DNA from: Rahnella aceris
GTDB taxonomy: Bacteria > Pseudomonadota > Gammaproteobacteria > Enterobacterales > Enterobacteriaceae
DNA length: 64,000 nt
Direction: 5' to 3'
Assembly: GCF_011684115.1 (NCBI RefSeq)
Contig: NZ_JAADJV010000003.1
Location: forward strand, 310,001 to 374,000
The translations under genes and the position numbers were made by a program. Shown piece after piece: positions 1 to 64,000 of this stretch. Numbering within the stretch: position 1 is the first letter of the stretch; every line of letters starts with the position of its first letter. The notes under the pieces were generated by a model. That model was not told the origin of the DNA. It searched no databases and saw only the letters and a list, made by a program, of their open reading frames with translations.

Positions 1-58
1 TTATCATCTATCTTTTGCTGCAGCGTGTAGCGAGTGGGTTTTTCCGGGACAGAACACA

Positions 59-1504
59 ATGAGCCACAGTAAACCGGATGCGTCAGAACATCCGCAGGGA
101 GATTCCGCAGTTAATACCGGGATCTCCGTTATTGCTTTATTGGTTGCCGCTGCTTTCTTCATGGAGTTTATCGACGGTACGGTGATAGCCACCGCACTGC
201 CGCAAATGGCGATTTCTTTCGGGGTATCTGCTGTTGATCTGAATGCCGGGATGAGCGCCTATATGCTCACGCTGGCGGTATTGATCCCTGCCAGCGGCTG
301 GGCGGCGGAGCGTTTTGGTGCCCGCAACGTGTTCACGTTTGCGCTCGGCGTTTTCACGCTGGCCTCACTGTTTTGTGCAATGGCCTCCAGCGTCAGTGAA
401 TTTATCATTCTGCGTATTATTCAGGGGATCGGCGGCGCGTTGATGGTGCCGGTCGGGCGTCTGACGGTGTTGAAAACGACGCCGAAGCCGCAGCTGATTA
501 AAGCTATTGCCACCCTGACCTGGCCTGCGCTGGTCGCGCCAATCCTCGGGCCACCGCTCGGCGGGTTTATTACCCATTACGCCTCGTGGCACTGGATTTT
601 CTATATCAATGTGCCGCTCGGGATTATCGCGATGATGCTGGCATGGCGTCTGTTTCCGCAGGAACCTTCCGCGGAGCCGAAGCATTTCGACAAACCGGGG
701 TTTGTACTGACCGGTCTGGCGATGCTTTCGCTGGTGACCGGTCTGGAGCTGATCAGTCAGGACCACATTTTATGGACCGCCGCCATACTGTTGCTGGTGA
801 CGGGAGTGGTGCTTTCGGTGCTGGCTATCCGGCATCTTTATCGCGACCCCGAACCGATGGTTCATCTCGGGGCGATAGTCATTCCGACGTTTCGTATCAG
901 TATGGGGGGCGGTTCTCTGTTTCGCGTGACCATCAGCGCCGTGCCGTTCCTGCTGCCGCTGATGTTGCAGGTCGGATTTGGCATGGATCCCTTCCATGCC
1001 GGCTTGCTGGTGCTGGCGGTATTTGCCGGTAATCTGGCGATGAAACCGGCCACTACGCCGCTGATCCGTCGTTTCGGTTTTCGCCCGGTGCTGGTGGTTA
1101 ACGGTCTGCTGAGCGTTTTCTCGCTGTTGTTCTGCGCGTTTCTTACGCCTGACACGCCTGACTGGCTGGTGATGGTATTGCTGTTTCTCGGCGGCCTGAG
1201 CCGTTCGATGCAGTTCACCGGCATCAGCACGCTGGCGTTTTCCGACGTGCCTGCGAAACAAATGGCCGATGCCAATACCCTGTTTAGCACGGTATTGCAA
1301 CTGTCTGTCGGGCTTGGGATTACCGTCGGCGCGCTCGGTACCCGTCTTGGTGAACAACTGGTTGATGCGCTGGACTGGGCGTCTGTGCCCGGCATGAGTT
1401 TCAAAATCTCCTTCGTGGTTATTGCTGTGCTGACGTTGATCGGCTGGCTGGATATGTTGCGCCTGAAACCGGATGCCGGTTCCTCCGTTTCGGGCAAAAA
1501 GTGA
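59..1504 (+). CDS. MFS multidrug-type exporter, DHA2 (EmrB/QacA-like) family
   Basis: Predicted inner-membrane proton-driven exporter of 481 residues, in the usual DHA2 size range. A short hydrophilic N-terminus leads into a first membrane helix carrying the family signature FIDGTVIATALPQ (about residues 37-49). Many hydrophobic helices follow, with GWAAERFGAR in the loop between helices 2 and 3 and LRIIQGIGGALMVPVGR in helix 4. The protein resembles MdtD and related drug exporters, but the substrate cannot be read from sequence. The start is the ATG at 59. The DapA-like gene begins 50 bp downstream in the same direction, so the two may be cotranscribed. No regulator lies beside it in the window. 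Confidence 0.85.
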   Translation: MSHSKPDASEHPQGDSAVNTGISVIALLVAAAFFMEFIDGTVIATALPQMAISFGVSAVDLNAGMSAYMLTLAVLIPASGWAAERFGARNVFTFALGVFTLASLFCAMASSVSEFIILRIIQGIGGALMVPVGRLTVLKTTPKPQLIKAIATLTWPALVAPILGPPLGGFITHYASWHWIFYINVPLGIIAMMLAWRLFPQEPSAEPKHFDKPGFVLTGLAMLSLVTGLELISQDHILWTAAILLLVTGVVLSVLAIRHLYRDPEPMVHLGAIVIPTFRISMGGGSLFRVTISAVPFLLPLMLQVGFGMDPFHAGLLVLAVFAGNLAMKPATTPLIRRFGFRPVLVVNGLLSVFSLLFCAFLTPDTPDWLVMVLLFLGGLSRSMQFTGISTLAFSDVPAKQMADANTLFSTVLQLSVGLGITVGALGTRLGEQLVDALDWASVPGMSFKISFVVIAVLTLIGWLDMLRLKPDAGSSVSGKK

Positions 1505-1554
1505 ATCGCTGCTCTATGATGAGTCGTGTTAATTAACCCTTACGGGAGAACCCG

Positions 1555-2445
1555 ATGTTCACAGGATTAAGTGCTTTTCCTCTTACGCCGCTGACTGAAA
1601 AAGGTATTGATGAGAAATCTTTTGTCAGGCTGATGGAACGGCTGGTCAGTGCGGGTGTGGACTCCATTGGTGCGCTCGGCTCGACGGGCAGTTATGCCTA
1701 TCTGAAGCACAGTGAACGCGACCGCGTTGCGCGGCTGGCAGTAGAACACGCCAATGGTATTCCGGTGATGGTCAGTATCGGCTCGGTGCGGACTTCCGAT
1801 GTATTGCATCTTGCAGAAGATGCCCAGCGGGCAGGCGTCAGCGCCGTGTTGCTGGCACCGGTGTCGTATCAGAAACTGACGCAAGATGAAGTGTTTACGC
1901 TGTATGAAACCGTCAGCCGACATCTTTCCGTGCCGTTGTGTGTTTACGACAATCCGGCCACCACGCATTTCGATTTCACCGATGAGCTTTACGGACGTAT
2001 CGCGCAGTTGCCGCATGTGGGCAGTATCAAAATTCCCGGACTTTCAGCGGATCCGCTCGTCACGCGTAAACGGCTTGACCAACTCCGTCGACTTGTCCCT
2101 TCTCATGTGACACTTGGCGCGGCGGGCGATCTGGCGGCCGCCACGGTGCTGACGCAAGGCGGCGATGTCTGGTACTCCGTCATTGCCGGATTGTTCCCGG
2201 AAATTCCGCTGGCGATCACCCGCGCGGCGCAAAAAGGCGATGCGCAGACTGCGCAGGCACTGTCTGCTCAGTTAGAGCCGCTCTGGGCGCTGTTCCGTCA
2301 GCACGGCAGCCTGCGCGTTGTGGCCGCCGCAGCGGAAATTCTTGGCCTGGTATCGGCCCCTTGTCTGCCGTTACCGCTTCAGTCGTTGTCGGCCGATGCC
2401 CGTCAGCATCTTACTTCCGTGCTTGATACCTTATTTCAGCACTGA
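1555..2445 (+). CDS. DapA/NanA-family aldolase or lyase (dihydrodipicolinate synthase family)
   Basis: A cytoplasmic TIM-barrel enzyme of 296 residues from the class I, Schiff-base-forming DHDPS/N-acetylneuraminate lyase family. The pieces visible are the pyruvate-carboxylate loop GSTGSY (about 42-47), the catalytic Tyr in YDNPATT (Tyr131) and the Schiff-base Lys in SIKIPG (Lys159). Spacing matches the family. It is probably not the housekeeping DapA, because the sequence is divergent and the gene has no lysine-pathway neighbours. The substrate is unknown, and a 2-keto-3-deoxy sugar acid or similar aldol is possible. A good ribosome-binding site (GGGAGAA) precedes the ATG. Confidence 0.85.
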   Translation: MFTGLSAFPLTPLTEKGIDEKSFVRLMERLVSAGVDSIGALGSTGSYAYLKHSERDRVARLAVEHANGIPVMVSIGSVRTSDVLHLAEDAQRAGVSAVLLAPVSYQKLTQDEVFTLYETVSRHLSVPLCVYDNPATTHFDFTDELYGRIAQLPHVGSIKIPGLSADPLVTRKRLDQLRRLVPSHVTLGAAGDLAAATVLTQGGDVWYSVIAGLFPEIPLAITRAAQKGDAQTAQALSAQLEPLWALFRQHGSLRVVAAAAEILGLVSAPCLPLPLQSLSADARQHLTSVLDTLFQH

Positions 2446-2688
2446 AAAACTGCCTGAAACAGGGTGGATTATTAATTAAGTTCCTTTCTAAATCTAATGA
2501 CATTCACAGCGTGAATGTCATTATCTTACAGCGTGTTACCCTGCCGTTTTATCCTTGCGTCATATCACTTTTTTCTGATTTTAAGGGGTCGGAATAAATC
2601 GCTTTCTATTATTATGCGTCGCGGCTGAAAGGCTATTTTCCGCCGCGCGGAGAGGTTTGTTTTTAACTGAAAGTCAAAAGGAATGATA

Positions 2689-3096
2689 ATGCCATACGGT
2701 GATAATGGTCAGGGACTCTTTCGCAGAGGGCAGCTTGAGCAACAAATAATCAGAACCACCAAGTTCTCGATTTACGCGCAGGCGGTGTATTGCGTTAACA
2801 GAATGCTGCGCGAGGCCAATGTCGGTATTTCGGAGCAGGCGTACCAAAGCATCTCACGCAATATTACTGCGGTGACAAACGGACGCCTTTACGAAACATC
2901 GGCTTCACTTTCAGAAGCCCGGGTATTTGCACGTGATACTGCGGGGGCGATAAAAGCCGGTGATTTTAAATCGGCGGCGATCACAGCCAGTGGCGCTGCG
3001 ATCAACGCCATTGGCGGGCCGCTGTTTTTTGGTCATTATGACCGTAACAAACTGATGGCGATAGAACGCCATCTGTACGATAACTTCCACCTGTAA
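2689..3096 (+). CDS. Uncharacterised protein upstream of srfA
   Basis: Not recognised. The protein is 135 residues and soluble-looking, with an N-terminal half rich in Gln/Arg/Asn and an Ala/Gly-rich middle (SAAITASGAAINAIGG). There is no signal peptide or clear membrane segment. The start was placed at the second ATG (2689), because AAAAGGA ends six bases before it, whereas the ATG at 2683 directly abuts that site. It lies about 210 bp before srfA in the same direction and may belong to the same transcription unit. The flanking non-coding segments (2446-2688 and 3097-3305) show nothing clear. Confidence 0.6.
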   Translation: MPYGDNGQGLFRRGQLEQQIIRTTKFSIYAQAVYCVNRMLREANVGISEQAYQSISRNITAVTNGRLYETSASLSEARVFARDTAGAIKAGDFKSAAITASGAAINAIGGPLFFGHYDRNKLMAIERHLYDNFHL

Positions 3097-3305
3097 TTTT
3101 CTGACGACCACATGGGGGCTGACAGTGCGTTTTGCCCCCGTACGGGTTTCCCCTCTTTTGCCTCGCGCTCCACGCCACAAACAGCCACCCTTTTTATCGC
3201 TTATTCACCCGTTTGATTTCGCTTAAATCGCCTAAAGTGGCAGCATCATGAACCTTTTCTGCCTGCGCGCTGGCGCGGAGCAAAACACATAAAGGCTATT
3301 CAGGC

Positions 3306-4655
3306 GTGGCAAAATCATTTTTACGCAGTGGCAGTCTCAATGACATCCTTGCACTGGGCGAAAACGGGCTACCGGTTTACGCATCAGCCCTGCAATTACG
3401 CGAAACCTTACGTCTGCGTAAACAACCGGTGATTGCCGACTGTCTGGCGATCCCGCAGCTTAATGAGGCCGGTGACCGCCTCGACTGGTATTCCCCCCGT
3501 GAAGGTAAAGTCGTTTCCTGGGCCGCTGCCACAGATACCGCGCGCGCATCGGCTTTGCGCCAGCTCGAGAACTGTCTCGACACCGTGTCGCAAATCAGCA
3601 AAGCGGCAAAATCTTCTGAGAAACCCGCCACACAGTTTTTTGGCTCGTTACTGGAAAAAGCCTTCCGTTTTCCGGATCAAAACCATGTGTATCTGGTCGG
3701 AGGGCAGCCTGTACTGACCTTCTGGGGCTTCCTGAGCCTCGACAGCGTCAGTAATCCTGATCCTTTTGCGGCGCTGCGCAATACGCTGACCGCCGATGAA
3801 CCCCTGCCAGCGCTGTCGCTGGCAGCAGAAAAAATCAAAGCGCCGGAACCGGTCATTGAAAAGCCGGAACCTGTGCGGGTAATTAAAACCATTGAAGCCC
3901 GCGCGGCTGAACAGGAAGTTACGGCGCCGGAACCGGTTGCGACCCCGCGCCGTAAAAAATCTCCGCTGATCTGGGCACTGCCGGTCGCGGCGCTGGTCGT
4001 CGCCGGTTCTGCCGCAGGCTGGTTATATTCCCGTACGCCTGCGCCAAAAGTTGAAACCGCGAAGACCGAAGCGCCGAAACCTGCTGCGACAACGGAACCG
4101 GCGGTGATTGCCCCGCCACTGGTGGCTACAGAAGTGAAATCCCCCGAAGTGAAGACGCCGGAACCGACACCGTTACCGGTCGCACCGGCCGCCGTGGTGG
4201 TGCCTTCTCCGGAGCCCGTCGCGGAAGTGGAAAAAACACCGGTCGCTGCTGTACCGGCTGTGCCTGTCAGCAAAAATGCCTTAGTGATGCCACCTGATGC
4301 GGTAAAAATCGGCTCGACCAAATTTCTCAACGGTAACTGGAATGTGGTGGTGGATATCAAAGATCCGGTTACCGGTAAACCGCCGGTGTTGCGTTATCAG
4401 TTTAAACAGGGTCAGGGTACGGTAAAAATTACCTACGGCGCGGGCGTGACCTGCCGCACGGTGGCAAATGCCGGTCTGATGCAATCAGGAAATCTGGTGA
4501 TTAACAGCCGTTACCGGGCGAAATGCAGCGACGGTTCCCGTTATCAGATGCCGGAAATCAGTTGTACTCAGGGCGCGACTGGCGCTGCCGTGTGTCAGGG
4601 TCGCTATACCGGCGACACGGTTTACCCAATGACCATTAAGCGTGAAGGTAAATAA
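3306..4655 (+). CDS. srfA: SrfA-like protein, membrane-anchored, first gene of srfABC
   Basis: A 449-residue first member of a SrfABC operon, named by operon position and architecture. The globular N-terminus (about 1-160) is followed by a Pro/Glu-rich linker and one membrane helix (about 221-240, ALPVAALVVAGSAAGWLY). A long low-complexity Ala/Pro/Val/Glu linker comes next. The C-terminal domain has four cysteines (CRTVAN, AKCSD, ISCTQ, AVCQG), as in a periplasmic disulphide-bonded domain. This suggests a cytoplasmic head tethered to a periplasmic domain. The start is GTG at 3306. SrfB begins five bases after its stop. SrfABC proteins are called putative virulence factors, and their biochemical role is not settled. 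Confidence 0.7.
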   Translation: MAKSFLRSGSLNDILALGENGLPVYASALQLRETLRLRKQPVIADCLAIPQLNEAGDRLDWYSPREGKVVSWAAATDTARASALRQLENCLDTVSQISKAAKSSEKPATQFFGSLLEKAFRFPDQNHVYLVGGQPVLTFWGFLSLDSVSNPDPFAALRNTLTADEPLPALSLAAEKIKAPEPVIEKPEPVRVIKTIEARAAEQEVTAPEPVATPRRKKSPLIWALPVAALVVAGSAAGWLYSRTPAPKVETAKTEAPKPAATTEPAVIAPPLVATEVKSPEVKTPEPTPLPVAPAAVVVPSPEPVAEVEKTPVAAVPAVPVSKNALVMPPDAVKIGSTKFLNGNWNVVVDIKDPVTGKPPVLRYQFKQGQGTVKITYGAGVTCRTVANAGLMQSGNLVINSRYRAKCSDGSRYQMPEISCTQGATGAAVCQGRYTGDTVYPMTIKREGK

Positions 4656-4659
4656 CAGC

Positions 4660-7632
4660 ATGCTGGCAACCCTTACAGATTTTAAACAAAAGATTACCCT
4701 GATCCGCGACAGCGGCATCCAGTTCCTCGACTTCGCGCTGAAGCCGGTGTGGGATGACGGACTGCCTGCCAAATTTGTGCGCAAGAGCGCCAACGGCCCG
4801 TTATTGCGCCTCGACTATAACCCGCAAAATGGTCGTCACTTTTTACCGGGAGTGGATGGCGGTGCGCCGGAAGTGGTGCGTCCTGAATTCAGTTTCCCGC
4901 TGGAACAGTCGCTGAAACTGCTTGACCAGATCTGGCTGCCGTTGCCGTTCCTGCGCTTTAATCCGCCGCGCACCTTTATGGCCGGTCCCGACAACTGGGC
5001 GCGGGTGCAAATCCGTGAACTGGATACCCCGGAAGCGGATGGCAGCACGCACCGCGTCGTGATTGCCTTTGATACCCGCGTAGTGGAAGGCGATGACGAA
5101 CAAACCCAGCTCGCACCGACACCGGATGACGTCAAAAACGGCATCAGCTTTGCGCTGGCATGGCATAACGAAGAACTGCCCGATTTCCTCGATCAGACCT
5201 GGGTGGACGGCTGGTTACGTGAAGTGTTCACCGAGCAGTCCGCTATCCGCGAGGAACGTGAAGCGCGCAATATTAAAGTCGCCCTGCGTGAATTCGAATA
5301 TCAGGCACATTATCTGAATCTGCTGGAAATGCTCGGCAGCCAGCTTGGTATCCCTGAACTGAAAATTAATGGCGCGACGTTGCAGGAACCGGCGATTAAC
5401 GTCGATCTGATTCTGGATGTGGGTAACTCGCACACCTGCGGCATTCTGGTGGAAGACCATGCAGGCGAAACCGATGGCCTGAAGCAAACCTGCGAACTGC
5501 AACTGCGCGACCTCTCTCAGCCGCATTTTCTCTATAACGAACTGTTCGAGAGCCGGGTGGAGTTCGCCCAGGCTCGCTTTGGTAAACCGAACTTCTCCGT
5601 CGAAAGCGGCCGTGATGACGCCTTTATCTGGCCGTCAATTTTACGCGCCGGTCGGGAAGCCAGTCGTCTGGCACTGTTGCGCGAAGGAACGGAAGGATCG
5701 ACCGGGATTTCCAGCCCGCGCCGTTATTTGTGGGATGAAGACAGTTATACGCCGGGCTGGCGTTTCAGCCAGGGCGGTCATGGTGCGATTACCGAGCCGG
5801 TCGCTGCAGCCATGCCGCTGACATTTCTGATCAATGACGACGGTCAGCCGCTGTCTGATCTGCCTGCGGAAGATCGCCTGCCGGTGTTCTCCGCCCATTA
5901 CAGCCGCAGCTCGGTGATGACGCTGATGCTGTCGGAACTGCTGGCGCAGGCGCTGATGCAAATTAACAGCCCGGCGCAGCGCACCCGTATGCTGCGATCT
6001 TCCGCACCGCGCCAGTTACGCAATATTATTCTGACCCTGCCCTCGGCGATGCCGAAACCGGAGCGTGAAATTTTCCGCCGCCGTATGCAGGAAGCCATCG
6101 GGCTGGTGTGGAAATCCATGGGCTGGCATCCCTCTGACGACGCGTTTAAAAACCAGAACGACAAAGCCAAAAGCAGCGTGCCGGTGCCGGATGTGCAGAT
6201 GGAATGGGACGAAGCAACCTGCGGCCAAATGGTGTATCTCTACAACGAAACGCAGGTGAATTTTGGTGGTCATACCGGCGAGTTTTTTGCCAGCATGGCG
6301 CGTCCTGACCGCGAACTGGCCGACGATGAACCGGTGGGCAAAACCCTCCGTATCGCCTCGATTGACATCGGCGGCGGGACGACCGATCTGGCCATCACGC
6401 AATACTGGCTCGATGACGGGATGGGGAATAATGTCAAAATCACCCCGCGTTTGCTGTTCCGCGAAGGCTTTAAAGTGGCGGGCGACGATATTCTGCTGGA
6501 TGTCATTCAGCTCTATATTTTACCTGCGTTACATGCGGCGCTGAAGAAAGCCGGACTGGCTAACCCGGACAGCCTGATGACGCGCCTGTTTGGTAGCGAG
6601 GGGCGCATGGACGGGCATGCCACCTTGCGTCAGCAAAGTACGCTGCAAATTTTTATCCCGCTGGCGCGGTCAGTGCTGGAAGTTTACGAACGCTTTGATC
6701 CGCTGGATACCCACGCAGAAATTGATGCGCCATTCGGTGAATTGCTGGAACAGACACCGACGCTGAAAGTGCTGGATTATCTGCATACCGAAATCCAGCG
6801 CGTTCTGCCTGCCGGTTCGGCGGTATTTGATATTCTTCAGGTACCGCTGGTACTGAAACTCAGCAAGCTGCACAGTGAGTTTTTATCCAACCGCATGAGC
6901 ATTACGCAGAACCTGCGTTCGCTGTGTGAAGTGGTGTCGTTGCATGACTGCGATGTGTTGCTGCTGACCGGTCGTCCTTCGCGTTTCCCCGGCATTCAGG
7001 CGTTGTTCCGCCATCTGCAACCGCTGCCGATCAACCGTATGCTGTCACTCGATGGTTATCACACCAGCGGCTGGTATCCGTTTAACAAACTCGGGCGCAT
7101 CGACAACCCGAAATCCACAGCAGCCGTCGGCGCAATGCTGTGTCTGCTGGCGCTGGATTTACGTCTGCCGGGCTTCTATTTCAAAGCCGGTGATTTCCAG
7201 CCGTATTCGACCGTGCGCTATCTCGGTATGCTCGACGGCAATCAGGTGCTGACTGAAGATAACGTTTGTTACGGTGATATCGATCTTGATGCCCATGATT
7301 ACAAACTCGATAGTGCGGCCAGTTTCCGCATTCGCGGTGCCATTTGTCTGGGCTTCCGCCAGCTGGAAAATGACCGCTGGCCGGCCTCGCCGCTGTATAC
7401 CCTGTCCATCGCGGAACCTGAACTGGCGCGTAAAGTGGCGGGTGACAGTGTGCTGCGGGTGAAACTGGCGGTGAAAAAAGGGGAAGATCATCCGACGCCG
7501 GAATTTTTTGATATTGCCAGCGCGGTGCTGGATAACGGCACCAAAGTGCCTCCTCATCACCTGCGCCTGCGGCTAAATACACTGGGCGAGAGCCATTACT
7601 GGATCGACAGTGGGAGCGTATTCGTCTCATGA
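4660..7632 (+). CDS. srfB: SrfB, putative virulence factor with actin/Hsp70-type ATPase fold
   Basis: A 990-residue SrfB-family protein. Two phosphate-binding loops typical of the actin/Hsp70/sugar-kinase fold are visible: LDVGNSHTCGI near residue 250 and IDIGGGTTDLAI near residue 567. This implies an ATPase core behind a roughly 240-residue N-terminal extension. The ATG at 4660 was chosen. An in-frame GTG at 4642 would overlap srfA, but AAGG at 4645-4648 and family-like N-termini favour 4660. The stop overlaps the SrfC start (ATGA), so the two are translationally coupled. An ATPase in stoichiometric coupling with a GTPase-like SrfC suggests they form one complex (inference). Confidence 0.85.
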   Translation: MLATLTDFKQKITLIRDSGIQFLDFALKPVWDDGLPAKFVRKSANGPLLRLDYNPQNGRHFLPGVDGGAPEVVRPEFSFPLEQSLKLLDQIWLPLPFLRFNPPRTFMAGPDNWARVQIRELDTPEADGSTHRVVIAFDTRVVEGDDEQTQLAPTPDDVKNGISFALAWHNEELPDFLDQTWVDGWLREVFTEQSAIREEREARNIKVALREFEYQAHYLNLLEMLGSQLGIPELKINGATLQEPAINVDLILDVGNSHTCGILVEDHAGETDGLKQTCELQLRDLSQPHFLYNELFESRVEFAQARFGKPNFSVESGRDDAFIWPSILRAGREASRLALLREGTEGSTGISSPRRYLWDEDSYTPGWRFSQGGHGAITEPVAAAMPLTFLINDDGQPLSDLPAEDRLPVFSAHYSRSSVMTLMLSELLAQALMQINSPAQRTRMLRSSAPRQLRNIILTLPSAMPKPEREIFRRRMQEAIGLVWKSMGWHPSDDAFKNQNDKAKSSVPVPDVQMEWDEATCGQMVYLYNETQVNFGGHTGEFFASMARPDRELADDEPVGKTLRIASIDIGGGTTDLAITQYWLDDGMGNNVKITPRLLFREGFKVAGDDILLDVIQLYILPALHAALKKAGLANPDSLMTRLFGSEGRMDGHATLRQQSTLQIFIPLARSVLEVYERFDPLDTHAEIDAPFGELLEQTPTLKVLDYLHTEIQRVLPAGSAVFDILQVPLVLKLSKLHSEFLSNRMSITQNLRSLCEVVSLHDCDVLLLTGRPSRFPGIQALFRHLQPLPINRMLSLDGYHTSGWYPFNKLGRIDNPKSTAAVGAMLCLLALDLRLPGFYFKAGDFQPYSTVRYLGMLDGNQVLTEDNVCYGDIDLDAHDYKLDSAASFRIRGAICLGFRQLENDRWPASPLYTLSIAEPELARKVAGDSVLRVKLAVKKGEDHPTPEFFDIASAVLDNGTKVPPHHLRLRLNTLGESHYWIDSGSVFVS

Positions 7633-10004
7633 CAACAAGCACGACAGAAACAAACGCCGGTCTGACCACCAATGTTTTGCAGCGTCAGTTTGCGGCGGTA
7701 TCTGACACCATCGGCGAGGCGCTGGGCTGGGTCGACGCCACACGCGCTGAAGCTCCGCGTCTTGATCTGGAAGCCGACCGGCTGAATTTGCAGTTAACAC
7801 GCTGTCGCGAGAAAGCACAGCGCCTGGCACAGGCCTGTGAACTGCCGCCAGCACTGGGTTTTTACGGGCATTCTCAGGCCGGGAAATCGTACCTGATTTG
7901 TTCGCTGGCGGCCGGTAATTACGGACGGCTGGAGACTCGTCTCGGGGGTGTCACGCTCGATTATCTGACCCAGATTAACCCCGGTAACCGTGTGGCGCGT
8001 TTCGCCACCCGTTTTACCCGTCAGGCAGACGTCAGGGATCGCGCATTTCCGGTTCGTGTGCTGCTGCTCAATGAAGCCGATCTTGCCCGCATCGTTATCC
8101 GCGCTTTCCAGCCGGACAGTCATTACCCCGTGGCGGACACACAGCAAATCACCGAGCACCTCAGTAAACTGATGATGCACCGTCAGCCGGAGCCGGTAGA
8201 CGGCTTTACCAGCGAACAGATTATGGGATTATGGGATTCCATGATTCGCCTCGATCCCCGCCGTTTCCGCCATCTGAATGCACATTACTGGCCAGTGGCG
8301 GTGAAGCTCGCGCCTTATCTGAACATCGACGATCGCGCACGTCTGTTCTCTCTGCTATGGGGTAACGACCCTGCGCTGACGGCAGCGTATCGCCACTATG
8401 CCCACACGCTGCAACACCTCAGCGGTGCAGAAAGCCTGCTGGCACCGTTGAGCATTCTGGTTGATGACGCCATGCAACCGGCAGACGGTATTTTCAGTCA
8501 GTCGCCCGGCTGGGATATTCAGATCCCGGTTTGCCCGCAATGGGGAGATGAAAGCGGGCCATCTGTGACGTTGTCACTGGCTGAGCTGACCATGCTTGCC
8601 TCTGAAGTGCAAATACCCCTGCTTTCCCCACCACGCGAAGTCCTGTTCGAACAGATCGATTTACTGGATCTGCCGGGTTATGGCGCGCTGACTGATGAAA
8701 GCGGTGAGGATGAATATTCCGATCTGTTCCGCGCAAAAATTTCTTATCTGCCGGAGCGTTATACCGACCGGCATGAAATGAACATGCTGATGGTTTGCAC
8801 GGCGGCTGACGTGCGTGATGACGTGGTTGCCGTGGGCCGCACGCTGGAATACTGGGTCAAAGAAATGCACGGCGAAAACACGCAGGTGCGTGACCGCCGC
8901 AAACCGGGACTGGTGTGGGTATTCACGCCGTTCGATCGCCGCGTGAGCGGATCGGCACATTTCGACGAGGCCGTTCAGCGTCATGTGGGCAATCCGGGTG
9001 ATGCCTGGGGCGCGCTGCTGGCGATGGATGATCGCGGTCTGCAACGTATGGCAGATTATCTGGCGGCTGAAATTCGTCCGGAAATCAGGCTGAACCGTCT
9101 GAGCGAAATACGTGACGAGCTGCGTCGTGAACTGGCGGATAACCTGCTCGGACGCTGGTATCAGGCGGGCGACAAAGCCGATCCGGCACAAAAGCAACGT
9201 ACGGTGCAGACCGTCATTAAAGCGCTGCAAACCCGCACGGGTGTTCACGGCGAGCTGCTGGAAAAACTGCTGCCCGGCCGCGACGAACTGCACCGTATTT
9301 ATCACGAACATGCCGGTAAGCAGGCCGAAACGGGCGAGCAGGATGAATCTGGCGTGGAAAGTTTTGGTATTGGTATTGATATCGATTTATTCGCTGAGCA
9401 GCAGGACGTGCAGGTCTGGCAGGAAAAACCGGACGACGGCACGGCGTTTGCGCGCCAGGTACAGCGTTACTGGATTAACCATCTGCGCAGCCTGCCGGAA
9501 AACGAACCGCTGATCGCCCTGCTTGGCGTGGCTAAGCCAACAGTCGAGTTGCTGATGGAAGAGTTGATCACCGCCAGTTTCCGTCTGAACATGGGCGATG
9601 CGCTGGTACGTTCACTCAGTGGTACGTTATCTGCGGGGACGCGTGAACATGAGCATCATGCGGATCGTCAGGTTTCACGTGCCCTGACGGTGCTCGGTGA
9701 TTTTGTTGCCTGGCTGGGCTTTGAGAAGCAAGCAGAAGCCGGACGCCCGGAAAGCCGTATCAATAAGGGCAATAAGATTTTTGCCAAGCCGAAGAAAAGC
9801 GTTGCAAGCTGGAAGTCATCCCGCCGCCTGACAAAACTTTCTGCCACGCCGACCAATTCCACGGCGTTTTACATTTACGACTGGCTGGTCGGTTTGCAGG
9901 AAAGCATCATGCGCAACGCCGGTTACGCGGCGGGCGGGGAAATCCCTGCGCAGCGGCGGGAAAGTCTGGAGCGATTACTCAATACACTGAAAGCCAACAA
10001 CTAA
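7629..10004 (+). CDS. srfC: SrfC, putative virulence effector with P-loop GTPase-like domain
   Basis: A 791-residue SrfC-family protein. An N-terminal helical segment precedes a Walker A motif (residues 80-87, GHSQAGKS). A G3-like motif DLPGYGALTD lies near residue 347. The order and large size resemble dynamin/septin-type large GTPases. The C-terminal half is helical and charged, with no membrane segment. The ATG at 7629 overlaps the srfB stop. A strong intrinsic terminator 10 bases past the stop ends the operon. Proposed roles in host interaction come from family naming, and the sequence itself only supports a nucleotide-dependent switch or remodeller. Confidence 0.85.
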   Translation: MTTSTTETNAGLTTNVLQRQFAAVSDTIGEALGWVDATRAEAPRLDLEADRLNLQLTRCREKAQRLAQACELPPALGFYGHSQAGKSYLICSLAAGNYGRLETRLGGVTLDYLTQINPGNRVARFATRFTRQADVRDRAFPVRVLLLNEADLARIVIRAFQPDSHYPVADTQQITEHLSKLMMHRQPEPVDGFTSEQIMGLWDSMIRLDPRRFRHLNAHYWPVAVKLAPYLNIDDRARLFSLLWGNDPALTAAYRHYAHTLQHLSGAESLLAPLSILVDDAMQPADGIFSQSPGWDIQIPVCPQWGDESGPSVTLSLAELTMLASEVQIPLLSPPREVLFEQIDLLDLPGYGALTDESGEDEYSDLFRAKISYLPERYTDRHEMNMLMVCTAADVRDDVVAVGRTLEYWVKEMHGENTQVRDRRKPGLVWVFTPFDRRVSGSAHFDEAVQRHVGNPGDAWGALLAMDDRGLQRMADYLAAEIRPEIRLNRLSEIRDELRRELADNLLGRWYQAGDKADPAQKQRTVQTVIKALQTRTGVHGELLEKLLPGRDELHRIYHEHAGKQAETGEQDESGVESFGIGIDIDLFAEQQDVQVWQEKPDDGTAFARQVQRYWINHLRSLPENEPLIALLGVAKPTVELLMEELITASFRLNMGDALVRSLSGTLSAGTREHEHHADRQVSRALTVLGDFVAWLGFEKQAEAGRPESRINKGNKIFAKPKKSVASWKSSRRLTKLSATPTNSTAFYIYDWLVGLQESIMRNAGYAAGGEIPAQRRESLERLLNTLKANN

Positions 10005-10010
10005 TATCAA

Positions 10011-10047
10011 AAACCGGAACCGCACAATGCTGTTCCGGTTTTTTTTT
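10011..10047 (+). terminator. Rho-independent terminator of srfABC
   Basis: A 10-bp stem (AAACCGGAAC / GTTCCGGTTT) with an 11-base loop and a long T run. It lies directly after srfC. Confidence 0.9.
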
Positions 10048-10197
10048 ACAGTGAGTGTCTGCGCGTGGCTGACGTCAAACAGAGACATAACCGCAGCATG
10101 AGTCACACAAACCCGGCGTAATCCGTCTATACCTAGTGGGGTAAGAAAATATCATTCACCGCTTTGTGCCCCGCACAGAGCAGAAACGGAGTCCATT

Positions 10198-11247
10198 ATG
10201 ACTGATATCACTAAGTTGTTAGGCAAAGAAGCCGATTCACTTCTTCAGCATCAATGTTCCACCATCACCTCAGACCAGCTATACCTGCCGGGCGCCGATT
10301 TTGTTGACCGTGTGATGATCGACAATAACCGTTCGCCGCGCGTACTGGCTGCGATGCAAAACTTGTATAACACCGGACGGTTAGCCGGTACCGGTTATCT
10401 GTCGATTCTGCCGGTCGATCAGGGTGTTGAACACTCTGCGGGCGCCTCGTTTGCCGCGAACCCGTTGTATTTCGATCCTAAAAATATTGTTGAACTGGCG
10501 ATCGAGGCAGGCTGTAACTGCGTAGCGTCAACTTACGGCGTACTGGCTTCCGTTTCACGCCGCTACGCCCATAAAATTCCGTTCCTGGTCAAACTCAATC
10601 ACAACGAAACCCTGAGTTATCCGACACAATATGACCAGACACTGTATGCCAGTGTGGAACAGGCGTTTAATCTCGGTGCGCAGGCTGTGGGCGCGACCAT
10701 TTATTTTGGCTCAGAAGAGTCACGTCGCCAGATAGAAGAAATTTCAGCCGCTTTCGAGCGGGCGCATGAACTGGGCATGGTGACAGTGTTGTGGGCATAT
10801 TTGCGTAATCCGGCGTTTGTGAAAGACGGCAAAGATTACCATTCCAGCGCCGACTTAACCGGCCAGGCAAACCATCTTGCAGCGACCATCGGCGCAGACA
10901 TTGTGAAACAGAAAATGGCAGAAAATAATGGTGGCTACAAAGCGGTTAAATTCGGTTATACCGATGACCGCGTCTATTCCAAACTGACGACCGAGCACCC
11001 GATTGATCTGGTGCGTTATCAGCTGGCGAACTGTTACATGGGGCGGGCCGGATTGATTAATTCCGGCGGTGCCGCAGGTGAAAATGATATTCAGGAATCC
11101 GTGCGTACAGCGGTCATCAATAAACGCGCTGGCGGGATGGGACTGATTCTGGGGCGTAAAGCCTTCAAGAAATCAATGAAAGAAGGCGTGGGCTTGATTA
11201 ATGCCGTTCAGGATGTGTACCTGGATACGAAAGTGACGATTGCCTGA
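10198..11247 (+). CDS. fbaB: Class I fructose-bisphosphate aldolase
   Basis: A cytoplasmic DhnA-type class I aldolase that cleaves fructose-1,6-bisphosphate to dihydroxyacetone phosphate and glyceraldehyde-3-phosphate, acting mainly in gluconeogenesis. Its 349 residues align along the whole length with E. coli FbaB as I recall it. Shared segments include [20 protein letters not shown], the Schiff-base region [12 protein letters not shown] and the C-terminal [16 protein letters not shown] is preceded by ACGGAG. It is monocistronic: the srf terminator lies upstream and the next gene is convergent. Confidence 0.95.
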
Positions 11248-11264
11248 TCCTGATTTTGCACAAT

Positions 11265-11294
11265 AAAAAAGGCCGGAAGATTGCCCTTCCGGCC
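11265..11294 (-). terminator. Intrinsic terminator for the DJ-1/PfpI gene
   Basis: A 9-bp stem GGCCGGAAG / CTTCCGGCC. On the minus strand it is followed by a T run (six A at 11265-11270 on the plus strand). It sits between the convergent fbaB and amidotransferase genes and has no T run in the plus direction. Confidence 0.85.
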
Positions 11295-11311
11295 ATGTTT
11301 ACTTGTTTCGA

Positions 11312-11992
11312 TTATTTGCTCAGTTGCTGAACTAACAATTCTGCCGCTTCTGCGGAAGAACCCGGATTCTGCCCGGTGATCAGCAGACCATCCTGCACTA
11401 CGTAAGAACCCCAGTCAGCGCCTTTCGAATACACACCACCCAGTGCTTTCAGTTCATCTTCCACCAGGAAAGGCACTACGTCGGTCAGCTCAACCGCCGC
11501 TTCTTCGCTGTTGGTGAAACCGGTGACTTTTTTGCCCTGTACCAGCGGATTACCCTGTGCATCTTTCACATGACGCAGCACGCCAGGCGCATGACACACC
11601 AGCGCAACGTGTTTACCCGCAGCCTGGAATGACTGGATCAGCTCAATGGAGGTTGTATCTTCCGCCAGATCCCACAACGGGCCATGACCGCCCGGATAAA
11701 AGACTGCATCAAAATCAGCCTGAGAAATGCTGTCCAGACGCACGGTGGAGGCCAGTTGCGCCCTCGCCTGTTCATCGGCTTCAAAGCGGTGGGTTTGCTG
11801 CGTCTGGAAATCCGGCTCGTTACTTTTCGGATCCAGCGGTGGCTGGCCGCCAGCCGGGGATGCCAGCACAATTTCTGCGCCTGCATCTTTAAAAGCGTAA
11901 TACGGTGCTGCCAGCTCTTCCAGCCAGAAACCCGTTTTACGGCCCGTGTTGCCCAGTTTGTCGTGCGAAGTCAGAACCATCAGAATTTTCAT
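11312..11992 (-). CDS. DJ-1/PfpI-family type 1 glutamine amidotransferase-like protein
   Basis: A 226-residue protein of the Hsp31-like DJ-1/PfpI group. It opens MKILMVLTSHDKLGNTG. The nucleophile elbow is ALVCHAPGVL (Cys about 131), with an acidic residue upstream in the PGGHGPLWDL segment. Related proteins act as glyoxalase III-type deglycase, chaperone or aldehyde-stress enzymes, and the exact activity here is unknown. The start at 11992 drops an upstream extension that does not resemble the family. A 14-bp operator shared with the adjacent TetR gene lies 44 bp upstream, so it is probably the TetR target. Confidence 0.88.
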   Translation of the reverse strand: MKILMVLTSHDKLGNTGRKTGFWLEELAAPYYAFKDAGAEIVLASPAGGQPPLDPKSNEPDFQTQQTHRFEADEQARAQLASTVRLDSISQADFDAVFYPGGHGPLWDLAEDTTSIELIQSFQAAGKHVALVCHAPGVLRHVKDAQGNPLVQGKKVTGFTNSEEAAVELTDVVPFLVEDELKALGGVYSKGADWGSYVVQDGLLITGQNPGSSAEAAELLVQQLSK

Positions 11993-12035
11993 GTTGTTTA
12001 TCCAGGTAGTTGAAGCAGTTGAGATACTTATATAG

Positions 12036-12050
12036 TAGACCAGTCGTCTT
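12036..12050 (-). promoter_or_regulatory. Predicted TetR operator, site 1 (DJ-1/PfpI promoter)
   Basis: TAGACCAGTCGTCT is seen here, and the same 14 bases recur in front of the TetR gene. The core is an inverted repeat TAGAC-N5-GTCT(T/A). Confidence 0.75.
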
Positions 12051-12105
12051 GTAATCACTTTCAAAAAAACACCTCAACGTGAGGTGTCATTTGTTACGCA
12101 TCAGC

Positions 12106-12717
12106 TTACTGCGGCTGATGGATAATCTGTTGTGTCATCGTCATGGCGGCGTCAAAAGGTTGCGTATTACGTAAAATTTTCACCATCACACTTGACCCGA
12201 GCCACAACTGATACAGCCCTTGTGCGGCAATCAGCGGCGCATCATTGACGGCCATCGATCCTTCTTTAATTCCCGTTTCAATCACCCGGGCAATGCGGCT
12301 GATAATGCCGGAAGTGCCGTCATTCAGCGCCTGACGCATCGGTTCAGAAAGATCCGCCACTTCGGCACCCAGTTTCACGGCGAGGCATTTACCCTGGCAG
12401 TCGTAAAATGACTGACTCTCCTGCCATTGCTGCCAGTAATTCATCAGACGCTGCGCCATCGTCAGCCCCGGCTGGGCCAGGGTAACATCCATCGCAGACA
12501 GGTAATCCTGAAAATAGCTTTTCAGCAGTTCCTCACCAAATGCATCTTTCGACGTGAAGTAGTAATAAAACGACCCCTTCGGTACGGACGCGGTGGTCAG
12601 AATTTCATTCAGGCCGACTGCCGAGAAACCTTTCTTCGCCATGAGGGACTGCCCCACAGCAAGAATGTGTTTACGCTGGTCAGTTTTGCCTGTGTCAGAT
12701 GCTTTTGTCGTGTTCAT
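12106..12717 (-). CDS. TetR/AcrR-family transcriptional repressor
   Basis: A 203-residue repressor with an N-terminal TetR helix-turn-helix (about 15-62; GLNEILTTASVPKGSFYYYFTSKDAFGEELL) and a C-terminal ligand domain with two cysteines (YDCQGKCLAV) that could sense electrophiles, as NemR does. The start chosen is the ATG at 12717 (MNTTKAS). Its own promoter carries the palindrome TAGAC-N5-GTCTA, and the same operator precedes the downstream DJ-1/PfpI gene. Autoregulation and control of that gene are therefore likely (inference). NemR would be the closest functional analogue. Confidence 0.85.
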   Translation of the reverse strand: MNTTKASDTGKTDQRKHILAVGQSLMAKKGFSAVGLNEILTTASVPKGSFYYYFTSKDAFGEELLKSYFQDYLSAMDVTLAQPGLTMAQRLMNYWQQWQESQSFYDCQGKCLAVKLGAEVADLSEPMRQALNDGTSGIISRIARVIETGIKEGSMAVNDAPLIAAQGLYQLWLGSSVMVKILRNTQPFDAAMTMTQQIIHQPQ

Positions 12718-12737
12718 GGGCTGACAATACATTGAAT

Positions 12738-12752
12738 TAGACCAGTCGTCTA
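12738..12752 (-). promoter_or_regulatory. Predicted TetR operator, site 2 (autoregulatory)
   Basis: TAGACCAGTCGTCTA is a perfect 5-bp inverted repeat with a 5-base spacer, 21 bp upstream of the TetR start. It matches site 1 over 14 bases. Confidence 0.78.
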
Positions 12753-12918
12753 GTGGTTAAGAAAAAAATTGATGTCCACTGTTCCTCAGTGCCGGTAAAT
12801 GTCGGTTTTTCGTCAGGAATTAAATCCGGCAATCTACAAAATCTCCTCAACTTTCTGTAAATTTGGCCGATGAAAGTTCTTTCGGTTATATACAGTTTAC
12901 GCTTCTGGGGTGATACGG

Positions 12919-14604
12919 ATGTTGATAGGAATAGATTTAGGCACTTCAAACTGCGCAGTTGCCATCTGGCAAGACGGTCAGTCCGTTCTGGTTCCTAACG
13001 TCTATGGAAAAAATCTGACACCCTCAGTGATCGGTCTCGATGATAACGGTCATGTCCTGGTCGGCGCGCCTGCACAGGCGCGGTTATTTACCCACCCTGA
13101 CCTCACCCTTTCCAGTTTTAAACGTTTCATGGGCACGGAGCATCAGTTCCGGCTTGGACATCAAAACTTTCGTGCGGAAGAGCTCTCCGCCCTTCTGCTG
13201 CGCAGCCTGAAAGCGGATGTTGAGCAACATTGTGGCTGTGAGGTGAAGCGCGCCATTATCACCGTTCCTGCTTATTTTAATGATATTCAGCGCAAGGCCG
13301 TGAAGGCTGCCGGTGAACTGGCGGGACTGCATGTTGAACGTCTGCTCAATGAACCGACGGCGGCGTCACTGGCCTACGGGCTGGTGAATCAGCAGGAGCA
13401 GAAATTCCTGGTGTTCGATCTGGGGGGCGGCACGTTTGACGTTTCAATTATCGATATGTTCGAAGGCGTGATTGAAGTGCGGGCCAGCAGCGGCGACGTG
13501 TTCCTCGGTGGCGATGATTTTACCCGCAGTCTTGCTGGCTGGATGCTGGCGCAGTATCCGGAGCTGGATAAAGACGATAACGCCCTTTTCGGACAGTTGA
13601 TTACGCTGGCGGAAAAAGCGAAATGCCAGCTGACCACACAAGACAGCACGCCACTCAGATACCAGTGGAATGACAGATCGCTGAACTGGACGCTGACCAC
13701 TGAAATTCTGGCGCAATGCTGTGAAAGTACGCTGGAGCGGATGAAAAAACCGGTGATTCAGGCGCTGCGCGATGCCAGGTTCTCCGCCGATGAAGTGGAT
13801 CATGTGGTGCTGGTGGGCGGTGCAACGCGAATGCCACTGGTGCGTCAGGCGGTGGCCCGTCTGTTCGGGCGCTTCCCACGCAGTGAGTTACAACCGGACG
13901 AAGCCGTGGCGCTTGGTGCCGGTATTCAGGCCGGACTGGTCTTGCAGGATCAGGCGCTCGATGACATCGTGCTGACCGATGTGATGCCGTTTACGCTCGG
14001 CATCGGAATTTCCCGCCCTAAAGGCGACGGCTACGAAGACGGTCATTTTCTGCCGCTGATTGAGCGAAACAGCTTTGTACCGGTGAGTCGCGTGGAAACG
14101 ATTGTCACGATCTCCGATCAGCAAAAGTACCTGAATCTGTCCATTTATCAGGGTGAAGCACGGCGGGTCGCCGACAATATACTGCTCGGATCGCTGGCCG
14201 TTGATGTGCCTCCGCGCCCGGCAGGTGAAATGAGCGCCGAGGTGCGTTTCACTTACACGCTCGACGGCATTCTGGAAGTGGAATGTAAAATCACCAGCAC
14301 CGGACAGGTGGAAAAACTGGTGATTGAGAAAGCGCCGGGCAGCCTGACACCTGCGCAAATTACCGCAAGTCTGCTGAAACTGGAAAACATCAAACAGCAT
14401 CCCCGTGAGCAACTGGTAAACCGCCAGCTGGTAGCAGAAGCCAACGCGTATTATGAACAAAGCCTTGGCGACCAGCGGCAGTTTATCGCTGCTCAGCTGT
14501 ATCGCTTTGAACATGTGCTCGACACGCAGGATGCCCGGCAGATTGCGGCAGCGCGTAAGGAATTTGAGGCGCTGCTGGTGCATCTGCGCAGTGAGTGGGA
14601 ATAA
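12919..14604 (+). CDS. hscC: Hsp70-family chaperone, HscC type
   Basis: A 561-residue cytoplasmic Hsp70. ATP-binding motifs are IGIDLGTSNCAVAIW at the N-terminus, VFDLGGGTFDVSI near 165 and VVLVGGATRMPLV near 297. A shorter substrate-binding part (NLSIYQGEARRVADNILLG) and a C-terminal helical lid complete it. The length is nearer HscC than DnaK. GGGG eight bases before the ATG fixes the start at 12919. It is followed four bases later by a J-domain gene and then a second one, which matches the hscC-djlC/djlB arrangement of E. coli, where the J-proteins stimulate HscC ATPase. Confidence 0.88.
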   Translation: MLIGIDLGTSNCAVAIWQDGQSVLVPNVYGKNLTPSVIGLDDNGHVLVGAPAQARLFTHPDLTLSSFKRFMGTEHQFRLGHQNFRAEELSALLLRSLKADVEQHCGCEVKRAIITVPAYFNDIQRKAVKAAGELAGLHVERLLNEPTAASLAYGLVNQQEQKFLVFDLGGGTFDVSIIDMFEGVIEVRASSGDVFLGGDDFTRSLAGWMLAQYPELDKDDNALFGQLITLAEKAKCQLTTQDSTPLRYQWNDRSLNWTLTTEILAQCCESTLERMKKPVIQALRDARFSADEVDHVVLVGGATRMPLVRQAVARLFGRFPRSELQPDEAVALGAGIQAGLVLQDQALDDIVLTDVMPFTLGIGISRPKGDGYEDGHFLPLIERNSFVPVSRVETIVTISDQQKYLNLSIYQGEARRVADNILLGSLAVDVPPRPAGEMSAEVRFTYTLDGILEVECKITSTGQVEKLVIEKAPGSLTPAQITASLLKLENIKQHPREQLVNRQLVAEANAYYEQSLGDQRQFIAAQLYRFEHVLDTQDARQIAAARKEFEALLVHLRSEWE

Positions 14605-14608
14605 CCCG

Positions 14609-15181
14609 ATGGCGATCTGGTCAGTTTTGGGGATAGAAGCCACGCAGGACATCAGCGCGATCAAGCGGGCCTATGCACGGCAGCTCAAAAACACGCGACC
14701 CGATCAGGATCCCGAAGCGTATCAGCGTCTGCGGGAAGCGTTTGAATCAGCCCGGCGCGGCGATTATGTGTGGAATGCCAGTGACGCTGTCACTTATTCA
14801 TCTCCCCTTTTGCCGATGACTGATGACGCATTAATCAGCCGGACGCAGGTCCACCATCTGGTATCCGATACCGTCAGCCTGCTGCTGGAAAATGAACAGG
14901 CTGGCGTGGCGTTGCTGAAAGTTTGTCTGTCAGAAGAATTGCTGCAAAATCTTCAGTTGCGCGAAATGTTCAGTCAGCAGCTGGCGTGGGATCTGGCGGA
15001 GCGTGAAGGACTGACCCGCCCGGTGCTGGTGAACGTTGCCGCGCTGATGGGATGGGAAATTGACCATTATCAGCCCGTCGGGATTTCGCTTTGTCAGCTT
15101 GATGCGTTGCATCAGCAAATTGAAAATACTGCCGGAAGTCGTTGCCGGGATGATTCCGGTACACGCTGGGGTGAAGACTGA
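14609..15181 (+). CDS. J-domain co-chaperone (DjlC/DjlB-like), short copy
   Basis: A 190-residue partner of the preceding HscC. The N-terminal J-domain-like segment MAIWSVLGIEATQDISAIKRAYARQLK lacks the classical HPD tripeptide and has the NTRPDQDPEAY loop instead, as in the DjlB/DjlC group. A helical middle region follows. It is closely related to the next gene through about residue 168, then ends in a divergent 20-residue tail. The soluble region and C-terminal membrane helices of the longer copy are missing. It may be a truncated duplicate that still makes a soluble J-protein. The ATG is four bases after the hscC stop. Confidence 0.8.
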   Translation: MAIWSVLGIEATQDISAIKRAYARQLKNTRPDQDPEAYQRLREAFESARRGDYVWNASDAVTYSSPLLPMTDDALISRTQVHHLVSDTVSLLLENEQAGVALLKVCLSEELLQNLQLREMFSQQLAWDLAEREGLTRPVLVNVAALMGWEIDHYQPVGISLCQLDALHQQIENTAGSRCRDDSGTRWGED

Positions 15182-15221
15182 TGTTTCTTTTGAATTCAGG
15201 ATTAATGACGTGGGCGATGGA

Positions 15222-16553
15222 ATGAGCAGCCAGGGAATTTGGTCAGTTTTAGGCATTGAGCCCACTCAGGATCTCAGCGTGATTAAACGGGCTTATGCCC
15301 GACAGCTGAAAAATACCCGTCCGGACCAGGACCCGGAAGGGTATCAACGTTTGCGTGAAGCCTTTGATGCGGCGAAAAATCAGGGGAATGACGCGACAAT
15401 CAGTGACGTTGTCACAATACATAAGCCATCTGCTGAGGTTGTCCCACAGACCTTTTTGCAAAAACCTGCTCCGTTTAACCCCGTCAATGAGATCAGGCAG
15501 GAAACCTATCGTGATACTGCGCTACGGCGAAAAATCATTTCACAGGCAACTGAAATTACTGATGAAATGATGGACGATGAAACTGCCGGCCTTAAGCGTC
15601 TGGATGTTTTTCTCAAGAGCAATGTGCTGCAAAACCTTGAACTGCACGAATTGTTCAGTCAGGAACTGGCAGCGCAATTAAGTGATCGTGAAGGGTTATA
15701 TTCCGCACTTCTAATCAAGGTCTCCGACATTATGGGCTGGGATGTCGACCATTATCAGCCCGGTGGCATCTCACCTTACAGGCTGGCGGCCCTGCAACGT
15801 CAGGTTGAGATGACTGGTGCGAAACGTTACTGGTCGGTGATGGTACGTGCATATCAGGATTCAACACTGAATCGGTTGCGCTTGCGGTTACTCACGGTTG
15901 AAGGTGCAAGCGTGCCCTGGTGGGCAAAGCTGGTGCCCGATTTTATGACATCACTGAGCAATAAACTCAGAGAGATCAGAATGTATCACCCTGCGTTATT
16001 ACCCTATTTAAATTCTGTGCTGCTGAAAACCCTGTCTGAAACCCGGGTAGCGCTAAGTTGGGGAACTGTTTTCCTGAACGGCTTCTGGCTTTTGTTGATC
16101 ATGCTGACGACGCGTGAGCATTCAGAGCCGTGGCGCTCGCGTATCTTACTCATCGCGATTATCGGGTTGTATATTCACGGTTACCGTTACCTGGAGCGAA
16201 AGTTGCGTTACCGCCCGCGTATGTTATGCGCGACAGAATGTGTGTTGTCGGTGCTCTCGACCGCGATTATGGTGAAAATAATGCTGGGCTTCTTCACGAT
16301 GTTTAAGCCTGACGCAGGAAATATGGTTATGGCATTCACCAATTATGGTGTACTCAGTGCCAGCAGTTTTTGCGTGCTCTGGATGATGGCACCAAAACAC
16401 TGGAAATGGTACGGCGTGCCGTTAAACGCGATTATCATATTGGCGATGCTGCCGCGGCAGTTGATGGGAAAAAGTGCCGGAATCGTCAGAGCTGTAGCGT
16501 TTATCGCATTACTGGGGGGGTATTCCCTGCTGATTGCTTTCGGCTTCCGTTAA
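15222..16553 (+). CDS. Membrane J-domain co-chaperone (DjlC/DjlB-like), full-length copy
   Basis: A 443-residue protein with the same N-terminal J-like domain as its neighbour (GIWSVLGIEPTQDLSVIKRAYARQL, loop NTRPDQDPEGY). It continues into a helical region and four or five hydrophobic helices from about residue 285 to the C-terminus, so it is membrane-anchored. The ATG at 15222 starts the conserved domain, and an in-frame upstream extension overlaps the previous gene in another frame and was dropped. It probably recruits HscC to the inner membrane (inference from the family). Confidence 0.82.
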   Translation: MSSQGIWSVLGIEPTQDLSVIKRAYARQLKNTRPDQDPEGYQRLREAFDAAKNQGNDATISDVVTIHKPSAEVVPQTFLQKPAPFNPVNEIRQETYRDTALRRKIISQATEITDEMMDDETAGLKRLDVFLKSNVLQNLELHELFSQELAAQLSDREGLYSALLIKVSDIMGWDVDHYQPGGISPYRLAALQRQVEMTGAKRYWSVMVRAYQDSTLNRLRLRLLTVEGASVPWWAKLVPDFMTSLSNKLREIRMYHPALLPYLNSVLLKTLSETRVALSWGTVFLNGFWLLLIMLTTREHSEPWRSRILLIAIIGLYIHGYRYLERKLRYRPRMLCATECVLSVLSTAIMVKIMLGFFTMFKPDAGNMVMAFTNYGVLSASSFCVLWMMAPKHWKWYGVPLNAIIILAMLPRQLMGKSAGIVRAVAFIALLGGYSLLIAFGFR

Positions 16554-16585
16554 GGTTGCGGGTGGTTAATCCACCCGCTGTTGTT

Positions 16586-18067
16586 TTACTCTGCCAGAGT
16601 CCAGACACTGACGCTTCCGGCAGCGCAGTAAAATTGCGCGCTGCCTTGCTCGTCGGTTGTAATGATATCCTCGCGGTTTTCCAGCACGTCCCGCCATTTT
16701 TTACCGGCGAAGTTGTCGCCCAGATCAATCGTTTTCTCACCTGCTTCGCCGTTGGACATCACCACCACGCAGCCCGGGTGTTCTGCGGTGCCGCTGCGTG
16801 AAAACGCAATGCAGTTCGGGTGATCGAAATAATCGGTTTGTGCCCCCCATGCGTAGCGCTGACGGGCTCTGATCAGCGCTTCCAGTGGCACAATCGCAGG
16901 CAGTTCAATCGTGTAATTGTTACCGTCGTCCCCTTCATCCTCGTAACTTGCGCCGAATAAATCCGGATAAAATACGATCGGCACGCCCTGTTCCCGCAAC
17001 AGGATTAACGCGTAGGCCAGCGGTTTGAACCACGGCTCAACCGGTGCTTCAAGAGACTGTAACGGCTGCGTGTCGTGATTGGCCACCAGGGTCACGGCAT
17101 GCTCCGCATCGGCGGCAACCAGGGTGTTATCAAAAATGGTGGTCAGGTCAAAATCCGCTCCCTGCTTCGAAGCATGGTGGAAATTCAGCTGCAACGGCGC
17201 ATCGAACAGCATGGTTTTGCCCTCCACCTGATGGATGTAATTTTGCAGCGTCTGGACATCGAATGACCAGTATTCCGCGACCAGATACATCGGCTGTTCG
17301 GCTTCCGCCTGAATATGGTCAATCCATTCTTTATAGAACCAGGCCGGAATATGTTTCACTGCATCAAGACGGAAACCGGTACAGTTCGTTTGTTCCATGA
17401 TCCAGCGGCCCCAGTATTTGAGTTCCTCGCTGACCGCGTTATTGCGAAAATCGACGTTGGCTCCCATCAGATAATCGTAATTGCCAAACTCGTCGTCGAC
17501 CTGATCGTTCCAGCCGCCGCCGGTGTAGTCGTTAACGATTTTGAAAATGCCCTGTTCATCCGGGTTTTCAATATGGTCGACACCGCTGAAGCAGTGAAAA
17601 TCCCAGATAAATTTCGAATACCGGCCCTCACGGGCGGCAAAAATGAAACGTGTCCACGCTTCCGCTTCAATGATGTCATCACTGATTTCTTCACGGTTAT
17701 CAATGTTAACGCGGTTAACCTGCACGCGTTCTTTCTCATCCGCCCCCATTTTATGATTGAGCACCACGTCAAGAATGACGCCCAGCTTATGCTGTTTCAG
17801 CGCGCCGATGGCCGCAAGTAATCCCTCTTTGTCGCCATATTTGGTGGCCCGGGAGCCTTTCTGTTCAAACTCGCCCAGATCAAACAAATCATATGTGTCA
17901 TAGCCAACCGAATATCCCCCGGATTCGCCTTTATAGGCGGGCGGGAGCCAGGCAGCGGTAATGCCAACCTCAGCCAGCCAGGCTGCTTTTTCGGCCACCT
18001 CCGGCCAGAGCTTCCCCCCATCCGGGTAATACCAGTGAAAGAACTGAAACAACGTAGGATTCTGCAT
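16586..18067 (-). CDS. amyA: Cytoplasmic alpha-amylase (GH13)
   Basis: A 493-residue enzyme hydrolysing alpha-1,4 glucans (glycogen or maltodextrins) in the cytoplasm, with no signal peptide. GH13 motifs in order are DVVLNHKM (region I), GFRLDAVKH with the nucleophile Asp (II), VAEYWSF with the acid/base Glu (III) and LVANHDTQ with the transition-state Asp (IV). The start at 18067 gives [21 protein letters not shown], which matches the E. coli AmyA N-terminus. The longer frame upstream adds 36 unrelated residues. The gene is separate from its neighbours and lies downstream of the proP terminator. Confidence 0.93.
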
Positions 18068-18136
18068 ACAGACTTTCCATTCAGATGACCAGGAAATGAA
18101 GTATGGAGCAGGAACGAAAAAAATGCGGTAAAAGGC

Positions 18137-18167
18137 AAAAAAAAGCCGGTCAGCAAAGTGACCGGCT
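18137..18167 (-). terminator. Intrinsic terminator of proP
   Basis: A 9-bp stem AGCCGGTCA / TGACCGGCT. Reading leftward it is followed by eight T on the minus strand, 23 bp past the proP stop. Confidence 0.88.
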
Positions 18168-18189
18168 ATGGGCATGTTGGAAAACGGAA

Positions 18190-19692
18190 TCAGTTGATAT
18201 CAGGATGCTGAGCAATCAGATTTTTTCTTTTTGCTTCAAGTTCAACAATCTGCGCATCAATATCTTCAATTTTCTGTTCGATGTTATCGTGATGTTCCTG
18301 GAGGATTTCACGCGCTTCCGCACGGTCTGAGGCCGCCGGTGTGGCGCCTTTCAGCGGACGGTTGGCGGTTTCTTTCATAAAGATACCGGTCACCAGACCA
18401 ATCATCGCCACCACCATCAGGTAATACGCGGGCATGTACAGGTTATTGGTTGTTTCTACCAGCCACGCCGCGATCGTGGGCGTCAGACCCGCAATCAGTA
18501 CTGAAATGTTGAAAGCAATCGCCAGCGCGCTGTAACGGATATGCGTCGGGAACATTGCCGGTAACGTTGACGCCATCACACCGATGAAGCAGTTCAGTAG
18601 CACCGCGAGGATCAGCAGACCTAAGAAAATCAGGCCTATCACATCACTGTTAATCAGAATGAAGCACGGGATAGCCAGAATGAACAGGCCGATGCTGCCG
18701 ATGATCACGAAAGGCTTACGGCCAAAGCGGTCGCTCAGCATCCCCATGAATGGCTGTACAAACAGCATACCGACCATGATGGCGATGATGATCAGCACAC
18801 CGTGATCTTCAGAGTAATGCAGGCTGTGGGACAGATAGCTCGGCATGTAGGTCAGCAGCATGTAGTAGGTGACGTTTGTGGCAATCACCATGCCGACACA
18901 GATAATCAGAGGCCGCCATTGCTTGGTCAGGATTTCACGGAACGAGACTCTTGGCGGTTCAGCGATGTCTTTGCGTGCATCACTGTCGATTTTATCCACG
19001 TGCTGCTGGAATGTCGGGGTTTCTTCCAGCGCATGACGCAGATAAATACCGATCAGGCCCAGCGGCGCAGCGATGAAGAACGGAATACGCCAGCCCCATT
19101 CGAGGAAGTTCGCCTCACCCACAATGCTGGAAATCAATACCACGACGCCCGCACCGAGAATAAAACCGGCGATGGAACCGAAATCCAGCCAGCTACCGAG
19201 GAAGCCGCGTTTCCTGTCAGGAGAATATTCCGCAACGAAAATCGCTGCACCGGTATATTCGCCACCCACCGAGAAACCCTGCGCTAATTTTGCCAGTAAC
19301 AGCAAAATGGGCGCCCAGATACCGATGGAGTTATAACCGGGTATCAGCCCGATACAGAAGGTGCTGACGGACATGATGATGATGGTGACGGAAAGGACTT
19401 TCTGGCGACCAAATTTGTCGCCAAGCGCACCGAAGAACAGGCCGCCCAGAGGCCTGACAAGGAACGGTACGGAAAAGGTTGCCAGGGCGGCAATCATTTG
19501 AATACCCGGGTCTGCACCCGGGAAAAACACCTGCCCTAAAGCAAAGGCCACAAATCCATACACACCGAAATCAAACCATTCCATCGCATTGCCCAGTGCT
19601 GCGGCGGTAATGGCTTTTTTCAGTTTGGTGTCGTCAATGATAGTAATGTCATTGATTTGCATAGGTTTCACACGTTTTTTTCTTAATCTCAT
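18190..19692 (-). CDS. proP: Proline/glycine-betaine proton symporter
   Basis: A 500-residue osmosensory MFS transporter of the inner membrane with 12 predicted helices. It aligns end to end with E. coli ProP as I recall it: [17 protein letters not shown] in helix 1, [32 protein letters not shown], and the cytoplasmic tail [13 protein letters not shown]. The C-terminus (about 460-500) is a heptad-patterned coiled coil, which tunes the osmotic set-point in E. coli ProP. The first ATG gives the conserved N-terminus. The roughly 290-bp upstream region is AT-rich and holds its promoter(s), divergent from ogl. Confidence 0.95.
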
Positions 19693-19908
19693 CTTTTACA
19701 TCCCTTTTCTAAAATACTCCACCGTGTAAGCGTGAGATATTTTGTTCGTACTCTTTAATCATCCAGAGTATCAATAGCATTTGAGTAAGCTATATCATTA
19801 TAGGATGGTTTTACGCTGTGGCAAAAGCCAACCGTTTTGTGATCAGCTTTGCACTTTTGTTTTCACCCGACGCCGTTTTATCTCACTAAGTGGTAATGTG
19901 TTTTCAAA

Positions 19909-19930
19909 TTAATGAAACTGCATTTTAATT
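19909..19930 (+). promoter_or_regulatory. Candidate KdgR operator upstream of ogl
   Basis: ATGAAACTGCATTTTAAT is an imperfect GAAA-N6-TTT palindrome of KdgR-box form, 55-75 bp before ogl. It is less regular than the site upstream of kduD. Confidence 0.55.
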
Positions 19931-19984
19931 AATGAAAGGGAAGCCAGAACACCGGCTGATTTCAAACTACTTGTGGGGTGAATC

Positions 19985-21166
19985 ATGGCAAAAGGTTCTC
20001 AGATTCAATTTAATTTCCATACCGTTCAGGACCCTCAGACCGGTGCGCGGGTAACCCGTTTAACGCCGCCCGATGTGTTGTGTCATCGCAATTATTTCTA
20101 TCAAAAATGCTTTACCCGTGATGGCAATAAACTGTTGTTTGCCGGTGAGTTTGACGGCAACCGCAACTATTACCTGCTGGATTTGAAAACACAGAATGCG
20201 GTGCAACTGACGGAAGGCAAAGGCGATAATACTTTTGGCGGTTTCCTCTCTCCGGACGATCAGTATCTTTACTACGTCAAAAATGAACGTAGCCTGCAGC
20301 GCGTAAAACTGGCTGATTTTAGTGAGCACACCGTGTATCAGGTGCCGGAAGAATGGGTTGGCTACGGCACCTGGGTGGCCAACAGCGAATGCACCCGTCT
20401 GGTGGGTATCGAGATCAGTCGTGAGGACTGGACGCCCCTGTCAGACTGGAAAATCTTCCAGGCGTTTTATCACAGCAATCCGCACTGCCGTCTGTTGCGC
20501 GTCGATTTACTCAGCGGGAAATCCCGTGTGATCCACGAGAAAAACGAATGGCTCGGACACCCGATTTATCGCCCGTTTGATGACAACACCGTCGCTTTCT
20601 GCCACGAAGGCCCTCACGATCTGGTTGATGCACGCATGTGGCTGGTGAATGAAGACGGCAGCAATGTGCGTAAAGTGAAAGAGCATGCGCCAGGCGAAAG
20701 CTGCACACATGAATTCTGGGTACCGGACGGTTCTGCGCTGATGTATGTGTCTTATCTGAAAGGCCAGCATGACCGCCACATCCGCCGGTTCGATCCGCAA
20801 ACTGGTGAAGATGTCTGTCTGATGACTATGCCGGCCTGTTCGCATCTGATGAGCAACGAGAATGGTACGCTGCTGGTCGGTGACGGTTCCGGTACGCCGG
20901 TAGATGTGAAAGATACTGCCAGCCATACGATTGAAAACGATCCGTGGTTGTATATTTTCGATGCCAAAACCCGTCAGCATGCTCCTCTGGCCGCGCATAA
21001 CAGTTCATGGCAAGTGCTTGATGGCGACCGGCAGGTGACGCATCCGCACCCATCTTTCTCGCCCGATGACCGTCACGTGCTTTTCACCACCGATTACGAA
21101 GGCTTACCGGCACTGTATCTGGCGGAAATCCCGGATGCCCTCCTCAGTTCATTACGCAAGGACTAA
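19985..21166 (+). CDS. ogl: Oligogalacturonate lyase
   Basis: A cytoplasmic beta-propeller lyase (PL22) of 393 residues that splits unsaturated and saturated digalacturonates into 5-keto-4-deoxyuronate. Metal-binding residues of the family are visible: His in PACSHLMSN and Gln/His/His in RQVTHPHPSF, with the Q-x2-H-x-H spacing of characterised Ogl proteins. No signal peptide is present, as expected. It is followed three bases later by kdgF, so the two form an operon. The KdgR-like box upstream implies induction by pectin breakdown products. Confidence 0.93.
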   Translation: MAKGSQIQFNFHTVQDPQTGARVTRLTPPDVLCHRNYFYQKCFTRDGNKLLFAGEFDGNRNYYLLDLKTQNAVQLTEGKGDNTFGGFLSPDDQYLYYVKNERSLQRVKLADFSEHTVYQVPEEWVGYGTWVANSECTRLVGIEISREDWTPLSDWKIFQAFYHSNPHCRLLRVDLLSGKSRVIHEKNEWLGHPIYRPFDDNTVAFCHEGPHDLVDARMWLVNEDGSNVRKVKEHAPGESCTHEFWVPDGSALMYVSYLKGQHDRHIRRFDPQTGEDVCLMTMPACSHLMSNENGTLLVGDGSGTPVDVKDTASHTIENDPWLYIFDAKTRQHAPLAAHNSSWQVLDGDRQVTHPHPSFSPDDRHVLFTTDYEGLPALYLAEIPDALLSSLRKD

Positions 21167-21169
21167 CCG

Positions 21170-21490
21170 ATGTTTACGTTTAAAAAAGATATTCCCTTAC
21201 AGGATCTGGGTGACGGTGTGAGCCGTCGCGTTCTGGCGCATGACGGCACCATGATGGCCGTTGAAGTGTATTTTGAAGAAGGCGCCATTGGACCGATGCA
21301 TAACCACGTGCATGAACAGCTGACATATGTGTTGTCCGGTCGCTTTAAATTCACGATCGGTGAAGAAACCCGTGAAGTAAGCGCAGGCGATACGCTGTAT
21401 AAAAAACCGTACATCATGCACGGCTGCGTCTGTCTGGAAAAAGGTGTGTTGCTCGACACGTTCACGCCGCAACGACAAGATTTTTTATAA
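21170..21490 (+). CDS. kdgF: KdgF, cupin acting on the unsaturated uronate
   Basis: A 106-residue single-domain cupin. The metal-binding set of KdgF is present: GPMHNHVHEQLTYVLSG (two His and Gln) and the later His in PYIMHGCVC. KdgF speeds conversion of the unsaturated galacturonate ring form to the open-chain 5-keto-4-deoxyuronate. It overlaps the ogl operon with a three-base gap and is closed by a bidirectional terminator. Confidence 0.9.
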   Translation: MFTFKKDIPLQDLGDGVSRRVLAHDGTMMAVEVYFEEGAIGPMHNHVHEQLTYVLSGRFKFTIGEETREVSAGDTLYKKPYIMHGCVCLEKGVLLDTFTPQRQDFL

Positions 21491-21508
21491 TTCTTTCTGA
21501 TCATAAAA

Positions 21509-21537
21509 AAACCGGTGCCATGAGCACCGGTTTTTTT
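21509..21537. terminator. Bidirectional terminator between kdgF and the RpiB-type isomerase
   Basis: A 10-bp stem AAACCGGTGC / GCACCGGTTT with a 5-base loop, A-rich on the left and T7 on the right. It serves both convergent operons. Confidence 0.92.
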
Positions 21538-21558
21538 GACCCCACAGAAAACAAAATC

Positions 21559-22197
21559 TTATGCGAGGATTTCACGCACAAAGGTTTCGATCTCTTTGTT
21601 CTGGCAGTTTTCGAAGAAACATTTCTGGAAACGTTCGCCGGTGACAGCGGTTTTTACCAGTTCAGGATCGATAGCACGCAGCGTATCCAGATAGTTTTCT
21701 TTTACCACTGCGGCTTTCACCTGATTCAGAATACCGGCGTTGCGCACCTGAGGTTCTTTGCGGTCAGCCGGATAGCCTTCTCCTTTCACACCGGTAAAGG
21801 CCTTTTCAAAGATGAAACGCACGTTCAGCTCAGCGCCCCAGCCGAAGCCTTTAGCGAATGGCAGTGATAAGGCGTTGCCGTTGTTGATTTGCGCGAACAG
21901 GAAGGCATCCGCCGGATCAATGCAATAACCGCAGTTAACGCCCGGGTGAATGTTCAGAGACATCAGTGCGCCCTGACCGGTGCCGCAGCCTGCAACGACA
22001 AAATCCACAGCTTTAGAATTGAGCAGAATACTGGCCATGATGCCCAGATGGATGTATGTCAGGTGGTGATCCTGTTCGTCAGACATGCCCACGTTGTAGA
22101 CCGGATACTCTTTTTCCGATGCCACGGCGTTGAGTTCTTTCAGGATGATCGCGTTTTTAGCGGCCTGACTGTTTTCCATCATCAATGCAATTTTCAT
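21559..22197 (-). CDS. RpiB/LacAB-family isomerase, probably DhuI-type 5-keto-4-deoxyuronate isomerase
   Basis: A 212-residue member of the RpiB/LacA/LacB sugar-phosphate isomerase family. Seen are the N-terminal MKIALMMENSQAAKN, the catalytic-Cys loop GCGTGQGALMSLN and the NCGYCIDPADA segment. It is longer than RpiB (about 150), as are the streptococcal DhuI proteins that convert 4-deoxy-5-hexosulose uronate to 2,5-diketo-3-deoxygluconate. It sits between ogl-kdgF and kduD and no kduI is present, so it most likely fills the KduI step (inference). The start is the ATG at 22197. It is cotranscribed with kduD, 68 bp downstream of it. Confidence 0.78.
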   Translation of the reverse strand: MKIALMMENSQAAKNAIILKELNAVASEKEYPVYNVGMSDEQDHHLTYIHLGIMASILLNSKAVDFVVAGCGTGQGALMSLNIHPGVNCGYCIDPADAFLFAQINNGNALSLPFAKGFGWGAELNVRFIFEKAFTGVKGEGYPADRKEPQVRNAGILNQVKAAVVKENYLDTLRAIDPELVKTAVTGERFQKCFFENCQNKEIETFVREILA

Positions 22198-22265
22198 GAG
22201 ATTTCCTCTTTGGGCAGCGGTGTGATCCGCTGCTGTCGGTGAATATTTGTCAGTAATTAGCGTGA

Positions 22266-23027
22266 TTAACGCGCCAGCCAGCCGCCGTCAACGGCAATCG
22301 TGTAGCCATTGATATAGTCGGAAGCCGGTGAAGACAGGAACACAACCGGCCCCATCAGATCAGATGGCAAGCCCCAGCGGCCAGCAGGAATACGCCCCAG
22401 AATCTCTTCGCTGCGTGCTTCATCGGCACGAAGTTGCTGAGTGTTGTTGGTCGCCATATAACCCGGTGCAATCGCGTTCACGTTGATGTTGTGTTTCGCC
22501 CATTCATTGGCCAGCAGACGAGTCACACCCATGACGGCGCTTTTCGATGCGGTATAAGAAGGCACGCGGATACCGCCCTGATAGGAAAGCATCGACGCGA
22601 TATTAATGATTTTGCCGCCGTTGCCCTGAGCAATAAATTGCTTCGCGACAGCCTGTGACATGAAGAACACGGATTTGATGTTCAGATTCATCACATCATC
22701 CCAGTTCTTTTCGCTGAACTCGATGGCATCTTCACGGCGGATGATCCCGGCGTTATTGACCAGAATATCCAGATGTCCCATTTCTGCGACAGCGCGTTCG
22801 AGCAGCGCCGGAATGACTTTCGTGTCGCTCAGATCAGCCGTCAGGCTCAGGAAACGGCGGCCTGTTGCGCCAACGCGTTCGATAGTTTCTGTGGGCTCGA
22901 CAATGTTGATCCCAACAATGTCACAACCGGCTTCGGCGAGGCCGATTGCCATACCCTGACCTAAACCGGTATCGCAACCGGTCACTACCGCGACTTTTCC
23001 CTGAAGCGAGAAATTATCCAGAATCAT
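22266..23027 (-). CDS. kduD: 2-dehydro-3-deoxy-D-gluconate 5-dehydrogenase
   Basis: A 253-residue short-chain dehydrogenase. NAD-binding TGCDTGLGQG (about 17-26), NNAG, the catalytic Ser in INIASM and the YTASK dyad (Tyr/Lys about 157/161) are present. It aligns along its whole length with E. coli KduD as I recall it, including the C-terminal GYTIAVDGGWLAR. It reduces 2,5-diketo-3-deoxygluconate to 2-keto-3-deoxygluconate in pectin catabolism. The start at 23027 gives MILDNFSLQGKVA, matching the family. A KdgR-like palindrome lies about 125 bp upstream. Confidence 0.95.
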   Translation of the reverse strand: MILDNFSLQGKVAVVTGCDTGLGQGMAIGLAEAGCDIVGINIVEPTETIERVGATGRRFLSLTADLSDTKVIPALLERAVAEMGHLDILVNNAGIIRREDAIEFSEKNWDDVMNLNIKSVFFMSQAVAKQFIAQGNGGKIINIASMLSYQGGIRVPSYTASKSAVMGVTRLLANEWAKHNINVNAIAPGYMATNNTQQLRADEARSEEILGRIPAGRWGLPSDLMGPVVFLSSPASDYINGYTIAVDGGWLAR

Positions 23028-23149
23028 GATGGTTCCTTTATGCATAAAACGGAGGCGAATACGCTTTTCCGCAGGATTATTGGTTGTCGGGCTGTGCCCG
23101 GCGCCGAAATGATAAAAGGAGTTTAGCGATAAAACTCCCGCAACTCAAG

Positions 23150-23172
23150 AAATTGAAACGTCATTTCAATTT
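23150..23172 (-). promoter_or_regulatory. KdgR-type operator upstream of kduD
   Basis: A perfect 9-bp inverted repeat, AAATTGAAA and TTTCAATTT, separated by five bases. This is the form of KdgR boxes that repress pectin genes in Enterobacterales. The rest of the 396-bp gap between kduD and rarA (23028-23423) shows no supported gene. Confidence 0.75.
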
Positions 23173-23423
23173 ATGTGAACTTTGATGTCGTTTTTTGTTG
23201 GGTTGATCACGTCCTGACGCAGGGGGTCGGGCAAATGCCAGAAACAGAACGCTGTAAACAGGAAAAATGCGCAGCAAAGCGCCTGATGAAATTAATCATC
23301 TGGAGGAATTCTGGAGAGGAAAGGGAAGTTTATGAGGGAGAGAAAAACTCACTGCCCGGCAGGGAAGCCGGGCCAGCGGTACACGCTCACCAGGTAAGCG
23401 GAGAGCTTAAGCAGAGGCAACCG

Positions 23424-23780
23424 TTAGTGCAGGCAGCCCTGACATTCCGTTGCCAGGTTCAGACCACGACGCCAGTCGCCCGGAGTCTGACCAAACTGGC
23501 GTTTGAAACTGCGGGTGAAAGATTGCTGTGAGTCGAAGCCCAGAGAAATCGCAACGCTGACAATAGGTTCGCCACTACTGGCCAGCATATCGGCAGATTT
23601 CTTCAGTTTTTTCTCACGAATGTATTCACCCATCGGCAAGCCGGTGTGCTCTTTAAACATACGCTGCAGATACCAGCGGGAATACCCTGCCCGTTTGGCA
23701 ACAGTTTTAATATCCAGACGTTCTTCCAGATTGTGATCGATCCACTCGATCAGGTCGTGAATGAAATCCTCGGTTCTCAT
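23424..23780 (-). CDS. rarA: RarA-type AraC-family activator of the oqxAB pump
   Basis: A 118-residue MarA/RamA/SoxS-sized protein consisting only of the double helix-turn-helix. First HTH: IKTVAKRAGYSRWYLQRMFKEHTG. Second: PIVSVAISLGFDSQQSFTRSFKRQFGQTPGDWRRG. The start at 23780 follows AGGAG. It is divergent from oqxA, as rarA is in Klebsiella, where RarA raises oqxAB expression. It could also act on the wider mar/sox/rob regulon. Confidence 0.88.
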   Translation of the reverse strand: MRTEDFIHDLIEWIDHNLEERLDIKTVAKRAGYSRWYLQRMFKEHTGLPMGEYIREKKLKKSADMLASSGEPIVSVAISLGFDSQQSFTRSFKRQFGQTPGDWRRGLNLATECQGCLH

Positions 23781-23856
23781 GGCAAGTCTCCTGCTTCTTT
23801 TTTGTTTGCGCCCCCCGAGGGCGACTCGTCTTTTAATACGTTGACCCAGTTTTCGA

Positions 23857-23885
23857 TTAAATGCAAGTTTTACTATTGCATTTAA
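23857..23885. promoter_or_regulatory. Long inverted repeat in the rarA-oqxA intergenic region
   Basis: TTAAATGCAA and its exact inverse TTGCATTTAA are separated by nine bases, about 80 bp upstream of the rarA start. It could be an operator for rarA control or a hairpin in its 5' leader. The 356-bp divergent gap (23781-24136) holds no supported gene. Confidence 0.5.
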
Positions 23886-24002
23886 TTGGCCGTTACCGGA
23901 TAGTCTCTTTCCCGAAGTAAACGTTCTGTAAAATAGCACAGAAAGTGTAACAGTAATTCTTGCACTTTAGTAAGCGCATCCCTACAATCCCCTCGAATCA
24001 AT

Positions 24003-24021
24003 TGTATCAATATTTGATACA
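24003..24021. promoter_or_regulatory. Perfect palindrome upstream of oqxA, candidate OqxR operator
   Basis: TGTATCAATATTTGATACA has 8-bp arms and a 3-base centre, 116 bp upstream of oqxA. It is the best repressor-site candidate for OqxR or another dimeric regulator. The assignment is inference. Confidence 0.5.
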
Positions 24022-24136
24022 TTATTGTGCTGATGAACGGCGCAAGTCCCAAAAAAGTCAGATCAGGCAAAGGACGTTACCCGGCGGACAGGCCGGTGTA
24101 TTGCCTGGCAGTACTTACTCACTGGAAATAAAAATA

Positions 24137-25360
24137 ATGATGAACCTGCAAAAATCACAGGTTGTTGTACGCGGCCGCTCCGGCGGTACGCCTTTGACGT
24201 TGCGCCTTTCAGGGGTTGCGCTGATGGTTGCCCTGCTCGCCGGGTGTGACAACAGCGTGGCGCAAAATGCTGCACCACCTGCTCCGCAAGTCAGCGCGGC
24301 AGATGTGTTAATCAAACCAATCAGCCAGTGGGATGCGTTTAACGGACGTGTGGAAGCGGTACAAAGTGTTCAGTTGCGCCCCCGCGTGTCCGGCTATATC
24401 GATAAAGTGAATTATCAGGAAGGTCAGGAAGTGAAAAAGGGTCAGGTGCTGTTCACCATCGACGACCGCACTTACCGCGCCGCGCAGGAACAGGCGCAGG
24501 CTGAACTGGTGCGTGCGCGCAATCAGGCCAGTCTGGCGAGAAGTGAATCCGCCCGTACGGAAGCGCTGATCGGTTCGCTGGCTGTGTCGAAAGAAGCTGC
24601 GGAGCAACGTCGTTCGGCCGCTTCGCAGGCACAGTCAGATGTGCTGGCAGCTCAGGCACAGCTGGACATGGCACAGTTGAATCTTGATTTCACCCGTGTC
24701 ATCTCCCCGATTGATGGTCGCGCCAGCCGTGCGATGATCACGACCGGCAATCTGGTAACAGCGGGCGACAGTGCCAGTGTACTGACCACGGTGGTGTCAC
24801 TCGACACGGTCTACGTGTATTTCGATGTCGATGAAGGGACGTTCCTGCGCTATCAGGCGCAGGCCCGCGAAGGGAAATTCAATGACAGCCCGCAAAGTCG
24901 CTTACCGGTTCATGTCGGGCTGGTGGGTGAAAACGGCTACCCGCATCAGGGCGTCGTCGATTTTACTGACAATCAGCTGAACTCCGGCACAGGCACGATC
25001 CGCATGCGTGCTCTGCTGGATAACCGCGACCGCACATTTACGCCGGGATTGTTTGCCCGCGTTCAAATGCCAGGCAGCGCACAGTTCAACGCCCTGCTGG
25101 TGGACGATAAAGCCATCCTTACCGATCAGGATCGTAAATTCGTTTATGTGGTGGATAAAGACGGCAAGGCGCAGCGACGTGATGTTGAAATTGGCCGTAT
25201 ATACGGCGGCTTACGCATCGTGCAGAAAGGCCTTGAAGCAGGCGATCGCGTCATCATCGATGGCGTACAAAAAGTGTTCATGCCGGGCATGCCGGTCAAT
25301 GCCAAAACCGTCAGCATGGCGGCTAATACTGTCACGCCAGCCGCTCCTGCCGTTCAATAA
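24137..25360 (+). CDS. oqxA: OqxA, periplasmic adaptor of RND efflux pump
   Basis: A 407-residue membrane-fusion lipoprotein linking OqxB to an outer-membrane TolC-type channel. Its signal peptide ends in a lipobox (MVALLAGC). Lipoyl halves flank a helical hairpin: VQLRPRVSGYIDKVNYQEGQ and GNLVTAGDSASVLTTVVS. Sequence and length match Klebsiella OqxA closely as I recall it. Two adjacent ATGs (24137 and 24140) can serve as start, and the long upstream extension lacks adaptor features and was removed. oqxB follows 16 bp later. Confidence 0.93.
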   Translation: MMNLQKSQVVVRGRSGGTPLTLRLSGVALMVALLAGCDNSVAQNAAPPAPQVSAADVLIKPISQWDAFNGRVEAVQSVQLRPRVSGYIDKVNYQEGQEVKKGQVLFTIDDRTYRAAQEQAQAELVRARNQASLARSESARTEALIGSLAVSKEAAEQRRSAASQAQSDVLAAQAQLDMAQLNLDFTRVISPIDGRASRAMITTGNLVTAGDSASVLTTVVSLDTVYVYFDVDEGTFLRYQAQAREGKFNDSPQSRLPVHVGLVGENGYPHQGVVDFTDNQLNSGTGTIRMRALLDNRDRTFTPGLFARVQMPGSAQFNALLVDDKAILTDQDRKFVYVVDKDGKAQRRDVEIGRIYGGLRIVQKGLEAGDRVIIDGVQKVFMPGMPVNAKTVSMAANTVTPAAPAVQ

Positions 25361-25376
25361 AAGAGAATCCTGACTC

Positions 25377-28300
25377 ATGGACTTTTCCCGCTTTTTCATC
25401 GACAGGCCGATTTTTGCGGCCGTCTTGTCGATTCTGATTTTAGTCACCGGGGCGATTGCCATTCCCCTGCTGCCGGTCAGCGAATACCCGAACGTGGTAC
25501 CGCCAAGCGTGCAGGTTCGCGCTGAATATCCGGGTGCTAACCCGAAAGTGATTGCTGAAACCGTGGCGACGCCGCTGGAAGAAGCGATCAACGGTGTTGA
25601 AAACATGGTGTACATGAAATCCGTGGCCGGTTCTGATGGTGTGCTGGTGACGACAGTCACTTTCCGTCCGGGAACCGATCCGGATCAGGCACAGGTTCAG
25701 GTGCAAAACCGTGTGGCCCAGGCCGAAGCCCGTCTGCCTGAAGATGTCCGCCGTCAGGGCGTGACCACGCAGAAACAATCGCCAACGTTGACGCTGGTGG
25801 TGCATCTGGTGTCACCTTCGGGTAAATATGATTCGCTGTATCTGAGCAACTACGCCACGCTGAAGGTGAAAGACGAGCTGGCACGTTTGCCGGGTGTCGG
25901 GCAGATCCAGATTTTCGGTGCAGGCGAATATGCCATGCGCGTGTGGCTGGATCCGAACAAAGTCGCGGCGCGGGGTCTGACGGCTTCTGACATTGTGAAG
26001 GCAATGCAGGAACAGAACGTACAGGTGTCTGCCGGTCAGCTGGGCGCAGAACCGATGCCGAAAGACAGTGATTATCTGCTTTCCATCAATGCCCAGGGTC
26101 GTCTGAAAGATGAAGATGAGTTCGGCAAAATCATCCTGAAAAGCGGTGATAATGGCGAAATTGTCCGTCTTCGTGATGTGGCGCGTATCGAAATGGGGTC
26201 CGGCAGTTATGCCCTGCGCGCGCAACTTAATAATAAAGATGCAGTCGGGATCGGTATCTTCCAGTCGCCTGGCGCGAATGCGATCGATTTGTCAGACGCG
26301 GTGCGAGCCAAAATGGATGAACTGGCAACCCGGTTCCCGGAAGGCATGACCTGGCGTGCGCCGTACGACCCGACGGTGTTTGTCCGTGATTCCATCAGTG
26401 CGGTGGTTCACACATTGCTGGAAGCCGTCGTGCTGGTCGTGCTGGTGGTTATTCTGTTCCTGCAAACCTGGCGCGCGTCGATCATTCCTTTGCTGGCGGT
26501 ACCCATATCTGTGATCGGGACATTCAGCATTCTGTATTTGCTCGGATTTTCGCTTAACACACTCAGTCTGTTCGGGCTGGTGCTGGCGATAGGGATAGTG
26601 GTCGATGATGCCATTGTGGTGGTGGAAAACGTCGAGCGAAACATCGAGGAGGGACTCGCGCCAAGGGACGCTGCGCACCAGGCGATGCGGGAAGTTTCAG
26701 GGCCGATAGTGGCTATCGCGCTGGTGCTGTGTGCGGTGTTCGTGCCGATGGCGTTTTTGTCGGGCGTGACCGGTCAGTTCTACAAGCAGTTTGCGGTGAC
26801 CATCGCCATTTCAACCGTGATCTCGGCCATCAACTCACTGACGTTGTCCCCTGCTCTTGCGGCATTGCTGCTTAAATCGCACGGTGCACCGAAAGACATG
26901 CCGTCGCGGCTTATCGACCGCCTGTTCGGCTGGATTTTCCGACCGTTCAACCGGTTCTTTAATGCCAGTTCACACCGTTATCAGAATGCAGTGTCTAAAA
27001 CACTTGGGCGTCGTGGCGCGGTATTTGTGGTTTACATTCTGCTGTTGTGTGCGGCGGCCTTTATGTTCAAAGCCGTGCCGGGGGGCTTTATCCCGACGCA
27101 GGATAAACTGTATCTGATCGCGGGCGTGAAAATGCCGGAAGGCGCGTCCTTATCCCGCACTGATGCGGTGATCCGCAAAATCAGCGCAATGGGGTTAAGT
27201 ACTGATGGCGTAATTGATGCGGTGGCGTTCCCCGGGTTGAACGCTTTGCAGTTCACCAATACGCCGAATACCGGTACGGTGTTCTTCGCGTTGAAACCAC
27301 TGAGCGAACGTACCCGTACAGCGGCGGAGATTAATGCGGAAATCAACGCCAAGATTTCGCAGATCCAGGAAGGGTTCGCCTTCTCCATTATGCCGCCGCC
27401 GATCCTCGGATTGGGTCAGGGATCAGGTTATTCTCTGTATATACAGGATCGTGCAGGGCTGGGTTACGGTGCATTGCAAACCGCGATTAACACCATGTCC
27501 GGCGCTATCATGCAAACGCCGGGAATGGGGTATCCGATTTCTTCATATCAGGCTAACGTGCCGCAGTTGGACGCGCATATTGACCGTGATAAAGCCAAGG
27601 CGCAGGGCGTATCGCTGGACGAACTGTTCAGTACGCTGCAGGTGTATCTCGGCTCGTCCTATATCAATGATTTCAACCGGTTCGGACGTACCTGGAAAGT
27701 AATGGCACAGGCCGATGGCCAGTTCCGTGACACCGTGGAAGACATTGCCAATCTGCGTACCCGTAACGATAAAGGTGAAATGGTGCCAATCGGCAGTATG
27801 CTGAATATCACCACCACTTACGGTCCCGATCCGGTGATCCGCTATAACGGCTATCCGGCAGCAGATTTAATCGGTGACGCTGATCCCCGCGTGCTTTCTT
27901 CGACGCAGGCAATGACCGAGCTGACTGCAATGTCGAAAAACCTGTTACCGAACGGCATGAATATCGAATGGACCGACCTGAGCTATCAGCAATCCACACA
28001 AGGCAATGCTGCACTGATTGTGTTCCCGATGTCCGTGTTACTGGCGTTTCTGGTGCTGGCCGCCCTGTATGAGAGCTGGACGCTGCCGCTGGCGGTAATC
28101 CTGATTGTGCCAATGACCATGCTATCGGCCCTGTTTGGCGTGTGGCTGACCGGTGGCGACAACAACGTGTTTGTACAGGTCGGACTGGTGGTGCTGATGG
28201 GACTGGCATGTAAGAACGCGATTCTGATTGTTGAGTTCGCCCGCGAGCTTGAACTGCAAGGTAAAGGGATTATCGAATCCGCGCTTGAGGCATGCCGTCT

Positions 28301-28529
28301 GCGTCTGCGCCCTATCGTCATGACCTCGATTGCGTTTATCGCCGGGACTATCCCGTTGATTCTGGGTCACGGCGCGGGTGCGGAAGTGCGCGGTGTCACC
28401 GGTATTACCGTATTCTCCGGTATGCTGGGTGTGACGTTGTTCGGGTTGTTCCTGACCCCTGTTTTCTACGTCGCACTGCGCAAGCTGGTGACGCGTAAGA
28501 AAGTCGTTTTAGAAACGCAAACGGTGTAA
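25377..28529 (+). CDS. oqxB: OqxB, RND multidrug efflux transporter
   Basis: A 1050-residue inner-membrane RND pump, the same length as Klebsiella OqxB and highly similar throughout as I recall it. The N-terminus is MDFSRFFIDRPIFAAVLSI. The proton-relay Asp pair is in GIVVDDAIVVVENVE and the relay Lys in GLACKNAILIVEFA. Twelve helices and two large periplasmic loops are present. In Klebsiella the pump exports quinolones, olaquindox, chloramphenicol and similar compounds. Here it is presumably the native chromosomal form. It ends in a strong terminator shared with the convergent oqxR. Confidence 0.95.
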   Translation: MDFSRFFIDRPIFAAVLSILILVTGAIAIPLLPVSEYPNVVPPSVQVRAEYPGANPKVIAETVATPLEEAINGVENMVYMKSVAGSDGVLVTTVTFRPGTDPDQAQVQVQNRVAQAEARLPEDVRRQGVTTQKQSPTLTLVVHLVSPSGKYDSLYLSNYATLKVKDELARLPGVGQIQIFGAGEYAMRVWLDPNKVAARGLTASDIVKAMQEQNVQVSAGQLGAEPMPKDSDYLLSINAQGRLKDEDEFGKIILKSGDNGEIVRLRDVARIEMGSGSYALRAQLNNKDAVGIGIFQSPGANAIDLSDAVRAKMDELATRFPEGMTWRAPYDPTVFVRDSISAVVHTLLEAVVLVVLVVILFLQTWRASIIPLLAVPISVIGTFSILYLLGFSLNTLSLFGLVLAIGIVVDDAIVVVENVERNIEEGLAPRDAAHQAMREVSGPIVAIALVLCAVFVPMAFLSGVTGQFYKQFAVTIAISTVISAINSLTLSPALAALLLKSHGAPKDMPSRLIDRLFGWIFRPFNRFFNASSHRYQNAVSKTLGRRGAVFVVYILLLCAAAFMFKAVPGGFIPTQDKLYLIAGVKMPEGASLSRTDAVIRKISAMGLSTDGVIDAVAFPGLNALQFTNTPNTGTVFFALKPLSERTRTAAEINAEINAKISQIQEGFAFSIMPPPILGLGQGSGYSLYIQDRAGLGYGALQTAINTMSGAIMQTPGMGYPISSYQANVPQLDAHIDRDKAKAQGVSLDELFSTLQVYLGSSYINDFNRFGRTWKVMAQADGQFRDTVEDIANLRTRNDKGEMVPIGSMLNITTTYGPDPVIRYNGYPAADLIGDADPRVLSSTQAMTELTAMSKNLLPNGMNIEWTDLSYQQSTQGNAALIVFPMSVLLAFLVLAALYESWTLPLAVILIVPMTMLSALFGVWLTGGDNNVFVQVGLVVLMGLACKNAILIVEFARELELQGKGIIESALEACRLRLRPIVMTSIAFIAGTIPLILGHGAGAEVRGVTGITVFSGMLGVTLFGLFLTPVFYVALRKLVTRKKVVLETQTV

Positions 28530-28555
28530 AACGTTAAGATCAACAGAATGCAAAA

Positions 28556-28587
28556 AGCCGGGAGAATGATCTCCCGGCTTTTTTTTA
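28556..28587 (+). terminator. Intrinsic terminator after oqxB
   Basis: A 10-bp stem AGCCGGGAGA / TCTCCCGGCT, ATGA loop and T9. The A-rich left flank may let it also serve oqxR. Confidence 0.93.
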
Positions 28588-28632
28588 TATGCTTTATTGA
28601 GAGCGGTGCGCAGCGTCTTGCGTATCAGCGCT

Positions 28633-29118
28633 CTATTTCAAACAGAGCGAATCTTCTGGGTTTTGCGCCGCTAAATCTTTGGTACATTTGTATTTGCCAC
28701 CGCGTTCAAACTCAGCCAGGGCATCCGCAACGGTATGACGGGCTAACACCTGAAACGACGCTTCTTCGGCTTCGCTGACAATGTTTTTGAAATAGGTGCA
28801 GGCATTGGCGCTGACCACACAGCGGGCGGGCACGTCCGGGCGCGCTGCCCACAGACGTTTATCTTCAATCACCGCGCAATAAATATCACGAAGTGTGATT
28901 TCTTCCGCCGGACGGCCAAGTGTAATCGAGCCGGTGCGACCAAGTGTGGAGACGATAATGCCATGCTGAGTCAGTGGCACCATCAGTTTGCGGATAAAAC
29001 TGGAGTTGGCTTCCAGACCCGTTGCTAAAATCGCACTGGTGCAGCGCTGGCCAGCCTTTTGGGACTGAGCGATACAAAACACCATCTGCATAGCTGTCGG
29101 AAAGCGATAATCTAACAT
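28633..29118 (-). CDS. oqxR: OqxR, Rrf2-family repressor of oqxAB
   Basis: A 161-residue Rrf2 winged-helix regulator. The recognition region is LEANSSFIRKLMVPLTQHGI, and the following wing is STLGRTGSITLGRPAEEITL. Cysteines in IYCAVIE, PARCVVSANACTYF and the C-terminus (KCTKD, LCLK) could serve iron-sulphur or thiol sensing. In Klebsiella OqxR represses rarA and oqxAB, and its loss gives resistance. The start at 29118 has AGGA seven bases upstream. The reading frame is intact, so repression is presumably functional. Confidence 0.88.
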   Translation of the reverse strand: MLDYRFPTAMQMVFCIAQSQKAGQRCTSAILATGLEANSSFIRKLMVPLTQHGIIVSTLGRTGSITLGRPAEEITLRDIYCAVIEDKRLWAARPDVPARCVVSANACTYFKNIVSEAEEASFQVLARHTVADALAEFERGGKYKCTKDLAAQNPEDSLCLK

Positions 29119-29267
29119 GTCATTGTCCTGAGAAACCAAGTCTTAGGTGAAGCACCGTATCACAGAGGAAATCCCCTATACGTGATCTGGTCAATAATAT
29201 AACAAACACTGTTGCATTATTGAAGGCAGACACCTCTTAAACGCACAGAAAGCCACGATTTAAGGCA

Positions 29268-29292
29268 CAAAAAAACCCATCCGGAGATGGGT
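29268..29292 (-). terminator. Intrinsic terminator of the porin remnant
   Basis: An 8-bp stem AACCCATC / GATGGGTT with a T run on the minus strand, 38 bp after the porin stop. Confidence 0.85.
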
Positions 29293-29329
29293 TTTGGTAC
29301 TCAGATTCTTTTATGAGAAGTTTCGGAGA

Positions 29330-29860
29330 TTAGAACTGATATTGTAAGCCTACACCCACGATATCATCGGTAGAGATTTTGTTGGTTTCGTAGAAATTAT
29401 CATCGTTGTCCAGCAGGTTAATTTTGTAATCAACGTAGGTGGACATATTTTTGTTGAAGTAATAACTCGCGCCAACAGAAACATATTTAACCAGATCTTT
29501 ATCGTTGTTATCAGAAGTATTACTGCCGTCTGCAGTCAAATCCTTACCTTTAGATTGCAGGTAAGACACTTCAGGACGTAATCCAAAATCAAATTGATAT
29601 TGTGCGGTTACTTCGAAGTTCTGCGTTTTGTTTGCAACACCACTCTCACCAAACATTGTCATATTACGCGTTTCGGAATACATCGTAGCGAGATAGACAT
29701 TGTTTGCGTCATATTTTGTACCCACAGTCCAGACATCAGCTTTATCCCCTCCTGCAAAATTCTCACCTGCAGAAGTCGTCTGATCGTTTGTACGGTCAGA
29801 TGATGCATACGCGGCACCCGCAGTGATACCCATACCGAAGTCGTAGGAAGTGAAATGTCC
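29330..29860 (-). pseudogene. OmpC/OmpF-type porin, C-terminal remnant
   Basis: About 177 codons of the C-terminal part of a general porin are intact ([60 protein letters not shown], ending VGVGLQYQF with the terminal Phe needed for assembly). Homology stops at about 29860. Upstream codons encode an unrelated stretch and no signal peptide or N-terminal strands exist in the next 2 kb. The original terminator survives. The 5' two thirds were lost or displaced, probably when neighbouring accessory DNA arrived. Confidence 0.85.
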
Positions 29861-30647
29861 ATTAACTATATGTTTAATATGATTATTAACTTGATTTTCA
29901 GCTTGTTTGCGTAAATAAATCCCACCACGCATCCCCATGAATTCATGAGGAATAAATTTAGTTTTGCAGAAAGGTTTTATTTTACTAAGACAAATATTGC
30001 TGTATGCATACCCAGTTTGTTTTGTGCATGGTAGTTTATGCTTGTTAAGCGGGTGTACAACAAAAGAAATATGGCCGGTGTGCCGAATGTCAATGCGCTG
30101 ATCTTGGCCGAATGGACAAAGCGTGTGATGGATAGAAAAACACAGTTCAGCCCATTACCTTGAGATGCCACACTTTCCGATTGATTCTTTTGAAGTATTT
30201 ACTATTCATCGTCGAGGGCTACGTCTTGCTTTGGGATATCTTGACCTATTTTGGCGACAGCATGCTCATTTTGCCCACCGGAATAACCCTCGATTTTTTA
30301 TCAATGCTAGTGGCACTGGTCAGTAATGAGCTATGCCAATCAATTTTCAATTTACTCACTCCTATGATGAAGAGGTTGATTAGAAATTAGGATACTAACT
30401 AGCATCAAATGCCGAAATTTTGTGGCACACAGCAGACAAAAACGTGACGCTGAAGGTCTGCTGAGAGCGAGAAGCGGATATCAACTGATGTCAGAAATGA
30501 CATTTTGTAGTTGAACTATAGGGTAGGATCGTCTATCGGATCAGTCCAGACAATCTATGGTTAGAAGCTGGTTAAACGACTGCTTCCGGCCAATTGATGT
30601 CAGCTAGCTGTGGTCGGTATGCCGGAATCTTAGTGAAGGGGGGAGAA
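29861..30647. other. AT-rich junction segment without supported genes
   Basis: About 790 bp between the porin remnant and the DUF5680 gene. A 76-codon plus-strand frame (30160-30390) has no ribosome-binding site or recognisable family, and I do not call it. Short open stretches look like decayed coding DNA. Base composition is distinctly lower in GC than the host genes to the left. Confidence 0.5.
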
Positions 30648-31103
30648 TCATACTAACATCCCTCCTGATAAAATTAGATTGTAATATGTTTCGTCATTAA
30701 ATTGTATTGTTTCTTGTCCCTGGAATTTTTGGATAGAACCAAAAAGAGTATTGGAATAAAAGAAACCCGAAGATTTATTTTCTCGAGGCCCTCTAATAGG
30801 ATAGAGTTCATCTGCAAGGCCTTGATTTTTCATTGATAAAGCTTTCATTTTGCGAATGGTTATTTCATCAATTCTATCATTGGTTGCACCGCCTTGATAC
30901 TGCATAACCCATATGGGGAATTTTTTAAATGAAATAATTACTTGCCCGTAAATATTCCTCCCCTCCGTAAAGTAATTTCTATAGGTATAGCCACCATCAT
31001 TATATTCAATGACTTTCATATCCCCCCCTGTTAATGAATTTATAATTACATTTTCAGGGTTTCTATAAAGAAAACGATTTGCTTTTATTAAAAACTCTTC
31101 CAT
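30648..31103 (-). CDS. DUF5680-like domain protein
   Basis: A 151-residue soluble protein. The pattern YNDGGYTYRNYFTEGRNIYGQ ... KKFPIWVMQYQGG resembles the DUF5680 domain, whose function is unknown. The gene is AT-rich compared with host genes, lacks neighbours of related function and sits in the junction between porin remnant and prophage, suggesting horizontal origin. The start is the ATG at 31103, with a weak ribosome site (GAGAGTG) ahead. Confidence 0.6.
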   Translation of the reverse strand: MEEFLIKANRFLYRNPENVIINSLTGGDMKVIEYNDGGYTYRNYFTEGRNIYGQVIISFKKFPIWVMQYQGGATNDRIDEITIRKMKALSMKNQGLADELYPIRGPRENKSSGFFYSNTLFGSIQKFQGQETIQFNDETYYNLILSGGMLV

Positions 31104-31731
31104 TTACACTCTCGAAATTTTAATCTCATGCAGATAATAAGTCCTTAGAATTGTCAATGTATTAAAAAGGTATGAAATTTAAAAATACTTAGCATTCATA
31201 AAAGTTGTTTTATAAATATGTCGGAATCTTCGCTTCCCATGAAATTTTAACGTCAACTATGAGAGTCCGTATTACTCATGATGCTAACTATGCATGAGTA
31301 ACCTTAGAAAAACCTTAAGAACGGAATTTATTTGAAGCTTTTTTACAAAATCAATCTAAATAATACATCTCATTACTAATAATCACTTGTGCACTCAATT
31401 TTTTCAATTACCCCTATGGCTGGATATAATCTTTTAGCACCATCCCTGGCTTTGTTGAATAAATCGGACTTTTGGCCGCAATCAGGATCAGATCAGCACA
31501 TTCATGATGACCTGCTCCCTGTTGATTAATGCACTATATGTTAACAACTTCCGCTTCTGGCACAGAACTGCCTGTCTGATCAGATTTGGCTCTGTGCCGT
31601 AGTTGTGTCAGGTCAAGTCTGAGCTAATACACCTTAATAACCCTTCCCTTTGGAATGCACCGCAAAAATTATTTAGTTAAGTCATTTAACTAATCCAAAC
31701 CGGCCACAGAGCCGAGTTTTTTGCCTGTATA
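31104..31731. other. AT-rich intergenic junction with IS end and hairpins
   Basis: About 630 bp without a supported ORF. It contains a perfect 9-bp inverted repeat, TTACTCATG / CATGAGTAA, at 31272-31301; an IS903-like terminal repeat at 31448-31465; and TTAGTTAA-N5-TTAACTAA at 31673-31693. Repeated low-GC decay of earlier insertions is the simplest reading. Confidence 0.5.
31448..31465. repeat. IS903-like (IS5 family) terminal inverted repeat, isolated
   Basis: GGCTTTGTTGAATAAATC is identical to the 18-bp terminal repeat of IS903-type elements as I know it. No transposase ORF and no second inverted copy are visible nearby, so this is a solo end or scar of a lost element. Confidence 0.65.
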
Positions 31732-31932
31732 CTACCAACCCTTTAGGCGTTGTATCGCTAACTGTAAGGCATCATTTTGTTTACTGTTCGAATCAACAAC
31801 TTCTTCCTGGACTCGCTCCAGCCATATAACCATACGCCTCCGACTGACTCCCCCCTCATCTTCCGCAAGCATAAGGTAACACTCACCAATCATCCTGCAT
31901 GCCTCTTGATAGGCAGAATCAACACCTTGCAT
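31732..31932 (-). CDS. Small helical protein, weakly YmgB/AriR-like
   Basis: A 66-residue acidic, helical protein. The start at 31932 has GGAG a suitable distance upstream. The pattern SRRRMVIWLERVQ followed by LQLAIQRLKGW is reminiscent of the small YmgB/AriR biofilm-regulator family, but the match is by eye only and weak. It lies just outside the prophage tail-fibre gene, so it could be a prophage moron or host accessory gene. Confidence 0.45.
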   Translation of the reverse strand: MQGVDSAYQEACRMIGECYLMLAEDEGGVSRRRMVIWLERVQEEVVDSNSKQNDALQLAIQRLKGW

Positions 31933-32092
31933 AGTAACTCCGACTAACAAAAATGATATTAGTCATGTTAACCGGAGATTTTTTGTAAAGTATCTACCGC
32001 TTATAAACTTTATTCAAAATTCATCTAAACTAAGAATAGCTGACACAAGAGCAGCAAGCCTGCCAAGGCGCCATGAGTGCCTATCTTCTGAT

Positions 32093-32118
32093 AACCCGCC
32101 GTTAACGCGGGTTTTTTT
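32093..32118 (+). terminator. Rightward intrinsic terminator, possible sRNA 3' end
   Basis: A 7-bp stem AACCCGC / GCGGGTT, 7-base loop, then a T run. No plus-strand gene lies upstream. Confidence 0.75.
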
Positions 32119-32219
32119 AACTACAAACTACATTTACTTAAGCCAAATCTACTTCATGAGCTATCCTCAACAGAGGAGTAACACTCCTGTTCCTAAACTA
32201 AATTTGGTGATAATTCACT

Positions 32220-32244
32220 AGCCTTCGTTCGCGAAGGCTTTTTT
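32220..32244 (+). terminator. Rightward intrinsic terminator with TTCG loop, possible sRNA 3' end
   Basis: An 8-bp stem AGCCTTCG / CGAAGGCT with a TTCG tetraloop and T6. It faces the end of the leftward tail-fibre gene. Confidence 0.78.
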
Positions 32245-32279
32245 GTTTATGTCGGTTACTTTTCGGTAAGGAAAGAAAG

Positions 32280-33557
32280 TTATGAAGCAGGTTTGTTGTT
32301 AATCCCAAGCGTTGACTCGATCTGTTTTAGCCGTTCGGATAAAGCTGAGATAAGTTCTGCCTGGTCTTCATTGCGTTTCTTTAATGCTTTAATAGCAGCA
32401 CCAGTATATGCAGCTGATACCCCAAGGGTGTTGAGCGATAGCGTATCCTCTTTCGCGAAGAACTCCCCTTCCTCGTCGATATAAAGCTGCGGGTTTTTAG
32501 TCAATGTGACTGCATCAGGACAATCTTTCTGGACGTCCTGCGCAATGAAACCAAAACCTTTAGCGCCCTTTGTTACCGAAATTACTTTTCCGGCTTCGTC
32601 GTATTCGCTCGGGACATCGCAGTAATCCCATGAGCAAGTCCGCCATGAGGTGAGTGCTGATAGCGCTTTTTCCGGTTCAATTTCGACAACGTTCATCTTA
32701 ACGTCAATGTCAGATACTGCCACCCACCCCGCAGACGAGACACCTTGACCCGTATTGAGCATGGTGAAATCTGTGATTACCGCTGTGTTTGTATTATTGA
32801 CAGTACGGAAGCGGAAGCCTCCATCGCCAGTCCCACGATTACACAGGAAATCAGCACCTCCAACTAGGCCGGTTCCGTTCCAACCGATATAAGAGCCTTG
32901 AACTGCTGGGTTATTTAATCCTTGAGTGTAAAACCCTGCAGGCCCCGCTGAAACTTGCGCTCCCACGGTAAAGTTACCTGATATCGAGCCGTTACCGGAG
33001 AATGCCGGTGACGCCAATGGAGCGGCCCCCAGAGCCGTGCGTGCTGCCGCGGCTGTCGTTGCTCCTGTACCGCCCTGGCCTATCGACAGTGCAGTCGTTA
33101 AGCCGGTAAGTGACGTAATATCCCCATTAGCACCTTTAGCCGCTTTCGCTGCCAATGACGTCGTGATGTTGCTCCATGCAGGGCCGGTATAAGTAGACCC
33201 GTCGGGCAGCGTCACCGTGATTGTACCCGTTCCACTGAATACCTGTTGCCAATTGGCCTTGTCCAGATTCAAACCGCGAATGGCTTTGGCCACATCTGCA
33301 GCGACTTGAGCGGTAATCCCTACAAGTGTCGCATTGGGTACCGCTGTCCATGCGTTACCGGTGGCGGTTGGTCCGCCATATGGGGTGATTAACGTTAGTG
33401 ATGTTGCGGATGCTATTACTTTGACTCCTAAGGTATAGGTCACACCACCAACAATAACGACGATAAAGTCGTTTGTTTTTAAGTCGGTGGTAAACGCGGT
33501 TCCGGTACCCGACACGGTTGCTGAGTTATTGGTTAATGCGATGGTTCCTGCCGACAT
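32280..33557 (-). CDS. Tail fibre with C-terminal S74 self-processing chaperone domain
   Basis: A 425-residue fibre. The N-terminal part is rich in Gly/Thr/Ala with fibre-type repeats (SIGQGGTGATTAAAARTALGA). The C-terminal domain starting near SDIDVKMNVVEI and continuing to GFGFIAQDVQKDCPDAV is a peptidase S74 intramolecular chaperone, with the Ser/Lys cleavage dyad retained. It trimerises the fibre, then cuts itself off. A coiled coil closes the protein. It probably binds the host receptor. A minus-strand terminator separates it from the upstream cor gene. Confidence 0.85.
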   Translation of the reverse strand: MSAGTIALTNNSATVSGTGTAFTTDLKTNDFIVVIVGGVTYTLGVKVIASATSLTLITPYGGPTATGNAWTAVPNATLVGITAQVAADVAKAIRGLNLDKANWQQVFSGTGTITVTLPDGSTYTGPAWSNITTSLAAKAAKGANGDITSLTGLTTALSIGQGGTGATTAAAARTALGAAPLASPAFSGNGSISGNFTVGAQVSAGPAGFYTQGLNNPAVQGSYIGWNGTGLVGGADFLCNRGTGDGGFRFRTVNNTNTAVITDFTMLNTGQGVSSAGWVAVSDIDVKMNVVEIEPEKALSALTSWRTCSWDYCDVPSEYDEAGKVISVTKGAKGFGFIAQDVQKDCPDAVTLTKNPQLYIDEEGEFFAKEDTLSLNTLGVSAAYTGAAIKALKKRNEDQAELISALSERLKQIESTLGINNKPAS

Positions 33558-33572
33558 GTTTTGCTCCAGGCA

Positions 33573-33596
33573 TAAAAAAACCCGCCGGAGCGGGTT
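33573..33596 (-). terminator. Intrinsic terminator between cor and the tail fibre gene
   Basis: An AACCCGC / GCGGGTT-type stem with the loop on GGA and seven T on the minus strand, 16 bp before the tail-fibre start. Confidence 0.82.
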
Positions 33597-33615
33597 TTAG
33601 ATAATTAGGGTTGCA

Positions 33616-33852
33616 TCATTTATCGCACGTTGTGCGGATGAAATTAGTTTTACTGACCCAGCGCCAGCCGAACGGATCGCCAGCCTGATACTGAGTTTGA
33701 TGAGCGACCTGACGGACGCCATAAATCTGCACCGACGTTTCTTGCCCGCCAATGAGTGCCGTACCACTACAGATAGGATGCTGCTTCTCAAGGATGCCTG
33801 AGCACCCGGAGACCAAAACCGCCAGACCAATTGCCATCATGATTTTTGTCAT
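33616..33852 (-). CDS. cor: Cor-type superinfection-exclusion lipoprotein
   Basis: A 78-residue lipoprotein with lipobox VLVSGC (Cys about 17). The body contains the Cor-family block TALIGGQETSVQIYGVRQVA, QTQYQAGDPFGWRWVS and a closing TTCDK. In phages N15, phi80 and HK97-like lysogens, Cor sits in the outer membrane and blocks FhuA-dependent phage entry. The start at 33852 follows AGGGACAG. Its location between J and the distal fibre matches other Cor-bearing phages. It is flanked on its 3' side by a terminator, as expected for a lysogenically expressed moron. Confidence 0.85.
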   Translation of the reverse strand: MTKIMMAIGLAVLVSGCSGILEKQHPICSGTALIGGQETSVQIYGVRQVAHQTQYQAGDPFGWRWVSKTNFIRTTCDK

Positions 33853-33976
33853 TTTTCTGTCCCTTGAATATTGATACTGGAACGATAACAACGATATTTA
33901 TGGCGGTATAATTAGTTTGATAGATCAATTAATAGAAATTGATCGTTAAAAACGATCGTAAGTAGCAATGCATTGA

Positions 33977-34651
33977 TTAATAAGCGGATATATCAATTGT
34001 ATATATCATGTCGTTTGAATTTGCATAGCCAACATTTTCAAGCTGATCGCCTCCCGGACTGACTGTCTGTGTGGAGGATATTCGAGTGGTTGAACCGTTG
34101 AAATATGCATAGGTCTGAATGGGTGACTGGAAAGGGCGCGTTGCCCCCCCAGAATGAATGACACCTACCATTAAGCCAGTCATCTGCGGCATTACCGCAT
34201 AATTCCCACTGAGTGTGGTATCTATGTTGTACCCAAGGTTGGCCGGATTACCCGGCGTTCCAACAGCGATAGGTGGATTCATGACCTTGGTTTCATTGGT
34301 CAGTATGCACTGTCCCTGAGCATTGTTTATCGCTATCCCCCACGCCGGTTTGGGCTGAGGGATGACGATACCAAAAATATAAACAGTGACATTTCCCACA
34401 CTCCCACCAGCAAGCCTGCCTACCGTGAGTGTGTATACACCACTATTATTACTCAACCTTCCATAAACACCGGTTACATCGGACTTGAAGGCGAGAACAA
34501 AGGGGCTGGATACGGATACGGCCAAATTAATATCACCTCCGCTTCCGCCAAAGTTGTACACATTCTTTGAGACCAGACTCATCGGCGTCGTGTCTGGTGT
34601 TGAGAACGGAATACCGTACTCATCGACCAGTATTGCCCCGTAATTTGCCAT
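33977..34651 (-). CDS. Minor tail protein downstream of J (uncharacterised)
   Basis: A 224-residue beta-rich, Gly/Ser/Thr/Asn-rich protein with no signal peptide (MANYGAILVDEYGIPFSTPD). Its place after the tail-tip protein J and its composition suggest a tail-tip or fibre-associated structural protein. It shares a short N-terminal style (M-A-x-YG) with the next upstream gene. There is a one-base gap to that gene, so translation is probably coupled. Confidence 0.65.
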   Translation of the reverse strand: MANYGAILVDEYGIPFSTPDTTPMSLVSKNVYNFGGSGGDINLAVSVSSPFVLAFKSDVTGVYGRLSNNSGVYTLTVGRLAGGSVGNVTVYIFGIVIPQPKPAWGIAINNAQGQCILTNETKVMNPPIAVGTPGNPANLGYNIDTTLSGNYAVMPQMTGLMVGVIHSGGATRPFQSPIQTYAYFNGSTTRISSTQTVSPGGDQLENVGYANSNDMIYTIDISAY

Positions 34652-34652
34652 G

Positions 34653-34967
34653 TCATTGCTTCACTAAGTAGACGATCAGCCAACCCTCAGCTGCCGTGAA
34701 TGTACCGGTTGAATAATCTGCACCGGCGCTCGAAAGCGAGACGCCGGTCGTTGTCGTGGTTATTTTGCGTCGGGCTGATGAAAGCTCGGCTCCCATAACT
34801 GGCGACTGCATCGCGGCCACCTTATAACCTGGCGGTACCGAATACGACCATGCCCCGGATACCTGGTCTTTTGAGAGATAGACAGAACCCAGTATCAGGA
34901 TCTTTACTAAACCAGTATTATTCGGCGTTCCCGAGGCGCTCCATGTTTGAATACCATAGCTAGCCAA
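34653..34967 (-). CDS. Small tail protein downstream of J (uncharacterised)
   Basis: A 104-residue protein (MASYGIQTWSASGTPNNTG), beta-rich. It abuts the stop of J with no gap and is followed one base later by the 224-residue protein. Small proteins in this position are found after J in HK97/N15-type phages. The function is unknown and a structural role is inferred. Confidence 0.65.
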   Translation of the reverse strand: MASYGIQTWSASGTPNNTGLVKILILGSVYLSKDQVSGAWSYSVPPGYKVAAMQSPVMGAELSSARRKITTTTTGVSLSSAGADYSTGTFTAAEGWLIVYLVKQ

Positions 34968-37900
34968 TTAGAATACCCCTGTCAGCTCACCAATTTGGAC
35001 TCGCAGTACGCCGCTGGCGTCAGCGACACTGATCGTCGTGTTAGTGGTTTTCATCTTTCCGCCGGAACCAGAACCGTAGTTCACGAAAGTACCGCCCTTA
35101 TCCAAACGCCAGCCGGATACACCCGCTACGTAGTTGTTAGACTGAATGAAGTTGCCGATCTTCGCATTTGTAATCGTCCCGTCCTGGATAAACGCATCAC
35201 TGATAAACACCTGGCCATTCACCACGGCAAATGGTGAATACTGCGTGTCACCTGATCCCGACATCAGCACGAACTGGTTTGCGTTAAAGCCCACTCGCGT
35301 CACCACCGGCTGGCCTGCCTGCGCCAGTACGGCAATAGACATCCCGGCGTTGTACATCACTCCACCGATCCGCACGCCCGTTTTCAGGGTGTAAATAGCT
35401 GAAGCGCCGCTGGCATCAACAACAGCTGTCAGTTTGTCCTCGAGCGCCGCAGTCACGTCACCGATTTGTGCCTGCACCTGAGTTGTTAAATCAGCCATCG
35501 CCTGATCAACCTCGGCGACAGTAGTTTTTACAGTCAAAATATTAGCGCGTACCTCACCGTTCTGAGCGAACTGGTGATCAATGGTCGAGTTGAGGTTTAG
35601 TGCATTCTGCAAGATGGCATCGATGTTGGTTTCAATATCACCAGTCAGCCGGTCACCATCGGCAGAACTCAGGAAGTCATCCGCAATATCGCCCAGATAA
35701 TCATCTGCATTGTCGTTCACCATCCCCCGGATCCAGTCGGTATAGCCCGACTCATTTCCGGTTTTATCCACCAGCTGAGCGCGGTACCAGAATACCTGAC
35801 CTGCCCTTAACCCCAGTTGCGTATAAATTGCCTGCGGATAGGGAACGTCGGACAGCAACAGCGGATTAGATTGATCAGAGTTCGGCGTGTACTGAATCTC
35901 TGTTTTTAGGGTGTCTGAAGTGTTTTCCGGGAAGCCCCAATTCAGCTGAATACCCCAGTTAATACCGGTGGCCGTGAAACCTACCGGCTTCGGTGGATTA
36001 CCCTCTTTACCGGTCAGCGTAACCTCAACCGAATAACTCCACCCGCTTGATATCTCCGCTGCGTTAATGGCACGCACACGCACCAGATAGCGGCCAGCGT
36101 AAATGCCAGGCACTTCAAACGACGTGGTAGAGCTGCGCGGAACGTTTACCCAGTTCCCATCGTTACGGCGCCACTGTGCCTCGTATGCGATAGCGTTCGT
36201 CGTTGCGTCCCACGTAGCCCGCATGGTCTGAACGCTGATCCCCTGATTGACCACAGAATAAGAGCCGATCTGAATATTAGCCGGTGCAGACTGGTTACCC
36301 GGCGGGATAACACTGATCGGGCGTTCGTCGATAATGGCGCCGGTATCGATGCGCGCATATTTATCCGGGTCGTGATACGCCGCGGAAATGGTGAACGTAT
36401 TGTCGTTGTTGTCAGCCACGCTGAGCACGCGATATTGCTGCGCATACAGCTCGTCTGACTCAACCACCCAGATGCTTTCGGACTCTGGTGTTTCGCTGTA
36501 AGCCGTGGTGACGGTGACAACCTTCCCCGACACCGACTGAATTGTGCGTGACTGAGCTGCACCTGATGGAAGATTTAAAATCAGCCGGCCACCAGCAACA
36601 GCATCCGGCACGCGGTCCAAAGTAATCGCGCGACCGTTCACTGAACTTATGCGGCCACCGGTCACTTTTCCCGACAGCATTTCATCAGCAACCGCAATGA
36701 TGTAACCCGGCTGCGGGATCATGCCATCCAGCCCGACACCAAAAGTTATCACCCGGTCTTTGTTATTGGTCAGGATACCCCAGCGCCCTTTCCTGTTTGC
36801 CTCTGACTGACGGGTACAGCCAATAGCCGTCAGTTCAAGTTGGTTGAACCCGTAGCGCGTAACCAGATCCTGCTCGAAAACTGGCTCCATAGCATCAGCA
36901 TAGGCATTGTCCGGATCAGACCATGACACAAGGGCCGTTGTGTAACGGGTCTTGGTCGTGCTGCTCGAGTAACTGAACTGGCCATCGATGACGTTCGCGC
37001 GGGTATAGCTGTAATCGATATCACGCGGCATGTCAGCCAAGGCAACTATCTGATTCCCGCCCCAGTACGTCATGCCGCGGAAAATCGCCGCAAAGTCTCT
37101 CAAAACCGTATATGCGTCGTTTCGACTTTGTACGTAAACGTTGCAGATATAACGCGGCTCTGCGCCGTTACCGCCTTTTCCATCTGGAACCATCTGATCG
37201 CAATATTGTGCGACCTGGTAAAGTTCCCATTTGTCGATGTTCTCCGCGGTAAGCCGGTTACCTAGGCCAAAACGGTCAGTGACCACAAGGTCATAGAAAA
37301 CCCACGCCGGGTTATCTGACCATGCCCACTTGAAAGCACCGGTCCATGTACCGCTATAAGTTCGTGTTACCGGATCATAAGTATCAGGCACGCGAATAAC
37401 GCGGCCCTGTGGCTCGCATGAAATTTGCGGGATGGAGCCATTGAATTGACTGGAATCGAATTCGATATACAGCAGTGCGGTGTTCGGATATCTAAGTTTT
37501 GCATCGATGACTTCCGTGTAGCTCTGGATCGTCATTGCATCGCCAATCTTTGCGCTGTTCGCATCTGCAGTAATCTTGCGCAGACGAATTGTCCAGGTGG
37601 TGCCAGCCGGTGGAAGGTCAACGCGATGGCTGCGCTCGTATCCTGACGTGGTTTTGCCAGTAACTGCTGTGTTGATTACCGTCTGAAATGCTCCGCCGTC
37701 GGTTTGCAATTCGATGGTGTAATTGATCGAATACCCAACCAGATCACCGTCATCTTCTTGCTTAAATAAAGACGGCCATTTCAGCCGCAGGCGAATAGCT
37801 GAGAGTTGGGTATTAGTAAAAGTGTGCGTCCAGGCAACTGTGCTTTTCACCTCAGTGCCGACGCTAATTTCGTTCTCAGTACCCGGCAATCCCTGAATAT

Positions 37901-38153
37901 AGGATTGCGCCTGCGTCCCGGCGCGGAACTCCCACGCCACCCCGCTGAAATTGCTTGAACCGTCACTGTTAAGCAGCGGCGTTCCATCCAGATAAATTGA
38001 TTGCCCAGTCAGGCCGCCGCCAAATTCCCCCTCGCCCAAAGCGATAAGCAGTTTTGCCTTCGCGATGGATTGAAGATCATCTGGCTGTTCTACGGGCGTG
38101 CGTGATGAAGAACTGCCACCTTTGCGGCCTTTTATTTTGGTTGCGGTTGCCAT
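34968..38153 (-). CDS. J: Tail tip host-specificity protein J
   Basis: A 1061-residue central tail-tip protein of lambda gpJ type, which contacts the receptor and triggers DNA release. The N-terminus is KIKGRKGGSSSSRTPVEQPD, with the conserved GEGEFGG and SIYLDGTPL segments. A central region with PYICNVYVQSRNDAY and fibronectin-type III-like repeats (ISVQTMRATWDATTNAIAYEAQW, WGIQLNWGFPENTSD) follows, then a helical C-terminal part. The length is near lambda gpJ. An intrinsic terminator sits directly in front of its start, so expression likely needs Q antitermination. Confidence 0.92.
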   Translation of the reverse strand: MATATKIKGRKGGSSSSRTPVEQPDDLQSIAKAKLLIALGEGEFGGGLTGQSIYLDGTPLLNSDGSSNFSGVAWEFRAGTQAQSYIQGLPGTENEISVGTEVKSTVAWTHTFTNTQLSAIRLRLKWPSLFKQEDDGDLVGYSINYTIELQTDGGAFQTVINTAVTGKTTSGYERSHRVDLPPAGTTWTIRLRKITADANSAKIGDAMTIQSYTEVIDAKLRYPNTALLYIEFDSSQFNGSIPQISCEPQGRVIRVPDTYDPVTRTYSGTWTGAFKWAWSDNPAWVFYDLVVTDRFGLGNRLTAENIDKWELYQVAQYCDQMVPDGKGGNGAEPRYICNVYVQSRNDAYTVLRDFAAIFRGMTYWGGNQIVALADMPRDIDYSYTRANVIDGQFSYSSSTTKTRYTTALVSWSDPDNAYADAMEPVFEQDLVTRYGFNQLELTAIGCTRQSEANRKGRWGILTNNKDRVITFGVGLDGMIPQPGYIIAVADEMLSGKVTGGRISSVNGRAITLDRVPDAVAGGRLILNLPSGAAQSRTIQSVSGKVVTVTTAYSETPESESIWVVESDELYAQQYRVLSVADNNDNTFTISAAYHDPDKYARIDTGAIIDERPISVIPPGNQSAPANIQIGSYSVVNQGISVQTMRATWDATTNAIAYEAQWRRNDGNWVNVPRSSTTSFEVPGIYAGRYLVRVRAINAAEISSGWSYSVEVTLTGKEGNPPKPVGFTATGINWGIQLNWGFPENTSDTLKTEIQYTPNSDQSNPLLLSDVPYPQAIYTQLGLRAGQVFWYRAQLVDKTGNESGYTDWIRGMVNDNADDYLGDIADDFLSSADGDRLTGDIETNIDAILQNALNLNSTIDHQFAQNGEVRANILTVKTTVAEVDQAMADLTTQVQAQIGDVTAALEDKLTAVVDASGASAIYTLKTGVRIGGVMYNAGMSIAVLAQAGQPVVTRVGFNANQFVLMSGSGDTQYSPFAVVNGQVFISDAFIQDGTITNAKIGNFIQSNNYVAGVSGWRLDKGGTFVNYGSGSGGKMKTTNTTISVADASGVLRVQIGELTGVF

Positions 38154-38164
38154 ATTGCGCCCAT

Positions 38165-38189
38165 AAAAAAAGGCCGCCGAAGCAACCTT
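38165..38189 (-). terminator. Intrinsic terminator between tail genes I and J
   Basis: On the minus strand there is an 8-bp stem with two G-U pairs (AAGGTTGC / GCGGCCTT), a TTCG loop and a T7 run. It ends 12 bases before the J start codon. Confidence 0.78.
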
Positions 38190-38213
38190 AGAGGTAAGGA
38201 TTGGGGGATGAGA

Positions 38214-38792
38214 TTATTGCTGGTCTTCTACATAAATACCGGCGGAAATAATCGCGCCGCCGATCCGGCGCTTTCCGTAAAGAAGCGGAACAGGATAGCC
38301 CTGAGCGGCCGTATTTGTAACGCTGCCGAAGGCATAGGAAGCCTGGTTGTCTGCATCCTGCTTACTGGCGAGACCGGCGGTCTGCGGGGATAGCATTTGA
38401 ATGACGCCGCCAGCCATTAGAGCCACACCAGGAGCGATAAGCACACCACCACCATATGCAGATGTTAATGTTCCAACAACGACCAGTACCGCACCGAGTA
38501 TTGTTTGTAGTAGCCCTGCTCGTTTACTGCCGATAATTACAGGTGTAATACGAATTGCATCACCTGTTACCGGATAACCTAAATCATCCTCACCAATGTT
38601 TTTCTTTCCTTTGAATACAGCATAAGTAATGCCTCTTTTTTTGCTGTTATTCATATATCTTTCAAATCCAGGAATGGTGCAACTAAGCGCTCTTCCGGCT
38701 TCTGAAACAGTGCGAATAAGTCGGTAATGAGATTTACCAAAAATTTTACCGAGCGAACCTCCGAGTTCAATTCGAGTCATTAATTCTTGCAT
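38214..38792 (-). CDS. I: Tail assembly protein I
   Basis: A 192-residue protein of the lambda gpI family, needed for tail-tip assembly but absent from the virion in lambda. It has a conserved N-terminus (RIELGGSLGKIFGKSHYRL) and a Gly/Ala hydrophobic segment (about 96-131). The C-terminal ends in NTAAQGYPVPLLYGKRRIGG. It lies between K and J as expected, but a lipoprotein gene separates it from K. Confidence 0.85.
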   Translation of the reverse strand: MQELMTRIELGGSLGKIFGKSHYRLIRTVSEAGRALSCTIPGFERYMNNSKKRGITYAVFKGKKNIGEDDLGYPVTGDAIRITPVIIGSKRAGLLQTILGAVLVVVGTLTSAYGGGVLIAPGVALMAGGVIQMLSPQTAGLASKQDADNQASYAFGSVTNTAAQGYPVPLLYGKRRIGGAIISAGIYVEDQQ

Positions 38793-38802
38793 ATTTACTC
38801 CA

Positions 38803-38827
38803 TAAAAAAATCGCCTTTCGGCGATTT
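38803..38827 (-). terminator. Intrinsic terminator after the inserted lipoprotein gene
   Basis: An 8-bp stem AAATCGCC / GGCGATTT with a four-base loop, followed by T7 on the minus strand, ending shortly before the gene I start. Confidence 0.85.
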
Positions 38828-38844
38828 AATATTAATTATATTGG

Positions 38845-39252
38845 CTATTTTTCGCGCCACATCCTGTACTGCCCCCATATACCTTGTTCCGCTATATATT
38901 CTTGGTCTTGTCCATCCCCAATAATATCTAACGTTTTACGCATACCCATAGACATTACATTGCAATCGTTACTTACTTTTAATTTATGAGGCCCGTTATT
39001 AAGATAAGCTGTAACAAATTGGTTTTGACGCAATAACGCTACCTCTTTGTCGTCAATTGATACTAGGAACTTACAAAGTCCCCCGCTGCCACCACCAATG
39101 AATTGTTTGTTTCTTGTTACAGTAACTTTAGTTTGAGCAACGCCAGTTTTAGGAGTGACTAATTCTGGGTCCAATATTTTTTCTGCAGGTCCATGAGGCC
39201 GAGCACAACCCGCAAGAATTAAAACTGCAAATACCACAAACAACTTCTTCAT
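38845..39252 (-). CDS. Prophage lipoprotein inserted between tail genes K and I
   Basis: A 135-residue lipoprotein. The signal peptide and lipobox (VLILAGC, Cys about 16) are followed by a beta-rich domain (KVTVTRNKQFIGGG, VSIDDKEVALLRQNQFVTAYL, GPHKLKVSNDC). This layout resembles DUF2846/PEGA-like lipoproteins (by eye). It interrupts the conserved K-I order and has its own terminator, so it is a moron probably expressed in the lysogen. Surface change or superinfection exclusion is a reasonable guess. Confidence 0.7.
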   Translation of the reverse strand: MKKLFVVFAVLILAGCARPHGPAEKILDPELVTPKTGVAQTKVTVTRNKQFIGGGSGGLCKFLVSIDDKEVALLRQNQFVTAYLNNGPHKLKVSNDCNVMSMGMRKTLDIIGDGQDQEYIAEQGIWGQYRMWREK

Positions 39253-39312
39253 ATCCCTATCCCATAAGTTAAGTTCGGAGTAATCCTAATTCCTAACTTA
39301 CGCAATTGGAAG

Positions 39313-40044
39313 CTAGAAAACTCTCTTGCTGAATTGATAAAAATCTCTGTGCCTTACAATTTTCATAGTTCGTTCCTGCCAGTATCCGCCGTAAGGAACT
39401 CGATTACTGAGCATGCCGTACATGTGGTGCAGTAGCATGTTGCCTTCGAGCAGGATTCCCGCATGATTCCACTTATTGGACTGAACCTGCATGATCACCA
39501 TATCACCTGGCACTGGTGGCCCGCTGAATTCGCGAAACCCACATTCATACCAGCAGTCCTGATAAAAGTTATCCGGATAGTCATTCTCCCACCACGGATA
39601 ATCAACGCGATAATCGGTCAGCTCAATGCCGTGTGTCTGCCGGTAATAGCTCATGACCAAACCCCAGCAATCGGTGTGCCCGAGCACAAACGGTCGCTCG
39701 AGCAAGGGCAATTCACCGCGCGGCTGAATGGTACGAAAATCCCCCTCCGGCCAGCTCACGATGTGCCAGGGTAATTCGGTTGTATCGCACTGTGCTTTAT
39801 CCAGTTCGCTGGGCTGTGTCGTTGCATCAGGGTGACTGTGAACGATGGAAATAACCGTTCCCCAGTCTTCGGCGTCAGCATAACCCACGGGATCGAGGTG
39901 AAAATCTTCGGTGGGATTGGCTGCCAGATTGGCACAGGGAAAATAACGCTCAACCCGGCTTTTCTGCGCTACCACGCCACAACATTCGTGCGGGTAGCTC
40001 TGCCGGGCATGTTCAAAAATAGCCTGCAGGGTTTTATCACGCAT
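39313..40044 (-). CDS. K: Tail tip protein K (JAMM/Mov34 plus NlpC/P60 domains)
   Basis: A 243-residue lambda gpK homologue. The N-terminal JAMM-type metalloprotease motif is VHSHPDATTQPSELD, with the upstream Glu in HECCG nearby. The C-terminal NlpC/P60 domain has the catalytic Cys in GHTDCWGLVMSYYR and a His in NHAGILL. It probably cleaves murein or processes the tail tip during entry. It starts two bases after the L stop. Confidence 0.9.
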   Translation of the reverse strand: MRDKTLQAIFEHARQSYPHECCGVVAQKSRVERYFPCANLAANPTEDFHLDPVGYADAEDWGTVISIVHSHPDATTQPSELDKAQCDTTELPWHIVSWPEGDFRTIQPRGELPLLERPFVLGHTDCWGLVMSYYRQTHGIELTDYRVDYPWWENDYPDNFYQDCWYECGFREFSGPPVPGDMVIMQVQSNKWNHAGILLEGNMLLHHMYGMLSNRVPYGGYWQERTMKIVRHRDFYQFSKRVF

Positions 40045-40046
40045 AA

Positions 40047-41708
40047 TCAGCTCTTAATCAGAGAAGTGCCCGGGAAGCCGCCGAATGGCAATTCGTTATT
40101 TGGCCCAAAGCGAGGTTTGCAGCCCGTGTTCAGCGTACCGTTGCACACGTCGAGCGAGGGATCGCTAACGGGGTTACCGTGCTTATCGAAATAGTTGGTA
40201 CCGGCGTAATCGCAGCCATCCCCTGAACGGTATTTGCCACGGATGCACCAGGTGCAGAGAGAATGAAGCTGCCGCGTCGGGATCATCAGCCCCTGCAAAT
40301 CCATCGGGCTGCTCAGCGTGAACTCAACGGAGATGTTGGTTTCCATGCTCTTGCTGTCGATGTAGAAAACCTGCAACTTCTCCTGCGTGGCGTCCGCCGT
40401 GGCATTCCCGCCAGCAAAGTTTCGGGCGTCGAGGTATTGCGCCAGCGTATCGTGAATGGTCACCACAGCCTGAAGCATGTCATCGTAAGCCAGACACAAC
40501 GCAGTAATCGACCCGTCAAGATTCGCCACGGTCAGTTTCGGCTGCGCGCCGCTGCCGCTTGTTGAAGCCTCAATGCCTTCAATCTGAACCGGCCACGCTG
40601 AATATTCGTTACCCTGCCACCAGATGGATTTTGCAGGCAGTTTTGATTCGTCGTAAACCGGTGTCCCACCAATATATTCAATTTTGGTGATATAACGGGT
40701 GCCCCACGGCTTAGTTGCTGCAGGTAGCGCAATTGAACCGGCAGACCCGAAAGACAGACTGGCTGTCTCGCCGGTTGAATAAGTTATTTTTATTCCTGAA
40801 GCACCATTGGCAGGAATGGTGGCGGCCGCTGCTGGACGTGTTACCGCGGCTGCACTGGTTGCTATATAGCTTGTTGGCTGAGGCCCCTTTTCTGCCTGCG
40901 GCCCCCAGATATCAATCCCATTAACGCCGTCACCAGTCCAGGAAGGTGACCGCGTTTGAGAGACATCCTGAATAACACCAAATCCGACATTCCCCGTGGT
41001 ACTGGCGGATCCTGATACCAAGGTTGTTGCGCTACAGAAAAACCATCCGTCAGCCAAATGGACGATTTGAATGTTGTCGGCATTTCCTTGAGTAACCCCC
41101 GTATTGAGGTCAAAGTTCGCGTAAGACCCGCTGATTCCATTTACGCCAGCACCCCAGATTATCTGCAAGACACTATATCCATTAGCTTTTGCAAAAATTG
41201 ATGTCGTTAACGTATCCCCTTGAGAAAGCGAACCAGAGACATTTTGCACCAGCTGGTGAGTACCGTTAGATGTTAATGGGGTTAATTTTGTGGCTGAAAT
41301 TCCATTATTTGGTGAAGGCCGGTTCGTGACAATTGTCATGGCCCCTTTTGTCCAGTTGGACACACCTATATTGCCGGAATATTTTAGGATGTTAGTTGCT
41401 GCAGGCTCAGGCTCTGTTCTACCAACAAGTTCAAGCGGCCACTGGTTAGCCGCTGCCTGGTAGATTTTCCCATCCTGACCGATATAACTGGCCGCGCCAG
41501 CGCGCTGGAAGGCCACGCGATTATCCAGCGTGGTTTCTGTCAAATTGATAGGACTCAGTGGATTAGCCGCGGCAATTTCATCTTCGGTGTAAGCCAGATT
41601 GTAATTATGAAATCTGAGGACTTCACCGGTGCCAAAAGCAGTGCCATCCACTTCAAACAGCCGGACAGTATCGCCCGGCTCTAATTTCTGATAATCACTG
41701 TTTATCAT
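40047..41708 (-). CDS. L: Tail tip protein L with a large inserted domain
   Basis: The lambda gpL family usually measures about 230-240 residues. This one has 553. Residues 1 to about 45 (SDYQKLEPGDTVRLFEVDGT) and about 356-553 (SKLPAKSIWWQGNEYSAWP to the C-terminus) are ordinary gpL, including the Cys set LCTWCIRGKY, DGCDYAG, DVCNGTLNTGC that binds a Fe-S cluster in lambda. Between them is a roughly 310-residue insert (GRTEPEPAATNILKYS ... WGPQAEKGPQPTSYI), beta-rich and similar in style to carbohydrate-binding or fibre domains. The frame is uninterrupted. It overlaps M by four bases. Confidence 0.85.
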   Translation of the reverse strand: MINSDYQKLEPGDTVRLFEVDGTAFGTGEVLRFHNYNLAYTEDEIAAANPLSPINLTETTLDNRVAFQRAGAASYIGQDGKIYQAAANQWPLELVGRTEPEPAATNILKYSGNIGVSNWTKGAMTIVTNRPSPNNGISATKLTPLTSNGTHQLVQNVSGSLSQGDTLTTSIFAKANGYSVLQIIWGAGVNGISGSYANFDLNTGVTQGNADNIQIVHLADGWFFCSATTLVSGSASTTGNVGFGVIQDVSQTRSPSWTGDGVNGIDIWGPQAEKGPQPTSYIATSAAAVTRPAAAATIPANGASGIKITYSTGETASLSFGSAGSIALPAATKPWGTRYITKIEYIGGTPVYDESKLPAKSIWWQGNEYSAWPVQIEGIEASTSGSGAQPKLTVANLDGSITALCLAYDDMLQAVVTIHDTLAQYLDARNFAGGNATADATQEKLQVFYIDSKSMETNISVEFTLSSPMDLQGLMIPTRQLHSLCTWCIRGKYRSGDGCDYAGTNYFDKHGNPVSDPSLDVCNGTLNTGCKPRFGPNNELPFGGFPGTSLIKS

Positions 41709-42043
41709 GGTTTAAAGGCCTGTTCGAAGGTGGCAGTGAGGGTGTAATTATCTGCCCCCATTGCTACCGCTTTATATTCATCGCAGCGCCAGAAGCCTAG
41801 CGGATTGAGTGGTGGCTTCCAGAGAAATGATTTAGTCCCTGCCATGCGATCGAGAAAGTCCAGAATGGGCTGAATATATTCTTCTGTGCCGATGAAACTC
41901 AGATTCCATTCTTGCGTGCGCGGGTTAATCCCATCCCCCGTGACCTGTGTATAACCATCGCCAAAACTGGCCTTTCTTACGCGGTGTTTTACATCAGCTT
42001 CGGCGCTCACCCGCGGATACCATGTGAATGTTTCAATAGCCAT
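41705..42043 (-). CDS. M: Minor tail protein M
   Basis: A 112-residue lambda gpM family tail-tip protein (FTWYPRVSAEADVKHRVRKASFGDGYTQ). It sits between tape measure and L and overlaps L by ATGA. It completes the cone at the tail tip. Confidence 0.88.
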   Translation of the reverse strand: MAIETFTWYPRVSAEADVKHRVRKASFGDGYTQVTGDGINPRTQEWNLSFIGTEEYIQPILDFLDRMAGTKSFLWKPPLNPLGFWRCDEYKAVAMGADNYTLTATFEQAFKP

Positions 42044-42046
42044 TTA

Positions 42047-45025
42047 TCACCTGCTTTTAATCGCATTCCAGATATCGCCGCCAGGGCGTAAATCCTTGGA
42101 TTTATTCTGCTGATAGAGCTGGTTAACATAGTTGGCGATCTGTGAACCGAATTGTTCCCAGCCAGATGTGGACTGCGATGAGGAATCGCCGTTGCTGTCG
42201 ATGGTGATATACACCTGAGGTGCAGCAGAGGTGGTCGTGGCCGCAGAACTATCTCCGACCGCGCGCACCCCAAGCGAACCATCAGATCCCCGCGTGAGCG
42301 GCATGATGGCTTCCGGCCCCGCCTCGCCCATCAATCCGGCCCCCTTCGCAAAAGCGAACATGGTCGGCGAACTGACGATGCCGTTGCTGTATGCGCTCAG
42401 GCTCGGAGAGTCATAAACCCCACCTTTTGCATTCAGCGTAAGTCCGCTGTATGCGCCGGTGGAGAAGCCGCTTGATGCAGCGCCAGCACTTGAAGAAACT
42501 GCGCCAGAGGAGCCAAACCAGCTCGAGGCAGAACCAAAGATGCTTTCAAGCGCGCTGGACATAGCGACCCGGGCTGCAATTTTTGCCAGATCGGACAGGA
42601 CCGACGTGGTAAATGCGCTAAAACTGAATTTCCCCGTGGTTGCAAACGACGCCAGAGAATCCGACATGCTGTCGAACAGGCCTGAAGAGAAGCTGGCCAT
42701 CTGATTGTTTGCATCCCGGGCGCTGTCAATCCAGTTGAGCGTACCGCGGCGGAAACCCGCGCTGTAATCCTGCTCAGCGGTGAGTTTGTCCTGGTTGGTT
42801 TGCTCGGTGATCTGCAATTCCCGCTGTTTGGCACTCTCCAGATCTGCCAGTCTGGCCTGATATTCCGTGGAGGATTTATCCGTGAAGTCCTTTTCAAGCG
42901 CGATCCGGCGTTGATTAAACCGGTTAATAATGGCATTTCGCGCATCAGCATCTTCAGATTCGCTGTCAGACTGGCTGTATTTACCGAGATTAATCGCAGC
43001 TTCGCGCTGCATGGCATCCGCTTCTTCCGTCCATTTACGGCTTTCTTCCTGGTATTTCTGCGAAACCTTCCGCAACGCCGCTTCTTTCTCCAACTGGACG
43101 TTTGACTGCATCTGCGCGCGGATTTGCCCCTGCATGTTGACCAGGCTCTGCTGGCTGGCATTCAGGGTTTGGCCTTTCAGACCCGCAATTTTTTGATCAA
43201 ACGCTGCAAGTTGACGTTCCGAGTCGGTCAGCGCATCAGTGGTTTGTGCCTGCTCACGCAGCACAGCATTACGCTGCTGAGCCTGTTCCAGAGCGCGCTG
43301 GCCTTCGCTCTCACCAGTTCCCCCTGTTTTGCGTTTTTTGGTTGCCTTATCGTATTCGTCATTAATCCCCATCAGGATGTTCTGATACTCTGATGAATTG
43401 GACGAATAAATACTGTTGTTGAGTTTTTTGATGGCTGCTGCGCGTTTTTCAGCAGCGCTGGTTCCCTCGGTCAGATAATTCTTCAGGCCAGCTGAATTTT
43501 TTAGCCTTTCATTTTGTGCTTCCGCATAACCGGCTTTACTGGATGCAATGAAACGCCGCGAAACATCATCAAACTGCTGCTGTGCAACCTTGGCCTTGTC
43601 GATAGCACCACCGAGCGCTATGGAGGATTGCTCACCGGTAGTTCCCCACATTATCCCGAGGTTCTTCACCGATTCGGCGGTCTTATCGACTTCAATCCCC
43701 AGTTCTGCAAGACGCTCTTTCTCTGCCTGAATTGCCGTCTCGATCAGAATTTGACTGGCCTGCGCAGCTTCACCGCGTTGGTTTAGCGCCATGACCTGGC
43801 TGATGACGGAACTACTCAGAGCAACGCCTGATGCCGTCAGTTTTTCCATCGCTGACAAAGGGTCACCGCGAAGCGACGTCAGAGAATTAACCAAATCCTG
43901 AGCACTGCCACCGGCCTGCGCATAGGCATTTGCCAGTGTGGCGACGTTCGTTAACATCTGGCCGCTGAATCCGCCTTTAGCTGATGCAGTAATGGCATCG
44001 ACCGCGGCGTCAGTGTTCCCCAGTTCACCATTCAGTTTTTTAAGGTCTGAGGCTGAGACAAGGGAGGAAGTGCTCAGGTTGAGCACGGCAGCATTGAGTT
44101 TTTTGGTTTGCTCTTCAGCTTTTTTGAATTCGGTGTAAAGCAGTGTGCCGCCCGCGGCCAGAACACTCAGCCCGATGCCAACAGGTCCACCAAGCAAGCT
44201 CATCGCACCACTCAAAGCACGGCTGCTGGTGGCGGCAATCCGCTGTGTTATAGAAAGCTGCGTGTTGGCCGCCGCCGCTGCTTCTGTAGCCCCGACAAGC
44301 GCAGCTTTACCTTCTATTTCCGCCAAATCTGCGGCGATTGCAGAAGCTTTTGCCGCTTTCAGTTTTTCCAGCCCGCTGGCTTCCAGCCTGTTCGCTTCGA
44401 TGATCGCACGTTCGTTTTTCAGGTGTTCATCCTGATAACTAACGCTGAGCCCATAGAGTTTGTTTACTTCCGTCTGTTTGGCGTAATACTCATCCAGCGC
44501 AATCGCCTGATCCCGCTGAGCCTGGGCGGCGACAATCGTTTTTTCAGCAATTGCGGCTTTGTTAATGGCAGCCTGCTTTTCAGCCTGCGCCGCCGCGATC
44601 TGAGCCTGAGCAGCTGATGCAAGTTCAGCAGCCGCGTTCTTGGCAGCTTCCTGCTGTGCCTGCCACCCGCTGGTAGAACCATCAAGCTGGCCTTTCAGGG
44701 AATGAACGGCTGGGATCAGTGCATTAATGATCGTGCTGCTGGCAATGTTGCTTCCAGCAGCCACCTCATGAAGTACAAAGTTAAGCTGGCCTGCGCCACG
44801 GGTCGCTCCGGCAAACTGGTCGGAGCCTGCACTTTGGCCGCCAATATTTTTTGCCGCGCTGACGGTCTTTGCAATGGCGTCGGACAGTTCGTTTGCCTGA
44901 GACGTCGCTTGCTCGTTGAATTTTTTGCTGGCCTGCCCCGCTTTCTGATACGCATCCGTAATCTGAGATTTGAAGGTGGCAGAATTGAGATGCAGGGCAA
45001 CTGACAGGCTTGCGACATCACTCAT
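42047..45025 (-). CDS. H: Tape measure protein H
   Basis: A 992-residue tail length ruler and assembly scaffold. Long helical Ala/Gln/Lys/Glu-rich stretches with coiled coils are followed by a hydrophobic helical middle (SRALSGAMSLLGGPVGIGLSVLA). A globular C-terminus contains SALESIFGSASSWFG and the LMGEAGPEAIMPLTRG motif common in lambda-type tape measures. The start is the ATG at 45025, which overlaps the stop of the GT frameshift product. The ten-residue upstream extension is not needed. The length implies a tail somewhat longer than lambda's. Confidence 0.92.
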   Translation of the reverse strand: MSDVASLSVALHLNSATFKSQITDAYQKAGQASKKFNEQATSQANELSDAIAKTVSAAKNIGGQSAGSDQFAGATRGAGQLNFVLHEVAAGSNIASSTIINALIPAVHSLKGQLDGSTSGWQAQQEAAKNAAAELASAAQAQIAAAQAEKQAAINKAAIAEKTIVAAQAQRDQAIALDEYYAKQTEVNKLYGLSVSYQDEHLKNERAIIEANRLEASGLEKLKAAKASAIAADLAEIEGKAALVGATEAAAAANTQLSITQRIAATSSRALSGAMSLLGGPVGIGLSVLAAGGTLLYTEFKKAEEQTKKLNAAVLNLSTSSLVSASDLKKLNGELGNTDAAVDAITASAKGGFSGQMLTNVATLANAYAQAGGSAQDLVNSLTSLRGDPLSAMEKLTASGVALSSSVISQVMALNQRGEAAQASQILIETAIQAEKERLAELGIEVDKTAESVKNLGIMWGTTGEQSSIALGGAIDKAKVAQQQFDDVSRRFIASSKAGYAEAQNERLKNSAGLKNYLTEGTSAAEKRAAAIKKLNNSIYSSNSSEYQNILMGINDEYDKATKKRKTGGTGESEGQRALEQAQQRNAVLREQAQTTDALTDSERQLAAFDQKIAGLKGQTLNASQQSLVNMQGQIRAQMQSNVQLEKEAALRKVSQKYQEESRKWTEEADAMQREAAINLGKYSQSDSESEDADARNAIINRFNQRRIALEKDFTDKSSTEYQARLADLESAKQRELQITEQTNQDKLTAEQDYSAGFRRGTLNWIDSARDANNQMASFSSGLFDSMSDSLASFATTGKFSFSAFTTSVLSDLAKIAARVAMSSALESIFGSASSWFGSSGAVSSSAGAASSGFSTGAYSGLTLNAKGGVYDSPSLSAYSNGIVSSPTMFAFAKGAGLMGEAGPEAIMPLTRGSDGSLGVRAVGDSSAATTTSAAPQVYITIDSNGDSSSQSTSGWEQFGSQIANYVNQLYQQNKSKDLRPGGDIWNAIKSR

Positions 45026-45587
45026 TGTCCAAGGATCCTCATAACGTCGGCACACTGCCGGTCAGCGTGGGTGCTGGTGGAAACAACCGGCGACACCGGC
45101 TCAGTTGAAGCGACGGTGCCTGAAAGAGAGAACCAAGCCTCCCAATGCAAAAGAATATCAGCCGGTAAGTTGGCAATTTTACGTGGGTCAGACTCCCCGA
45201 AGCGCTCAGCCAGTGAGAAAACCAGCGTCAGCCAGGGGGAGTCCCTTAGTTTTTTTTCGCTTCCTCGAGCGTGCCGTAACTGTAGCGCTGCACTTTGGTC
45301 AACGCTTCAATGAGCGACGCATAGGAATGGGACTTCATTAATTCGTCCGGGGCTGGCAGATCTTGAGCCGGTAACCCGTTTTCATCGACCAGGGAATTCA
45401 GAACGAGTGAGGCACCGGCCAGCGCCATGTCCCGGGTATTACCCTCAGCACGAAGTTGCGCGGCTTTGTCTTCGAAATCTGCCAGTTCGTAGGCCGTGAG
45501 TCGGCGAATAAATAGCTCCGTACCCAATAAGACGATGGGATGAGCGACAGTTTCGGGGGACAGCAAGCGGGATTTAAGGTCTTTCAT
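45022..45587 (-). CDS. G: Tail assembly chaperones G and GT (programmed -1 frameshift)
   Basis: Zero-frame translation from 45587 gives G (113 residues), ending at the TAA directly after a run of eight A (stop at 45246). A -1 shift on AAAAAAC (45255-45249) continues as LRDSPWLTLVFSLAERFGES ... DPRKIANLPADIL ... HWEAWFSL to a stop at 45022, giving a GT fusion of about 188 residues. The stop overlaps the tape-measure ATG. This matches lambda G/GT and HK97 gp13-14, which coat the tape measure before tube polymerisation. Confidence 0.9.
45249..45255 (-). promoter_or_regulatory. Programmed -1 ribosomal frameshift slippery site
   Basis: A AAA AAC in the minus strand, a very slippery heptamer in E. 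coli, lies within the last three sense codons of G and immediately before its stop. Confidence 0.88.
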
Positions 45588-45647
45588 TAAAATTCTCCAT
45601 TAAAAAAGCCGCCAATATGGAGGCCTCAAAGGTTTTTAGAATGGTGA

Positions 45648-46103
45648 TTAACTGCCCGGCGCCGTGTAGCCCCAGTCGATGTTGTTCTGTTTGCCGTTGA
45701 CCGTGATCTGAATAACATCACTGGCCGGAGCCGTGATTTCGTTCAGTTGCCAGCCGGACAGTGCCATCACCATTGTCGCAGTACGTCCGTTCGGCAACTG
45801 GATGTAAAACTGCACGGTTTGACGTTGTTCTGCGGCATTGATGAAAGCGGTAAAGCTGGTGTTAGAAGGGTCATCGACAAATCCGAGTGATTTTTCCGGG
45901 CCTTCCGGCAGATCAGAAATAAACTGTTTTTGTTTATCAATCAGGGTCGTACAGTCAACAAAGGAACCCGTGGCACCTGTCGCGCCGAGGGCTTTACAGT
46001 TAATCAGCGGCTGCATATCCGCTACGGCATCGCCGATCCCCCCCCACAGAACAACTGTTCCAGCGGGAAGCATTGCGTATTCCGGAGAGCTTTTATCTGC
46101 CAT
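45648..46103 (-). CDS. V: Major tail tube protein
   Basis: A 151-residue tail tube subunit of the lambda V/HK97 type (SSPEYAMLPAGTVVLWGG; GRTATMVMALSGWQLNEITAP). It lies between the gp10-like protein and G, the normal place for the tube gene. Compared with lambda gpV, the C-terminal Ig-like domain is absent, as in HK97-type tubes. Confidence 0.82.
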   Translation of the reverse strand: MADKSSPEYAMLPAGTVVLWGGIGDAVADMQPLINCKALGATGATGSFVDCTTLIDKQKQFISDLPEGPEKSLGFVDDPSNTSFTAFINAAEQRQTVQFYIQLPNGRTATMVMALSGWQLNEITAPASDVIQITVNGKQNNIDWGYTAPGS

Positions 46104-46116
46104 TTCATTGCCTCAT

Positions 46117-46527
46117 TTAACGATTGTTTTCGATACCCTCACGGAGACGTACCGCAAGAATGCTCAGTATTTTGGAACGGTTAAAGTCAAGCGCAGGACG
46201 CATGAACGGGCTGGCGACCTGTTTTACAGTGCCAAATTCCTGCGCCAGCGCTTTCATGGTGTGTTCTTTGGATGGGCCAACCCGGATAGAAACGACGGTC
46301 AGGAAACGTCTGTCTTTCATCCGATTACGTGAAGTGGTTTTGATATTGTCGCGCATATGCGGACCGGTGCTTTCCGCATCATAACCAGCATGCTGCTGCA
46401 TATCGTCGCTGACAATCTGCATGGCTTCTTTTCCTGCAGAAGCCATCACCTTCACGGCAATTTTTTCCCCCAGAGCTTCAAGTTGCCGTTCAAGTTCTTG
46501 CAGCCCCTGAACCTCCATTCGGATCAT
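46117..46527 (-). CDS. HK97 gp10-like head-tail/tail-completion protein
   Basis: A 136-residue protein (MIRMEVQGLQELERQLEALGEKIAVKVMASAGKEAM; KALAQEFGTVKQVASPFMRPALD). The LExxG-to-FMRPA pattern is that of the HK97 gp10 family. It overlaps the upstream tail terminator by four bases. Confidence 0.85.
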   Translation of the reverse strand: MIRMEVQGLQELERQLEALGEKIAVKVMASAGKEAMQIVSDDMQQHAGYDAESTGPHMRDNIKTTSRNRMKDRRFLTVVSIRVGPSKEHTMKALAQEFGTVKQVASPFMRPALDFNRSKILSILAVRLREGIENNR

Positions 46528-46901
46528 GAAGCGCCCTCCGGGTAATAGAAGATGTAATCACGCGCCCGCCGGTATTTACCCCCGTCAGCTGTGTCATAGC
46601 TTTCTGATAGTCCGGATCGCTCTACGTACTGGACTGGATAAGTACCGATAAAACCCTGCACAATGTTTTGCCATACGCCCCACAACGTTTTATCCATATC
46701 CTCGGTGCGGCTGTATTGAGAAGACACGAAACTGATTTGATACCGCCCTGCCACAAGCTTTGTACGAATCGTTCCTGAAACAATGGGCGGATCGCTGATA
46801 AGCTGAATTGTCACGAATTCGCTTTCTGTTTGCGGTCCAATAAGCGGGTAGGCATTAACCTGCAATAACGCTTCAATTTCGGTTTTCAGGTCAGTAAACA
46901 C
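46524..46901 (-). CDS. Tail terminator/completion protein (DUF3168-like)
   Basis: 125 residues. The GTG start at 46901 is preceded by GGAGG at good spacing, giving VFTDLKTEIEALLQVNAYPL, while the longer frame begins inside the upstream gene. Its size, position and the TVQLISDPP/RYQISFVSSQY pattern are consistent with lambda gpU/HK97 gp11-type proteins that cap the tail tube. It overlaps both neighbours. Confidence 0.72.
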   Translation of the reverse strand: MFTDLKTEIEALLQVNAYPLIGPQTESEFVTIQLISDPPIVSGTIRTKLVAGRYQISFVSSQYSRTEDMDKTLWGVWQNIVQGFIGTYPVQYVERSGLSESYDTADGGKYRRARDYIFYYPEGAS

Positions 46902-47235
46902 GGCTGAAATCCTCCGTACACAACACCTCAATATTCCGACGCTCCCTTGTAGGCAGGGGGGCGGTGACGATAAATACTCGTCCGCTGCCTCGTCCAACAA
47001 TTTCAATAAATCGCGTCGTAGTTGCCCGAATGTCATCCCGGTAACGCATGAAAATTTTCGTGGTGACGGAGGTTCGTTCCGCGCTGCCGCTGATGAATTC
47101 TTTACCTGATACAGAGCGAATATCAGCAGCGACAGACTCTGCGACTGAACGCCAGCCTATTGGCTGACCGTGATCATCACGCTCATCAGTTTTGACTTCT
47201 ATCCGGACGCGATGCCGGAGGCGACCAGGTTCCAT
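46891..47235 (-). CDS. Head closure / head-tail joining protein
   Basis: A 114-residue protein (MEPGRLRHRVRIEVKTDERDDHGQPIGWRSV), with the G+lrhRv.ie...d..G....w pattern of phage head-tail joining proteins (SPP1 gp16/lambda FII-like). The start at 47235 overlaps the upstream stop (TGATG). Confidence 0.85.
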   Translation of the reverse strand: MEPGRLRHRVRIEVKTDERDDHGQPIGWRSVAESVAADIRSVSGKEFISGSAERTSVTTKIFMRYRDDIRATTTRFIEIVGRGSGRVFIVTAPLPTRERRNIEVLCTEDFSRVY

Positions 47236-47561
47236 CAGGATGTTTCCTCTGTGGGCGTGGTGTTGCTCCAGTTGCGGCAATGCCACATCAGGCTTTCGGC
47301 AGCGCGGTTAACATAAAGCTGAACTTCAGTCTGACTGGTTCGATGTTCAAACATATCGCCAAACACCAGAAGCATGGCTGTTACGACCGGCGAAGGGATA
47401 TCTTCAGCAGCTTTCCATGCCGGGTCATCACACCAACGCAAGCAATGGTCCAGCGCGCTCTGGGCATAACGGGTGATAAGTGCATCACGGTCGTCACCAT
47501 CAAACTCAATGTGCTGGCGTAATTCTTCGATCGGCACAACTTCAGTGACTACAATCGCCAT
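47235..47561 (-). CDS. Head-tail connector (HK97 gp6-like)
   Basis: A 108-residue helical protein (IEFDGDDRDALITRYAQSALDHCLRW) of the gp6-like adaptor family, which forms a ring below the portal. The stop overlaps the start of the head closure gene. Confidence 0.85.
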   Translation of the reverse strand: MAIVVTEVVPIEELRQHIEFDGDDRDALITRYAQSALDHCLRWCDDPAWKAAEDIPSPVVTAMLLVFGDMFEHRTSQTEVQLYVNRAAESLMWHCRNWSNTTPTEETS

Positions 47562-47600
47562 GTGAAATCAGGGCAGGTTTCCCCGCCCCGCCCCGTCATA

Positions 47601-48758
47601 TCATGAGCCAGATTCGAAAGTGCCCTTGATCAGGGCTTTTGGACGGTAGTGCGCCAGCGCCAGACGTTCTTCACACAGAATAGTCAGCATGTTTTTCACG
47701 AAGTTATCGCGGTCTTCGCGACTGACTTCGATACTTGCATCCATGCGATCCCAGACCTGCGAAGCCATATCAAAACCACCCACGGTGAAAGTACCCTGAT
47801 CCTGAGCACGCGTAGGAATGACCGGGAGCCCCCACATGACATTGCTGGTGAAGGCCTGCGGGCCACCGAAGATATAGCGCCCTTCGTTATCTTTCAGCAG
47901 TGCAATGCCGTGCCAGTCGCGCGGGTTCAAAATGATGCCGGAGGCGCTGAACTCAGACTCTGTAACCTGGAAGATGGCATGTGCAATCAGGTCGGCGCGG
48001 GTGTCTCCGGTGGCATTCAGGCTGCTGTCATAATCGGTAGCAACCAGATTGATACCTTCGAGATCGTCACCGGTTCCGTCGCCGTTGAGCAGCATGTCTT
48101 CTTCTTTCAGCGCCAGACCGTACATCAGGCGGTTGTTGACATAGGATTGCAGCATAGGGGCATCATCCATCACCTGACGTGATGCCTGGATCCAGTGTGC
48201 AACGGTTTTGACATTGGCCGTCTCTTTACTGAAGGTGATATCTGATTCGGGTTTCAGCGCCTTTTCCGCGACCGTCGCCGCATTGTTGGTGAACAGATTT
48301 TCACGGACATATTCCAGCGCATTACTGGAGATACGCCCCTGCGCCAGCAAATCACGAATAGTCAGGCGGCGCAGCCCCGGCATAATGATGCCCGGCACCT
48401 GCATTGGCTGGATCAAGGTACCGGCAGAGCCCGCATCGCTGCCCAGCGACTTATTGAAGGTTTTCGCCTCGAAATGGGACGATTTGCCATCCCAAGATTT
48501 TGTTAATTCTTCTGCAGCCCGTTCTGAGAACGATTTTTTGTTCTCTGGATTTTCGGCCCCTGAAGTGAATTTCTGTTCCATATCGAACAGACGAGAACCG
48601 GCGGTTTTCAGTTCTTCCTGAACTTTCACCAGATCATCTTGCAACTGTTTGGAAATTTTACCGGTGGCTTCAATTTCCTGTTTCTGTGCTTCAAAAAGCT
48701 GAGTCACATTCTTTTGGGACTCTTCAATGGCCTTTTGGATATCAGTTAATTCAGACAT
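47601..48758 (-). CDS. Major capsid protein, HK97 gp5 family
   Basis: 385 residues, the same length as HK97 gp5 and closely similar as I recall it. The N-terminal delta (scaffold) domain is helical (1-103). The maturation cleavage site is FNK103-SLGS. Cross-linking residues are at HK97 numbering: Lys169 (ALKP), Asn356 (FVKNML) and catalytic Glu363 (LCEERL). The head should therefore assemble on the delta domain, be cut by the adjacent protease and form isopeptide-bonded capsid chainmail. Confidence 0.95.
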   Translation of the reverse strand: MSELTDIQKAIEESQKNVTQLFEAQKQEIEATGKISKQLQDDLVKVQEELKTAGSRLFDMEQKFTSGAENPENKKSFSERAAEELTKSWDGKSSHFEAKTFNKSLGSDAGSAGTLIQPMQVPGIIMPGLRRLTIRDLLAQGRISSNALEYVRENLFTNNAATVAEKALKPESDITFSKETANVKTVAHWIQASRQVMDDAPMLQSYVNNRLMYGLALKEEDMLLNGDGTGDDLEGINLVATDYDSSLNATGDTRADLIAHAIFQVTESEFSASGIILNPRDWHGIALLKDNEGRYIFGGPQAFTSNVMWGLPVIPTRAQDQGTFTVGGFDMASQVWDRMDASIEVSREDRDNFVKNMLTILCEERLALAHYRPKALIKGTFESGS

Positions 48759-48760
48759 AT

Positions 48761-49435
48761 TTATTTTCCTATCTGGAGTGGGGAGAAGTTTTTAATACGC
48801 TCGAGCAGAGCGGTGATTTCTTTGTCACTGCCTTCGGACTCGCTCCGAACTGCAGACTTAATGCGGGCAATAAAGCCCTGTGCTTCTGATTTGGATAGGC
48901 CAACTGAGTCCCTCAGCCACTCTTCCGCGTCGCGAATACTTTCCACGCCGTCGATGCTTTTCAGGGATGAAACCCCGGCCAGCTCATTGGCAGGGAAAGT
49001 ACAGATACTGATTTCACGCAGCGCCGCTACGTTTTTGAAAATTCGGCCCGATGTGCCTAGGCTGTAATCATCTTTGCCCGCCGAGAACCCGACAGACATC
49101 CCTTCTACGGTGCCGTGTTTCATAGCAGCCTTCAGGTCATTGGCCTGAGAGTGACCGGGCGTCAGAACACCGCGCACCAGCAGCCCTTTACTGTCTTCTT
49201 CGAGGTTCTCCCATTTCCCTACAGGCATTTCCCATGTGCGGTGGTTGTAGAACATCGCCACCTTTCGCGTCTGATTGGTAAGCGCGTTTTTGAAAGCACC
49301 AGGCAAGATGATGTCGCCATCGGAATCAGTGTTATTGAACACAGAGGCGTAGCCTTCAAAAACGCCCTGCGTGCCGTCACCGGAAAACTTGATTTCCGCC
49401 TGATCAAAGGCGAGTGTTTTATTGATGCTGCGCAT
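48761..49435 (-). CDS. HK97-family prohead protease
   Basis: A 224-residue serine protease that cuts the capsid delta domain. The catalytic His lies in MFYNHRTWEMPVG and the Ser in TVEGMSVGFSAG. The start at 49435 has GGGGG five bases upstream. It is two bases from the capsid start and 18 bp after the portal. Confidence 0.92.
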   Translation of the reverse strand: MRSINKTLAFDQAEIKFSGDGTQGVFEGYASVFNNTDSDGDIILPGAFKNALTNQTRKVAMFYNHRTWEMPVGKWENLEEDSKGLLVRGVLTPGHSQANDLKAAMKHGTVEGMSVGFSAGKDDYSLGTSGRIFKNVAALREISICTFPANELAGVSSLKSIDGVESIRDAEEWLRDSVGLSKSEAQGFIARIKSAVRSESEGSDKEITALLERIKNFSPLQIGK

Positions 49436-49453
49436 CGCTACCCCCATAAATGA

Positions 49454-50722
49454 CTAAACCCCGCTGTTGGCGGGGTTCTTGTTTCCTAATTCAGTAATCG
49501 GCACGTTCTGCGATTGTCGGGTGGCAACATCGCCGCCCGGTAGCGGCGGCATGTTATCGAGCCGCCGCATTTCATTCACCGTACGCTGGCCACTGTTGAC
49601 CAGAGTTGTCATGAAGGTAGCGCGGGAAGCTGAATCTCCACGCAGCAACCCGTCCAGGTTATGTTCAGCATGAATACGCCCGATATCTGTAGGTTTGACT
49701 AACCAGCGCCAGATCGTTTGTTCCCATCGGGTTAAATAAGGCGCGAGGGTATACTGCAGAAAACCGAGGTTCTGCTGCTCGATACCGGTTCCCCAACTGG
49801 TAGATTTTTCGACATCGCCAACCAGATGCGGCGGAACACCAAAGAACCGGGCAATTTCACTGACCTGAAATTTACGGGACGCCATCGTTTCAGCGTCCTG
49901 CGGGCTGACGCCGATATCCTCAGCTTTAAAATCAGCCTCAAGGATCCAAAGTCGCTTTTTAACCGGACCACCGGCAATCTCTTTAAAATTTTCCTCTAAC
50001 TGGTCGCGCTGAACTTTGCTTAACACCTTATCGCCGGTAGACAGAATTTTCGGGGATTTCGCACCGTTGGCATAAAACTCACGCTGCTGATCCTCCATTG
50101 CCACCGCCACGCCCGCCGTTTTTGTCGCGAAGGCAATCGGAGACATGCCTACCAGCCCGTTAAACCCGAAGCCTTTAAGATGGAAAATTTCCTTCTGGTT
50201 AAAATTGGCGTACTCAGAATCCCGTTTGTAGCGGTAAACGATTTTCTTTCCTTCAAGGCGTACATCCATATTCACCGAATTCAGCGGCAGAAGGCTGATC
50301 ACATCACCTGCGCCGTTTCGTTCAACCAGCGCATAGGCATTGCCATAAAAAGCCAGTTGCATGGTCATACATTCCCGAAATTCCTGAGCGGTCATGTACT
50401 GGTTCGGCGAGTAGCGCAGAAGACGCGCCAGGGGATTATCCAGTCCCACTTTGGCACGGTTGTCGTTTTTCGTTTCGAAGACGTCCAGCGGCAAACACGA
50501 CGTTACGGTGGAAATTAACCGCACGCAGGCCCAGACAGTAGAAATTTGCAGGGCTCGTTCATCGGTGATTGATGAGTCACCTAAATGACCATGTGCCGAT
50601 ACGGGCCCAGTTTGTGAACCCTGATCCGGAGTTACCAGGCGGCCGCCGACAAACCACGATGCCATGCGCGCCCACAGACCATTATTGGTGCGAAGGTCAA
50701 TGCTATAGTTGGTTTCTGACAT
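49454..50722 (-). CDS. Portal protein, HK97 family
   Basis: A 422-residue portal subunit forming the 12-fold DNA entry ring. Typical segments are STVWACVRLISTVTSCLPLDVFE, QYMTAQEFRECMTMQLAFYGNAY, FGVPPHLVGDVEKSTSWGTGIEQQN and LAPYLTRWEQTIWRWL. The start overlaps the terminase stop (TAATG). The C-terminal tail is Gln/Asn-rich. Confidence 0.93.
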   Translation of the reverse strand: MSETNYSIDLRTNNGLWARMASWFVGGRLVTPDQGSQTGPVSAHGHLGDSSITDERALQISTVWACVRLISTVTSCLPLDVFETKNDNRAKVGLDNPLARLLRYSPNQYMTAQEFRECMTMQLAFYGNAYALVERNGAGDVISLLPLNSVNMDVRLEGKKIVYRYKRDSEYANFNQKEIFHLKGFGFNGLVGMSPIAFATKTAGVAVAMEDQQREFYANGAKSPKILSTGDKVLSKVQRDQLEENFKEIAGGPVKKRLWILEADFKAEDIGVSPQDAETMASRKFQVSEIARFFGVPPHLVGDVEKSTSWGTGIEQQNLGFLQYTLAPYLTRWEQTIWRWLVKPTDIGRIHAEHNLDGLLRGDSASRATFMTTLVNSGQRTVNEMRRLDNMPPLPGGDVATRQSQNVPITELGNKNPANSGV

Positions 50723-52458
50723 TACATGCTCATCGGTCTCGACAGAAAATCATCCAGGTTGAATTCCTCCTCAACCTCCCCATCAGCTGCACCGATTGCC
50801 ATTGCCGAAGCCACGACGCCATCGATACGACCGGTACTCTTTTTCTTTGCAAAAATACGGTTATTTTTCTGATCTGTTTCGATAACAGCAGATGCTGCAT
50901 TCCACCTCAGGCAAGGGTTCAGGTGGATTTCGATTTCTTTGTCGTCCAGTAGCCCTTCGAATAATTCAATCGAATGAGGCATCCACAAACCGGAATCGGC
51001 TGCCTTATAGAACCCCTGCCCGTGTTGGATCAATGGCACACCCACGCCAGCCTCTTCGAGCTCGGGTTCAAGGTACTTAATACGGTATTGGTCAAAGGCG
51101 ATCGCCTTTATCTGGAATTTCAACGCAAGATCAGCAATTCGCTCCGCAACAAAACCGTATTTGACGGCGTTCCCTGGCGGCGCATGAATAAAACCTTTCT
51201 TCTCCCACATGTCATAGGGCACGCGGTCAGTTTTAGCGCGGTGAAGAAGTGTGTCTTTTGGCGTCCAGAACTCCACTATCAGCCGTTTTCGATGAGGGAA
51301 ATACAGTGCAAGCGACGTTAAATCTCGGGTACCTGACAGATCCAGACCGCCGAAACATTCCTCTCCTATCATCTCATCCGGGTCAAAGTCAGATTCGCAT
51401 CCCATCCAGACATCGCTGCCCATCCACGGGTTAGCGGCATCGACCCACTGACAAAAGTTAAGGCGCCGGACAATGCTTTCTTTCGCTGGCATGCCGCGCG
51501 CTTGGGTAACCTGCTCACGAAGGTACTTTTCAGTAAATGTCTGGCCGAGCGACGGATTTGCTTTACCCCAGCAGGACTCATCTTTAAAAGGGTCATCCCC
51601 TTCATCGAGAGAGCAGATGAAACTGAAAAAGCTGTCATCTTCTTCCATCCCAGCCGCAATTTTGCGGCCGTATTCGTGGTAGTCATAACAAACGCTTGTT
51701 TTGTCATGTCCGCTGTTGGTGATCAGGAACATCAAAGCCTGACGCCGCCCCTTAGTACCGGCGCGCATCATTTCAACGACGGTATTGGTTTTATGTTCAT
51801 GTACTTCATCGATCAGCGCGCAATGCGGGCGCGGGCCTGACTGGCCGTCATCGGAACTGATCGGTTTGAAAAACGAACCGGTTTGCAGGAAAGCCAGGTT
51901 CCACACATTCAAACCGGTGCCTGACTTAACAATTCTTTGCGCCAGCGCCGGAGACTGATCGACCATCGATACGGCGTCCCGGAATAAAATCATTGCCTGG
52001 TCTTTTTTGGTGGCCGCCGCGTAGATTTCTGCGCGCGGTTCTTTATCCGCGACCAGACAATACAGGCCGACCCCGCCAGCCAGCGGCGATTTACCTGAAC
52101 CCTTCCCCGATTCGATGTAACTCATGCGAAACCGACGCGTTCCATCCTCTGCTTTCCAGCCAAACAGAGAGCCAACGATAAAAGTTTGCCAGGGTAAAAG
52201 GATGAACGGCTTCCCCTCATGTTCTCCGCCGTTGAGTTTCAGGACTTTCGCAAAAAAGGTGATTGCTCGTTCGACCGCCTCAACGTCCCAAAAAAGACCG
52301 CGGGCCGGACCATGCTCTAAATCCCTTAAATGCCGGGCGCAGGCATTACGAATATCGGGACCGGCAAGCACCTTCCCTTCGGTGACATCCCGCGCATATT
52401 TCGTTGGCGCGTCAACCGAAGAACTGGTTGAGCGGGTCGTCTTCTTCTTCTCCACCAT
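50722..52458 (-). CDS. terL: Terminase large subunit
   Basis: A 578-residue packaging ATPase/nuclease. The Walker A-like ESGKGSGKSPLAGG lies near 134-147, Walker B in CALIDEVHEHKTN, and the RNase H-type nuclease starts at FGGLDLSGTRDLTSL (Asp). It belongs to the HK97/phage P27-type large terminases. It overlaps the small subunit by about 47 bases. Confidence 0.93.
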   Translation of the reverse strand: MVEKKKTTRSTSSSVDAPTKYARDVTEGKVLAGPDIRNACARHLRDLEHGPARGLFWDVEAVERAITFFAKVLKLNGGEHEGKPFILLPWQTFIVGSLFGWKAEDGTRRFRMSYIESGKGSGKSPLAGGVGLYCLVADKEPRAEIYAAATKKDQAMILFRDAVSMVDQSPALAQRIVKSGTGLNVWNLAFLQTGSFFKPISSDDGQSGPRPHCALIDEVHEHKTNTVVEMMRAGTKGRRQALMFLITNSGHDKTSVCYDYHEYGRKIAAGMEEDDSFFSFICSLDEGDDPFKDESCWGKANPSLGQTFTEKYLREQVTQARGMPAKESIVRRLNFCQWVDAANPWMGSDVWMGCESDFDPDEMIGEECFGGLDLSGTRDLTSLALYFPHRKRLIVEFWTPKDTLLHRAKTDRVPYDMWEKKGFIHAPPGNAVKYGFVAERIADLALKFQIKAIAFDQYRIKYLEPELEEAGVGVPLIQHGQGFYKAADSGLWMPHSIELFEGLLDDKEIEIHLNPCLRWNAASAVIETDQKNNRIFAKKKSTGRIDGVVASAMAIGAADGEVEEEFNLDDFLSRPMSM

Positions 52459-52879
52459 TCACTTGCACCTTTGTACGGGCGGCAGGCGTCAGGCCGAATT
52501 CCACCAGATAACTTTTAAAACGACGATCGGCATCCGCCAGCATTGAAACCGCCGGATTGGCCTTGATCAGGAAATCACCCATTTGGGTCTTCGTTGTGTA
52601 GGTACGCCCTTCGATATCGATGAGTTGCCGCAAATGCAGGATTTCGGCATACAGATCACAAAGCCGCTCAAGGGCCATTGTGTCTGCAACAGTGAGGATA
52701 CCCATTCCATCAAGCAGAACGGTTAATCGGCCCCAGGCGGTTTTCCCCCAATCCGTCAGATGAGACGGCGGACTCGGGATTTCGCGGGCGGGTTTGGGTT
52801 CTTTGTCATTCAGTTTTCGTTTGCCCGGATTACCGGTAACCAATTTTAATTTGGTCGGTTTCGGGCGACGACCGGCCAT
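52412..52879 (-). CDS. terS: Terminase small subunit, P27 family
   Basis: A 155-residue protein that recognises the packaging site (MAGRRPKPTKLKLVTGNPGKRKLN at the N-terminus, EPKPAREIPSPPSHL), typical of the P27-type small terminases. The helical core is followed by an acidic tail. The cos/pac site is expected nearby, perhaps in the 200-bp gap to HNH (52880-53080), which I cannot identify directly. Confidence 0.9.
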   Translation of the reverse strand: MAGRRPKPTKLKLVTGNPGKRKLNDKEPKPAREIPSPPSHLTDWGKTAWGRLTVLLDGMGILTVADTMALERLCDLYAEILHLRQLIDIEGRTYTTKTQMGDFLIKANPAVSMLADADRRFKSYLVEFGLTPAARTKVQVNGGEEEDDPLNQFFG

Positions 52880-53080
52880 AGAAACCTCCCATCAAACGAG
52901 AATTAATATCAATTTCAAATAAAATGGTTTCAGTTGAAATTATTGGCTTTTGGGGTAAAAACGCCCCAGAAAAAAACTTTTCATTTCGCGGTTGTGCGTA
53001 CAAAGCACGGAGCTCGGTCATTTGGCGCGAGAGGGGTAGAGATTTCCCCTCCCCTCTGCCGTCTCTGCCATCGCCTGCCG

Positions 53081-53440
53081 TCAGGCGGCGTGCCAGTGCG
53101 AGTTCGGGTCGATCGGCAGGCCGTTCTCATCGCAGCCTGAGATGCGCCCGCTCTTCTCCATACGTTGCTTTGTGGAGTCGTGATGCACCTTGCACAGCGG
53201 TTGCCAGTTCTTCCTGTCCCAGAACAGCTTCTGAGCTGTCTTAATGCTGGCAACATTGCCAGAGAGCAATGCCTCTTTAAGTTTGTGGGCAACGATATGG
53301 TCAACCACACTGGCGGCCACGGTCCGCCCCTGCTCCTGACACATCACACACAGCGGGTTATCATTCAGGAAGTCGAGGCGGGCTCTGTTCCACTTGCTGC
53401 CGTATACCCGAGGTTCTTTCTTCTGCATCAGCTGTTCCAA
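53081..53440 (-). CDS. HNH endonuclease associated with terminase
   Basis: A 119-residue HNH nuclease with the zinc site CVMCQ ... PLCKVHH and the DHI core in VVDHIVAHK. In HK97-like phages the HNH protein beside terS is part of the cos-cleavage/packaging machinery. It overlaps the glycosyltransferase-like gene by 13 bases. Confidence 0.9.
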   Translation of the reverse strand: MEQLMQKKEPRVYGSKWNRARLDFLNDNPLCVMCQEQGRTVAASVVDHIVAHKLKEALLSGNVASIKTAQKLFWDRKNWQPLCKVHHDSTKQRMEKSGRISGCDENGLPIDPNSHWHAA

Positions 53441-54039
53441 GCGGGAAATAAAGTCAGTCGCCAGGCTCGGCGGCGTTCGTTTCTTGGCTGGTTGTCGGGA
53501 TGCCGTTCAACTGTCTCGCCATCGGCATGATCTACCAGCGAGTAACAGGGGTAGATAACCTTTCCTCCCAACGCGTCACCGACGGCATAGTCAGCCGCCT
53601 TGGTTCGGTTCCAGTTCTGCATGATGCGGCTTAGTCCGCTAACTGGCGGGCTGTAGCACACTCCATGTATTAGCCTGTCCATCGTGATGTGGGCAGCTCG
53701 GCGTCTATCGGCATCAATCAGGCTGGCTGCGATATGCTGCTGGTACTGCGGAGGACGCCCAGTACCCAGATAGAAACTGATGAGATTATCGGGAAACTTG
53801 GCCAACCACTCATTCACTCCTTGGGTAAAGTCCGGTAATGGCAGAGCATCATCCTCAAGTATTACCACGCGACAGTCCTGATGTCTGGCCCACTCAATAG
53901 CGCGTCTGTGATTCCAGTTCGCGCCGTGATCTTCTTCATCGATCAACAGGTGCGCGGACAACATGTCAGCGAGGCGAGTCGCCATGTCTCGGCGCTTATG
54001 GTGCCCTACAACGCAGAAGGTCACTTGTGCCGATACCAT
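53428..54039 (-). CDS. Phage glycosyltransferase-like protein (GT25-like)
   Basis: 203 residues, soluble. The segment DCRVVILEDDALPLPDFTQGV (about 57-77) has the acidic EDD motif of GT-A glycosyltransferases such as family 25, and CVVGHHKRRDMATRL opens a Rossmann-like fold. The acceptor is unknown. It overlaps the bifunctional glycosyltransferase by 19 bases upstream and HNH by 13 bases downstream, so it is translated with the packaging genes. It has no membrane helices, which argues against gtr-type O-antigen conversion. Confidence 0.65.
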   Translation of the reverse strand: MVSAQVTFCVVGHHKRRDMATRLADMLSAHLLIDEEDHGANWNHRRAIEWARHQDCRVVILEDDALPLPDFTQGVNEWLAKFPDNLISFYLGTGRPPQYQQHIAASLIDADRRRAAHITMDRLIHGVCYSPPVSGLSRIMQNWNRTKAADYAVGDALGGKVIYPCYSLVDHADGETVERHPDNQPRNERRRAWRLTLFPAWNS

Positions 54040-55475
54040 GCGAACTCCTTACCGATGCCGTCAGATTTAAAAATGGTGTGGACCTTGGGCCCAGTTACTA
54101 CTCGATCACCGAATGACTTCGCCACGATGCCAAAGGCACCCATATCAAACTGAGTCACTGGAGTCTTGCCCTTATCCCAGAACCGGTGGCTTTCGCTGAG
54201 GTAATGAAGCCGGACTATCTGGTGTGCAAAATCCATTACATCCGCACGACAGCCACCGAGCAGGCCAGCATTAAGCAGCGGGCTGTTTCGGTGTTCGCTC
54301 AGGAAGTCAGCGTAAGCTTTGCCGTGATGGTTCTGCAGCATCCACTGATCCGCGTATGTCTTAGGCTCTGATCCGACATATATCTTGCCGGGTTCCATCT
54401 CTTCCCACGGTTCGTGCAACATCTCAACGTCAGTGCCGTCGGTACACCACACGAAGCGGTATTCAGGGTGAACTCTGAGATACTGGTAGAGGTGCAGCCA
54501 GCGAGCGAAGTAAGGACTCATTTGCAAAGCTGGAACTGAAACGAGTGCCGCGCCCGCGGGTGCATTGCTGAGTTGGTCAGCCAGCACAACAGCATCCGCG
54601 CCGCGGATTGACGATGCCCACGTGCTGAGCAGAGATGCATCCGGCCTAATCACGGCACCGCGCTGAGGATCCGGCTGACCGGTCAGCAATGAAGTGATCA
54701 CCACATCACGCTGGCGCCGGAATTCCGCATAACCGGCATAACCTGAATCACGCCGGGCATTGAAGATGGTTACGTTATTGCGAACCAATGCCTCACGGTC
54801 AGACCTAGCGACAGAACGTTCAACCGCTTCATGTTCGTCCAGTGAATAAATGAGGGCTTTTGAACCAGCCACGTCAGCATTTGCCCACGTCGTCAGGCCA
54901 GCGTTATGAATGCGCTGCGCCAAATCGGGATGTTCATACATACCGCGCCCATAAACCGGGTCAAAGCCGCCTACCTTTTCAATCGCGCTGCGGTGGTAAT
55001 AAAGCATCACGCCGCGCTGGCCGGTGTAAGCGACATGCAGGTCGTCGCGATATAGCACAGCCATATCGTTCAGCTTCTTCGCGCCTGCGAGATCAAGGAA
55101 TTGGTAAGCCAGATGAGGCTCAGGCGATTCAATATATGGGACATGCCAGTTATCGCTGATCGGATAGGCATCATCGTCCCACAGGAACAAGTGCTCACAG
55201 CCAGCATCGATCAGCGCCTCGAGGCTCCGGTTCTTCGAAGCCACGATCCCGAGCGATTTCTCATGCCGGATTATTTCGATACCGGCGGCTGTTGCTGCTG
55301 GCGCTGAACCATCATCAATCACGATTAATTTAGCGCCAGCCGGTAGATATTTCAGATGCTGTTCAATTGTCTTTGCCAGAACAGCAGGCCGGTTGTGTGT
55401 CGTGATGGCGATTCCAATCCGAGCGCCAGAATTGCACGCAGGCGCATACGGGACACCATCGATAGTGACCTGCAT
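54021..55475 (-). CDS. Two-domain phage glycosyltransferase (GT2-type N-terminus plus second GT-like domain)
   Basis: 484 residues, soluble. The N-terminal GT2/GT-A domain shows ITTHNRPAVLAKTIEQHL (about 27-44), VIDDGSAPA and LFLWDDDAYPI (the metal-binding DDD). The C-terminal domain (about 310-484) looks like another GT-A domain: RFVWCTDGTDVEML (DxD-like) and NSPLLNAGLLGGCRADV, the pattern of galactosyl/hexosyl transferases. So two transferase centres may be fused. The gene starts the cassette that reaches HNH and terminase and follows a terminator. The target could be DNA, virion protein or host surface. Confidence 0.72.
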   Translation of the reverse strand: MQVTIDGVPYAPACNSGARIGIAITTHNRPAVLAKTIEQHLKYLPAGAKLIVIDDGSAPAATAAGIEIIRHEKSLGIVASKNRSLEALIDAGCEHLFLWDDDAYPISDNWHVPYIESPEPHLAYQFLDLAGAKKLNDMAVLYRDDLHVAYTGQRGVMLYYHRSAIEKVGGFDPVYGRGMYEHPDLAQRIHNAGLTTWANADVAGSKALIYSLDEHEAVERSVARSDREALVRNNVTIFNARRDSGYAGYAEFRRQRDVVITSLLTGQPDPQRGAVIRPDASLLSTWASSIRGADAVVLADQLSNAPAGAALVSVPALQMSPYFARWLHLYQYLRVHPEYRFVWCTDGTDVEMLHEPWEEMEPGKIYVGSEPKTYADQWMLQNHHGKAYADFLSEHRNSPLLNAGLLGGCRADVMDFAHQIVRLHYLSESHRFWDKGKTPVTQFDMGAFGIVAKSFGDRVVTGPKVHTIFKSDGIGKEFAWYRHK

Positions 55476-55508
55476 AATTACTCCTGGATTGGTTATTAAA
55501 TATAAAGA

Positions 55509-55528
55509 AACCGCCTAAAAAGGCGGTT
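55509..55528 (-). terminator. Intrinsic terminator before the glycosyltransferase cassette
   Basis: An 8-bp stem AACCGCCT / AGGCGGTT with an AAAA loop, weak T tract (TTTCTTT) on the minus strand. Confidence 0.65.
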
Positions 55529-55544
55529 ATAGGGATTGTATTTC

Positions 55545-55763
55545 TTACTTAAGCGATTCTTGGATTGCATCTGCTAAGTTTTTGATTTGATCTGCTGCAT
55601 TCTCCAAATCAAATTTCATTTTGTGTGCTGCAGTTGAACTCGTAGGGGAGGAAGCGCTAGCTTTTGCAATTTCAAGTGCTGCTTGTACAGCTAGCAAACG
55701 TTGAGATTTAGTTATGGCCTCTTCTACGCTCTTGCTTGTGTCGTTAAAATAACCTTCTAACAT
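55545..55763 (-). CDS. Small helical phage protein, uncharacterised
   Basis: A 72-residue, mainly helical protein (EEAITKSQRLLAVQAALEIAKASA; FDLENAADQIKNLADAIQESL), without a signal peptide or Cys. AAAGGAG stands before its ATG. It is closed by its own terminator, an accessory gene between the lysis cassette and glycosyltransferases. Confidence 0.6.
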   Translation of the reverse strand: MLEGYFNDTSKSVEEAITKSQRLLAVQAALEIAKASASSPTSSTAAHKMKFDLENAADQIKNLADAIQESLK

Positions 55764-55920
55764 TGTAAACTCCTTTTAATTAAACGAGATTACAATATAG
55801 CTCTCAAGGTATTCGAATATAAACCATTATCACAGGCACTCAGTTAATGCCTGCTGTAAAGTCTCGTCGATTCAAGAACAAAACGAATTTTCGTGTTGAG
55901 CTTATTTACAGTATTGTTAA

Positions 55921-56169
55921 TCAGTCTTCTTCGTATTCGTCATCACCTTCAACCACATCTCGAGGCACTTCGATTGTTTCACCAATTTCCCATCCTTTAG
56001 AATTTAAAATTTCTGAAGGAGTCGACTCAGGAACTTCGAAATAGTAGTTATATATAGTGTCACCAGAGTTACCTGTATTCTCGTTCAGGTCTTCTAACCC
56101 CAGTGGTATTTGTTCTAATTGCTCGTCAGTTAAATCCAAAAACGTTGCTAACTCTGAAGTTTTCATCAT
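55921..56169 (-). CDS. Small acidic phage protein, uncharacterised
   Basis: An 82-residue, strongly acidic protein ending in EGDDEYEED. Its N-terminal segment TSELATFLDLTDEQLEQIPLGLEDLNEN looks helical. GGAG precedes the start. It has no recognisable family. The charge could suggest a DNA-mimic or anti-restriction protein, but that is speculation. Confidence 0.5.
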   Translation of the reverse strand: MMKTSELATFLDLTDEQLEQIPLGLEDLNENTGNSGDTIYNYYFEVPESTPSEILNSKGWEIGETIEVPRDVVEGDDEYEED

Positions 56170-56282
56170 TATCTCCTACTGGTGTGAAAACTATCAGAAC
56201 ACATAAAAATACTCATGTAAATCAACGATTTTTTGACAACTTTGTCACCATTTTCAATCAATTGAATCCACTTGATTTCTAT

Positions 56283-56432
56283 TCAATAAATTTTGCAACG
56301 CTTCTGGGCTTCAGCGGCATAGCCCTGAAGGTATTGGATCACTTCGTCGTCTCTGCTGGTTGATTCTCTGAGACTGAGAACAGCCTTTGGACCTACCTCA
56401 AGTATCTTTAATTTTTTAACGTAAATTACCAT
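56283..56432 (-). pseudogene. Relic of a second Rz spanin 3' end
   Basis: A 49-codon frame whose last 35 codons read VLSLRESTSRDDEVIQYLQGYAAEAQK, colinear with the C-terminus of the intact Rz (VLDLRASIIKDNEVIEYLQGYIEYLAK). DNA identity is visible around 56325-56385 versus 56800-56865. The transmembrane and coiled-coil part is gone. It marks an old duplication or recombination, with the plus-strand 97-residue gene inserted between copies. Confidence 0.75.
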
Positions 56433-56476
56433 TTTGTGCTCTATTGTTAGATGACAATGCCAATAGAGTAGAAAAG

Positions 56477-56770
56477 ATGGAATGGAAAGTTGTGGATGGA
56501 ATCTTTCTAACGCCTGATAACCTGCAAATATTAAAAGTTACGGCGGAGGGGGATTTAAAGTTCTTGATATGGATTAAGTCTAACCTTGAAGTCCCCTTAA
56601 ACTGCATGCTTACGCCTGTCATCGACGGATATATAGCCAACCATGACAAGGGCCATTTTGTCGCGATTCAGAAAGCGGTGCCATACAGCCTGAGCGAGTG
56701 GGAGGCTGTAAAAATGGCGCAACATCCATCCCATTCAGTTCATATTGATGGGGTTAACTTAGGCCATTAA
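56477..56770 (+). CDS. Uncharacterised plus-strand gene between intact and relic Rz
   Basis: A 97-residue soluble protein (MEWKVVDGIFLTPDNLQILKV, PVIDGYIANHDKGHFVAIQKAVPYSLSEWEAVK). It is opposite in direction to the lysis operon and convergent with Rz, overlapping its stop by four bases. It lies exactly between the two Rz 3' ends and so was probably brought in by recombination. No clear ribosome site is present, and the function is unknown. Confidence 0.5.
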   Translation: MEWKVVDGIFLTPDNLQILKVTAEGDLKFLIWIKSNLEVPLNCMLTPVIDGYIANHDKGHFVAIQKAVPYSLSEWEAVKMAQHPSHSVHIDGVNLGH

Positions 56771-57270
56771 GGTGTACTTTGTTTGGCTAAATACTCGATG
56801 TAGCCTTGAAGATACTCTATTACTTCGTTGTCTTTGATAATGCTTGCTCTGAGATCGAGAACAGTCTGTCCACCTGCAGGAGTGAGGTCGATTTGTACTG
56901 CATCGCCCAAGCTGCTGGTGCCGGAAGTGCCATTCCCGATGAGTTTGCAGGTAGCAAGGTTTGCCGCGGCGATTCGCACCCGGCGAGTACCAGCAGCGAC
57001 ATCAGCGCGCAACTTTTCATTCTTAGTTTGCTCATCTGCCATTTCCTTCGTGTGTTTCGCATCCAGCGCCGCCAACGCAATCTGTGCCGCTTCTGTACGC
57101 TTCTTCTGGTTGGTCAGGTCAATCACTGCCTGATCGCTTTGTCTCTTCAGCTCTGCGGTGTGGGCTCCATTAAGTTTGGAAACGTCAGCATCCCAGCGTA
57201 TTCCCTCAATCCACCAGGTAAGGGCAGCGCCAGCGAAGAAGGCCAGCACAATCAATAAATTGTTATTCAT
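56767..57270 (-). CDS. Rz: Rz, inner-membrane spanin
   Basis: A 167-residue i-spanin: an N-terminal membrane anchor (LLIVLAFFAGAALTWWI) followed by a long periplasmic helix with coiled-coil pattern (LKRQSDQAVIDLTNQKKRTEAAQ to MADEQTKNEKLRAD). It joins Rz1 to fuse inner and outer membranes in the last lysis step. It overlaps the endolysin by eight bases and contains Rz1 in another frame. Confidence 0.9.
   Translation of the reverse strand: MNNNLLIVLAFFAGAALTWWIEGIRWDADVSKLNGAHTAELKRQSDQAVIDLTNQKKRTEAAQIALAALDAKHTKEMADEQTKNEKLRADVAAGTRRVRIAAANLATCKLIGNGTSGTSSLGDAVQIDLTPAGGQTVLDLRASIIKDNEVIEYLQGYIEYLAKQSTP
56820..57035 (-). CDS. Rz1: Rz1, outer-membrane lipoprotein spanin embedded in Rz
   Basis: A 71-residue o-spanin wholly inside Rz in an alternative frame. 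MSKLRMKSCALMSLLVLAGC gives a charged start, hydrophobic signal and lipobox (Cys20). The mature part is Pro/Ala/Ser-rich (LLPANSSGMALPAPAAW). The overlapping architecture equals lambda Rz/Rz1. An inner start (Met6) is also possible. Confidence 0.85.
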   Translation of the reverse strand: MSKLRMKSCALMSLLVLAGCESPRQTLLPANSSGMALPAPAAWAMQYKSTSLLQVDRLFSISEQALSKTTK

Positions 57271-57805
57271 CCAACCCCCAGCACGTCAGTTCGCTTTCCT
57301 GATCACGTCGTTGCACCTGACCGAAGCAATTATTCGCACGTATATTGCAATCCTTGCCACCGTCCCTCACCCAGCGTTTTATCTCCGAGCAGGCACCGCG
57401 TTTATCACCAGTATTAAGTTTGCGGTAGAACGTCGAAGTAAAGCATTTCGCCGGACCGATGTTGTAAGGGCAAAATGAAGCGATTCCGGCAATTTGTGGC
57501 TGCGTCAGCGGGACGGTGACGTTTCCCTTTACCCAGGCAATCGCCTTATCTGACTCCAGCTTATTTACCTGGGCGCATTTCGCTGCTGTGAGCTTCATTC
57601 CCTTGTAAACAAGACGGCCATCAACACGGGTTGCGCCGCGGCAAATAGTCCAGACCCCCACGCCATCTTGATAAGCAGTCAGGCGATTACCTTCCTTTTC
57701 ATCAAGAAACTGGCCTAGGATTGCTGAAGCACTGGCACCAGAAATAATCAGAGCAATTACAGCTTTGCTGAGTTTGCTTTTGATACCAGGCTGAGTTGCC
57801 ATCAT
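57263..57805 (-). CDS. SAR endolysin, GH24 lysozyme (R21-like)
   Basis: A 180-residue muramidase. The N-terminal weakly hydrophobic SAR segment ([19 protein letters not shown], about 16-34) is Ala/Ser/Gly-rich and can leave the membrane. The catalytic triad is in phage P21 spacing: Glu in DEKEG, Asp in AYQDGVG nine residues on, Thr in VWTICRG six further. The start overlaps the holin stop (ATGA). It is exported by Sec and activated when the pinholin collapses membrane potential. Confidence 0.92.
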
Positions 57806-58005
57806 TCACCTCTGAGTGCTTTGCGGCGGTCTTCTTTAATTTTGAAATAAAGGTTTGTCAGGTATGTGAGGAGCGCAACAGCTATACCTGCCAGCACACC
57901 TATAGCGTTCCACTGATCCGGACTAAATGCATTCAACAGGCCGTTCAGGACGCTACCGGCAGAGGCTCCGTACGCAATGCCTGTAGTCAATTTGTCCATT
58001 CTCAT
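57802..58005 (-). CDS. Pinholin of the phage P21 S type
   Basis: A 67-residue two-helix holin ([51 protein letters not shown]), nearly the S21 pattern. The first residues M-R-M provide two possible starts: a longer form with an extra Arg (antiholin) and a shorter holin, as in S21. Pairing with a SAR endolysin fits the pinholin system. Confidence 0.92.
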
Positions 58006-58512
58006 AATCTCCCCCTCCGGTTGTCCGGTTGGGTGCGTAGTAGTGAGGGGTTTAGCGGCTCAGTCCGTTTGCGAAAGGATGAGTGGTTAGCTGATTGACT
58101 GGCCGCCAAAACGAGAAAAGGCCACCAAATTGGCAGCCTCAAAAACGCAAAAACCCGCACATTGGCGGGTTCAAGTAACTTCTGTAATTAAAGATGTAGT
58201 GCCTGCCCCACCCGGCGCTTATCTCCGGCACTCGTAATGGCTTAGCTCTTGAAGGGGCGAATTCATCATCTCAGATTAATCCTGATGACATTTAACAATA
58301 TTTGCGAATTTAACCATTTTTAGACCAATAAAATACAACATTGTGATCCAGCCCCAGGAATCAGCGACCGTGGTGATACCTGCTCGGACATTAATAAACC
58401 TTTATCGCTGTGAGTGTCCTCACAACTGAATTTAGAGTATAAAAAAGGCTGCGAATCGGCAGCTTCTAGAAAGTGTTTTATAGTGACGGCACTACTCAAT
58501 AAGGACATGTAT
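58006..58512. other. Upstream of lysis cassette: terminator and untranslated leader
   Basis: About 500 bp without a supported ORF. It holds a minus-strand terminator at 58149-58171. The plus-strand part of the gap precedes the secreted-protein gene at 58513. Confidence 0.6.
58149..58171 (-). terminator. Leftward terminator upstream of the holin
   Basis: A 7-bp stem AACCCGC / GCGGGTT, 6-base loop and T5 on the minus strand. It is plausible as a tR'-like Q-dependent stop before lysis genes. Confidence 0.72.
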
Positions 58513-58854
58513 ATGAAAAATAAAATCTTCGTTGTCTTAATGCTCACCGGCATGTTCACCAGTTTTTCAGGACTTGCGGAACTCTTGCAGTGCAGTATCA
58601 ACGTCGGCAATCTCTCCGATTGCCAGCCATATCCATCAACGAAAAATGCCCCTCTACTCAGAAGCGATGGAAAGGTTTCTTTATGCGAGATTAATAGCGG
58701 ACAGGTGGGCTCATGCTCATCAAATTATGACGGTGAAATAGTCATCAAGAGAGGTAGTGGTTACTCTGAATGCAATGTTGAGTATGGCGAACTGAAAGGC
58801 TGCACTCCTCCTGTTTATTCTGGCTCAGCGATTATTGATACTAGCCAAGAATAA
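58513..58854 (+). CDS. Secreted Cys-repeat protein, prophage moron candidate
   Basis: A 113-residue protein with a signal peptide (MKNKIFVVLMLTGMFTSFSGLAE). The mature part is three repeats of about 25-28 residues, each with C-x4-G-(N/Q/E)-(L/V)-x2-C: LQCSINVGNLSDC, SLCEINSGQVGSC and SECNVEYGELKGC. One disulphide per repeat is likely in the periplasm. The ATG at 58513 has AAGGA nine bases upstream. It is opposite to the late operon and so probably expressed independently. The function is unknown. Confidence 0.68.
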   Translation: MKNKIFVVLMLTGMFTSFSGLAELLQCSINVGNLSDCQPYPSTKNAPLLRSDGKVSLCEINSGQVGSCSSNYDGEIVIKRGSGYSECNVEYGELKGCTPPVYSGSAIIDTSQE

Positions 58855-58950
58855 GGGTAAAGCTTTTCGGTAAGGGCATTAACCCCTTTGACTGGCCGGA
58901 AATGTCCCAGCTTACCAAGCCGATGCTCTTACCTGATGTGCAGAAACGAA

Positions 58951-58974
58951 AAAGCCCCGCATTTTTGCAGGGCT
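58951..58974 (-). terminator. Leftward terminator in the Q-lysis accessory island
   Basis: On the minus strand, AGCCCTGC pairs with GCGGGGCT (one wobble) around an AAAAAT loop, followed by TTTTTC. Confidence 0.78.
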
Positions 58975-59035
58975 CTCAAAGCTTTTCTAGGTGCTCATCT
59001 ACTGAAACGCCTATGAGTTAGAATATTCATTTTGA

Positions 59036-59287
59036 CTATTTAACAATGCCGAACAGCTTTGCCCACTCTTCTATCTGGGATCGATATATGAATTGAACCG
59101 ACTGCAGGGAGTAACCACCCTCCCCTTCTACAATTTGTGCAAGGCAAGGGAATTCTTTGGGTGCCTGACGCAGAATTTCTCTTTCAAGCTCGTCAGGTTC
59201 GAAAACCGAAGGAAACTCCTCATCCAAATGAAGGTAGCCTTTTACTATCCATTCTCTGTATTCAAATTCGTTATTCAGTAGCTTCAT
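59036..59287 (-). CDS. Small acidic protein in accessory island, uncharacterised
   Basis: An 83-residue acidic protein (FEYREWIVKGYLHLDEEFPS; EPDELEREILRQAPKEFP; YRSQIEEWAKLFGIVK), no signal peptide. It follows the late-operon direction and lies between two leftward terminators. Function not recognised. Confidence 0.55.
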   Translation of the reverse strand: MKLLNNEFEYREWIVKGYLHLDEEFPSVFEPDELEREILRQAPKEFPCLAQIVEGEGGYSLQSVQFIYRSQIEEWAKLFGIVK

Positions 59288-59491
59288 GCCAATGGTCTCA
59301 TGTGATGTTTTACATAAGATAGCAGGCTTCCAGCAAACGAACGATGGCGATGATTATCTTTTAGGCCCCCTTGTAATTTACTTAAGCAAAACTAAACTTA
59401 CATTTTAATTTACAGGTATACCAAGAAGTCTCCTAGAGGAGAACTTTCCATCAATTTATTGAATATACTTTGTTTTAAATAGGATGAGCCT

Positions 59492-59701
59492 ATGGATATT
59501 AAGACAGTTCTGGAGAATTTGAGCTGCTCAGCTTGCCGATGCGAATTTTTCATATACCCAAAAAACTTTAATGTCGAAACAAACTTCGCTGAGTTTAGTT
59601 GCGCATCTTGCGGCCATGAAGTTACCAAAAGCGAACTTCTCGAGCTATTGCAAACTTGTGAGTTTAAAAAGCCGAAGAAACTGATCACATCCATGTTGTA
59701 G
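59492..59701 (+). CDS. Small zinc-ribbon protein (ECs_2282-like)
   Basis: A 69-residue protein with two CxxC knuckles (LSCSACRCEF and FSCASCGHEV) forming a zinc ribbon, then a short helical tail. The opening MDIKTVLENLSCS matches the ECs_2282-type small prophage zinc proteins as I recall them. Plus strand, opposite to late genes. ATG at 59492, with GAGCC-type weak ribosome site. Confidence 0.68.
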   Translation: MDIKTVLENLSCSACRCEFFIYPKNFNVETNFAEFSCASCGHEVTKSELLELLQTCEFKKPKKLITSML

Positions 59702-60024
59702 TGTGCTTTCTCATCCACACAGCCTGAAAGGCAAATTTGGCTGTTGCAGTGCCGGGTGCCTCCCGGTGAACCGTTGGTAAGCTAACCGTGGTTCGCTGTC
59801 TTCACTTCGAGGGGATTAGCTTATTAGCCCTACCGCATAGGTAAGATTCACCGCAACGTCATAAACGTATCATATGCCTATAAAAGACAAAACCCCGCTG
59901 GAGCGAGGTTCTGAGATTGTCTAAGCTTTGTGACTACGTGACCACTCTTAACACATTACATGATAAAATGCGGACCGCAAAAGCTTTTTTTAACTTTCAC
60001 TCCATAACGTAAAAGAGGTTGAAT
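59702..60024. other. Structured intergenic segment with leftward terminator
   Basis: No ORF is supported in 320 bp. The stretch 59740-59870 folds readily: CCGGG-TGCCT-CCCGG, and GGTAAGCTAACC-type arms just after. The minus-strand terminator at 59888-59910 follows. A structured RNA is possible (see findings). Confidence 0.5.
59888..59910 (-). terminator. Leftward terminator downstream of Q region
   Basis: On the minus strand AACCTCGC / GCGGGGTT (one G-U) around TCCA, then TTTTG. Candidate early stop for the late promoter transcript. Confidence 0.75.
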
Positions 60025-60804
60025 ATGTTCTTTGTGAAAAGTTGCCATCAAGAATTTAATATTAAAAAAAGCAAAACATTGAAGATTGGCACTCTAGAGG
60101 AATATAGGGAAACTGAACAAGCTCAAATAGCAGATCTTTATGAAGGTACTTTTAGCTTAGAGATATCACTTTCTGAAGTACACATTGAATTTGATATATT
60201 TAATGCATTAAATTTCAGTCACAATAGTGAAGTGAACGTAGTGATGGATGAGCTCCATATATCTTGTAGAAGTCCATTATTTGAAAAATGTTTATTTTTA
60301 AAAAAATACCAATCAGTGGCTACCTTCAAAAATAATAATCGCTTTGCCTTTTGCATATCCAAACTTGAATCTCACGAAGATTGTGAAGGTATTTTCAAGG
60401 ATTACAATGACTATTGGTACTTCAGAGCTGATTTATCGCCCTTGATGGCAAGTGAAATTAGTAAATCTCTGTTTAAAAGCATTGAAGATTTGACAAAAAA
60501 AGGTAGCCAGGTCTTTCGAGAGTCGTATGATATTAATAAGTTAAGGCTAGCGTTTAAGGTGCAATCAATTAGCTACCGAGATAGAAGGACCTTGATAAAC
60601 AACAATTATTTTTACAAGTACAAGCATGATTTAAGCAGCATGCTTGATGGATTATTGTTTTTAAAGCCCGAATCCTTTAGAAAAGAAAATGAAATTAGAT
60701 TTCTCTTTGACTTCTATGAAGGTGACAGACTACTTCACCCAAAAATAAATAGTTTAATAATTAACGCATCTGACAACATGCTTGCAATAACGCATGGGAA
60801 ATAA
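60025..60804 (+). CDS. AT-rich moron candidate, uncharacterised 259-residue protein
   Basis: A 259-residue soluble protein on the strand opposite to the late operon and far more AT-rich than its neighbours. MFFVKSCHQEFNIKKSKTLK opens it. The segment KIGTLEEYRETEQAQIADLYEG is vaguely like DUF2971-type proteins (G-x-x-x-x-YR-x-x-E ... D-x-x-EG), but I cannot confirm it. The ATG at 60025 follows GAGG by six bases, and the in-frame TTG at 60019 is less likely. Position and base composition suggest a lysogen-expressed phage-defence or fitness gene. Confidence 0.65.
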   Translation: MFFVKSCHQEFNIKKSKTLKIGTLEEYRETEQAQIADLYEGTFSLEISLSEVHIEFDIFNALNFSHNSEVNVVMDELHISCRSPLFEKCLFLKKYQSVATFKNNNRFAFCISKLESHEDCEGIFKDYNDYWYFRADLSPLMASEISKSLFKSIEDLTKKGSQVFRESYDINKLRLAFKVQSISYRDRRTLINNNYFYKYKHDLSSMLDGLLFLKPESFRKENEIRFLFDFYEGDRLLHPKINSLIINASDNMLAITHGK

Positions 60805-60841
60805 ATGCATGCCCCTTTCACTCTCATAAGGGGCAGCATCA

Positions 60842-61201
60842 TTATTCAATTTCTAATTTTACGCTTAACATTGACAAACAGCCATCAATAAACCCCTCAG
60901 CCAGCTGCATACTAATTCTTATTATTCTTTCGTCTTTTTTTTGAGTTTTCGCTATAGAACGTTTCGATTTATTAAACACATAATATTGTATAAGAATTTT
61001 ATACTCTTCCGGCCTGCGAATTTTAAGTTGCAAAACGCAACCATCTACAATCAAACCATCGTCGTCGCAACATGATAGTTTCGCTGAGCCTGAAGGAGGC
61101 AATAGGCCCTTAAACCCAGCAGCAATTGGGGAAAAATCGACACCGCTATTATCTCTTGCCCAAACTCCCCATCGAGATAGTACTTCCTGAATATCACGCA
61201 T
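60842..61201 (-). CDS. Q: Antitermination protein Q (phage_antitermQ type)
   Basis: A 119-residue late gene activator. MRDIQEVLSRWGVWARDN and FSPIAAGFKGLLP, CCDDDGLIVDGCVLQLK, plus the closing helix LAEGFIDGCLSML match the PF06530-type Q proteins. It loads on RNA polymerase at the late promoter so that lysis, head and tail genes are read through terminators. The start at 61201 is preceded by GGAGA. Confidence 0.88.
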   Translation of the reverse strand: MRDIQEVLSRWGVWARDNSGVDFSPIAAGFKGLLPPSGSAKLSCCDDDGLIVDGCVLQLKIRRPEEYKILIQYYVFNKSKRSIAKTQKKDERIIRISMQLAEGFIDGCLSMLSVKLEIE

Positions 61202-61216
61202 CATTCTCTCCACACT

Positions 61217-62230
61217 TTATTTTTGCTTGCTGGTAGCGATAACACCAGTTGCCAGCGCGCGGTCTAATGTCTTCAGTACCAGAAATTCCTGAGTACCGTG
61301 TTCTGATTCCCAAGCCTGGGTATCCGCATGAAGTGAGTCGTGACACCGTCTGCACAGCGGGATCACGAACATGTCATGCGCTTTTGTTGCCATTCCACCA
61401 AATCCATTACCGGTAATGTGGTGCGGATCATCAGACCCGTTGCCACAGCCGCAACATGGCTGGCGCTTTACCCATTGGGTGTATTTTGCGTTTTCATACC
61501 GGCGGCGTTTCGGTCGCAGCATGAATGATTCAGGTGTTTCCGGATCAAGGGCCAGCGCCAGCACCGGTTTGATGTTGTTCGCTAGTTCTTCACGGGGTTG
61601 CCTCTCCCACGGGTTCACGTCCGCTTCTTTACCCTGGCCACCAGGCGGTTTGTATTTGACACCCAGCGCTTCGCAAATTATTTCCGGCGGAAGAAGATGA
61701 ACCAGCCCTTTCGTCACGGCCCACCAGCACAGCTCCGGCAAAGTAAGGTGTCGCCCGTCCGGAAGGCCATACCGGTACCGGATTGCCTCTGTCACAAACT
61801 CGGCGGCGTTCGCCAGCGCGATAGCATCCAGTTTTGGAGATTCTTTTTCCCGAAACTCGTTATCATGCGCCCAGCACAGGCAGACGACGCCACGACCTCG
61901 GGGCACCTGCACCAGCTCATGGTGATGAAATTCCCCGTTGTAGTCCGGGCACTGGCACACACGGTGGCGTTTAACCCAAAGCGTCAGCGCGTCCATTCCC
62001 CCCACTCTGGCAATTACCGCTGGTGATGACAGGAAACCAGACAGACGCGGGTCACGTGAAAGCGACTGCGCTTCTGCCGGTACCACACCATCAGGCAGTT
62101 TATGGAGTTCGGCTGGCTCGTTGGTGATCAGCAGGCGTTTACTGCTGAAGAACTTCACCATGTCAGCCGGCAGCGCGAACTGCACGATCCCCAGTTCTCG
62201 CTGAGGATACGGTTTTAATAATGCTCTCAC
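61217..62230 (-). CDS. DUF968 phage protein with HNH-like zinc domain
   Basis: 337 residues. DUF968 proteins occur just before Q in many lambdoid phages. The N-terminal domain is followed by RHRVCQCPDYNGEFHHHELV, and the C-terminal HNH-like module by CCGCGNGSDDPHHITGNGFGG and PLCRRCHDSLHAD. A nuclease in recombination or DNA processing is likely, though unproven. The GTG start at 62230 overlaps the stop of the antirepressor (GTGA). Confidence 0.85.
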   Translation of the reverse strand: MRALLKPYPQRELGIVQFALPADMVKFFSSKRLLITNEPAELHKLPDGVVPAEAQSLSRDPRLSGFLSSPAVIARVGGMDALTLWVKRHRVCQCPDYNGEFHHHELVQVPRGRGVVCLCWAHDNEFREKESPKLDAIALANAAEFVTEAIRYRYGLPDGRHLTLPELCWWAVTKGLVHLLPPEIICEALGVKYKPPGGQGKEADVNPWERQPREELANNIKPVLALALDPETPESFMLRPKRRRYENAKYTQWVKRQPCCGCGNGSDDPHHITGNGFGGMATKAHDMFVIPLCRRCHDSLHADTQAWESEHGTQEFLVLKTLDRALATGVIATSKQK

Positions 62231-62922
62231 GCGTGGGCCTCCTGTTTCTGTTGCAGATAACCAGCCCACAGCCCGGCAACCCACTCAACACCCTTCGCCG
62301 TGAATCGCGCCTGGCGAAACGCGTGCTGATTCTGCGTGCTGGTACCAGTTTTCACCTGAAACCGGCCTGCCTCTAAATGATTGGCCTTTGGCGTCAACTG
62401 GCCTTCCAACCGGTAAACAATGTCTTTCTCGAGCAGGAACATTCGGAATTCCGGTTCTTTCGCATGCAGCAATTTGCAGACAGCGCGGAATCCCATAGAG
62501 CCCTTAGCCATAACGTACTGATCAACGAATTCCACTTTCGGGGCCGCCAGCGCCAGCTGTGATTCCAACGCCTGCTTTTCTTCGGCCAGATCAGCAGCCA
62601 GTCGCAACGCTTCCGGCAATGACTGCGGAACCAGACTGCCTTCTTCTAATTTCTGCCACCGGTCGATAACAGCGGCAGTGAACTCAGGGGATAATTGTGC
62701 GACCAGCACCAGAGAATCGCGCTTATTGAACCAGTACTCCTCATATTCCTGACCGTTCTGCTCATGGATATAGGGGGTGTGCGCCAACGGCGCGCTTAAA
62801 ATTCCACCAGCCGCAAGCCTGTCAGCCGAGCGCTTCACGTCGCTGTGCTTACTCTTCACCAGCCCAGCAATCTCACGGCTCGACATTGTTACCACTTTTC
62901 CTGACAGCAAACTGTTCGACAT
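62227..62922 (-). CDS. Phage antirepressor/Rha-like regulatory protein
   Basis: 231 residues. The N-terminal Rha/pRha-type segment (MSSREIAGLVKSKHSDVKRSADRL) precedes a YWFNKRDSLVLVAQLSPEFTAAVIDRWQKLE region. The C-terminal half looks like KilA-C/Ant. Such proteins bind DNA or repressors to control lysogeny. The start at 62922 has GGAG five bases upstream. Cotranscribed with RusA and DUF968. Confidence 0.82.
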   Translation of the reverse strand: MSNSLLSGKVVTMSSREIAGLVKSKHSDVKRSADRLAAGGILSAPLAHTPYIHEQNGQEYEEYWFNKRDSLVLVAQLSPEFTAAVIDRWQKLEEGSLVPQSLPEALRLAADLAEEKQALESQLALAAPKVEFVDQYVMAKGSMGFRAVCKLLHAKEPEFRMFLLEKDIVYRLEGQLTPKANHLEAGRFQVKTGTSTQNQHAFRQARFTAKGVEWVAGLWAGYLQQKQEAHA

Positions 62923-62936
62923 AATCACTCCACACG

Positions 62937-63311
62937 TTAAACCGGCTGCACACCGGCGGCTTTGAAATCAGTAATCGTTATTTCTGCCTTACCACCCTTC
63001 GTTACCTCTCCCCATTCAACTGTCATGCGTTTGACCTGGCTGTCGTCCTTCCAGATCCCCGCATGGGTCAGGCCATCAAACAGCGCCTTCTGGAAATTAT
63101 CTAAATCGCGTTTTGCCCTGCTCGGCGGGAATAGAACCAGATGCACATCCAGTTCGGTGAGTAGCGCCGTCGGACGGCTGCGCAACTGCTGATAAATCGC
63201 CGCCAGCGCATTTGACCGGAAGATCCGCCCGCGCTCGCTGATTAGCACGCCCTTTCGGGTGGAGCGCCAGTAACCGTTGACGCTTGGCGGGAATGGCAAA
63301 ATCAGTCGCAT
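62937..63311 (-). CDS. rusA: RusA-type Holliday junction resolvase
   Basis: A 124-residue endodeoxyribonuclease that cuts four-way junctions. The N-terminus MRLILPFPPSVNGYWR and the acidic cluster RAKRDLDNFQKALFDGL with downstream WKDDSQV (catalytic Asp residues) are typical. The start at 63311 has GGAGG nine bases upstream and is five bases after the previous gene. Confidence 0.93.
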   Translation of the reverse strand: MRLILPFPPSVNGYWRSTRKGVLISERGRIFRSNALAAIYQQLRSRPTALLTELDVHLVLFPPSRAKRDLDNFQKALFDGLTHAGIWKDDSQVKRMTVEWGEVTKGGKAEITITDFKAAGVQPV

Positions 63312-63316
63312 AAGCT

Positions 63317-64000
63317 TCAGACCTCCATCTGCAATTGCATGTTGAAGCGGTCCCGGATTTCGCAATATTCCAATGTGCCGGTGCTGTTGAAGGATTCGAT
63401 GCGCTCCGCCAACACATATGCGCGGGTTTCCTTTGACTGAGGTGAATACGTCCCTTTCCACGCACTATCAATTCCGATATTGCGGGCAATGTTGGTGCTG
63501 TCAGCTGACGCCAGCGGCAGTTTGGTGAAGATGTCCTTATTCAGCATGCGGAGACCATGCAGTTTGGTAATTGGCCGGCTATGAGCATCAACAACGTGAC
63601 GAATGATGTCCTTCATACGGGCCACGGCTTTAAGCGGTGATTTCACGTCATACTCACCACAACTGCCAATGGCTACACGCGGGTACTCATGGCAAAGCCG
63701 GATAAAACGCTCTTCGCTTTCGTTCATGTGCCAAACCGGGCAACCGGTAAATTTACTGTGTGGCCACTCAGCCAGCAGCGCATCATTCTCCGCCGCGCCG
63801 CCGTCTATAACGTCAGGAATGACGGCGAAATCGAGACCAGGGTGATTCTTCCAGCGCTCCACGAAGTCGTAATAATCTGACCAGTCGATTTTGTTTTTGC
63901 CTGCTTTCTTCCAGATAGAGAACGCGCCATTGTCTAAGGCGAATGACTGGCAGATTTCGGAAGCCAGCCCGAGCTGACTTGAATTGGCAAAAGAAATGAA
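63317..64000 (-). CDS. TGT-superfamily-like protein, partial (cut by window edge)
   Basis: The frame is open to the edge, so the start lies beyond 64000 and at least 227 residues are visible. The segments LDNGAFSIWKK, FAVIPDVIDGG, CPVWHMNESEE, VAIGSCGEYD, KLHGLRML and ASADSTNIAR resemble, in order, motifs of queuine/archaeosine tRNA-guanine transglycosylases and the phage DNA-modifying DpdA proteins (D-x-GAF, PD, GE, D-S). The match is by eye. It sits beside RusA. It could insert a deazaguanine base into DNA, or be a related TIM-barrel of other function. Confidence 0.55.
   Translation of the reverse strand, partial: FISFANSSQLGLASEICQSFALDNGAFSIWKKAGKNKIDWSDYYDFVERWKNHPGLDFAVIPDVIDGGAAENDALLAEWPHSKFTGCPVWHMNESEERFIRLCHEYPRVAIGSCGEYDVKSPLKAVARMKDIIRHVVDAHSRPITKLHGLRMLNKDIFTKLPLASADSTNIARNIGIDSAWKGTYSPQSKETRAYVLAERIESFNSTGTLEYCEIRDRFNMQLQMEV

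Follow-up and report, generated by a model that had tools for sequence, protein, structure and literature searches.

A lambda/HK97-type prophage of Rahnella aceris carries two glycosyltransferase-like genes next to its packaging genes, which raises the question of what the two enzymes modify. Most of the length of this prophage lies on the minus strand inside the window, that is, the whole stretch of 64,000 nucleotides that was analyzed (positions 310001-374000 of the contig, in a source genome of 5.23 Mb). The integrase, repressor and early genes of the prophage are located directly past the window end. Our analysis suggests that the two enzymes very probably decorate the ends of the phage's own capsid and tail proteins.

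Organization of the cassette in the prophage

The two overlapping genes of the original prediction, encoding 484 and 203 residues, are real open reading frames with an overlap of 19 nt. They are hereafter called GT484 (54021-55475, minus strand) and GT203 (53428-54039, minus strand), and together the cassette. The predicted overlap with the packaging genes was also found, in that GT203 shares 13 nt with an HNH endonuclease ORF with a TTG start (53081-53440, minus strand), while the small terminase gene lies about 200 nt further on. The small (52412-52879) and large (50722-52458) terminase genes span 50722-52879 on the minus strand. The cassette is thus flanked by the lysis genes (Rz, lysozyme) on one side and by the HNH-terminase genes on the other; the portal, protease, capsid and tail genes come after the latter. 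Late expression of the cassette is deduced from this gene position. A terminator-like hairpin does stand in front of GT484 (55509-55528, minus strand), as had been claimed, but hits of this type in the window were at chance frequency (7 found versus 6.7 expected). Promoter matches in the window were likewise at chance level.

Two structural proteins of the prophage are of special concern here. The major capsid protein (47601-48758, minus strand) is of the HK97 gp5 type (PF05065) and ends in FESGS (47604-47618, minus strand). The major tail (tube) protein of 151 aa (45648-46103, minus strand), in which only the PF16463 tube domain and no Ig domain was found, ends in TAPGS (45651-45665, minus strand). 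These two C-terminal tags are the proposed acceptors.

Homology of the two enzymes

GT484 is a full-length match to PHROG 1579 (E 3e-223). The GT2-type domain predicted for it was recovered as PF00535 at residues 22-108 (26.7 bits versus a cut-off of 23.3), and this family was matched by all 24 of the aligned GT484 homologues. No such match was obtained for the second glycosyltransferase domain that had been proposed. The C-terminal half matched no profile and no Pfam family at E<=0.01, and profile comparison showed no similarity to GT203, to its own N-terminal half or to gp108 and gp109 of mycobacteriophage Che8. This half is strongly conserved, with invariant residues in WCxDGxDV and NAGxxGG, an invariance that would fit a third glycosyltransferase domain in the cassette without proving one. 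The nearest GT484 among the matches listed, in which the own or very near genomes are possibly omitted, is that of Rahnella sp. AA (81%), and the identity to the enzyme of the F1-type phage Mattes is 45-46%. GT484 gave no pairwise match with Che8 gp108 or gp109; its N-terminal half is weakly linked to the family of gp108 (PHROG 8858). Sequence searches of the PDB were without result for the cassette enzymes (best E 0.82 and 0.056).

GT203 is matched by the PHROG 854 "glucosyltransferase" profile (E 3e-70). Its predicted GT25-like nature shows in some relatives, six of its 21 aligned homologues matching PF01755 (best E 8.5e-8), whereas GT203 itself gave no Pfam match. In the alignment of the 21 homologues, no variation is seen at D63, D64 and A65 and hardly any at E62. 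GT203 shares 34% identity with Che8 gp110 over 195 aa (E 8e-25) and 27% with gp36 of phage Firecracker (E 2e-12). The latter is the counterpart of Corndog gp38, equated by size and gene order.

Virion glycosylation has reportedly been described by Freeman et al. 2023 for the mycobacteriophages Che8 (gp108-gp110) and Corndog (gp36-gp38). Che8 gp110 and Corndog gp38 are named as the two essential glycosyltransferases for capsid glycosylation in PMC12363180. Two further papers place glycans on the major capsid protein in Che8 and Rita (PMC11256854) and, in mycobacteriophages, at the C-termini of the capsid and tail tube proteins (PMC12619734); all three papers cite Freeman et al. 2023. A glycan modification of the Corndog capsid was suggested as early as 2015 (PMC4351075). 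Gel staining of ten phages including the E. coli phage JEP7, which may or may not carry enzymes of this kind, showed no glycoprotein (PMC12894461).

The system in the window resembles these mycobacteriophage systems in several respects. GT203 belongs to the gp110/gp38 family, Mattes has the same pair of GT484 and GT203, the enzyme genes also adjoin the HNH and terminase genes in Che8 and Mattes, and the capsid and tail proteins of Che8 likewise end in -GS (NKTGS and YSDGS). The window, however, holds a lambda/HK97-type prophage of another host group with other capsid and tail families. GT484, moreover, is not detectably related to gp109, and its link to gp108 is weak and limited to the N-terminal half. 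Since virion glycosylation is reportedly described for mycobacteriophages (Freeman 2023), the "undescribed function" of the original prediction was too strong a wording; what is new is its proposed extension to HK97-like phages and the coupling of tags to the cassette. Titles and abstracts of the literature searched, which included few subscription journals, gave no description of HK97-like virion glycosylation, of a C-terminal -GS tag or of a trade-off with the tail Ig domain.

Occurrence of the enzyme pair

Among 50,697 phage records, GT484 matches 583 and GT203 matches 690, mostly mycobacteriophages. The other matches include Klebsiella jumbo phages, Gordonia phages and HK97-like phages of enterobacteria. 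Database entries of the HK97-like phages list the cassette genes as hypothetical proteins or as glycosyltransferases. The two genes lie side by side in 80 of 80 viral loci anchored on GT203 (best 80 of 562) and likewise in all 80 loci retrieved with the enzyme of Mattes as query (the best 80 of 101). They do so as well in 30 of 32 genome loci anchored on GT484, the remaining two holding GT484 fragments. The pair is nearly inseparable. In Che8, however, two different accessory enzymes accompany the GT203 relative, and HK633 lacks GT484 but has GT203, together with an Ig-type tail protein; GT203 is therefore regarded as the constant member of the cassette. The enzymes of Mattes and Che8 are located at the right genome end, adjoining HNH, and on the circular genome the terminase thus follows them. 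Across 98 genomes including the own one, PHROG 854 matched 16 at E<=1e-3 and 8 at E<=1e-50.

C-terminal tags and the cassette

Cassette status and C-termini were typed in the fetched loci, a tag being defined as an end of the pattern [GTN][ST], that is, -GS and sometimes -TS or -NS. A tail protein was identified in 217 loci; capsids from other loci were left out of the counts. The main counts also exclude 16 loci of unknown cassette status, seven with one enzyme only or a cut at the locus edge and two with GT203 only.

Phages with the cassette nearly always end the major capsid protein, the major tail protein or both in such a tag, as HK542 (SSGS and HASGS, respectively) and CharmingMan (GAGS and TAAGS) illustrate. 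The tag was present on 77 of 79 unique capsids from cassette-plus loci versus 4 of 46 from cassette-minus loci (p 4e-26). Unique tail proteins were short and tagged in 72 of 75 cassette-plus cases versus 2 of 46 cassette-minus cases (Fisher p 7e-27). The remaining tail proteins, 3 cassette-plus and 44 cassette-minus, are long, the kind that bears a C-terminal Ig domain; Pfam found Ig domains in 3 of 3 long forms tested and in 0 of 2 short forms. Counting the seven and two excluded loci as cassette-plus gives 73/79 versus 2/46 for tail proteins and 80/82 versus 4/46 for capsids. At least one tag was found in 93 of the 94 unique cassette-plus pairs of capsid and tail protein. Where one of the two proteins has the rarer -TS or -NS end, the other tends to have such an end as well (81/1/4/4, p 1.3e-4).

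These counts have to be read with the sampling in mind, as the search that supplied most of the cassette-minus loci was anchored on the Ig-bearing tail protein of HK97 and the cassette-plus loci come from searches anchored on the enzymes. A capsid-anchored subset (best 80 of 242), chosen without regard to the enzymes and small on its minus side, showed tagged capsids in 37/37 cassette-plus versus 4/9 cassette-minus cases and short, tagged tail proteins in 36/37 versus 2/8. As for the background, -GS ends occur in 29 of 1779 other unique genes of the cassette-plus loci and in 3 of 790 of the cassette-minus loci. Eighteen of the 29 end in -EEGS like the head-tail adaptor, and five resemble capsid fusions missed by the profile. 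Among the 81 other structural genes annotated in the window and in six phages, two end in -GS, both being the same head-tail adaptor.

Because the sequences are related, the Fisher p-values are inflated, and kinship was taken into account by capsid clusters (single linkage at 90% identity, last 8 residues excluded) and by pairs sharing no tree branch. In one cluster (n=27), 10 of 11 cassette-plus capsids were tagged versus 0 of 16 cassette-minus capsids. The figures were 39/39 versus 3/5 in the HK97 cluster (n=44) and 0/1 versus 0/9 in a cluster of ten. The 12 capsid pairs comprised 6 concordant, 0 discordant and 6 without contrast (sign test p 0.016), and the 11 tail protein pairs 6, 0 and 5, respectively (p 0.016). 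The contrast is clearest in tube domains with 99.3% identity over 140 aa, which terminate in IDPGS where the cassette is present and continue into the long form where it is absent. Of two capsids that are 99% identical, that of HK542 ends in -SSGS with the cassette while the HK446-type capsid ends in -FSAD without it.

There are exceptions in both directions. The -SSGS capsid is retained without the enzymes in HK97, HK544, HK75, HK022, HK140 and mEpX2. HK97 gp5 is identical to the capsid of HK542, although the cassette is absent in HK97 and present in HK542. The tagged cassette-minus capsids of HK022, HK140, mEpX2 and locus L168, which belong to the uncounted loci in which no tail protein was identified, are 100% identical to that of HK97 and therefore add no new unique sequence. 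Both tags occur without the cassette in loci L177 and L135, and neither tag is found in L358, where the cassette is present. Ig-type tail proteins accompany tagged capsids in L300 and L310, where the enzymes are present, and in L326, L339 and L341, where GT484 was presumably truncated away by the locus edge. In Fraca the tail protein is tagged and the capsid is not. Enzymes without a tagged virion protein were seen in L017, L026, L072, L059, L064 and L033, some of which are short or lack head genes.

Tags on unrelated virion proteins

Our queries did not match the head and tail genes of 27 cassette-plus loci. Of the 589 ORFs in these loci, 33 carry a -GS, -TS or -NS end. Ten of these tagged ORFs, chosen by size and position, all proved to be capsid or capsid-protease, tail or decoration proteins by PHROGs (families 617, 247, 133, 158, 584, 41, 1407 and 122). 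A second batch gave three further tagged capsid or tail proteins, the tagged ORFs of L015 and L035 being without assigned function; the tail protein of L010 ends in -PSS. An Erwinia typographi locus (L037) carries -GS on a capsid fusion, on a lambda-D-type decoration protein and on a 161-aa lambda-V-type tail protein. The Gordonia phage Phendrix has it on four consecutive proteins including the capsid, its annotated major tail protein being untagged. The capsid of Firecracker ends in -LVGS and its tail protein in -KGDS, outside the pattern. Within the Che8 capsid family, the capsid and tail proteins of prophiGD57-2, which has PHROG 854, both end in -AGS, whereas those of Dubu and AGM1, in which PHROG 854 is absent, end in -VTA/-PGV and -TAV/-AGV. 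Among 329 called ORFs of at least 90 aa in a Klebsiella jumbo phage, two end in -GS, one a virion structural protein (PHROG 2935) and one without a family; T4-type capsid and tube profiles gave no match in this phage, and their controls were silent too.

Proposed mechanism

The genes and their homology, the pairing and position of the enzymes, the tags and the coupling of tags to the cassette can all be read from sequence. These facts suggest, with a probability of about 0.8, that the cassette is a virion-glycosylation system in which GT203 initiates on the terminal serine, GT484 extends the glycan, and the glycan on the tail takes the place of the Ig domain. Virion proteins as the target, put forward in the original prediction, are strongly supported on two grounds, namely homology with the enzymes of mycobacteriophages and the way in which the C-terminal tags of capsid and tail tube track the cassette.

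We infer the activities of the enzymes, the acceptor residue, the sugar, the order of the steps and the purpose of the coat as follows. Since the cassette is probably read with the late operon, the enzymes would be present while heads and tails are built. GT203 would recognize the short C-terminal -GS tag, or its variants -TS and -NS, on newly made capsid and tail-tube proteins and would add the first sugar, O-linked, to the terminal serine. As the constant enzyme tracks the constant tag, GT203 is the likely initiator and the C-terminal serine the likely site. GT484 here and gp108 and gp109 in Che8 are variable partners and thus likely extenders. GT484 would lengthen the glycan; should its C-terminal half be a second transferase, one or two sugars would be added. 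With many copies of the capsid and tube subunits, a glycan-coated particle would result. On the tail, the glycan may stand in for the C-terminal Ig domain of cassette-minus relatives; because that domain sits at this very end of the tube protein, one decoration would be swapped for another.

A broader reading, in which we have somewhat less confidence but which we still favor, is that the C-terminal -GS is a portable signal. PHROG 854 enzymes would glycosylate the terminal serine across unrelated capsid, decoration and tail-tube proteins in Gram-negative and actinobacterial phages, with the Ig domain and the glycan as alternative coats.

Alternative explanations

It is worth noting that the tags may not be acceptors at all. 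They may simply travel with the enzymes in one late operon, or -GS may serve assembly, while the enzymes modify another virion or host protein. The HK97-like phages that keep the capsid tag without the enzymes, the frequent -EEGS end of the head-tail adaptor, and the absence of contrast in about half of the tree-independent pairs (capsid 6 of 12, tail 5 of 11) all agree with this explanation. On the other hand, the tag switches with the cassette among close relatives, as seen in the nearly identical tube domains and in the cluster of 27 capsids, and it recurs on unrelated capsid, tail and decoration families. Moreover, PMC12619734 reports mycobacteriophage glycans at exactly these C-termini. 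Both the independent switches and the recurrence on unrelated families speak against mere linkage. As the sign tests are of modest strength, linkage retains some weight, but we consider this explanation unlikely.

Two other targets leave the tags unexplained. Glycosylation of packaged DNA, the other target named in the original prediction, would have the enzymes act on hydroxymethylated bases. The cassette adjoins the packaging genes, and PF20691, a family of TET-associated glycosyltransferases, is matched by GT484 homologues, though only weakly and in 8 of 24 (best E 0.0021). The window thus shares a phage-borne glycosyltransferase with the phage DNA glycosyltransferases (T4 type, TET-associated), but it differs from them in its tagged virion proteins, and the scanned ORFs gave no base-hydroxymethylating enzyme. 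The ten early ORFs include an MT-A70 methyltransferase and no hydroxymethylase. The own genome gave no Tet/JBP match, but the control was silent too. With no source of hydroxymethyl bases in the scanned ORFs and weak matches only, DNA glycosylation was rejected as the main reading and appears very improbable. Surface glycans are frequent targets of GT2 and GT25 enzymes, which speaks for serotype conversion or superinfection exclusion through modification of the host LPS or cell wall. The window does share a phage-borne GT2-family enzyme with the GtrABC systems of O-antigen glucosylation in Shigella and Salmonella phages. Unlike these systems, it has a GT25-like second enzyme and a late packaging position, and no GtrA-type flippase was seen among the neighboring ORFs and the part of the prophage ORFs that was scanned. 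Phage ENT47670, moreover, has an annotated gtrABC-type set besides the cassette. Exclusion or DNA modification was raised for a glycosyltransferase of phage Tweety at a matching place (PMC2884959). Classical O-antigen conversion, already doubted in the original prediction on account of the missing flippase, was rejected as the main reading, no flippase having been seen among the scanned ORFs, and modification of the host surface seems very improbable as well.

Implications

Glycosylated particles have so far been reported for a few mycobacteriophages; the prediction made here for virion glycosylation extends them, with an acceptor site, to many enterobacterial phages, and the coating known from phages of mycobacteria may be common among HK97 relatives. 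If the portable-signal reading is true, HK542 and mEp390 of the classic HK97 group would be glycosylated particles. HK97 and HK542, with identical capsids and without and with the cassette, respectively, form a natural test pair. A C-terminal tag for protein glycosylation is also a possible tool. If the glycosylation of virion proteins is true, sugar-coated virions would be readable from sequence, glycan and Ig domain would serve the tail as alternative coats, and there would be consequences for how phages encounter antibodies, mucus and cell surfaces.

Genes around the cassette and variant arrangements

A PmrD-like gene (56444-56770, plus strand; Pfam PmrD, 27.4 bits against a cut-off of 21.2) separates Rz from the cassette of two putative glycosyltransferases, GT484 and GT203; it is encoded on the strand opposite to the prophage genes. 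Directly upstream of the cassette is a pair of small conserved genes on the minus strand (55545-55763 and 55921-56169), which match PHROG 5901 and PHROG 31861, respectively, families without an assigned function. An AT-rich ORF of 261 residues (60019-60804, plus strand), the surroundings of which have a G+C content of about 37%, gave no more than a weak PHROG match (E = 1.3e-4) and is probably a cargo gene. The early genes of the prophage include one for an MT-A70-type methyltransferase (L401:1224-2000, minus strand).

The two transferases of mEp390 are separated by an additional HNH-type gene (L002:13499-14011). HK633 carries GT203 without GT484 (L008:5025-5591), and its tail protein is of the Ig type; the cassette of this phage is perhaps decaying.

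C-terminal -GS ends on further virion proteins

In Gordonia phage Phendrix, four successive genes, from gp74 (capsid) through gp77, encode products with -GS ends (L209:573-4389), and this run immediately precedes the two transferases of that phage. In an Erwinia typographi prophage of lambda-like build (L037:16427-20788), the capsid fusion and the D-type decoration protein share the -GS end with a tail protein that lacks the Ig part.

The head-tail adaptor, encoded downstream of the capsid gene (47235-47561, minus strand), ends in -EETS in the window. An -EEGS end is frequent on the adaptor, with many cassette-plus loci showing it, and HK97 and HK542 are examples. The adaptor may be a third acceptor; alternatively, its end may have been inherited by chance, since the HK97 adaptor has -EEGS without the enzymes.
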